Shown piece after piece: positions 1 through 29,756 of a DNA stretch of 29,756 nt (position 1 is its first letter; every line of letters begins with the position of its first letter). The notes beneath the pieces were generated by a model. It was not told the origin of the DNA. It saw only the letters and a list, made by a program, of their open reading frames with translations, and searched no databases. Position numbers and translations under genes: made by a program. This DNA comes from a virus, in the IMG/VR virus record IMGVR_UViG_3300022602_000304, positions 1 to 29,756 of that record. One strand, given 5' to 3'.

Positions 1-3000
1 GCTTGTATATCTACAAACCCATAAGTTACTGCATTGAAAAACTCGTAAGATCCAGATCCTTGTATAATAAAATTTTGTATTGCACCTACAAAATCTACCA
101 TTACAATTTCATAACTACTGTTTACTAGTGTTATGCTGCCAACAAAAGTACCAGTAGGAACACCGGTTCCTACTATCAATTGTCCTACCAAAACATTAGT
201 ATTACTGCTGACAAAGAAATAGTTAGTTCCTTTAGCGCCGCCGGATGTCAATGTTTTAGTAGTAACTAACACGTTGACAGATGTTAACCCTGCGGTATAA
301 ACTGTTACTTGAGAAACATTATAATTATATCCACCTAAAGTTTTATATAAAGACACAGACATACCTGATTGTATTTTGCTAATATTAACAGCAGTAGTTG
401 AAGTATTATAAAGATAATTCAACTGCCCAGGAACCGGAACAAACAGCAAACGAGTAAGAACAGCGGTTACCGTCTGGCCGCTAGTAAATGCGCTGATACC
501 TAATGAATCAACTCCTTGAATGGTCATACCTGCTGTAATGCCGTCACTAGATGTTAGTCTTAATATTGTTCCCGAGCTATTAACGGAATCATAGATTGCT
601 GTAATTTGAGGAACAGTTGTGTAAGATAGTTTATAAACTTTACCTGTATTATTGTTGTTAGATACAGCACTGACATAAAGATTACTTGCATCAAATACAA
701 GATTAGATCCAAAATTTTCCGAAGATATAGATGGACTCAAAAATGAATCATACAACTGATAGATGTTATTGGCATCTCTCTGATAAATTGTAACTATGCC
801 GTTGTTAGAAATTCCTGTAGTATAAGGCCCGGTATCTACCGGAACATAAAATTGCTGATTCCAAAAAGGACTCAACTGAGAAGGTGTTTGTCCTACGGGA
901 ACAGGAAACAGAGCCTGAAAATATAACCCGTTATATTTGACAATATCTTGAAATAGATAAGACGACAAAGGATTATAATTTCCTTTTAAGTAACTACTAG
1001 TCGTACCGGCTGTTGGGCTACCAGTTGCCATCCAGGTTCCGTCGGGACTAAAAGCTATAACCGAGACTGGAGTGTTCGACGAAGGAACCGATTTGCTATT
1101 AAAAGGAGGTTGCAGTAGTTGTTGTTGCGTCCAAGCAACTCCGGCAGCTACCTTATTATAAAGAGCAAAAAGATTTGCTCCAACTGATATAGCGGCATTT
1201 GTACCCAATTTATTGATAGCAACAAAATTTCCAAACTTAGTGAGATTAGCAGGCTGCGGTGCATTTAATTTTTGTTGTACAAACACTGGAGCATAGATCC
1301 AATTAGCCCAAGATCCTGTACCGTCATCATCTGTCCACACAAAGTTACCAGTCTGTAAGTTGACTGGCAATATCTTATCTATATTATCAATAGAACTAGT
1401 ACGCTGTGAGACTAATGCATAAACTATTAAATTTTGTTGTTGAGTAAATGGACTAGGAACTTTGACTCCTGGAGCATCTACGGTAAATTCGTTTAGTATA
1501 ACGCTAGTAATTTTATAGAATCCATCGATGGCAGTTACTTGCGATAATCCTACATAAGATCCTACATTTAATTTAATACTATTCTGAGCTGTGATAGTCA
1601 TTACATTATTTGAATAGGTGACATTTGTCACACGAATATGCACATCTGTAAATCTATAAACATTCCAGCTAGTTGGGCCATCAAACGCACACCAGATGTA
1701 AGCGCCCTCGTTGATCTGTGTAACATCTAATTGAACTGTTCCGGTTCCTGATCCGGCACCAGTAGCAGTAAATATCGTACCAGCTGTGTTAGAAGATGAT
1801 CCTATCGCTATAAAATCTGTTGTTCCAGTGTTTATTATTTTATAACTAACTCCAGGAATAATAGAATTTACAGATTGTGCTGTAAGATCCGATAGTCTGC
1901 CAATACTAACAAAGACATCTGCGGGATTTACATATCCTGCATCTCTTAAAAATTGATTTGGTGCTGATAAAACAGGAAACGGCTGACTGTTATATCCTGT
2001 AGGCGATACATAGATATCCGACAGAGTTTGCTGTATGATAAAAGGATTAATATTAGAATTGATAGTATTTGTTAACAATGTTCCTTGGGGATTACTAATA
2101 TATTTTCCTTGATCTAATACAAATTCTATAGCTTGGAAAGCATTAGACGCTCCATATTGACTAACACGAATAGCCCACTCTTCGTAGAATGTTAAACTTT
2201 CTGCTTTGTCCAAATTTAATGCATTAAAGAGATTATTAAGGACGGTTTGTGTTCCTTTATCACGTATCATTCCTTGATAAAATTTGAATTCGCTCACATC
2301 ATCTTGAATGATATTATCAAGATATTGTCGTTTTTGGTATCCGATCAAGTGTTGCGCCATAGTTTGTTGTGCAGTATTAAAACTATCAACATCTGTACTG
2401 TAAAAATCAACAAATTGTGTTGCAATATTAGTCCAGTTTGGAAGAATCTGAGGTGTAGGTTTACTAGACAATTTTATCCATTTAGAATTAACAAATGCCG
2501 GTGCTCCTGGAATAAATTCATCTGCACTATAATAATAACTTTGATATGTAACCACATCGCCCGTATTATAATCTTGCCAAGGCTGCCATTCGTTAATAGT
2601 AGCAGAGTCAAAAATAAATCCCGGTATATCTAATCCACCATACCAGTCTGTAGTCACATATCCTGAGATTTTTAATCTATCTCTTTTGTAACCGCTAGTA
2701 GGACTGTAGATTATATCATTGAATATAGTTGTATTATCAACAATAATAACATGTTCATTTTGTATCAAATAAAAACTAGCACCGTATATGCCTTCGTCAT
2801 TCCTAGGATTATATCGAACAGAATTTCCTTGCCTATAGCTATCAAGGTTCGAAACTTCAAAAGGAGTTCCATTAACTTTGAAAATTTCGTAAGGGTTAAA
2901 TGAGTTAGTAATACTATCGACTACAGAAAGTGTAGTTGTAAAATTAAGAGCATTGGCGCCCGGGCTCAGACTAATGACGCTGGCTCCTATATTGCTAAGG

Positions 3001-6000
3001 CCTGGTAATAGAGACCATTTAGTTTCATCAAACGATTCAGCAGGGGGCAGATTATATAAGGCACTGTAATAATCGCCATCATATCTTACAACTTTTCCAT
3101 AACTATAAGGTTGCTGGGCTTGCCAATCACTCCATTTTTCTTGACCAGTACTCCAGTTTTGAGTAGTCCAGAATAGAAATTCTCTAGCAGTTGTTTCCCA
3201 GTTTGAAACTACATTGTAGTTATTATTATAATCATCAAATCTAAATCCTTGATCTTGTAGATATTCTCCGTAGCCTAATAGGAAATCTACAACTTCTTGA
3301 ATAGTTGCAAATAATGTGCCATACGGTGCTGTATAAATTTCTTTTTTATCCCAACCGTTTCTTAATATTGCAGTAACACCGCCTTGCATAGGCAGCGATG
3401 GTAATTTAGTTAAGTTTGTAGTATCAAAACTAGGTCCTGATACAAAATTTGCATTCGATCGGTAATAAACACCTTCGTATAAAATAACGTTACCTGATAT
3501 GTATTGTTGGCCCGATGCCCATGTTGCATAACTTTCACTTATTCCGCCAACGTTAATTGTATTACCCGAACTTGTGTAAGGATAATATCTAAAATAAGGT
3601 TGTGTTATACTGTATCCTTTAATTTCAAATCCTGTAGAAACTTTTGTAATAATTACTCCACTGTAGGATAATTTTTTTACAGGGCTTGATTTGTTTAAGA
3701 ATACTTTGTAGTTCTCAGCAGGTATGAAAACATTTCCTGTACTACTAGGAGTTTTAGATTCTAAAATTAGTTTGAACTGCTCTTTATTAGTGAATGCCCC
3801 GACTCTATAGCTTAATTGAACGATCATAGTATTTAGATCAGATTTATAAGAATTATAAGCCGCTACATCATTACTAAAAATGTAATTAAAAATTAAATCT
3901 ACAATATAGTTAACTAATCCAGCAGTTTGTACTCTCAAAGAACTTGAATAAACACTAGGTAATAAAATGTCTGCTGGGCGAACACGCAATCCAGTATCAG
4001 AATAAATTAGTTGCCCTGCTTTGTTTCTAATAATTCTACTTCTATCTAATAACTTGCCAAATACTTCGGCAGGTTTTAATAATATAGCTGTAGCTATAAT
4101 ACTAAAGGGATAATAACTACTACGAGTCCAAGCATTTTCTACTGGACTACCATCACCGAAAACAAAATTATTATTGATACTAGGTTGTACAGTTCCTGAT
4201 GCTAATCCCGATGCCTGCGGACTAATTAAATTTCCTTGTTCATCTACCGGCAAGTGATTCAATAAAAATGTTCTAACATAATTTGCATTAACAGATGCAG
4301 GTTGATTAGGTTCTCTAGTTATACCGTTTGCAATATCAGTCCACATAGGAATGTTATCGCTAGTATATGGTGCTGGACCATATAACGCTGTCCACCAACT
4401 TGGTTGCAGACTGAATCCCAACATTTCCCAAGGACAAATATTAGGTCTATCTGTTCCTAATAACCAACGATATACTCCCCTCCAATAGCCTGGAAGGCTT
4501 GTACCATCTGGCGCTGTATTCAAAGAATAATTAAAAGTAAAACTATTCTTTCTATCATAGTTCAATGGCGTTGTAAGATCTTTACCTACAAGGCTTACCC
4601 AGCTATAAAAATTACTAGATAAGACATTATTAAATTCTGTAAATGAATAGTCGGTAAATCGTGTGTAACTAGGAATAATACTATAGATATCAAAAATATC
4701 TGCATTGTATTTGACTTTAATATTGTTAAAAATTCTTTTTTCTAATTCAAGAATTAAATCGTCTCTGTAATCATTGTAGGCTGCGACAATACTACCATCG
4801 TGTCCTTGTATAACTTTCACCGGATTAATTAAAGTTGTATCAAGATAAATTTTTGGCGCAAATGCAGGCCACATACCTAATTTTGTTGGTGTGGCTGGAA
4901 CAAAACTGCCATCGGTGCTGTCGTATTCGTAAGTAGTAATTGTGTCGCCAGTTACTAACGGTACGCTAGGATCTATTTCTATAAATCCTTGACTATTAAA
5001 TGAATAGTCTTGACCGTATATCAATTGTACACCGTTATGATATACTCCTACTGCCTGATTACTAAGCGAATCTAAACTAAAAACCTTACTTAGTGGATAA
5101 TTTTTAATTCTATAGTCTACTACATCTAAAACAGTTACAGTGGCCGCACCATAAGGAACCATATCGCTGAGGTAATAAGGAGCAACTTTAGGTTTAGACG
5201 CATTAATCTGTTGCATAATGATATCTACAAGTTTTACAGCATCACCATCAATACCTAAAGAACTTGCAGTATTCAAAAACAATCTTTTGAAATTATTGTA
5301 ATCGTCCTTGGCCTGCTGTAGAGATCTAATAATGTTATTAGATTCCGAAGTAATATGGTATGCTGATAGACTGATAGGTCCGCTATGTTGTACAAATTTT
5401 GTACCATATTGAGTAACATTACCAAGATCTCTCAGATTACTATCGCCTGGAAAATTTCCTGAAAAATTAGTTATATTGTCAATTATACTGCTTACGTGAT
5501 CTGCTACTTCTCCTAGAGTAAAATCTACCATTGTACCATTCAAAGTATTATTTTGTAAATTGATAGGTATTTCGTAGTAGCCGTTACTATTGATAGGTTG
5601 CGAGGCAAACGCACGAATAGTTAATATATCAGTCGATTGAATAGGAGACGTTAATATTACTTGTTTATAGTAAATTGTATCTTGTATAGTCCATAGACTA
5701 GGATCTAATCTAACACCATTTATATAAATCTTAACCACTAAATCAGAAAGATTGTTTATATCATCAAATATATCTATGTTGAAATTATTTGTTATTCCAG
5801 AATTATCATAAATCCTAACAGCGGCTTGGACTGTTTTAGTCTTGCAAGTTTGCCATCCGTTTACATACACAGTATTACCTGCATAATCTAAACTTGATAA
5901 AAACCCTACATCTATTTCTTTATTTTGTAAGATGGTATTTTGCTTATACTGAAAAGAATCAGTTACAAGATTAAAATTAAAAACAATATCACCGATATTA

Positions 6001-7826
6001 TTAACATTCTGATAGCTTAGGGGAAATCCTAAATATATGTCATTGGAACCTGTAACAGAACTATTAGGCAAACTACCAGGATACGAAAAAATTGGAGTAC
6101 CGGTAAATGTAGTACCGACATAAGTAGTTTTATCTCCAAAACTTATACCATCATTATCTACTACATCAAACATTGGTGGTTGATTAATCGAACTTTTTGT
6201 TTGTCCTTTTTGCCATTTAGATCCATCGTACCAATACATACTACCTTGATTAACAGATCCTTGGCGAACTATTACTATCTGATTAAGTTCAGGTGAAGCT
6301 ACTTCTACAAGATGCAGTTGATTGCTACCGGTAGATAAATGTTTAACATCTACATATTCGACACGGAAAATTTTATTTTGTACTAGCGGATCAATGTCAG
6401 CAGTAAACAACACAAACATGCCTGGACTAAGTGCAACATTATCTATATTATAACCAGCTGTACCTTCTATAGTTAAAAATGCATCGATGGTAAAATCATC
6501 TACAAGATCTATATCTTGAATCGCAACGGTTCCTAAATTATAAAGTTTAATATCAGCATTAAATTCGATAATTGGACGCTTTGCTCTTACTGACTGATCT
6601 AATACAGGAGTCTGGTTATTAAATTTTGCACTTGCGTTAATTACATCTTGGTGGAACCAACGATTATATCTCGACCACGGGTTTCTATCTCTACTGGATC
6701 TATTAATAGTAATGTAATCTAACTTGCCTTGATAGCCGGAAGCAATGTCAAAAGGCTCAGTGTCAAACTTATCACTATCAAAATTAATAGGGCTATTTGT
6801 AGTAAATGAACTAATAATTTCTAAACTTCTCGATGGAATTAATTTGATTGCAGTTCCCACGCCCTCAACATAATATTCGTCTTGAGCATAGATAGCAGGT
6901 GTTACCTGACCGACGAAATTAAGTTTCATCCCGTTACTAAGAGCTGTGCCATCGATCAGAGTATAGGTTGCTTTCCCTAGTATTTCGGCTTCTACATTGA
7001 TTGTAGTATCTGAAAGTATAGAATAAATCTGTATCATTCCGCCTAGATTAATATCGTTTTCGCTTTGATAATATAGTATAGAAGGAGCATCAGTGGGAAC
7101 TGTAAATGTAATAGTTCCAACTTCAACTCCGTATGCACTAACAGAATCAATGTTACTATAACGATCTAACACGCCTGTACTTCTTGCAGTCTTAATACTG
7201 AAAGGATTGCCAGGACTATTAATATTAAACGTGTAGGTTTGTCCTTGATACAATTTTAATACAGGATCAGGAGTCGACCCGTCTGGAGTAAACACATATT
7301 GATTATTAGCACCTTCTTGTTGGATGGCAACACTGTACGTACTAGCTATTGGTTGTATTTGTCCGTGTACATTTATAGTTTGAGGGCCGTATGGTAACCA
7401 ATAGTAATTTTGAAAATTAACAAATTTGTCCCAATCGATATGCGGATCCCAACTGTAAAATTCTTGACTGTTTAATCTAGCATGATGACTGACGTTGCCA
7501 CCGAGTACATCAAGTTGATTTATGTAATCAATATAATCTTTGAAATAGGTAACATTTCCCAATGTATCGGTAATTGTTAACCCTGGTTCTAATTGATAAT
7601 TCTGTCTTATCTGATCTGCGGCTTGAATATAAACATCTTTACCAGTACTAGCTTTAGCATTTTTACGTCCAACATAGCCACTGATTTTAGTCAACGATCC
7701 CGGTTGATATAGTTGATCAATAGTACTCTGCAAAAACTTTCTGTTTGCGTTAGTTTGATAAAATCTAGGTAGAAGATTTACGCTGAATCCGTTTGATCCG
7801 TTAGCGTTTTTATTATTACCAGCCAT
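1..7826 (-). CDS. giant virion/baseplate structural protein, gp7 position (partial, C-terminus outside window)
   Basis: I read this frame through every line and found no stop from the ATG at 7826 to the window edge: 2,608 codons, with the C-terminus missing. The protein begins MAGNNKNANGSNGFSVNLLP. It carries an aromatic-rich NPWSRYNRWFHQDVI segment near residues 380-400, which I recall from large structural proteins next to gp6 in marine T4-like phages. In T4 the gene after 6 is 7 (baseplate wedge, 1,032 aa), so a wedge or peripheral baseplate role is inferred from position. Distal parts hold repeated CBM5/12-like modules (about residues 1430-1470, 1560-1600, 1745-1785 and 2280-2320) and FG-GAP-like propeller strands (FGNFVAINK near 2200, FGSNLVFDASNLYVSAV near 2370). 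These suggest a surface-binding, adhesin-like distal half. Its start overlaps the gp6 stop (TAATG), so it is translationally coupled. Exact gp7 orthology is not proven. Confidence 0.85.
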   Translation of the reverse strand, partial: MAGNNKNANGSNGFSVNLLPRFYQTNANRKFLQSTIDQLYQPGSLTKISGYVGRKNAKASTGKDVYIQAADQIRQNYQLEPGLTITDTLGNVTYFKDYIDYINQLDVLGGNVSHHARLNSQEFYSWDPHIDWDKFVNFQNYYWLPYGPQTINVHGQIQPIASTYSVAIQQEGANNQYVFTPDGSTPDPVLKLYQGQTYTFNINSPGNPFSIKTARSTGVLDRYSNIDSVSAYGVEVGTITFTVPTDAPSILYYQSENDINLGGMIQIYSILSDTTINVEAEILGKATYTLIDGTALSNGMKLNFVGQVTPAIYAQDEYYVEGVGTAIKLIPSRSLEIISSFTTNSPINFDSDKFDTEPFDIASGYQGKLDYITINRSSRDRNPWSRYNRWFHQDVINASAKFNNQTPVLDQSVRAKRPIIEFNADIKLYNLGTVAIQDIDLVDDFTIDAFLTIEGTAGYNIDNVALSPGMFVLFTADIDPLVQNKIFRVEYVDVKHLSTGSNQLHLVEVASPELNQIVIVRQGSVNQGSMYWYDGSKWQKGQTKSSINQPPMFDVVDNDGISFGDKTTYVGTTFTGTPIFSYPGSLPNSSVTGSNDIYLGFPLSYQNVNNIGDIVFNFNLVTDSFQYKQNTILQNKEIDVGFLSSLDYAGNTVYVNGWQTCKTKTVQAAVRIYDNSGITNNFNIDIFDDINNLSDLVVKIYINGVRLDPSLWTIQDTIYYKQVILTSPIQSTDILTIRAFASQPINSNGYYEIPINLQNNTLNGTMVDFTLGEVADHVSSIIDNITNFSGNFPGDSNLRDLGNVTQYGTKFVQHSGPISLSAYHITSESNNIIRSLQQAKDDYNNFKRLFLNTASSLGIDGDAVKLVDIIMQQINASKPKVAPYYLSDMVPYGAATVTVLDVVDYRIKNYPLSKVFSLDSLSNQAVGVYHNGVQLIYGQDYSFNSQGFIEIDPSVPLVTGDTITTYEYDSTDGSFVPATPTKLGMWPAFAPKIYLDTTLINPVKVIQGHDGSIVAAYNDYRDDLILELEKRIFNNIKVKYNADIFDIYSIIPSYTRFTDYSFTEFNNVLSSNFYSWVSLVGKDLTTPLNYDRKNSFTFNYSLNTAPDGTSLPGYWRGVYRWLLGTDRPNICPWEMLGFSLQPSWWTALYGPAPYTSDNIPMWTDIANGITREPNQPASVNANYVRTFLLNHLPVDEQGNLISPQASGLASGTVQPSINNNFVFGDGSPVENAWTRSSYYPFSIIATAILLKPAEVFGKLLDRSRIIRNKAGQLIYSDTGLRVRPADILLPSVYSSSLRVQTAGLVNYIVDLIFNYIFSNDVAAYNSYKSDLNTMIVQLSYRVGAFTNKEQFKLILESKTPSSTGNVFIPAENYKVFLNKSSPVKKLSYSGVIITKVSTGFEIKGYSITQPYFRYYPYTSSGNTINVGGISESYATWASGQQYISGNVILYEGVYYRSNANFVSGPSFDTTNLTKLPSLPMQGGVTAILRNGWDKKEIYTAPYGTLFATIQEVVDFLLGYGEYLQDQGFRFDDYNNNYNVVSNWETTAREFLFWTTQNWSTGQEKWSDWQAQQPYSYGKVVRYDGDYYSALYNLPPAESFDETKWSLLPGLSNIGASVISLSPGANALNFTTTLSVVDSITNSFNPYEIFKVNGTPFEVSNLDSYRQGNSVRYNPRNDEGIYGASFYLIQNEHVIIVDNTTIFNDIIYSPTSGYKRDRLKISGYVTTDWYGGLDIPGFIFDSATINEWQPWQDYNTGDVVTYQSYYYSADEFIPGAPAFVNSKWIKLSSKPTPQILPNWTNIATQFVDFYSTDVDSFNTAQQTMAQHLIGYQKRQYLDNIIQDDVSEFKFYQGMIRDKGTQTVLNNLFNALNLDKAESLTFYEEWAIRVSQYGASNAFQAIEFVLDQGKYISNPQGTLLTNTINSNINPFIIQQTLSDIYVSPTGYNSQPFPVLSAPNQFLRDAGYVNPADVFVSIGRLSDLTAQSVNSIIPGVSYKIINTGTTDFIAIGSSSNTAGTIFTATGAGSGTGTVQLDVTQINEGAYIWCAFDGPTSWNVYRFTDVHIRVTNVTYSNNVMTITAQNSIKLNVGSYVGLSQVTAIDGFYKITSVILNEFTVDAPGVKVPSPFTQQQNLIVYALVSQRTSSIDNIDKILPVNLQTGNFVWTDDDGTGSWANWIYAPVFVQQKLNAPQPANLTKFGNFVAINKLGTNAAISVGANLFALYNKVAAGVAWTQQQLLQPPFNSKSVPSSNTPVSVIAFSPDGTWMATGSPTAGTTSSYLKGNYNPLSSYLFQDIVKYNGLYFQALFPVPVGQTPSQLSPFWNQQFYVPVDTGPYTTGISNNGIVTIYQRDANNIYQLYDSFLSPSISSENFGSNLVFDASNLYVSAVSNNNNTGKVYKLSYTTVPQITAIYDSVNSSGTILRLTSSDGITAGMTIQGVDSLGISAFTSGQTVTAVLTRLLFVPVPGQLNYLYNTSTTAVNISKIQSGMSVSLYKTLGGYNYNVSQVTVYTAGLTSVNVLVTTKTLTSGGAKGTNYFFVSSNTNVLVGQLIVGTGVPTGTFVGSITLVNSSYEIVMVDFVGAIQNFIIQGSGSYEFFNAVTYGFVDIQ

Positions 7827-10800
7827 TAGCTGTTACTCCCAAAAGCCGAACTTGTTACAGTTTGTGTGCTTATTAAATTATTTGTAGATGATGTTGTAAT
7901 AGTTTTTAGATTAGTACTTGTAAATGCATTTACAATAACAATATTACTCGTAGTAGCACAACTAATTAAAATTTGATTGCTAGGACAGAAAATCTCAAAT
8001 AGATTTCCAAAATATAGATTCGGCTGGATTGGCACTATTGCAAAATTAATAACATCAGGGGTCAGCTGATTAATTACATAAGTGCTCAATTCGCTGAAAT
8101 AGAACGTATCTCCAAAATTCCAATTATCTAAACTAAAGAACGTATTGATCGCTGTTAAAATTCTTGCTTGTACATCTGCATTTGAAACTGCGCTATTAGG
8201 ATTAATCATCACATTAAATGTAGCTTGCAGGTTTATATCTGCCTGAGGTCCAAACAATAATTTATAACTTACAGGATGGTAAACTATTTCGTCTGAAATA
8301 GATTTAATTAAATCAAGATTAGATGATAATAATGAATTTAATTGGTCCGAACTGGGCGGTAAAGGCTGGGTTCCGGCAGATGCTAACCATTGTCTAAAGG
8401 CTGCATCGTAGTCTTTAGTTAGAACATAAACATCTATAATATTGCTAGACCCTGGATCAATTCTACTGTCATAATCTGCACTATGAACATACTGAAATTT
8501 TAACCCGCCGCGACCAATATAGACTTGATAATCTAATGTAGGTTGAAATTTATTTACAGATGATAAACTTAATCTGAAAACTGTAGCAGTGTCTATAAAA
8601 TAAAAATATGTTCCATCGGCATAAGCTCCAAGTGAACCTACGCTAGTTTGACTTGGTAGTATAACTACTGGGCCTGTTGTAGGATTATTGCTGATGTATT
8701 TGTAATCTTCTTGTCCAGAAGAAATATTATATTTTTGCTGTACAATATATTTACTGGCAACATTTACTGTAGGATTAACTATATCTAAAAATAATTGTGG
8801 GTTATCTACAATGCCAGAACCAGTAGCATCCGCAAATGAAATTACAATCTTAGTTGGATCGATATAACCATCTGCTCCGTAATATTCCGATGTAATTTGC
8901 CATGTTAAATCTTGTGTGAATGGAATTAGTTGGTCAGGTTGTGTATTTACACTCAGAACTTTTACAGTATCTAACACCACCGACGATGAAGTATTATCAT
9001 AAATTTTTGTATTACTATCAAAATAGAAAGTTAATTCGTTTTGACTTTCAAACACATAGCGTAGCTTTCTGGTACTAATAGTATACTGAATTGTATCAGA
9101 TGTAAACACTATCATCCAACTAGAGTCTAATTGCAAACTAGTAGCATCCCCTTGGCTAGCTAAATTAAAGGCTCCTGTAATATTCAAATTATTTGTAGTA
9201 ATAATCTGCCAAGATTGGCTAGAAGTATCATATCTCAATCCAAAATTGTCATTAGCCGATATCAGATCGATCATTTTGTTTATAACAGCAGAGTTCAATG
9301 TAGTATTAAATTGCGGAATAATTTGCGTAGCTATTGCGCTAGTAGGAATAACTTTATTAAGCACAACTGGTCCAAATCCAGTAGATAATACGCCAGTATT
9401 ATTAGCCGTGCCGTCACCTGACACAGATACTACTTGTGCCCATAGATAACTTGAACTATTAGGAACTGTGGCGGTTCCAGTCATTAGTGTGTTAGTAATT
9501 GTATTAAAGTATTTTCCAGAAGGAGCTACAAATTTTATCAAAGATCCTGCCGTAACATATTTTAGATCTGTTTGTGTATAAGAACCTAACTGATAAGGAG
9601 TATTCTCTCCAGGAACACTCAAGTATCCGGTAACACTATTGCTGTCTGTGGTCACACTCACCCACGATACATTCAAGCTGACGCTCAGATAATCTAAAAA
9701 ATTAGCATAATAAAAATTTCGTAGATCTGGTAATTTTAAGATATCATATACAGTATTGGTAATAATACCTTCTATATCAAGAGTTGTGTTCCATGTAAAA
9801 TTTATAGAATCAGTATATACTTCTTGATATAATATACCATCATCAGCAAATAAATTCGTTGAACTGTATTTTCCGGTAGGATCTGTTAAGTCAAAATAAC
9901 GACTGATTCCACTGCTAGATCTATTGATAGATTTTACTTTTAGCACTTGTAAACTGGCAGCCAACGGACTAATATTATAATCCTCGCCAGTTATCATTCT
10001 GTTTTGTGTATAGTATGTTTGTGGAGCATTAGTTTTAATGCTGGCATTAGTTTCAGATGATGTGCTGTTTGTTACACTTGTAGCAAGACTTAAACTAACT
10101 GTTAGCGTTTCTGTTTGATTACTGGCACTAGTATATGGTATACTAAAAATAATATTAACTATGTCGCTAGGATTTATTGTGTATGATAAACCGTTACTAG
10201 TTCTATAATATATTCTAAAATTGCCTTGTGGCAGTTGGCCAAATGTTCCATCTCCAAAACTTAAACTAATAGCGTCACTAGCTCTAGTAACAATGCTATA
10301 GATAGTTTGAATTGTATTATCCAGATTATTATAGATAACACTATTACCGGCTGTTGAAGGAACAGGTGTCCAGAGTGTTTTTTCTAAACCAGTGCTTTGA
10401 TCTAATTGATATAACCATACATCAGAGTCATTAATATTTTGTGTATTAATGTCTATACTTTGATTACTTGTAGGTTGGGCCACTGTAAATGTTCCCTGGT
10501 TTAGAGTCCCCTGTGTAAAATTAAAAAAGAAACCAGTACCTGGACTGCTTGCGCCATAACCGTCATCCGCATAAATGCAAGCTATACTATTGCCTACTTT
10601 AGGAGCCTCTTCATAAACATAAGTCTCACCTTTGAAAGTAGTACTAGTAATCTCAAAGTCCATATTACGACCCGATACAGTTTTACTAAATGGATAAACT
10701 GGTACATCAGTATTGCTTGCATTAAATCTATATTGTGCCGTTGGTACTCCGTAGATTGTAGCACTATCGACTGGATTTCCAAATTTTTGTGTTGCAGGCA

Positions 10801-11290
10801 AGGCGGCATTAATAATGCTGATAAATTGATTGTACCAGTTGCTGTTACTAGGATCATTCCATGTTACATATTGCCCTGATAAATTTCTGCCGTTATTATC
10901 GATGACAGACTCAGTTGTTTGTACTGAATTAAATTTTAATAAACCTTGAGCGGGCGTATTTCGTTTAGCATTATAGTTAATCATACGTGCTAAACGTAGC
11001 ACACTGTCTCGGCGCTCGGCTAATTCTAAGAAATTTTCGCGAGCATTAAGATCTACACGGAAAGCAATACTTTGACCTATATAGGCAATTAAATCTATAA
11101 GAGCAAGATATTCGCTAGATTCTATATAATCATTAAAATCTTCAGGAAAATTAGTACGAATGTACTCAATCATCGTACGACGTAGATTTTCAAAATCATA
11201 GCTTTGAAAATCTGCATTCTTGAAAGACTGATAAATTTTTTGCCAATCTTCTGATATTAATAGATTATTTTGACGATCCGTTGAGCTCAT
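7826..11290 (-). CDS. 6: baseplate wedge protein gp6
   Basis: This is the gp6 subunit, which dimerises to form the inner ring of the baseplate around the hub. The N-terminal 130 residues carry the family signature: a helical stretch around YIESSEYLALIDLIAYIGQS, then VDLNARENFLELAERRDSVL and a MINYN turn. Residues about 345-385 have the SFGDGTFGQLPQGNFRIYYR segment, followed by the NRMITGEDYN motif near 435. The C-terminal part (FNVMINPNSAVS, then a helix ending in VINQLTPDV) is the baseplate J-like end. At 1,154 aa it is much longer than T4 gp6 (660 aa), and the extra material lies in the middle. The ATG at 11290 is preceded by AGGA at 7 nt spacing and by a late-type promoter just upstream. 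The stop overlaps the ATG of the next gene by one base. Confidence 0.93.
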   Translation of the reverse strand: MSSTDRQNNLLISEDWQKIYQSFKNADFQSYDFENLRRTMIEYIRTNFPEDFNDYIESSEYLALIDLIAYIGQSIAFRVDLNARENFLELAERRDSVLRLARMINYNAKRNTPAQGLLKFNSVQTTESVIDNNGRNLSGQYVTWNDPSNSNWYNQFISIINAALPATQKFGNPVDSATIYGVPTAQYRFNASNTDVPVYPFSKTVSGRNMDFEITSTTFKGETYVYEEAPKVGNSIACIYADDGYGASSPGTGFFFNFTQGTLNQGTFTVAQPTSNQSIDINTQNINDSDVWLYQLDQSTGLEKTLWTPVPSTAGNSVIYNNLDNTIQTIYSIVTRASDAISLSFGDGTFGQLPQGNFRIYYRTSNGLSYTINPSDIVNIIFSIPYTSASNQTETLTVSLSLATSVTNSTSSETNASIKTNAPQTYYTQNRMITGEDYNISPLAASLQVLKVKSINRSSSGISRYFDLTDPTGKYSSTNLFADDGILYQEVYTDSINFTWNTTLDIEGIITNTVYDILKLPDLRNFYYANFLDYLSVSLNVSWVSVTTDSNSVTGYLSVPGENTPYQLGSYTQTDLKYVTAGSLIKFVAPSGKYFNTITNTLMTGTATVPNSSSYLWAQVVSVSGDGTANNTGVLSTGFGPVVLNKVIPTSAIATQIIPQFNTTLNSAVINKMIDLISANDNFGLRYDTSSQSWQIITTNNLNITGAFNLASQGDATSLQLDSSWMIVFTSDTIQYTISTRKLRYVFESQNELTFYFDSNTKIYDNTSSSVVLDTVKVLSVNTQPDQLIPFTQDLTWQITSEYYGADGYIDPTKIVISFADATGSGIVDNPQLFLDIVNPTVNVASKYIVQQKYNISSGQEDYKYISNNPTTGPVVILPSQTSVGSLGAYADGTYFYFIDTATVFRLSLSSVNKFQPTLDYQVYIGRGGLKFQYVHSADYDSRIDPGSSNIIDVYVLTKDYDAAFRQWLASAGTQPLPPSSDQLNSLLSSNLDLIKSISDEIVYHPVSYKLLFGPQADINLQATFNVMINPNSAVSNADVQARILTAINTFFSLDNWNFGDTFYFSELSTYVINQLTPDVINFAIVPIQPNLYFGNLFEIFCPSNQILISCATTSNIVIVNAFTSTNLKTITTSSTNNLISTQTVTSSAFGSNS

Positions 11291-11308
11291 TATACTATCC
11301 TGTTTTAG

Positions 11309-11343
11309 TATTTATTGGATTTAATTAAGTGCGTAGTTAATAA
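11309..11343 (-). promoter_or_regulatory. late-type promoter module for gp6 (copy 2 of a 35-bp element)
   Basis: On the minus strand this holds AATAAATA (11316-11309), a match to the T4 late -10 box TATAAATA, 18 nt upstream of the gp6 ATG. Eight bases further upstream is the block AACTACGCACTTAA (11338-11325), which would sit at about -35 to -22. The same block, at the same distance from the same box, recurs at 16973-17007; by eye 28-29 of the 35 positions agree. The block overlaps the gp25 stop codon. The promoter role is inferred from the box and from both copies preceding late genes. Confidence 0.6.
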
Positions 11344-11774
11344 GTAAGACCGTTAGCTTGATCAAAGTTCAGTTGCAGAGCTTCTTGAAGATTATACAAA
11401 AAATACTTTAGTTCACACTGAATCTGTATACCAGTATCGTAAGGTGTAATCACAATATTACTAGCTTGTATTCTAGGGTCACTGTTAAAAATCTCGTTAA
11501 CATTTTGCATGATTAAATTTTGAATTTCCGGAGTTAAAGGCTCAAATAACATATCCCATATAATTGTTCCAAAATTTGGTTGCATAAGCCGTTCACCCTT
11601 ACGTACATAAAAATGATTGAGTAGATCTTGCTTAATTAATTCAAAGTCATAGAGAGAAAAGTTTTGTGTATTGGTATTGACTGTGCTAAATCCCTTGTAG
11701 ACCTGAGAGGTATTTTTACCTTGAGGTGGATTTTTTGCATTAACCGGTGTACCTGTATAAAGAGTTATTGCCAT
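11337..11774 (-). CDS. 25: baseplate wedge protein gp25
   Basis: This is a gp25-like wedge protein of 145 aa (T4 gp25 is 132 aa), part of the core wedge with gp6 and gp53 and the point where sheath polymerisation starts. The family core is visible in order: a basic RKGERLMQPNFGT segment, IIWDMLFEPLTPEIQNLI, then DPRI followed by a short beta region. I chose the ATG at 11774, two bases after the stop of the spike gene, because the product then starts MAITLYTG and AAGGA lies 11 nt upstream. A TTG at 11813 would add 13 residues inside the preceding gene and has no family support. It sits between the spike gene and gp6 in the baseplate operon. Confidence 0.92.
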   Translation of the reverse strand: MAITLYTGTPVNAKNPPQGKNTSQVYKGFSTVNTNTQNFSLYDFELIKQDLLNHFYVRKGERLMQPNFGTIIWDMLFEPLTPEIQNLIMQNVNEIFNSDPRIQASNIVITPYDTGIQIQCELKYFLYNLQEALQLNFDQANGLTY

Positions 11775-11776
11775 GA

Positions 11777-13363
11777 TTATCCATTTCCTTTTAAGAATGT
11801 GTCCATTGGACAACTGTAAGTTTTCCAGGCATCGGGTGGAGAAATAGCACTTCCAGATTCTCTATCTGTCTTATCTGTTTTGTAACTAGAAGGATCTAAG
11901 TTTTCATGTCCTGGATAAGGTTCAGTTGTAGGAATACGTAACATAATGCTAGTAATAGTACTGCCGTCTTGTGCCGGATTATCAAACGTACTAAGCGGAT
12001 CGGGCGGGCTAGCTGTATCAGAAGCAGACGACACGCCTGAATTCAAATTGATATCTCCGCCATCGATACTGGTATTTGCGGCTTTGATATTCATATTGCC
12101 GCCGCTGGTAAGATTATTACCTCCAGAAGTATTAAGGTCAAAATCTCCTCCGGTAACAGTAACTTTTGTTGTTCCTGCTATCTGTTCGTCATGGGTGCCG
12201 GCTACTTTGATAGCTACTTTTCCGTCAACTATAGTTATTTTATCTTTGCCGACTTCTGTCTGGTGTCTTTCTGCTACCTTAAGATTAAAATTCCTACCTG
12301 CTTCTATGTTAATATCTCTGTCTGCATAAAAATTTAAGTCGTTGCCTGTATGGATACTAATACTATCTTGAGCATAGATATCTATTTTACCATCGCTAGT
12401 CAGTTCAATCCAACTAGTTCCTCTACTGTTAGTAATGTAGATCAGATCTTCAGTATTATGTAATAGAATCTGATGTCCGGTGCGTGTTCGCAATCTAATC
12501 AATTCATTAGCAGGCTTAGTGACATCACCATCTTTATCTCCTGCGTCGATACTAGCATACGTTGGCGGGCCACTGCTGGCATCTGTTTTTCTCAACCAGT
12601 TAGCATCTCCATCATCCATTACAAACGTGCTGCCGCCTAGTCTACTTACCCATGCATCTGTTACCTTCCATTCAGCTTTTCCTATATCTCCTTTTTTAGC
12701 ATCAGGTTGCTTATCAAGAGGACCGGGAGTGCTTATACCAAACACGTTACTAGGACTTTCTCTTCTAGAACTACTAGTTGTAATTCCTCGTATATCGTCT
12801 AACAACAATCCTTGTTGATCTAAAACTTGAGAGAAAGGATGTGTTGGTTTAAGATTTTTTTCAGGATCTCCGGTATTGTTATTGCCTGAATACGACTTAT
12901 CATATTCAGCAGTTGGAACTCTACTTGCTGAATCTCCTGTGCTAGTTGTCACTGGCCCTTCTACCGACTGTTGAGTAGCGGCTAGCCCTGGCATCATAAA
13001 ATTCATGTTGTCATCGGGAACACAGCCTATCCAATAACCACGTTTAGGATCACCGTCAATGAAAATAATTACAACTGTCACTCCTACATCGGGAGGAACC
13101 ATCCACATACCATAACTTTTTTGTGTATCATTGTAGTCATTATTCTCGCCTGTAAAGGCAACACTAGTTACTCCATAAAAAGGACTTAGATATTTTACCT
13201 GATGTAACTGCGTTTCAGAACTGCTGGCACCAACTGCTCGTAATATTTCAACTTCTAAAATTCCCATATAAGTGGGATCGAGATTACTTACAACTCTTGC
13301 AAGAAATGGACCAGGTTTTCCTTCTTTAGGTTGCGATGAATATAGTTCGTTTTGATCTGTCAT
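11777..13363 (-). CDS. 5: baseplate central spike protein gp5-like, without lysozyme domain
   Basis: This spike protein sits under the tail tube and pierces the host envelope. Residues about 15-130 look like the gp5/VgrG OB-fold: FLARVVSNLDPTYMGILEVE, then GMWMVPPDVGVTVVIIFIDG and RGYWIGCVPD. The C-terminal half has the repeating short-strand pattern of a triple-stranded beta-helix (HTGNDLNFYADRDINIEAGR, then GG-rich repeats to about 450). T4 gp5 (575 aa) has a lysozyme domain between these parts. Here (528 aa) the linker is polar and low in complexity (about 145-230) and shows no lysozyme-like E/D/T catalytic pattern. The ATG at 13363 lies 5 nt after the upstream stop and has GGAA before it. 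The product should trimerise on the hub protein encoded just upstream. Confidence 0.85.
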   Translation of the reverse strand: MTDQNELYSSQPKEGKPGPFLARVVSNLDPTYMGILEVEILRAVGASSSETQLHQVKYLSPFYGVTSVAFTGENNDYNDTQKSYGMWMVPPDVGVTVVIIFIDGDPKRGYWIGCVPDDNMNFMMPGLAATQQSVEGPVTTSTGDSASRVPTAEYDKSYSGNNNTGDPEKNLKPTHPFSQVLDQQGLLLDDIRGITTSSSRRESPSNVFGISTPGPLDKQPDAKKGDIGKAEWKVTDAWVSRLGGSTFVMDDGDANWLRKTDASSGPPTYASIDAGDKDGDVTKPANELIRLRTRTGHQILLHNTEDLIYITNSRGTSWIELTSDGKIDIYAQDSISIHTGNDLNFYADRDINIEAGRNFNLKVAERHQTEVGKDKITIVDGKVAIKVAGTHDEQIAGTTKVTVTGGDFDLNTSGGNNLTSGGNMNIKAANTSIDGGDINLNSGVSSASDTASPPDPLSTFDNPAQDGSTITSIMLRIPTTEPYPGHENLDPSSYKTDKTDRESGSAISPPDAWKTYSCPMDTFLKGNG

Positions 13364-13368
13364 ATAAG

Positions 13369-15630
13369 TTATTCCACGGCTGCCGATCCTGAAGTTGGTG
13401 CTGGATCTTTTTTCTCATTTGACACGTTTATTGTTGCAGATTTATCACCGCTACCAGACAATTCTTGTCCATTACGCCTGGGTCCTGAAAGTGATTGTGT
13501 AAATTGTCCTCCGGAAAATCTACTGACAACTTGTATGACTCTGTAGATACCACTCCAAGCCAGTACCGGAGCGCTTTTTGTTGATTTTCCAAAATCGTAC
13601 AATCCAGTTGTTTGATTAATATCGACAGGACTTCTAAAATTAACCTTGATATCTACTTCACCGTTTTGATAATTTACTGTGCCGTCATGATTTAAGTTTT
13701 GATACTGAGTCGGTGAAGATGTATAGTTTCCTGTTCCACTCTGTGCTATCCAATAAGGATCTCCTATTATCTGTAGATCCAATTGCATCATTCCAGATGC
13801 ACTAGTAATAGCTTCGTGAAATTGTCTTGCAACTCTAGTGCCTTCTGTTTCAATTCCTCCTCCGCCTTTATTATCAGAAGATGTTTGTGTTCCGCCATAG
13901 TTTACACTAGTAGGAGTAACACCTAATTTTTTTTCAGGTGCTTTACCATCACCTACAGGAATTACATTAGCTTTATCTGTGCCTTCAGCTCCACTAGTTT
14001 GCGCTTGACTCTTATTATCTTGTGTTTTCTTTGTAGTTGTAGCTGCCATCTTGGCTACAAATCCGGTTTTGAATTCTATATGGAATTTTAATACGTCGAC
14101 ATTTTTGCCAGTATAGATATAGTCATAAACTTTAACACATTGTTTTTCAAGTTCAGCAAACCCCGGAGCTTTTTTGTTTGCTTCAACTTGACCGCTACTA
14201 GTATGCACTGTATAAGGCACTATTCGATATACAATTACTCTTGGAATATCACCTGTTGCAGTATCAACATTGCCAGAACCTTGTTGATATAATTGAGTAT
14301 CAACCCTAAACCACTGTCTTTGTCCCTTGCTATCAATATTGCCTTGTTTTAATTGTGTGGTAACATAGTCGCTGTTTAGTATAACTGCTTCTATAGCAGT
14401 AGGAATATCTGTATCTTGGCTAAATTTAATATCACTGATAGTTGGATTAACACCGTTATTGCTCCTAATAACATCTCCACCAACAATAACTTTTTGATCT
14501 TTACCCACCGGAGCATCGCCTTTACGTGTTTCTCCATAGCCCATCTTGGCCTTGCCTATGTCGTTAACATTTGCAGGATCCTGTACATAGGTGTTATTGG
14601 CCGGAATCGTGCTTTTTACTAAACCTAACTGCTGTGTAATTGCATCTAAAGAATTAGACTTAGTCGATGCAGTTGCACCTGTAGAATCTTCTGTCGCTCC
14701 GCTTTTACTAGATCCTGCACTACTAACATCTTTAGGAAACAAAATTACAATCTGATCTGGAATATTAACTACTTTTTCTGTTTTTAATTGTTGTAGTCTT
14801 TTATTTAGGACTACTTGAAGACTTTTTTCTCCTGTTTGCAAAACTTCCTGCACAGTTGTACCTTTAACACTTGCATCTGTTTTAACTGTTCCATGTTGCT
14901 GACTTAACGCAGGAGCATTACATGGGTAGCAGTCGCAACGATAAACGGCACCTCGTTCGTCAACTGTCATTGTAATATTTTGGAAATGGAATGGTATTTT
15001 CCGGCTAGTGTTTGGAATATTTGCCATAGTTCCATTTTCTTTAGATCCTCTAAAATCTATAGTTAAGAGATAAGGCGCTTTAGTATAGTTGTCTTGTTTT
15101 ACATTCCATGCCGCTTGTTGTAAAGACATAATAAACGTACCCATACTGTATGGTTCGATTATGTCAAACGACATTTTGAACATATTAGTTGTATTGTTTT
15201 TTTCAAAACCTATATTGCTGGTAATTTCTAAATTATCTATGATATAATCAAATTGTCCAAACGGTGTTTTAATTCTATTGGATGGATCTGCGTTAGCATC
15301 TTTAAGAATGTAATTTAATTTTCCGCCTTTCATATAACTTTTATCTGGATTATTAAACTGATCTGACGTCAATACCGCAAGTCCTATAACATAATCATAA
15401 CTAGCATAATCAAAAAGAGGATTTTTTAACGGAAGTTTTACGCCCGATAAAGGCTTGAAAAAACTTCCTATACCGCTGACCACACCAGATACTAGATCTC
15501 CAACCGACGACAGTGCGCTTGCAGGACTAAAATTTGCAAGGTCCGATAACCCATTACTAATTGTATCTGAAACCGATGCTGTAGCAGAATCTATAGTGCC
15601 ACTTATATTATCAAGACTTGGCAATCCCAT
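13369..15630 (-). CDS. baseplate hub-like structural protein (gp27 position)
   Basis: This 753-residue protein lies directly upstream of the gp5-like spike gene, where a hub subunit that carries the spike is expected. The N-terminus (about 1-60) is small-residue and amphipathic. Residues about 75-250 form a beta-rich domain (YDYVIGLAVLTSDQF, then FDIIEPYSMGTFIMSLQQAA). The C-terminal region has a MMQLDLQIIGDPYWIAQSGT motif and ends FTQSLSGPRRNGQEL. I recall such proteins in marine T4-like phages labelled only as structural. A CDCYPC run near residue 230 could bind metal or form disulfides. Gp27 homology is inferred from position and fold impression; there is no direct alignment. It starts at ATG 15630, one base after the gp53-like stop. 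Confidence 0.7.
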   Translation of the reverse strand: MGLPSLDNISGTIDSATASVSDTISNGLSDLANFSPASALSSVGDLVSGVVSGIGSFFKPLSGVKLPLKNPLFDYASYDYVIGLAVLTSDQFNNPDKSYMKGGKLNYILKDANADPSNRIKTPFGQFDYIIDNLEITSNIGFEKNNTTNMFKMSFDIIEPYSMGTFIMSLQQAAWNVKQDNYTKAPYLLTIDFRGSKENGTMANIPNTSRKIPFHFQNITMTVDERGAVYRCDCYPCNAPALSQQHGTVKTDASVKGTTVQEVLQTGEKSLQVVLNKRLQQLKTEKVVNIPDQIVILFPKDVSSAGSSKSGATEDSTGATASTKSNSLDAITQQLGLVKSTIPANNTYVQDPANVNDIGKAKMGYGETRKGDAPVGKDQKVIVGGDVIRSNNGVNPTISDIKFSQDTDIPTAIEAVILNSDYVTTQLKQGNIDSKGQRQWFRVDTQLYQQGSGNVDTATGDIPRVIVYRIVPYTVHTSSGQVEANKKAPGFAELEKQCVKVYDYIYTGKNVDVLKFHIEFKTGFVAKMAATTTKKTQDNKSQAQTSGAEGTDKANVIPVGDGKAPEKKLGVTPTSVNYGGTQTSSDNKGGGGIETEGTRVARQFHEAITSASGMMQLDLQIIGDPYWIAQSGTGNYTSSPTQYQNLNHDGTVNYQNGEVDIKVNFRSPVDINQTTGLYDFGKSTKSAPVLAWSGIYRVIQVVSRFSGGQFTQSLSGPRRNGQELSGSGDKSATINVSNEKKDPAPTSGSAAVE

Positions 15631-15631
15631 A

Positions 15632-15934
15632 TTATAAACCTAAAAGAGACGTTAAGGAACTTTTTTTACAGATATAGATTTGTGTACCTGGAGCAAAATC
15701 TAAAACAGGATCTTGTAAGACATCTAAATTCCGCTGAATAAAAATCCACCACAGATTAGGATCTTGATACAAATCGGCTGCTAACAAATCTGGTCTGTAA
15801 GCATATTGTGGTTCAATTGTGTATAGATAATCATCCACTTCTGCAGGCACAGGTCGTATCACTAACACATCTAAATAATTGTTAGTTATAGGAGTATTAT
15901 ACCAAGGAGTAGTATTAGAATAGTAAACAGCCAT
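15632..15934 (-). CDS. 53: baseplate wedge protein gp53-like
   Basis: This 100-residue protein carries the gp53 family pattern: YAYRPDLLAADLYQDPNLWW (about 44-63), then IFIQRNLDVLQDPVLDFAPG and a short strand (TQIYICKKS). This LysM-like core is the part of T4 gp53 (196 aa) that clamps neighbouring wedges together, so this is a short version of the family. The gene lies 3 nt after the junction-protein gene and 1 nt before the hub gene, so translation is probably coupled. Its own ribosome binding site is weak. Confidence 0.8.
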   Translation of the reverse strand: MAVYYSNTTPWYNTPITNNYLDVLVIRPVPAEVDDYLYTIEPQYAYRPDLLAADLYQDPNLWWIFIQRNLDVLQDPVLDFAPGTQIYICKKSSLTSLLGL

Positions 15935-15937
15935 AAA

Positions 15938-16948
15938 TTAAATATATCCAAACGAGTTATTAAGATAGCCGCCGCCAACAAATCTATCAAGACTGAAGTT
16001 CTTAGCACTGTTTCTACTGTAGATAGGCTGTAGTGTTACGTTAAAACTGCTCTTTGTCGGTACGTGGCTAACTCCGCCGCTAGTACTTCCGCCTAACCCA
16101 AGAGATCCGGCTAGTCCTGCAATTTGTCCTACTCCGCCTGCTATGCTACTTATTCCGCCTGCTATGTCTGACAGTGCTCCTCCTGGATCACCTAACCCTC
16201 CGATTGCGCCTGCTAGTCCTCCTATGCTGTCAGATACACCCTGTATGTCACCGGCAGCACTACCTACTACATTTACTCCTATATAATCAGACTGTGCGTC
16301 TAATGTTGTATTAAAACTAGTCACAACAACGGGTATGTTCTTGAAAACATAGTTGCCATATCCGTTTAAGAAAACTACAGGAGGAGGATTACCGGCCTTA
16401 GGGTCATTTCCTGCAAACATTTTGGTAAGACTACGTAAATAATGAACTGCGGCAATCCAGTATAACCCTTGTGTAGCATCTTCAACGTTCATAGGAGCAG
16501 TGATTGTTATCTGCCCTGGTTCACTATTTTTGAACGCCTGGAATGTATAGTTGGTATGTACTGTAGGAACTGCACTATATGTGGCAGTACTTGCAATAGT
16601 AATTGAAGGAGTATAAGGAAATATGAGACCACCTGCATCTTTTAAGGGCTTAAGAACTGGACTACTTTTGAAACTGGTCCAGTTTGCAAGACTTAATCTT
16701 ACACGCCAATCATTTGCTGCCGCATCACCCCCAAAACTACTAACTGCACTGACAATATCGCCAACTGCTTCACCTGCTTCAGGTAAATTAACTGATCGAA
16801 GTGCGCTCATTACACCGCCAGGATCGCTATTGTATCCTGTGCCGAGTGCGCTGGCCAAATTACTGGCCACATTTACACCTTGGCTAGCGGCACCGATTAG
16901 ATTCTGTGAAGCAGTTGCAGTTTGGATGAAACTATCGCCTAAAGCCAT
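15938..16948 (-). CDS. baseplate / tail-tube junction protein (gp48-like by position)
   Basis: This is the first gene of the leftward baseplate operon, 336 aa. The central domain (about 105-235) has LIFPYTPSITIASTATYSAV, then HTNYTFQAFKNSEPGQITIT, a YWIAAVHYLRSLTKM helix, and NGYGNYVFKNIPVVVTSFN. This pattern occurs in baseplate and tube-initiator proteins of marine T4-like phages. A glycine-rich, weakly hydrophobic segment follows (about 243-290, GG-AG-GG repeats). T4 gp48 (tail-tube cap, 364 aa) and gp54 are of similar size and role, but I cannot show which it matches, so no symbol is given. The ATG at 16948 has a strong AAAAGGAG at 9 nt spacing and a late-type promoter just upstream. Confidence 0.72.
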   Translation of the reverse strand: MALGDSFIQTATASQNLIGAASQGVNVASNLASALGTGYNSDPGGVMSALRSVNLPEAGEAVGDIVSAVSSFGGDAAANDWRVRLSLANWTSFKSSPVLKPLKDAGGLIFPYTPSITIASTATYSAVPTVHTNYTFQAFKNSEPGQITITAPMNVEDATQGLYWIAAVHYLRSLTKMFAGNDPKAGNPPPVVFLNGYGNYVFKNIPVVVTSFNTTLDAQSDYIGVNVVGSAAGDIQGVSDSIGGLAGAIGGLGDPGGALSDIAGGISSIAGGVGQIAGLAGSLGLGGSTSGGVSHVPTKSSFNVTLQPIYSRNSAKNFSLDRFVGGGYLNNSFGYI

Positions 16949-16972
16949 AATAAAATACTCCTTTTGATGTAT

Positions 16973-17007
16973 TATTTATTTGACTTTGTTAAGTGCGTAG
17001 TTTATAA
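16973..17007 (-). promoter_or_regulatory. late-type promoter module for the baseplate operon (copy 1 of a 35-bp element)
   Basis: On the minus strand AATAAATA (16980-16973) lies 24 nt upstream of the first baseplate gene. The block AACTACGCACTTAA (17002-16989) sits exactly 8 nt further upstream, as in the copy at 11309-11343. The T4 late box TATAAATA is known to act without a -35 element; the conserved block is additional. It overlaps a sigma70-like promoter on the other strand. Confidence 0.6.
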
Positions 17008-17008
17008 T
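16980..17008 (+). promoter_or_regulatory. sigma70-type promoter for the gp55-47-46 operon
   Basis: TTGACT (16980-16985) and TATAAT (17003-17008) are separated by exactly 17 nt, close to the ideal host sigma70 promoter. Transcription would start near 17015, leaving a short leader with GAGGA 9 nt before the gp55 ATG at 17032. This suits early or middle expression by host polymerase before the late sigma factor is made. It lies on the opposite strand of the same DNA as the late promoter module. Confidence 0.7.
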
Positions 17009-17031
17009 TAATCATTAGAGGACTCTACAGG

Positions 17032-17871
17032 ATGACAGCGAAAGTAAATTACCTAAACAACAAGGATATGTTGTTAGAAATACATAGATCAAAAACATCT
17101 TATTGTGTTTTTACCAAAAAAGAATATCACCAATATGATCTAATAGTACCCAGTTTAGACAAAATCAATATAAGAACTATAGCGGAAGCCAAACGTGTAC
17201 AGGCTAAACGATTAGGTCAACAGGAGTTTGAACGTAGAAAGAAAGCAGGAGAAAAGATAAAACTAGCCGATTGCGAAGTTGACTATAAAAAAATTGCTAA
17301 AACAGATGTGATATTCAGAGTTATGACTTTTGATCACATTCCACTTAATAATACTCGTAAAAAGAATCCCAAAAGCCTTGCTGACCATAGGGACAAGGTC
17401 AATTTCCCGCCATTCCAACACTGGAAATTTGATAATGACGATCCCGAGAAACTGATCTGTGTAGGTAAAAGCCACTGGAAAGGTACTTTAGAAAAAGGCC
17501 ATTTTGATAAAGATGCAGGACAAATTACAGATACACTTGCTCGCATGATGATAAAACTGTGCGAAAGGTATGCTACCCGTGGAAATGTACGTGGCTACAC
17601 ATACAACGACGAAATGAAAGGCATGGCTATCTTGCAATTAACGCAGATTGGTCTGCAATTTGATGAATCAAAATCAGATAATCCGTTTGCATACTTTACT
17701 GCGGCTGTTACCAACAGCTTCGTTCGTGTTATTAATACAGAAAAACGTAATCAAAACATCCGCGATGACATTTTAGAAATGAACGGAATGAATCCTAGTT
17801 ATAGTCGTACCGGTGCTGGAGAGCATGCGGCCGCAATGAAACGCAACAATGAGGATATGAGTAGTGAGTAA
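17032..17871 (+). CDS. 55: late transcription sigma factor gp55
   Basis: Gp55 binds host RNA polymerase core and directs it to late promoters with a TATAAATA-like -10 box. The N-terminus VNYLNNKDMLLEI parallels the T4 start NYVNNKELLQAI as I remember it. The sigma core lies at about residues 163-250: a DTLARMMIKLCERY helix, GYTYNDEM, and the diagnostic SDNPFAYFTAAVTNSFVRVI with EKRNQN. Between them are about 120-135 residues (about 25-160) with no T4 counterpart. They include an RRKKAGEKIK basic stretch and VIFRVMTFDHIPL. The product is 279 aa against 185 in T4. The C-terminal end (AAAMKRNNEDMSSE) is polar and does not resemble the hydrophobic clamp-binding tail of T4 gp55. It leads the operon with gp47 and overlaps that start. 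Confidence 0.9.
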   Translation: MTAKVNYLNNKDMLLEIHRSKTSYCVFTKKEYHQYDLIVPSLDKINIRTIAEAKRVQAKRLGQQEFERRKKAGEKIKLADCEVDYKKIAKTDVIFRVMTFDHIPLNNTRKKNPKSLADHRDKVNFPPFQHWKFDNDDPEKLICVGKSHWKGTLEKGHFDKDAGQITDTLARMMIKLCERYATRGNVRGYTYNDEMKGMAILQLTQIGLQFDESKSDNPFAYFTAAVTNSFVRVINTEKRNQNIRDDILEMNGMNPSYSRTGAGEHAAAMKRNNEDMSSE

Positions 17872-18877
17872 TTTATTCAAAAAAGTAGCATGTTTTACAG
17901 ATATCCACTTTGGATTAAAGTCTAACAGTAGCGTTCACAACCAAGACTGTGAGGACTTTGTAGATTGGTATATTGCTAAAGCAAAGGAGGAAGGTTGTGA
18001 TACAGGTATCTTTATGGGTGATTGGCATCATAATCGTAATAGCCTTAACATTACTACAATGGATTATAGCCTTAGGGCCTTGGAGAAGTTGGGACAAGCG
18101 TTTGATCAGTTCTACTTCTTTCCTGGTAATCATGATTTGTATTATAAAGATAAACGAGACATACACTCTGTGGAGTTTGGAAAATATATTCCTGGTGTTA
18201 CTGTGGTACACGAGCCTACTACTATTGGAGATGTCACACTTTGTCCGTGGCTGGTGGGCGAAGAGTGGCGAAGTATCGGCAAAAAAGGCGGCAAATACAT
18301 CTTCGGACACTTCGAACTACCTAGCTTCTTCATGAACGCAATGGTACAGATGCCGGATCATGGAGAGATAAAACTTGATAGTTTTACAGGATACGAACTA
18401 GGATTCAGTGGACACTTTCACAAACGACAACAACAAAAGAATATGATCTATATCGGTAATGCATTTCCGCATAACTATGCCGATGCATGGGACGATGAGC
18501 GCGGCATGATGGTATTAGAATGGGGAGGAATCCCGGAATATCATACGTGGCCCAATCAACCTACATTTAGAACTATCAAACTAAGCGAATTGATTGATCG
18601 TGCAGATCAAATTATATTGCCCAAGCAACATTTACGTGTTACACTGGATATAGACATCAGTTACGAAGAAGCTAGCTTTGTTAAAGAAAAGTTTATGGCA
18701 GATTATGATGTTCGTGAATTGATTTTAATAGCAGAAAAGAAAGATATCGAAATTAATACCAATATCGATGTACAGAGTTTTGAAAGTGTTGATCAAATTG
18801 TTAGCAGTCAGATTATTAATATTGATAGCGACACTTACGACAAAAATACATTACTAGCAATTTATAACGACCTATGA
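17864..18877 (+). CDS. 47: recombination endonuclease subunit gp47 (Mre11-like)
   Basis: This is the Mre11-type nuclease subunit that, with gp46, resects DNA ends for recombination-dependent replication and repair. All phosphoesterase motifs are present: DIH (13-15), GDWHHN (52-57), GNHD (88-91), GHFE (148-151) and GHFHKR (183-188), giving the two-metal site. The length of 337 aa matches T4 gp47 (339 aa). The start is a GTG at 17864 with GAGG 9 nt upstream, inside the end of gp55, so the genes overlap by 8 bases and are probably coupled. The stop overlaps the gp46 start as ATGA. Confidence 0.95.
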   Translation: MSNLFKKVACFTDIHFGLKSNSSVHNQDCEDFVDWYIAKAKEEGCDTGIFMGDWHHNRNSLNITTMDYSLRALEKLGQAFDQFYFFPGNHDLYYKDKRDIHSVEFGKYIPGVTVVHEPTTIGDVTLCPWLVGEEWRSIGKKGGKYIFGHFELPSFFMNAMVQMPDHGEIKLDSFTGYELGFSGHFHKRQQQKNMIYIGNAFPHNYADAWDDERGMMVLEWGGIPEYHTWPNQPTFRTIKLSELIDRADQIILPKQHLRVTLDIDISYEEASFVKEKFMADYDVRELILIAEKKDIEINTNIDVQSFESVDQIVSSQIINIDSDTYDKNTLLAIYNDL

Positions 18878-20655
18878 GTATAAATCTTAAAGAATTAACA
18901 GTAAAAAACTTCATGAGTGTGGGTAACCAAACCCAAGCAGTGAATTTTGCACAAGAAAACTTAACGCTTGTACTAGGTGAAAACTTAGATCAAGGCGGCG
19001 ATGACGCAGGTAGCAGAAATGGTACAGGAAAAACCACTATTGTCAATGCGTTAAGTTTTGCCTTGTTTGGCCAAGCATTAACTAACATCAAAAAAGATAA
19101 TCTTATCAATAAGATCAATACTAAAAATATGTTAGTTACCTTAGCATTTGAAAAAAATGGAATAGACTATCGTATAGAACGAGGACGTAAACCTAACATA
19201 TTACAATTCTTTGTAAACGATCAAGCACAGGATGTAGAAGAAACCGATGATGCACAAGGTGATGTGCGTGAAACACAAAAAGATTTAGATGATCTAATTG
19301 GTATGAGCCACGATATGTTCAAGCATATTGTAGCACTAAACACTTACACAGAGCCGTTTCTTAGTATGCGTACCAATGATCAAAGAGTAATCATTGAACA
19401 ACTACTAGGTATTACCCTTTTAAGTGAAAAAGCCGAACTATTAAAAGAACAAATCCGAATAACTAAAGAATCAATTACTCAAGAAACCGCTAATATAGAA
19501 GCAATTAAACGCAGTAATGAAAACATACAAAAAAGCATCGATGGTATTTTAACAAGACAAAGTGCATGGCGTAATCAGCATGCACAAGACCTTGAAAAGC
19601 TGGGCAAAAGTATTGTAGAACTTGAAGGCGTAGATATCGAAGCTGAGCTTGCGAAGCATGCGGAGCTAAAAGCCTATGAAGAAAAGGCAGCGAAGCTGAA
19701 AAGCCTAAATAAGGAACGTGCTACGTTAGATAGCGCGACAGCGCAAGCGGAGCGGAGCGTCACGAAGTATGACGGCGAGCTCGCCAAATTGGCTAATAAG
19801 ACCTGTCACGCTTGTGAACAACAGCTACATGATCATAAACATGAAGAAATGACTGTGACAGCACAAGGGCACCTTGATGAAGCCCGGAAATATTTGGCCA
19901 AAGTCACCGGTGATCTCGCTAAAATACAGAAAGAAATCTTGGCTTTAGGCGAAGTCTCTAGACGCCCCGACACTTACTATGACACTGTAGAACAGGCACT
20001 TAAACATCAAAACAATCTCAAGACTCTAGAAAATCAATTGGTACAAAAGTCGCATGAAACAGATCCTTATCAGGAGCAGATCGACGAACTAACCAATACA
20101 GCACTACAAGAAGTGTCTTGGGATCAGGTCAATCTCTTGGGCACACTTAAAGATCATCAAGAATTCTTGTTAAAACTGTTAACGTCTAAAGATTCATTTA
20201 TCCGTAAAAAGATCATAGACCAGAATCTTGCATACTTAAACAATAGATTGACCTATTACTTAGATAAGATGGGCTTGCCACATACTGTGACATTCCAAAA
20301 TGACCTATCAGTGCTAATCACACAGCTAGGACAGGATCTAGATTTTGACAACTTGTCGCGTGGTGAACGCAATAGATTGATACTGAGTTTATCTTGGGCG
20401 TTCCGTGATGTATGGGAAAGTCTATATCAACCCATTAATCTCTTGTTTATCGACGAGTTGATCGATAATGGACTGGATGCGGCTGGTGTAGAAGGTGCGT
20501 TAGCAGTACTGAAAAAGATGGCTCGTGAACGCAAGAAGAACATATTCTTGATCAGTCACAAGGACGAATTGATAGGTCGTGTCAATAATGTCTTGCGAGT
20601 AGTCAAAGAAAACGGCTTTACCAACTATGCAAATGACCTAGAAGTAACTGAATGA
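18874..20655 (+). CDS. 46: recombination endonuclease subunit gp46 (Rad50-like ATPase)
   Basis: This is the SMC/Rad50-type ATPase partner of gp47. The Walker A motif GSRNGTGKTT is at about 47-55. Two long coiled-coil arms flank a zinc hook CHAC with cysteines at 311 and 314. The ABC signature LSRGER is at 494-499 and Walker B LLFIDE, with catalytic D527/E528, is followed by a D-loop-like NGLDAAG. The length of 593 aa compares with 560 in T4. The ATG overlaps the gp47 stop (ATGA). The coiled-coil segment just before the hook (about 19610-19800) is GC-rich with many GCG, GAG and CGG codons, unlike the rest of the gene; the reading frame is intact there. Confidence 0.95.
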   Translation: MSINLKELTVKNFMSVGNQTQAVNFAQENLTLVLGENLDQGGDDAGSRNGTGKTTIVNALSFALFGQALTNIKKDNLINKINTKNMLVTLAFEKNGIDYRIERGRKPNILQFFVNDQAQDVEETDDAQGDVRETQKDLDDLIGMSHDMFKHIVALNTYTEPFLSMRTNDQRVIIEQLLGITLLSEKAELLKEQIRITKESITQETANIEAIKRSNENIQKSIDGILTRQSAWRNQHAQDLEKLGKSIVELEGVDIEAELAKHAELKAYEEKAAKLKSLNKERATLDSATAQAERSVTKYDGELAKLANKTCHACEQQLHDHKHEEMTVTAQGHLDEARKYLAKVTGDLAKIQKEILALGEVSRRPDTYYDTVEQALKHQNNLKTLENQLVQKSHETDPYQEQIDELTNTALQEVSWDQVNLLGTLKDHQEFLLKLLTSKDSFIRKKIIDQNLAYLNNRLTYYLDKMGLPHTVTFQNDLSVLITQLGQDLDFDNLSRGERNRLILSLSWAFRDVWESLYQPINLLFIDELIDNGLDAAGVEGALAVLKKMARERKKNIFLISHKDELIGRVNNVLRVVKENGFTNYANDLEVTE

Positions 20656-20930
20656 GCAAGCATGTAGAGCCGAGTCCTTATCAAGATGAAGAAACTCATG
20701 ATAAACTCATGGCTGCTTTTCGCGAATATTTCAAAAGTAATCAGGATTGGATCAATAGAGGCACTAGACGGGCAGGAGAAAACTCAAGATATTGGTTAGC
20801 TCAGATCCGTATCATAGCCAAGGAACGCAGAGAAAAGATACAACAGTATCGCGTACACTTGGACCAGGCTAAAATGGAACGTAAGGCACGCCAAAAGGCA
20901 CCACCCGAGGATCAGTCAGACACTAATTAG
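20652..20930 (+). CDS. small conserved-type phage protein of unknown function
   Basis: This 92-residue, highly charged and predicted helical protein starts with an ATGA overlap on the gp46 stop, so it is expressed with the recombination genes. The core reads AAFREYFKSNQDWINRGTRR, then SRYWLAQIRIIAKERREKIQ, and the tail is acidic and disordered. Similar short proteins occur beside replication genes in aquatic T4-like phages as far as I recall, but I know of no function. The basic helices could contact nucleic acid; that is only an impression. Confidence 0.8.
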   Translation: MSKHVEPSPYQDEETHDKLMAAFREYFKSNQDWINRGTRRAGENSRYWLAQIRIIAKERREKIQQYRVHLDQAKMERKARQKAPPEDQSDTN

Positions 20931-20933
20931 TGT

Positions 20934-21371
20934 ATGTCATGGTACTATGAAAATCAATTAATCACAGAATTGCCCGAAGATTGTGTAGGGTTTGTTTATC
21001 TTATAACAAATACAGTCACAGGGCGTATGTACATAGGCAAAAAACTAGCAAAATTTTCTAAAACAACTTATCGAACAGTTAAATTAAAAAACGGAACTAA
21101 GAAAAAAAAGAAAATCCGTGGCAAAATTGACAGTGACTGGAGAGAATATTATGGATCTTCAGACGAACTACTCAAGGATGTTGCGCAGTTAGGTCAAGAA
21201 AACTTTCACCGAGAGATATTATTTTACTGTAAAAGCAAGGCTGAAACGTCATACATAGAGGCACGAGAACAATTTACACGCAGGGTATTGGAATCTGACG
21301 ACTATTACAATGGTCAGATCTCAGTTCGTGTCCACGGCTCCCACATTAAAGGCAAACAAATCAACGGGTAA
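20934..21371 (+). CDS. GIY-YIG nuclease superfamily protein
   Basis: The N-terminal half shows the GIY-YIG fold signature: GFVYLITNTVTGRMYIGKK (about 18-36), in which VYL replaces GIY and YIG is intact. A lysine-rich insert follows (NGTKKKKKIRGK), then DWREYYGSS and a conserved glutamate in EAREQF. The family includes homing endonucleases (Seg) and T4 endonuclease II. The short length (145 aa) and lack of a separate DNA-binding domain resemble the stand-alone nuclease-like proteins common in aquatic T4-like phages. It starts 3 nt after the previous stop and ends the rightward operon. Whether it acts as a homing or a host-DNA nuclease cannot be told. Confidence 0.82.
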   Translation: MSWYYENQLITELPEDCVGFVYLITNTVTGRMYIGKKLAKFSKTTYRTVKLKNGTKKKKKIRGKIDSDWREYYGSSDELLKDVAQLGQENFHREILFYCKSKAETSYIEAREQFTRRVLESDDYYNGQISVRVHGSHIKGKQING

Positions 21372-21795
21372 TAGCTAGCGCAGGCCAATTTCATGCGCCC
21401 AGAGACAACCGGATAACAACGGGGACGGAAAACTCTAGCCCGAGGAGTACTCAACCACTATCCTTAACAGGACGAGGATCGCAAATGTGCCGCGGTTTGG
21501 TTGTTTCAGGAATAAAAAGGCAAAAGGAAGGGCTGTAGCCCTACGTTTGTGTGCATGTTAGCGTATGTATACAAGCCGCCGTCATATAAAGACACACTTC
21601 GAGGTACCGGATGACCGCCTCTGTAATCAGTGTAACGCTAAGTGGATTGTGCAACTCAGATAATGTCCAAAACATCTTTGCCCTGTCTGGGCAAAGTGTG
21701 ACTGAACAATCTAGATAATATCGTAACGCTTCGCGTTTAATTAGTATTAACTATTCTCTGATAGACCTTAAACAGTTCGAGCTGAAGCGAAGAAC
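21372..21795. ncRNA. candidate structured RNA region, no convincing gene
   Basis: This roughly 420-base gap between convergent operons has no long ORF and is GC-richer than its surroundings (about 48-53 percent in counted lines, against mid-30s in neighbouring genes). Several hairpins can be drawn: GCGCA/TGCGC (21378-21398), CAACCA/TGGTTG (21452-21503), AGGGC-TGTA-GCCCT (21529-21542), GAGG/CCTC enclosing CGG-ATGA-CCG (about 21601-21621), CTTTGCCC/GGGCAAAG with a 5-nt loop (21676-21696), and AACGC-TTC-GCGTT (about 21725-21737). I do not recognise tRNA, tmRNA, RNase P or group I/II intron cores. It may be a structured 3' region of the rightward operon or a separate RNA. Strand is unknown. Confidence 0.4.
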
Positions 21796-21814
21796 AGAAG
21801 AACGTAGTTCTTCT
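21796..21814. terminator. possible terminator hairpin between convergent genes
   Basis: The perfect 8-bp inverted repeat AGAAGAAC-GTA-GTTCTTCT lies immediately next to the stop codon of the leftward gp51 frame. It is followed by only a short T run on the plus strand, so it is a weak intrinsic terminator candidate or an RNA 3'-end stabiliser. Confidence 0.35.
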
Positions 21815-22048
21815 TTAGACTAAAGGCATACGTGTTTCTTTGGTATTTTCTATATTCTGATTGATAACAGCATACATCATTTCACGATCTTCGTAACTGT
21901 AAGTATGTAGGAGATCGTTGACTGTGACTCCGCCTCGCATGTACCAGCTGATCCTAAATAGTTCTTCTTTGAATTGCTTGATCTGATTATCTAGCCTAAT
22001 CAGTGCTTGTTCAATTTCTTGACTGCTCTTACCGATTAGGCTTGAACG
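21815..22048 (-). CDS. 51: gp51-like hub assembly domain, predicted to be made only as a -1 frameshift fusion to gp26
   Basis: This reading frame encodes a 77-residue segment: SSQEIEQALIRLDNQIKQF, then SWYMRGGVTVNDLLHTYSYE, then MYAVINQNIENTKETRMPLV and a stop at 21817-21815. The WYMRGGV...EDRE...NIE.TK..MPL pattern is what I associate with gp51 (baseplate hub assembly) of marine T4-like phages, where it follows gp26. No ATG, GTG or TTG lies between the upstream in-frame stop and the conserved tryptophan; the first ATG is inside the core (YMRGG). The frame is -1 relative to gp26 and overlaps its last codons at a slippery heptamer, so I annotate it from the first codon after the shift. The alternatives are an ATC start at 22036 or a sequencing error. 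Confidence 0.65.
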   Translation of the reverse strand, partial: RSSLIGKSSQEIEQALIRLDNQIKQFKEELFRISWYMRGGVTVNDLLHTYSYEDREMMYAVINQNIENTKETRMPLV

Positions 22049-22054
22049 AAAAAA
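21993..22054 (-). promoter_or_regulatory. programmed -1 ribosomal frameshift signal (gp26/gp51)
   Basis: On the minus strand the heptamer T TTT TTC (22054-22048) is read in gp26 as AGT TTT TTC, the X XXY YYZ phase needed for tandem -1 slippage. Five bases later begins a 12-bp stem, AGCCTAATCGGT (22042-22031) with ACTGATTAGGCT (22004-21993), fully paired with one G-T wobble and a 26-nt loop. After the shift the ribosome enters the gp51 frame at CGT (22048-22046) and bypasses the gp26 TAA at 22038-22036. This arrangement matches known -1 frameshift sites in phage tail-assembly chaperone genes. Function is inferred; the sequence elements are directly seen. Confidence 0.7.
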
Positions 22055-22860
22055 CTTGCGCTGTCCAGATCCACTGTGAGATTAGCTTCAGTACCGCAGT
22101 TATCGCACTTGACCGGGAATGATGGCATGGTATAGGCAGTGGTATTTCGAGCGTTGACTTCTTTCACAGCATCAAACACAGTTTTTTCGCAGTTCTCGAT
22201 CCATTCATTGATAAATCTACGCTCAGTCACAGTCTGATCACCAGTGTCAATACTTTCAATCGCATATTTGAACAATTCATTTTGTATGTTGCCTAGTTCT
22301 TTGAACAGTTCGTTGATAGTGGCCTGTCGTTGGTCAGCATCTTCTATCGAATCAGTTTGACTGATGCGTTGTTGCAGTTGAAAATTTCTAATATTGATAT
22401 CTGTGCTTTGACGATAAGTCAAGGGCTGTATCCTAATAACTAGACCATTGATAGTCAAGCTGTTCTGATAAGTGGCTGTCATATAAAACTCTATGACCTT
22501 GCTGAGATCTATGTCATATTCATTGTCAGAAGCACAGTTAGTACACTTGTGCTCTATAGACATCATGTTGCCATAGGTAGCAATACGTATACCACACAGT
22601 ATCAACACTATGTCTAGTACACTTAAATCCCAGGGATTCTTAATAGCAGGACAGCAACTAGCTATCAACTGCGCAGTACTTTCACCCGACAGCAGTGCAT
22701 CAGGTGTTCTTACTATGATTTCATCCATGCCAGTCATACCGTATACTGGAATGTTAGCAGGATCTCCCTGTATGGTTCCGGGTTGACTGTACATACCACT
22801 GCTGGGCAGTTTAATATAGATCTTAGGTTGTCTAAAATACTTCTGTAGGGGATTTGTCAT
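22036..22860 (-). CDS. 26: baseplate hub / tail assembly chaperone protein gp26
   Basis: This 274-residue protein has the T4 gp26 family pattern: IYIKLPSSGMYSQPG (14-28), GMDEIIVRTPDALLSGES (44-61), the SCCPAI turn (68-73) and DIVLILCGIRIATYG (83-97). Two CxxC pairs (C106/C109 and C252/C255) could form one zinc-binding site. T4 gp26 is 208 aa and is needed for hub assembly. I chose the ATG at 22860, which has GGAG at 6 nt spacing; a TTG at 22872 would place that GGAG inside the gene. A TATAAATA late promoter lies 24 nt upstream. The last codons contain the predicted frameshift site that would extend the product to 348 residues with gp51. It lies next to, but opposite in strand from, the tape measure region. 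Confidence 0.88.
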   Translation of the reverse strand: MTNPLQKYFRQPKIYIKLPSSGMYSQPGTIQGDPANIPVYGMTGMDEIIVRTPDALLSGESTAQLIASCCPAIKNPWDLSVLDIVLILCGIRIATYGNMMSIEHKCTNCASDNEYDIDLSKVIEFYMTATYQNSLTINGLVIRIQPLTYRQSTDINIRNFQLQQRISQTDSIEDADQRQATINELFKELGNIQNELFKYAIESIDTGDQTVTERRFINEWIENCEKTVFDAVKEVNARNTTAYTMPSFPVKCDNCGTEANLTVDLDSASFFVQA

Positions 22861-22883
22861 AAGTGACTCCAATTATATACGTA

Positions 22884-22891
22884 TATTTATA
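22884..22891 (-). promoter_or_regulatory. late promoter for gp26-gp51
   Basis: Perfect T4 late consensus TATAAATA on the minus strand, 24 nt upstream of the gp26 ATG. Unlike the copies at 11309 and 16973 it lacks the AACTACGCACTTAA upstream block. The rest of the 85-bp divergent gap (22861-22945) holds the two ribosome binding regions and a GGTAAATA box for the rightward gene. Confidence 0.7.
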
Positions 22892-22945
22892 CTGGTAAGA
22901 AATGGGGCTTTTTTTATCAAAGATCTCACTTAGGTAAATACACGT

Positions 22946-23953
22946 ATGAAAGTCTACGAAATCATTGCCACTCAACAACAACTTGAAGAAGCTTGGTACA
23001 ATCCTTTGTCTTGGGTTTCTTCTGCACCTACGGCAGCTCAAACTGCATTAGACACTAAAGGATTGTCAGTCATGGCTCGTTATGCCAAGGCCAAAGGACT
23101 TAGCCCCGGAGTAACAGCGGCCTTGACCAAGATGAGCCAAAATGCCGCAAGTGTAGGTACTGCTGAAGCTGGTGCTAAACTGGGCACTATGGTGGGCAAA
23201 TGGTTTTATGTGCTTAAACTGCTGGGCTGTTGGGCTATATGTATTGAACTCTATAACAACCTCACACAGTTAGAAAAACTCTACATGGCAGGCGATATTG
23301 ATTCTAAGAATTACAAAGAAGCGCATGAAGCCTACTGGGGCTTGTGGACAGTTCAGATGATGTTGCCATGGCTAACACAGATATTGAGAATTGAAAAACT
23401 AGTAGCGTTCTTGATAAGAATGATTGTGTTCATAGGAACAGCGGGACTTGCTGGACTAAGTGCAGGCGTAACAGGTGGCGCCAGCATAGTTGGTGCTATC
23501 AGCGGTATGGTGGTTGAACAAGCAGTGTTTACAGCGGTACAAGCATTTGTAATGAGCAAGGCATTTGAAAATTGGTTAACTGCACATTTCTTCAAAGGAC
23601 TAGTAACTATCGGTACTGTAGAAGAAGAAGGTGTTAGCATGTTACGCGACCTAGTGGGATTAAAAGGCGTGGGATTTAGCTACGACAAAGAAAAAGCCAA
23701 GAGAGATGCGGCCAATCCTGCGGCTGCCAAAAAAGAAAAAGAATATGATGCCGCTACCAAAGCCGCTCTAGCGCAGGATCAAAAGAACGCAGTAGTGATT
23801 AACGGTGTGAGAGTCGATGACGGCCAAGGTGGAATCGATCAACTAGTGGCAGCAGGTCCTATGGTACAGGGCTATGTCGGCACTCATCCAGAAGATCCAA
23901 TGGTGCAGAAATATCTCAAAATGAAAGGCAGTAAGTCTGCCTACTCAGCCTAA
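22946..23953 (+). CDS. hydrophobic virion protein with a capsid-targeting-like N-terminus (function unknown)
   Basis: This 335-residue protein has several membrane-compatible segments: about 84-106 (WFYVLKLLGCWAICIELY), 130-147, and a long glycine- and alanine-rich hydrophobic region 152-205. The C-terminal third is soluble, with an Ala/Lys-rich linker (about 247-275). The N-terminus MKVYEIIATQQQLEEAW resembles the capsid targeting sequence of T4 internal proteins (IPIII begins MKTYQEFIAEA as I remember it), including an L-x-E site (L13-E14-E15) of the type cut by gp21. It precedes the tape measure and portal genes. An internal protein ejected into the host membrane, or a tail-associated pore protein, would fit; neither is shown. 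The SD is weak (TTAGG, 11 nt). Confidence 0.75.
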   Translation: MKVYEIIATQQQLEEAWYNPLSWVSSAPTAAQTALDTKGLSVMARYAKAKGLSPGVTAALTKMSQNAASVGTAEAGAKLGTMVGKWFYVLKLLGCWAICIELYNNLTQLEKLYMAGDIDSKNYKEAHEAYWGLWTVQMMLPWLTQILRIEKLVAFLIRMIVFIGTAGLAGLSAGVTGGASIVGAISGMVVEQAVFTAVQAFVMSKAFENWLTAHFFKGLVTIGTVEEEGVSMLRDLVGLKGVGFSYDKEKAKRDAANPAAAKKEKEYDAATKAALAQDQKNAVVINGVRVDDGQGGIDQLVAAGPMVQGYVGTHPEDPMVQKYLKMKGSKSAYSA

Positions 23954-23964
23954 TAGGATAAACA

Positions 23965-26523
23965 ATGGCTGATTTAACCAAACAAGATCTAACCGACGCC
24001 TTTTCGGCCGCACTGAAAGCCAATGGTGGCGGTAATTCGAGCGCAGGATCTGGATCTAGTAGTACTGCCGCAGGAGGAGCGTTTGCTGATAAGTTAAAAG
24101 AAGCTACCGGTGCTTTTAATCCACTTACCGCGGCTACTAATCTAGCAGGTACTGCTTTTGAAAAAGGTGCACAGGCTGTCAAAGCCATGCACGACGTTAT
24201 TCAGCCAGGATTAGATACTTGGCGCAAACTAAGTTCTAGCGGTGCTAATTTTAATAACGATGTGGTAGGAATGACTGCCGCAGCCGCTGGTAGCCGTTTA
24301 AGTCTAAGTGAATTTCAAGATGTAATTGGAAAAAATACAAAAAGTTTTACAGCTCTAGGCGGTAATGTAGCACAAGGCGCACAAGCATTTACTAATTTAA
24401 GCAAAGAAATGTTTGATAGTGGTGTTACCGATCAGTTGAAATTGATGGGAATGACTAGCAAAGATGTCAACGATGCACTGGCATTAACAGTTGCTAATCA
24501 ATATACAGTTAATCTAAACGATGAAAAATCTAAGAAACAGGCTATTTTAAGTGCTACAGAACTGGCAACTGAGATGGATCAGATGGCCAAACTGACAGGC
24601 AAGACACGCCAAGAACAAGAAGAAGCACAGAAAAAACTACAGGGAGATGCACAATTCCAAGCTAAACTTCAGTTAGATACTATGAATATGACTGAAGAAC
24701 AAGCACTAGAGTACAGGAATAAAGTAACTCAAGCCGCTGTAAAAGCAGAAGCAGAAGGAAATGGCGAAGCATTTAAGGAATACTTTGCTACCGGCACATT
24801 ACAATCGCAAGAAGCCGCAACGAAAGCAAGTCTTTTCCAAGAGCAAACTCAAGCAACATTCCGTGAAGTAGATGCGTTAAAGAATAGAAACTATTCTCAA
24901 GCTTCTGAAGAAGCAAAAAACAGAGAAGTACAAATTAGCAAAGATGCTAAAGATGTAGGTAAAAATCAGTTAGCTACATTAGGTACTGTCACAGAGGCTA
25001 GTAAGGCAGCCGGTTCGATGTTGCAAAGCCAAAGAACTACAGCCGCTGCCTACGAATCTACCTTAAAAGAACTTAATGCACAAGGCAAACTTAAAGGATT
25101 ATCCGAAAAAGAACAAGATGAATTGGTCAAAAAGACCATGGATTCAAAACTTAAAGAAACGCAAACTAAAGTAGATCCTAGTACAGAAGCCCTGGTTAAA
25201 CTAGGTGCTCGCGCAGAAGATGTGCAGAGTGCTTTTATGAACAAAATTGTAGTGCCTGTTAATAAAGATTTGAATCCTGCTTTAGAACAATTTAACAAAG
25301 GGTTGTTAAATTCAAAAATTCCAGATGCAACTCGCGGCGGTAAACCTGTACAAACTACATTTGCAAAAGGTGTAGAAGAAAAATTAGAACAAGGACGTAA
25401 AGAAGGACAAAAAGGTACTCCAGCTCCTGCAGGTCCTACAAATTCGGCAATAGCAAATCAAGCAGTTGGCAATACTAAACAAGGTCCAGGCAGCGAAGGT
25501 TTAACTTTTACTGGAAGTAATGCAATACAAGGTATAGCACAGGGTATAGGAACTGCTGAAACCTTTGTTAAGCAACTAACAAGTCAAACTACTCCTGCTA
25601 AAGAAACAGGCGGTGTAGTTCCAGGAACTGACAAAGGTACTACAGTTACAGTAGGTGAAAAAGGCAAACCTGAAGCGATTGTTCCATTAGATCAATTGAA
25701 AAATATGATAAGTTCAGGAGGTCTACCAGGGCTCAACGCTGAACAAATAGAAACTCTTAAACAAGGTCCTGGAGAACGTAATGGTGGCAAAGGATCTCCT
25801 TTCTATCAAGAAGCACTTGCAATGAGTCAGAAGATGATGAGTGAAATGGCGGCAACTACTGCTAGTATTAGTGACAAATCGGGATCTAGTGGCTTAGATA
25901 TGACGCAGATTTCTAAACTTGTAAATGCTACAATAAGTGATGCCGGGGGCAAATCGCCTACGAACGCAGTTGATATAGAAAAAGAATTATCTGGAAAACA
26001 AAAAGCACTAGCTGAATCTGAAGCCAAAGGCATACCTAAATTAGGTGATATAGAAAAAGAATTATCTGGAAAACAAAAAGCATTAGCTGAATCTGAAGCC
26101 AAAGGCATACCTAAATTAGGTGATATAAAAAATCCAGCAAATCAGTTTGATGATATGTTTGGTAATTTATTTGGAAGTAAAGGCGGAGACAGCTTCCTTA
26201 AAGACATTACAACTCAGATGCAAACGGCTACAAAGATAGACCCGACTATTATTAAAAAACCAGAAGATCATCAAAAAGAAGCAGAAGCCAAAGCCAAAGC
26301 AGAAATGGAAGCCAAAAAGAAAGAACCTGCTCCTGTACACAAAGATGAAGACAAGAAGCCGGCTCCTGCTACAAGCGAAGTCACCATGAAAGACTTACAT
26401 ACCAGTCTGGAACACTTAAATAGTAGTATAAAACAAATGCTTTCTTACACACAGCAGACTGTAACTCTAGCTAGAGATCAAGTAAAAGCTACTAAAGGTC
26501 TAACTGGTAATAAGTTTGCATAA
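23965..26523 (+). CDS. tail tape measure protein
   Basis: This long (852 aa), mostly helical, low-cysteine protein is rich in Ala, Gln, Lys and Glu. Residues about 60-130 are hydrophobic and helical. Long charged helices follow to about 470. A small domain (about 546-582) then has the TGGVVPGTDKGTTVTVGEKG and PEAIVPLDQL signature often found near the C-terminus of tape measure proteins. It is longer than T4 gp29 (590 aa). A 25-residue segment (DIEKELSGKQKALAESEAKG and the next five residues) is perfectly duplicated. Downstream the chain is Lys/Glu/Pro-rich, ending in a helix. The ATG has AGGA 6 nt upstream. It sets tail length in this family by spanning the tube lumen. Placement next to the portal gene differs from T4. 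Confidence 0.82.
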   Translation: MADLTKQDLTDAFSAALKANGGGNSSAGSGSSSTAAGGAFADKLKEATGAFNPLTAATNLAGTAFEKGAQAVKAMHDVIQPGLDTWRKLSSSGANFNNDVVGMTAAAAGSRLSLSEFQDVIGKNTKSFTALGGNVAQGAQAFTNLSKEMFDSGVTDQLKLMGMTSKDVNDALALTVANQYTVNLNDEKSKKQAILSATELATEMDQMAKLTGKTRQEQEEAQKKLQGDAQFQAKLQLDTMNMTEEQALEYRNKVTQAAVKAEAEGNGEAFKEYFATGTLQSQEAATKASLFQEQTQATFREVDALKNRNYSQASEEAKNREVQISKDAKDVGKNQLATLGTVTEASKAAGSMLQSQRTTAAAYESTLKELNAQGKLKGLSEKEQDELVKKTMDSKLKETQTKVDPSTEALVKLGARAEDVQSAFMNKIVVPVNKDLNPALEQFNKGLLNSKIPDATRGGKPVQTTFAKGVEEKLEQGRKEGQKGTPAPAGPTNSAIANQAVGNTKQGPGSEGLTFTGSNAIQGIAQGIGTAETFVKQLTSQTTPAKETGGVVPGTDKGTTVTVGEKGKPEAIVPLDQLKNMISSGGLPGLNAEQIETLKQGPGERNGGKGSPFYQEALAMSQKMMSEMAATTASISDKSGSSGLDMTQISKLVNATISDAGGKSPTNAVDIEKELSGKQKALAESEAKGIPKLGDIEKELSGKQKALAESEAKGIPKLGDIKNPANQFDDMFGNLFGSKGGDSFLKDITTQMQTATKIDPTIIKKPEDHQKEAEAKAKAEMEAKKKEPAPVHKDEDKKPAPATSEVTMKDLHTSLEHLNSSIKQMLSYTQQTVTLARDQVKATKGLTGNKFA
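25972..26121 (+). repeat. 75-bp in-frame tandem duplication within the tape measure gene
   Basis: Two adjacent 75-bp copies (25972-26046 and 26047-26121) differ at one base (C at 26008, T at 26083), a synonymous CTA/TTA leucine change. They encode the same 25 residues twice. Near-identity indicates a recent duplication. Confidence 0.97.
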
Positions 26524-26537
26524 CGAGGAATTCAAAT

Positions 26538-28277
26538 ATGACATGGAAAAAGTATTTCCAACCTGTTGCCGTCGATGGACAACTAAGCACAATTAGCGGA
26601 TTAAACAACGGAAATCGTCCAGGTCCAGCACGTAGCAACTATAGCAGTTATTTGCCCGATGTATATAGCGGCAGTCCAAATCGTATTGAACGCTATCAGC
26701 AGTACGAAGTTATGGATAGCGATCCAGAAGTCAATGCGGCCTTAGATATTCTAGCAGAATTCTGTACACAAAAACTAAAAGATTCAAAAAGTCCATTTGC
26801 AGTCAAGTGGAGGCAGAAAGCTACTAATGCTGAAATAAAAATCCTTGGAGAATATCTACAACAGTGGAACAAATTACAAGATTTTGATAAACGTATATTC
26901 CGTATTGTTCGTAATACATTCAAATACGGAGATGCATTTTTTATCCGTGATCCAGAGAATCAAAAATGGTCGTGGGTAGAAACAAATCAAGTTATTAAAG
27001 TAATTGTAAACGAAAGCGAAGGTAAGAAACCTGAGCAGTATGTGGTAAAAGATCTAGCTCCTAACTTTGTTAACTTGGTAGCTACTATGATTACTCCAAA
27101 CATTAATCCACGACAAGGTGGGGGAGGAAGCGGAGGTCCACAACCTGTAGGCGGTTACGGTGGCGGACAAGGTCAAGGTTCTGGCAGAGCCAGTAACAGC
27201 GCAGGTAGTCGTTTTGGACTACAGATGACTGAACATGCTATTAATGCAGAACATGTTGTACATCTAAGTCTAAGCGAAGGATTAGATAACAATTACCCAT
27301 TTGGTAATAGTTTATTAGAAAATGTCTACAAAGTTTACAAACAAAAAGAACTATTAGAAGATGCAATCTTAATTTATCGCATAAGTCGCGCTCCCGAGCG
27401 CCGTGTGTTTACCATAGACGTAGGTAATATGCCAAGTCATTTGGCCATGGCATTTGTAGAACGTGTAAAGAACGAAATCCACCAACGCCGTATTCCGTCA
27501 CAAACAGGAGGCGGACAGAACGTCATAGACTCTGCATACAACCCTCTAAGCATTAATGAAGATTACTTCTTCCCTAAAACAGCAGACGGCAAAGGATCAG
27601 ACGTCAAGATGCTAGAAGGCGGTAAGAATATTGGAGAAATTGATGACTTGAAGTATTTTACTAACAAGTTATTCCGTGGATTACGTATACCTAGCAGTTA
27701 CTTGCCTACCGGGCAAGATGATAGTCAAAGTAATTTCAATGATGGTCGTGTAGGCACTGCATACATTCAAGAATTACGTTTTAATAAGTACTGCGAACGT
27801 CTACAGAGCTTGATTATTCCTATATTTGACGAAGAATTCAAGCGATTCATGTACAGCAAGGGAATGAATATAGACCCTAATCTGTTTGAATTAAACTTTA
27901 ATCCTCCAATGAATTTTGCAAGTAGTCGTCAGGCGGCTATCGATGCAGAACGTATCAATACATTCAATACTATACAAGCAGTGCCTTTCATGAGCAAGCG
28001 TTTTGCTCTCAAGCGTTTCCTGGGTTTAACAGACGAAGAAGTAGCAGAAAACGAACGCTATTGGGCAGAAGAAAACGGCAAAGGCGAGCCTACAACTACA
28101 GATAGTGCTGGCGAATTGCGTAGTGCAGGACTCAGCGCCGCTGGTATCGCAGGCGATGCAGACGCTGCCGGAGACATGACAGCTCCAGATGATTTAGACG
28201 GAGAAGAAGGAGCCGCTACTGCACAACCAGGAGCCACAGCCGCACCTCCGGCCGCTGGTGCCGCACCTGCCGCATAA
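26538..28277 (+). CDS. 20: portal vertex protein gp20
   Basis: This is the dodecameric portal through which DNA is packaged and on which the prohead core assembles. Family landmarks are clear: QQYEVMDSDPEVNAALDILA (about 53-72), a DFDKRIFRIVRNTFKYGDAF segment (about 116-135), HVVHLSLSEG, RISRAPERRVF, and the long C-terminal domain with LPTGQDD, FNDGRVGTAYIQELRFNKYC and FELNFNPPMNF. The length is 579 aa against 524 in T4. Two additions stand out: a glycine-rich insert at about 191-225 (RQGGGGSGGPQPVGGYGGGQ and following) and an acidic then Ala/Pro-rich tail ending AAPPAAGAAPAA. The ATG has GAGGA upstream at 8-9 nt. Confidence 0.95.
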   Translation: MTWKKYFQPVAVDGQLSTISGLNNGNRPGPARSNYSSYLPDVYSGSPNRIERYQQYEVMDSDPEVNAALDILAEFCTQKLKDSKSPFAVKWRQKATNAEIKILGEYLQQWNKLQDFDKRIFRIVRNTFKYGDAFFIRDPENQKWSWVETNQVIKVIVNESEGKKPEQYVVKDLAPNFVNLVATMITPNINPRQGGGGSGGPQPVGGYGGGQGQGSGRASNSAGSRFGLQMTEHAINAEHVVHLSLSEGLDNNYPFGNSLLENVYKVYKQKELLEDAILIYRISRAPERRVFTIDVGNMPSHLAMAFVERVKNEIHQRRIPSQTGGGQNVIDSAYNPLSINEDYFFPKTADGKGSDVKMLEGGKNIGEIDDLKYFTNKLFRGLRIPSSYLPTGQDDSQSNFNDGRVGTAYIQELRFNKYCERLQSLIIPIFDEEFKRFMYSKGMNIDPNLFELNFNPPMNFASSRQAAIDAERINTFNTIQAVPFMSKRFALKRFLGLTDEEVAENERYWAEENGKGEPTTTDSAGELRSAGLSAAGIAGDADAAGDMTAPDDLDGEEGAATAQPGATAAPPAAGAAPAA

Positions 28278-28285
28278 ATATTGAT

Positions 28286-28528
28286 ATGATACTTAGAGAA
28301 TTGTTTTACATTGATCCAGATACACGTCACGTGGCTAATGATCTACGCTACGAGCCAAATCGTGACGGTGATGCTGTTCATAGGAGCGATACACGTCAAA
28401 CTAGATTAACACTAAAACAGATTAACGAATTACGCAAGAGTACCGAGGCTCACATACTAGAACAAGAAAGTGAATTAGAGTTCATTCATTCTATGTATGC
28501 GGCTCCTCCGGCAGCTCCTGCGGCCTAA
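28286..28528 (+). CDS. small protein between portal and prohead core genes (function unknown)
   Basis: This 80-residue protein starts MILRELFYIDPDTRHV and has a basic, polar centre. A helix (QINELRKSTEAHILEQESEL) follows, and it ends AAPPAAPAA, closely resembling the tail of the portal protein just upstream. The N-terminus recalls short head-targeting leaders such as that of T4 Alt (MELITELFDED as I remember it), which may mean it is packaged in the prohead; this is a guess. No ribosome binding site is visible before the ATG, which is 8 nt after the portal stop. A CATAAATA box ends 5 nt before the ATG. A terminator follows the gene. Confidence 0.7.
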   Translation: MILRELFYIDPDTRHVANDLRYEPNRDGDAVHRSDTRQTRLTLKQINELRKSTEAHILEQESELEFIHSMYAAPPAAPAA

Positions 28529-28535
28529 AATCCCG

Positions 28536-28560
28536 AAAACAGTCAAAACCGACTGTTTTT
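28536..28560 (+). terminator. rho-independent terminator after the portal genes
   Basis: A 9-bp perfect stem AAAACAGTC / GACTGTTTT with a 6-nt loop (AAAACC) runs straight into a T tract (28555-28560). It lies 8 nt after the stop of the 80-residue gene and separates the portal unit from the prohead core unit, which has its own late-type promoter. The A tract on the 5' side could allow function in both directions. Confidence 0.8.
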
Positions 28561-28591
28561 CATCTATATATGCACTATTCTTTAATAATAG

Positions 28592-28599
28592 TGTAAATA
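28592..28599 (+). promoter_or_regulatory. late-type promoter for the prohead core / protease genes
   Basis: TGTAAATA matches 7 of 8 bases of the T4 late box and lies 39 nt before the gp67-like ATG. The expected start is near 28605, giving a leader with GGAG at 8 nt spacing. The box overlaps the 3' arm of a perfect inverted repeat, CACTATT (28573-28579) with AATAGTG (28587-28593). Confidence 0.5.
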
Positions 28600-28638
28600 A
28601 TAGACAGCCTTGGATCACTTATTACAGGAGAACTAAAC

Positions 28639-29484
28639 ATGACTGACCGCGCCCAATTTGAAGCGATGCTAGAAGCTTTGATCAATGACGATCAAGAAAC
28701 AGCAAAAGAAATTTTCCACAACATCGTTGTTGGAAAATCACGTGAAATTTACGAAGAATTATTAGCTGAAGATTTCAGCGCCGACGAAGCTAACAAGCAC
28801 ATCGGTAGCAACTCTAATCCTCAAGAAGAAGAGGAAGAAGAGGAAGAAGAGGAAGAGTCCGTAGGTGACGAAGAAGAATCTGGCGATTCTGCTGATTCCG
28901 ACGAAGAGCCAGAAGATGATGGTGAAGAGCCAGAAGATGATGGTGAAGAAGAGCCGGAATTTGGCGACGAAGAAGGTGAAGGCGACATCGAAGATCGCGT
29001 TATGGATCTAGAAGACGCATTAGAAGACCTAAAAGCAGAATTTGAACAACTGCTACAAGGCGAAGAACACGAAGAAGGTGAGCACCCAGGCATCCACGGT
29101 GATGTACATATGGGCGACATCGAAGGCGAAATGGATGAAAGCGATCCAACCATGATGATGGAATACTATAAAAAAGTATCTGTAACACATGGTGATAACG
29201 GCCAAAACACAAAATCAACAGTAGCTGGTAAGAACGATATGGGTGGTACAACTGCTAATATCGCTAAATCATTCAGCACAACATCTGGTGGAACACAAGG
29301 CGGTTTAGCTAAACCAACAGCCGGTGATTTAACATCAGGATTAGGACATGTCCACAATCGTAAAGATTCTAATGCAGGTAAAACAGCATTTAAGAAACAA
29401 GAACCTGGACACGGCCCAGAAAAGAAAGGCAAAGGCGAAACACAAGTAAATGCTAAATCTACAATTAGCACTCGTGTACGCTAA
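28639..29484 (+). CDS. 67: acidic prohead core protein, gp67-like, extended
   Basis: Residues about 8-45 (EAMLEALINDDQETAKEIFH, then a second helix) parallel the start of T4 gp67 (MEGLIEAIKSNDLVAARKLF as I remember it). A long acidic tract rich in EEPEDD follows, as in T4. T4 gp67 is only 80 aa; this one is 281 aa. It adds a coiled-coil-like segment (RVMDLEDALEDLKAEFEQLL, about 117-136), a His/Gly region, and a basic, disordered C-terminus (about 195-281) ending STISTRVR. The gene lies between portal and gp21 as in T4. Gp67 is part of the scaffold core and is degraded by gp21. The acidic tract contains a GAA/GAG run and two identical 21-bp copies. Confidence 0.75.
   Translation: MTDRAQFEAMLEALINDDQETAKEIFHNIVVGKSREIYEELLAEDFSADEANKHIGSNSNPQEEEEEEEEEEESVGDEEESGDSADSDEEPEDDGEEPEDDGEEEPEFGDEEGEGDIEDRVMDLEDALEDLKAEFEQLLQGEEHEEGEHPGIHGDVHMGDIEGEMDESDPTMMMEYYKKVSVTHGDNGQNTKSTVAGKNDMGGTTANIAKSFSTTSGGTQGGLAKPTAGDLTSGLGHVHNRKDSNAGKTAFKKQEPGHGPEKKGKGETQVNAKSTISTRVR
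28903..28944 (+). repeat. two perfect 21-bp tandem copies in the acidic tract
   Basis: Copies at 28903-28923 and 28924-28944 are identical and encode EEPEDDG twice. A GAA/GAG-rich run (about 28824-28857) lies just upstream and encodes eleven consecutive glutamates. Both are slippage-prone. Confidence 0.95.
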
Positions 29485-29497
29485 TTAGGACACAACA

Positions 29498-29756
29498 TTG
29501 AAAAATATGTTATACCTCCGAGAGAATCTCAGTTTCAACGAAGCAAAAATGATCGTTGAATCTGATGACAAAGATGGTAAAAACTTATACATGTCCGGGA
29601 TTTGTATCCAGGGCGGTATACGTAACGCTAACCAGCGTGTTTACCCTGTTAATGAGATTGGCAAGGCTGTTAAGACCCTTAACGATCAGATTCAAAACGG
29701 TTATTCAGTTCTCGGAGAAGTGGATCATCCAGATGATCTAAAAATTAACCTGGACC
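29498..29756 (+). CDS. 21: prohead core protease gp21 (partial, C-terminus outside window)
   Basis: The visible 86 codons read MKNMLYLRENLSFNEAKMIV, then GKNLYMSGICIQGGIRNANQ, RVYPVNEIGKAV and GYSVLGEVDHPDD. The N-R-x-Y-P stretch and the LGE-x-x-HP motif, which carries the conserved histidine of this serine protease family, match T4 gp21. It matures the prohead by cutting core proteins and N-terminal leaders after L/I-x-E. I prefer the TTG at 29498 because AGGA lies 7 nt upstream; the ATG at 29507 would have a 16-nt spacing. Position after gp67 agrees with T4 order, apart from the absence of a separate gp68. Confidence 0.92.
   Translation, partial: MKNMLYLRENLSFNEAKMIVESDDKDGKNLYMSGICIQGGIRNANQRVYPVNEIGKAVKTLNDQIQNGYSVLGEVDHPDDLKINLD

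Follow-up and report, generated by a model that had tools for sequence, protein, structure and literature searches.

The window, that is, the whole stretch of DNA analysed here, is a virus record of 29,756 bases, and all positions are counted along its full length. Its minus strand carries a gp26-like gene that runs from an ATG at 22860, preceded by GGAG at 22870-22867, to a TAA at 22038-22036, and the 3' end of this reading frame reads AGT TTT TTC GTT CAA GCC TAA. The encoded protein matches T4_baseplate (PF12322) in the HMM library with E=9e-13 and 'baseplate hub' (phrog_150) in PHROGs with E=1.5e-16. Around the end of this gene, and on the other strand nearby, we recognize the following features:

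22036..22860, minus strand: gp26-like gene, putative short form (TAC-N), 274 aa
22048..22054, minus strand: slippery heptamer T TTT TTC in the phase of gp26, invariant in distinct relatives
22043..22047, minus strand: 5-nt spacer from heptamer to stem, as judged by sequence, fold and aligned relatives
22031..22042, minus strand: 5' arm of the stem, which includes the gp26 stop codon (fold z = -4.4, covariation)
21993..22004, minus strand: 3' arm of the stem (fold, covariation, Arg as AGG in 55/55, Gly as GGG in 12/12)
21815..22048, minus strand: -1 frame extension of 77 codons plus stop, a conserved protein and the TAC-C part of the predicted fusion
23965..26523, plus strand: candidate tape measure gene, 852 aa

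The gp26 locus and its -1 frame

An earlier note, made from the letters of this DNA, had proposed that a programmed -1 frameshift fuses gp26 to a downstream frame that it called gp51. We found its description of the site to be correct to the base, with T TTT TTC at 22054-22048 standing in the exact phase for -1 slippage. The -1 frame entered from the heptamer is indeed the downstream frame, and the predicted lengths were confirmed, with a 274-aa product and a fusion of 348 aa (271 + 77), so that the long reading frame comprises the short form plus a C-terminal domain. Bounded upstream by a stop at 22084-22082, the -1 open reading frame extends to 21815; as claimed, it contains no ATG, GTG or TTG before its conserved core, and the earliest, 114 nt beyond the first base of the heptamer, encodes the Met of the core motif SWYM. 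The label 'gp51' had to be qualified, in that the extension (about 77-81 codons) is not T4 gp51, which is a whole long form, but would correspond to its C-terminal part alone.

AlphaFold predicted gp26 with a pLDDT of 86 and the extension as all-helical with a pLDDT of 83. Fold searches with gp26 and with the extension returned no PDB chain at E<=0.001 and no solved relative for either, and a VIA-align structural search gave a top Z of 7.5 to unrelated helices. These searches matched neither part to a solved TAC. A fold search of BFVD retrieved only other phage proteins, which, where named, were mostly of the baseplate-hub type.

The earlier note had also placed gp26/gp51 beside the tape measure gene. 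A candidate does lie near, but it is encoded on the opposite strand with one 335-aa gene between, and its identity is tentative: a family search with the 852-aa protein gave no family match, and a single comparison with a RaK2 protein annotated as tape-measure-similar gave a weak hit (E=3e-5 over 122 aa). The protein contains a GEKGKPEAIVPL motif, typical of tape measure proteins, and 23965-26523 may be the tape measure gene. Within it, at 25971-26132 (plus strand), a 75-bp unit is repeated 2.2 times at 97%, encoding the repeated peptide IEKELSGKQKALAESEAKGIPKLGD. Elsewhere in the window are a GIY-YIG homing endonuclease of the SegE family at 20934-21371 (plus strand; PF19835, E=3e-34), apparent gp47/gp46-type recombination nuclease genes at 17864-20655, upstream of the homing endonuclease gene, and an ORF of more than 2600 aa at 3-7826 (minus strand) that extends off the window and matches a carbohydrate-binding module (PF02839) around residue 1746.

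Conservation of the heptamer, the stem and the extension

A gp26 scan of IMG/VR yielded 80 loci with 47-66% identity, among which L006 was excluded on account of a broken gp26 frame. Every intact relative carries TTTTTTCG in the same phase. Counted from the first base of the heptamer, the stop follows after 10 or 16 nt, and the -1 frame stays open for 74-76 codons beyond the stop or to the end of the contig. Counted as distinct genes, TTTTTTCG ends gp26 in phase in 69/69 of the window clade and in 64/64 of a cyanophage-type set, so that a heptamer of the form X XXY YYZ in zero-frame phase is present in all of them. By itself, the heptamer is unremarkable in number, there being 15 copies of T TTT TTC in the window against 10.3 expected; what lifts it above chance is its conservation in two clades, the fixed T at the slip wobble and the covariation of the stem. 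As the two counts come from related sequences and are non-independent, we relied on a codon-column test to control for kinship. Among the 35 two-fold pyrimidine (NNY) codon columns of gp26 in the window clade, only 2 are 100% T, and these are exactly both wobble positions required by tandem slippage; for the cyanophage set, 30 such columns include a single always-T one, which is the Phe column of the site.

The 12-bp stem with one wobble that the earlier note had drawn 5 nt after the heptamer also held up. It pairs 22042-22031 with 22004-21993, including one G-U, and its position at 5 nt falls within the 5-9 nt downstream at which a stimulatory structure is expected. Folding of the 75-nt stretch gave -21 kcal/mol (z = -4.4, with 0/200 shuffles as stable). 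In an alignment of 59 distinct sequences, 94.4% of the stem cells are paired, with changes on both sides in 5 pairs; the variable pairs are the outermost and the innermost ones. The covariation score of 0.332 exceeds that of shuffled alignments (0.220; 0/500) and of slid controls (at most 0.112), and RNAalifold recovers the same 12-bp helix. The mean fold z 3' of the heptamer was -4.0 in the window clade and -2.0 in the cyanophage set vs. -0.1 in control windows within gp26. We considered whether conservation of the stem might be a by-product of coding, and this was ruled out by codon bias: Arg in the 3' arm is encoded by AGG in 55/55 sequences, compared with 3.5% of Arg codons elsewhere, and Gly by GGG in 12/12, compared with 4.9% elsewhere, choices for which coding alone cannot account. 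In addition, GCC precedes the stop in 65/69 genes while making up 21.6% of Ala codons elsewhere.

Among 48 representatives, conservation of the -1 frame product begins right after the slip, with FFR, and continues from there, with F1, F2, R3, L6, L18, L21, K29, W37, R40, G41, L48, D56 and N67 invariant. This conserved frame lacks a start of its own in 61/69 relatives, as evidenced by the absence of ATG, GTG or TTG before the core, and in 12/69 a -1 frame stop abuts the heptamer, which leaves slippage or a later start as the only ways into the frame. The alignment of related gp26-gp51 junctions that the earlier note had called for retained the heptamer in 69/69 with a covarying stem, and we also looked for relatives that depart from this layout; none within the clade regains a conserved start, and the heptamer is present throughout. 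Comparison among relatives thus shows, at the level of sequence, conservation of the site, its phase, the stem and the coding of the extension.

Isolated phages and the relation to T4 gp26 and gp51

The arrangement extends to isolated phages. An in-phase TTTTTTC near the end of gp26, followed by a -1 extension, is found in PA5oct, RaK2, Atu_ph07, GAP32, Kaldavass, XaC1 and CBB, as well as in IC12 and Phosso, with TTTTTTT in XacN1 and TTTTTTG in RL38J1 at the corresponding site, each again with a -1 extension. With an HMM of the window-clade extension, those of Atu_ph07, Phosso, GAP32, CBB, Kaldavass, RaK2 and XacN1 score higher than shuffled decoys. In the jumbo phage records L081-L088, either gp26 alone or gp26 with a truncated 'hypothetical protein' is annotated; a -1 fusion is likely in these records as judged by their sequences. 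The hairpin is not universal, since no clear stimulatory stem was found in RaK2, GAP32, CBB, Kaldavass or RL38J1, where fold z was near 0 or above.

T4 gp26 (208 aa) and gp51 (249 aa) both hit phrog_150 as well as PF12322, the latter across almost the full model, and gp51 has an extra C-terminal part; by these matches the two are paralogues, a short form and a long form. The same PF12322 and phrog_150 models link the short form of the window to T4 gp26. Comparison of gp26 profiles with single T4 sequences by hhalign was uninformative, though by the HMM libraries they belong to a single family. The T4 genes 26 and 51 are divergently transcribed and have no slippery site, which means that T4 makes the short and the long form from two genes, in contrast to one gene with a frameshift in most of the relatives examined. 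In this sense T4 fits a scheme of short and long forms, gp51 being gp26-like plus a C-terminal extension, but differs in gene layout.

For the extension, the connection to T4 runs through intermediates. The cyanophage extension, to which alone the name gp51 is given in cyanophage annotation, is related to the C-terminal part of T4 gp51 through phrog_634 and phrog_150, hhalign (E=5e-5) and HMM comparison. Direct profile comparison of the window-clade extension gave no significant match to T4 gp51, to the cyanophage extension or to PHROGs, and in HMM comparison it links only to jumbo-phage extensions. Its link to T4 gp51 is one of position and intermediate chains, which break off between extensions of the jumbo type and those of the cyanophage/T4 type.

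Proposed frameshifting and the probable tail assembly chaperones

We propose that the gp26 mRNA carries a signal comprising a slippery U UUU UUC, a 5-nt spacer and a hairpin of 11-12 bp. The majority of ribosomes would end at the TAA and release the 274-aa short protein, while a minority would slip back by one base and yield the 348-aa fusion with its helical 77-residue C-terminal domain. By homology to T4 gp26/gp51, the two products would be short and long tail assembly chaperones (TAC-N and TAC-NC), holding the tape measure protein and loading tail tube subunits onto it. That slippage occurs, how often it does and that the products act as chaperones are what we infer from these comparisons. 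On comparative grounds, frameshifting at the end of gp26 is almost certain. The chaperone role, which draws on homology and on the listing of T4 gp26/gp51 as hub assembly chaperones (PMC3004832), appears quite probable, and the reading as a whole, a programmed -1 frameshift that makes short and long tail assembly chaperones, is in our judgment highly probable. The conserved site, its phase, the covarying stem and the -1 protein all bear out what the earlier note had predicted in this respect, and its analogy to tail assembly chaperones was likewise right, with gp26 sharing PF12322 and phrog_150 with T4 gp26/gp51 and with a precedent among T4-like phages.

The extension might instead be a gene in its own right, with translation beginning by termination-reinitiation or at a non-AUG codon immediately past the gp26 stop. 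Such an arrangement has counterparts among relatives: in all 36 distinct cyanophage-type junctions listed, an ATG lies 5 nt beyond the first base of the stop codon, and Cygsa01 (L092 3072-3982) is without the slippery site and has a TAATG overlap, the ATG overlapping the stop. In the window clade, however, 61/69 relatives offer no ATG, GTG or TTG ahead of the core, the Ile codon after the stop is ACT or ACA in some, and a separate gene would leave unexplained the fixed heptamer wobble, the conserved FFR upstream of any start and the hairpin; we regard a separate gene as very improbable. Slippage of RNA polymerase on the six-U run, with an inserted base in some mRNAs, would give the same two proteins from a site that is homopolymeric. 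Six U are short for bacterial transcriptional slippage, and the phase-exact TTT TTC with a covarying hairpin 5 nt downstream suits ribosomal slippage better, making the polymerase, if anything, slightly less plausible still than a separate gene. That the two genes are merely separated by a genuine frameshift mutation or an error in sequencing is extremely improbable: one genome whose frame was broken would present the same picture, but the layout recurs in over 130 distinct genes on independent contigs and in 11 isolated phages, and sequencing error was rejected on this conservation.

The cyanophage-type relatives (L096-L175; e.g. L096 2720-2730) have the slippery site together with the ATG just after the gp26 stop. 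With both kept, a fusion and a free extension could both arise. We speculate, with considerable doubt, that the cyanophage-type extension may be made in two ways, as a frameshift fusion and as a free protein from the post-stop ATG.

The programmed -1 frameshift proposed for gp26 has relatives in known systems. In lambda (gpG/gpGT) and P2 (E/E+E'), a short protein and a minor -1 frameshift extension serve tape measure assembly (PMC5009743). The likeness lies in a short protein with a rare -1 extension; in sequence or fold, no relation of these proteins to gp26 emerged here. Their slippery sequence and operon order also differ from those of the gp26 locus. In the Vandenendeviridae phage Adele, a conserved poly-T site at the TAC-N 3' end and an uninterrupted -1 frame are described in a manner that resembles the present locus, but in other phage families, with the motif GTTTTT and, as far as that account goes, with no description of stem covariation (PMC12846349). 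Closer still, Vladimirov, Gautam and Davidson (Virology 2022, 566:9-15) are credited with identifying the TAC genes of T4-like phages. Later papers cite them for TAC-N genes that carry poly-T -1 frameshift signals in this group (PMC12846349) and for some members in which the short and the long form have a gene each. As conveyed by the citing papers, short and long forms with poly-T -1 signals in TAC-N are features shared with our locus; frameshifted short and long tail chaperones are, on that account, already reported for T4 relatives, and the gp26 frameshift adds a member to a known type. The abstract of the 2022 study reportedly names T4 genes 26 and 51 and has frameshifting conserved in several T4-like groups, and its chaperones are, by these T4 names, presumably the same protein family. 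The statement in the earlier note that nothing of the kind is described for T4-like phages therefore fails. Our literature searches on a gp26/gp51 frameshift returned no description, the 2022 study being known only through papers that cite it; set against that study as so represented, we did not find the window clade, the covarying hairpin or the spread among jumbo phages described.

Over a broad spectrum of phages with a T4-type gp26, these comparisons show that a T6C frameshift site has been retained, accompanied by a covarying hairpin in the window clade. For several sequenced jumbo phages that list only gp26, a 'hypothetical protein' or nothing at the extension, annotation would have to be corrected. 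If the cyanophage-type extension is made in both ways, the chaperone set of these phages would consist of three products, an intermediate state between coding by frameshift and separate genes as in Cygsa01 and T4. The natural variants, with T TTT TTC, T TTT TTT or T TTT TTG at the site, an ATG without the site, or two paralogous genes, may serve as a test set for the ratio of short to long chaperone.
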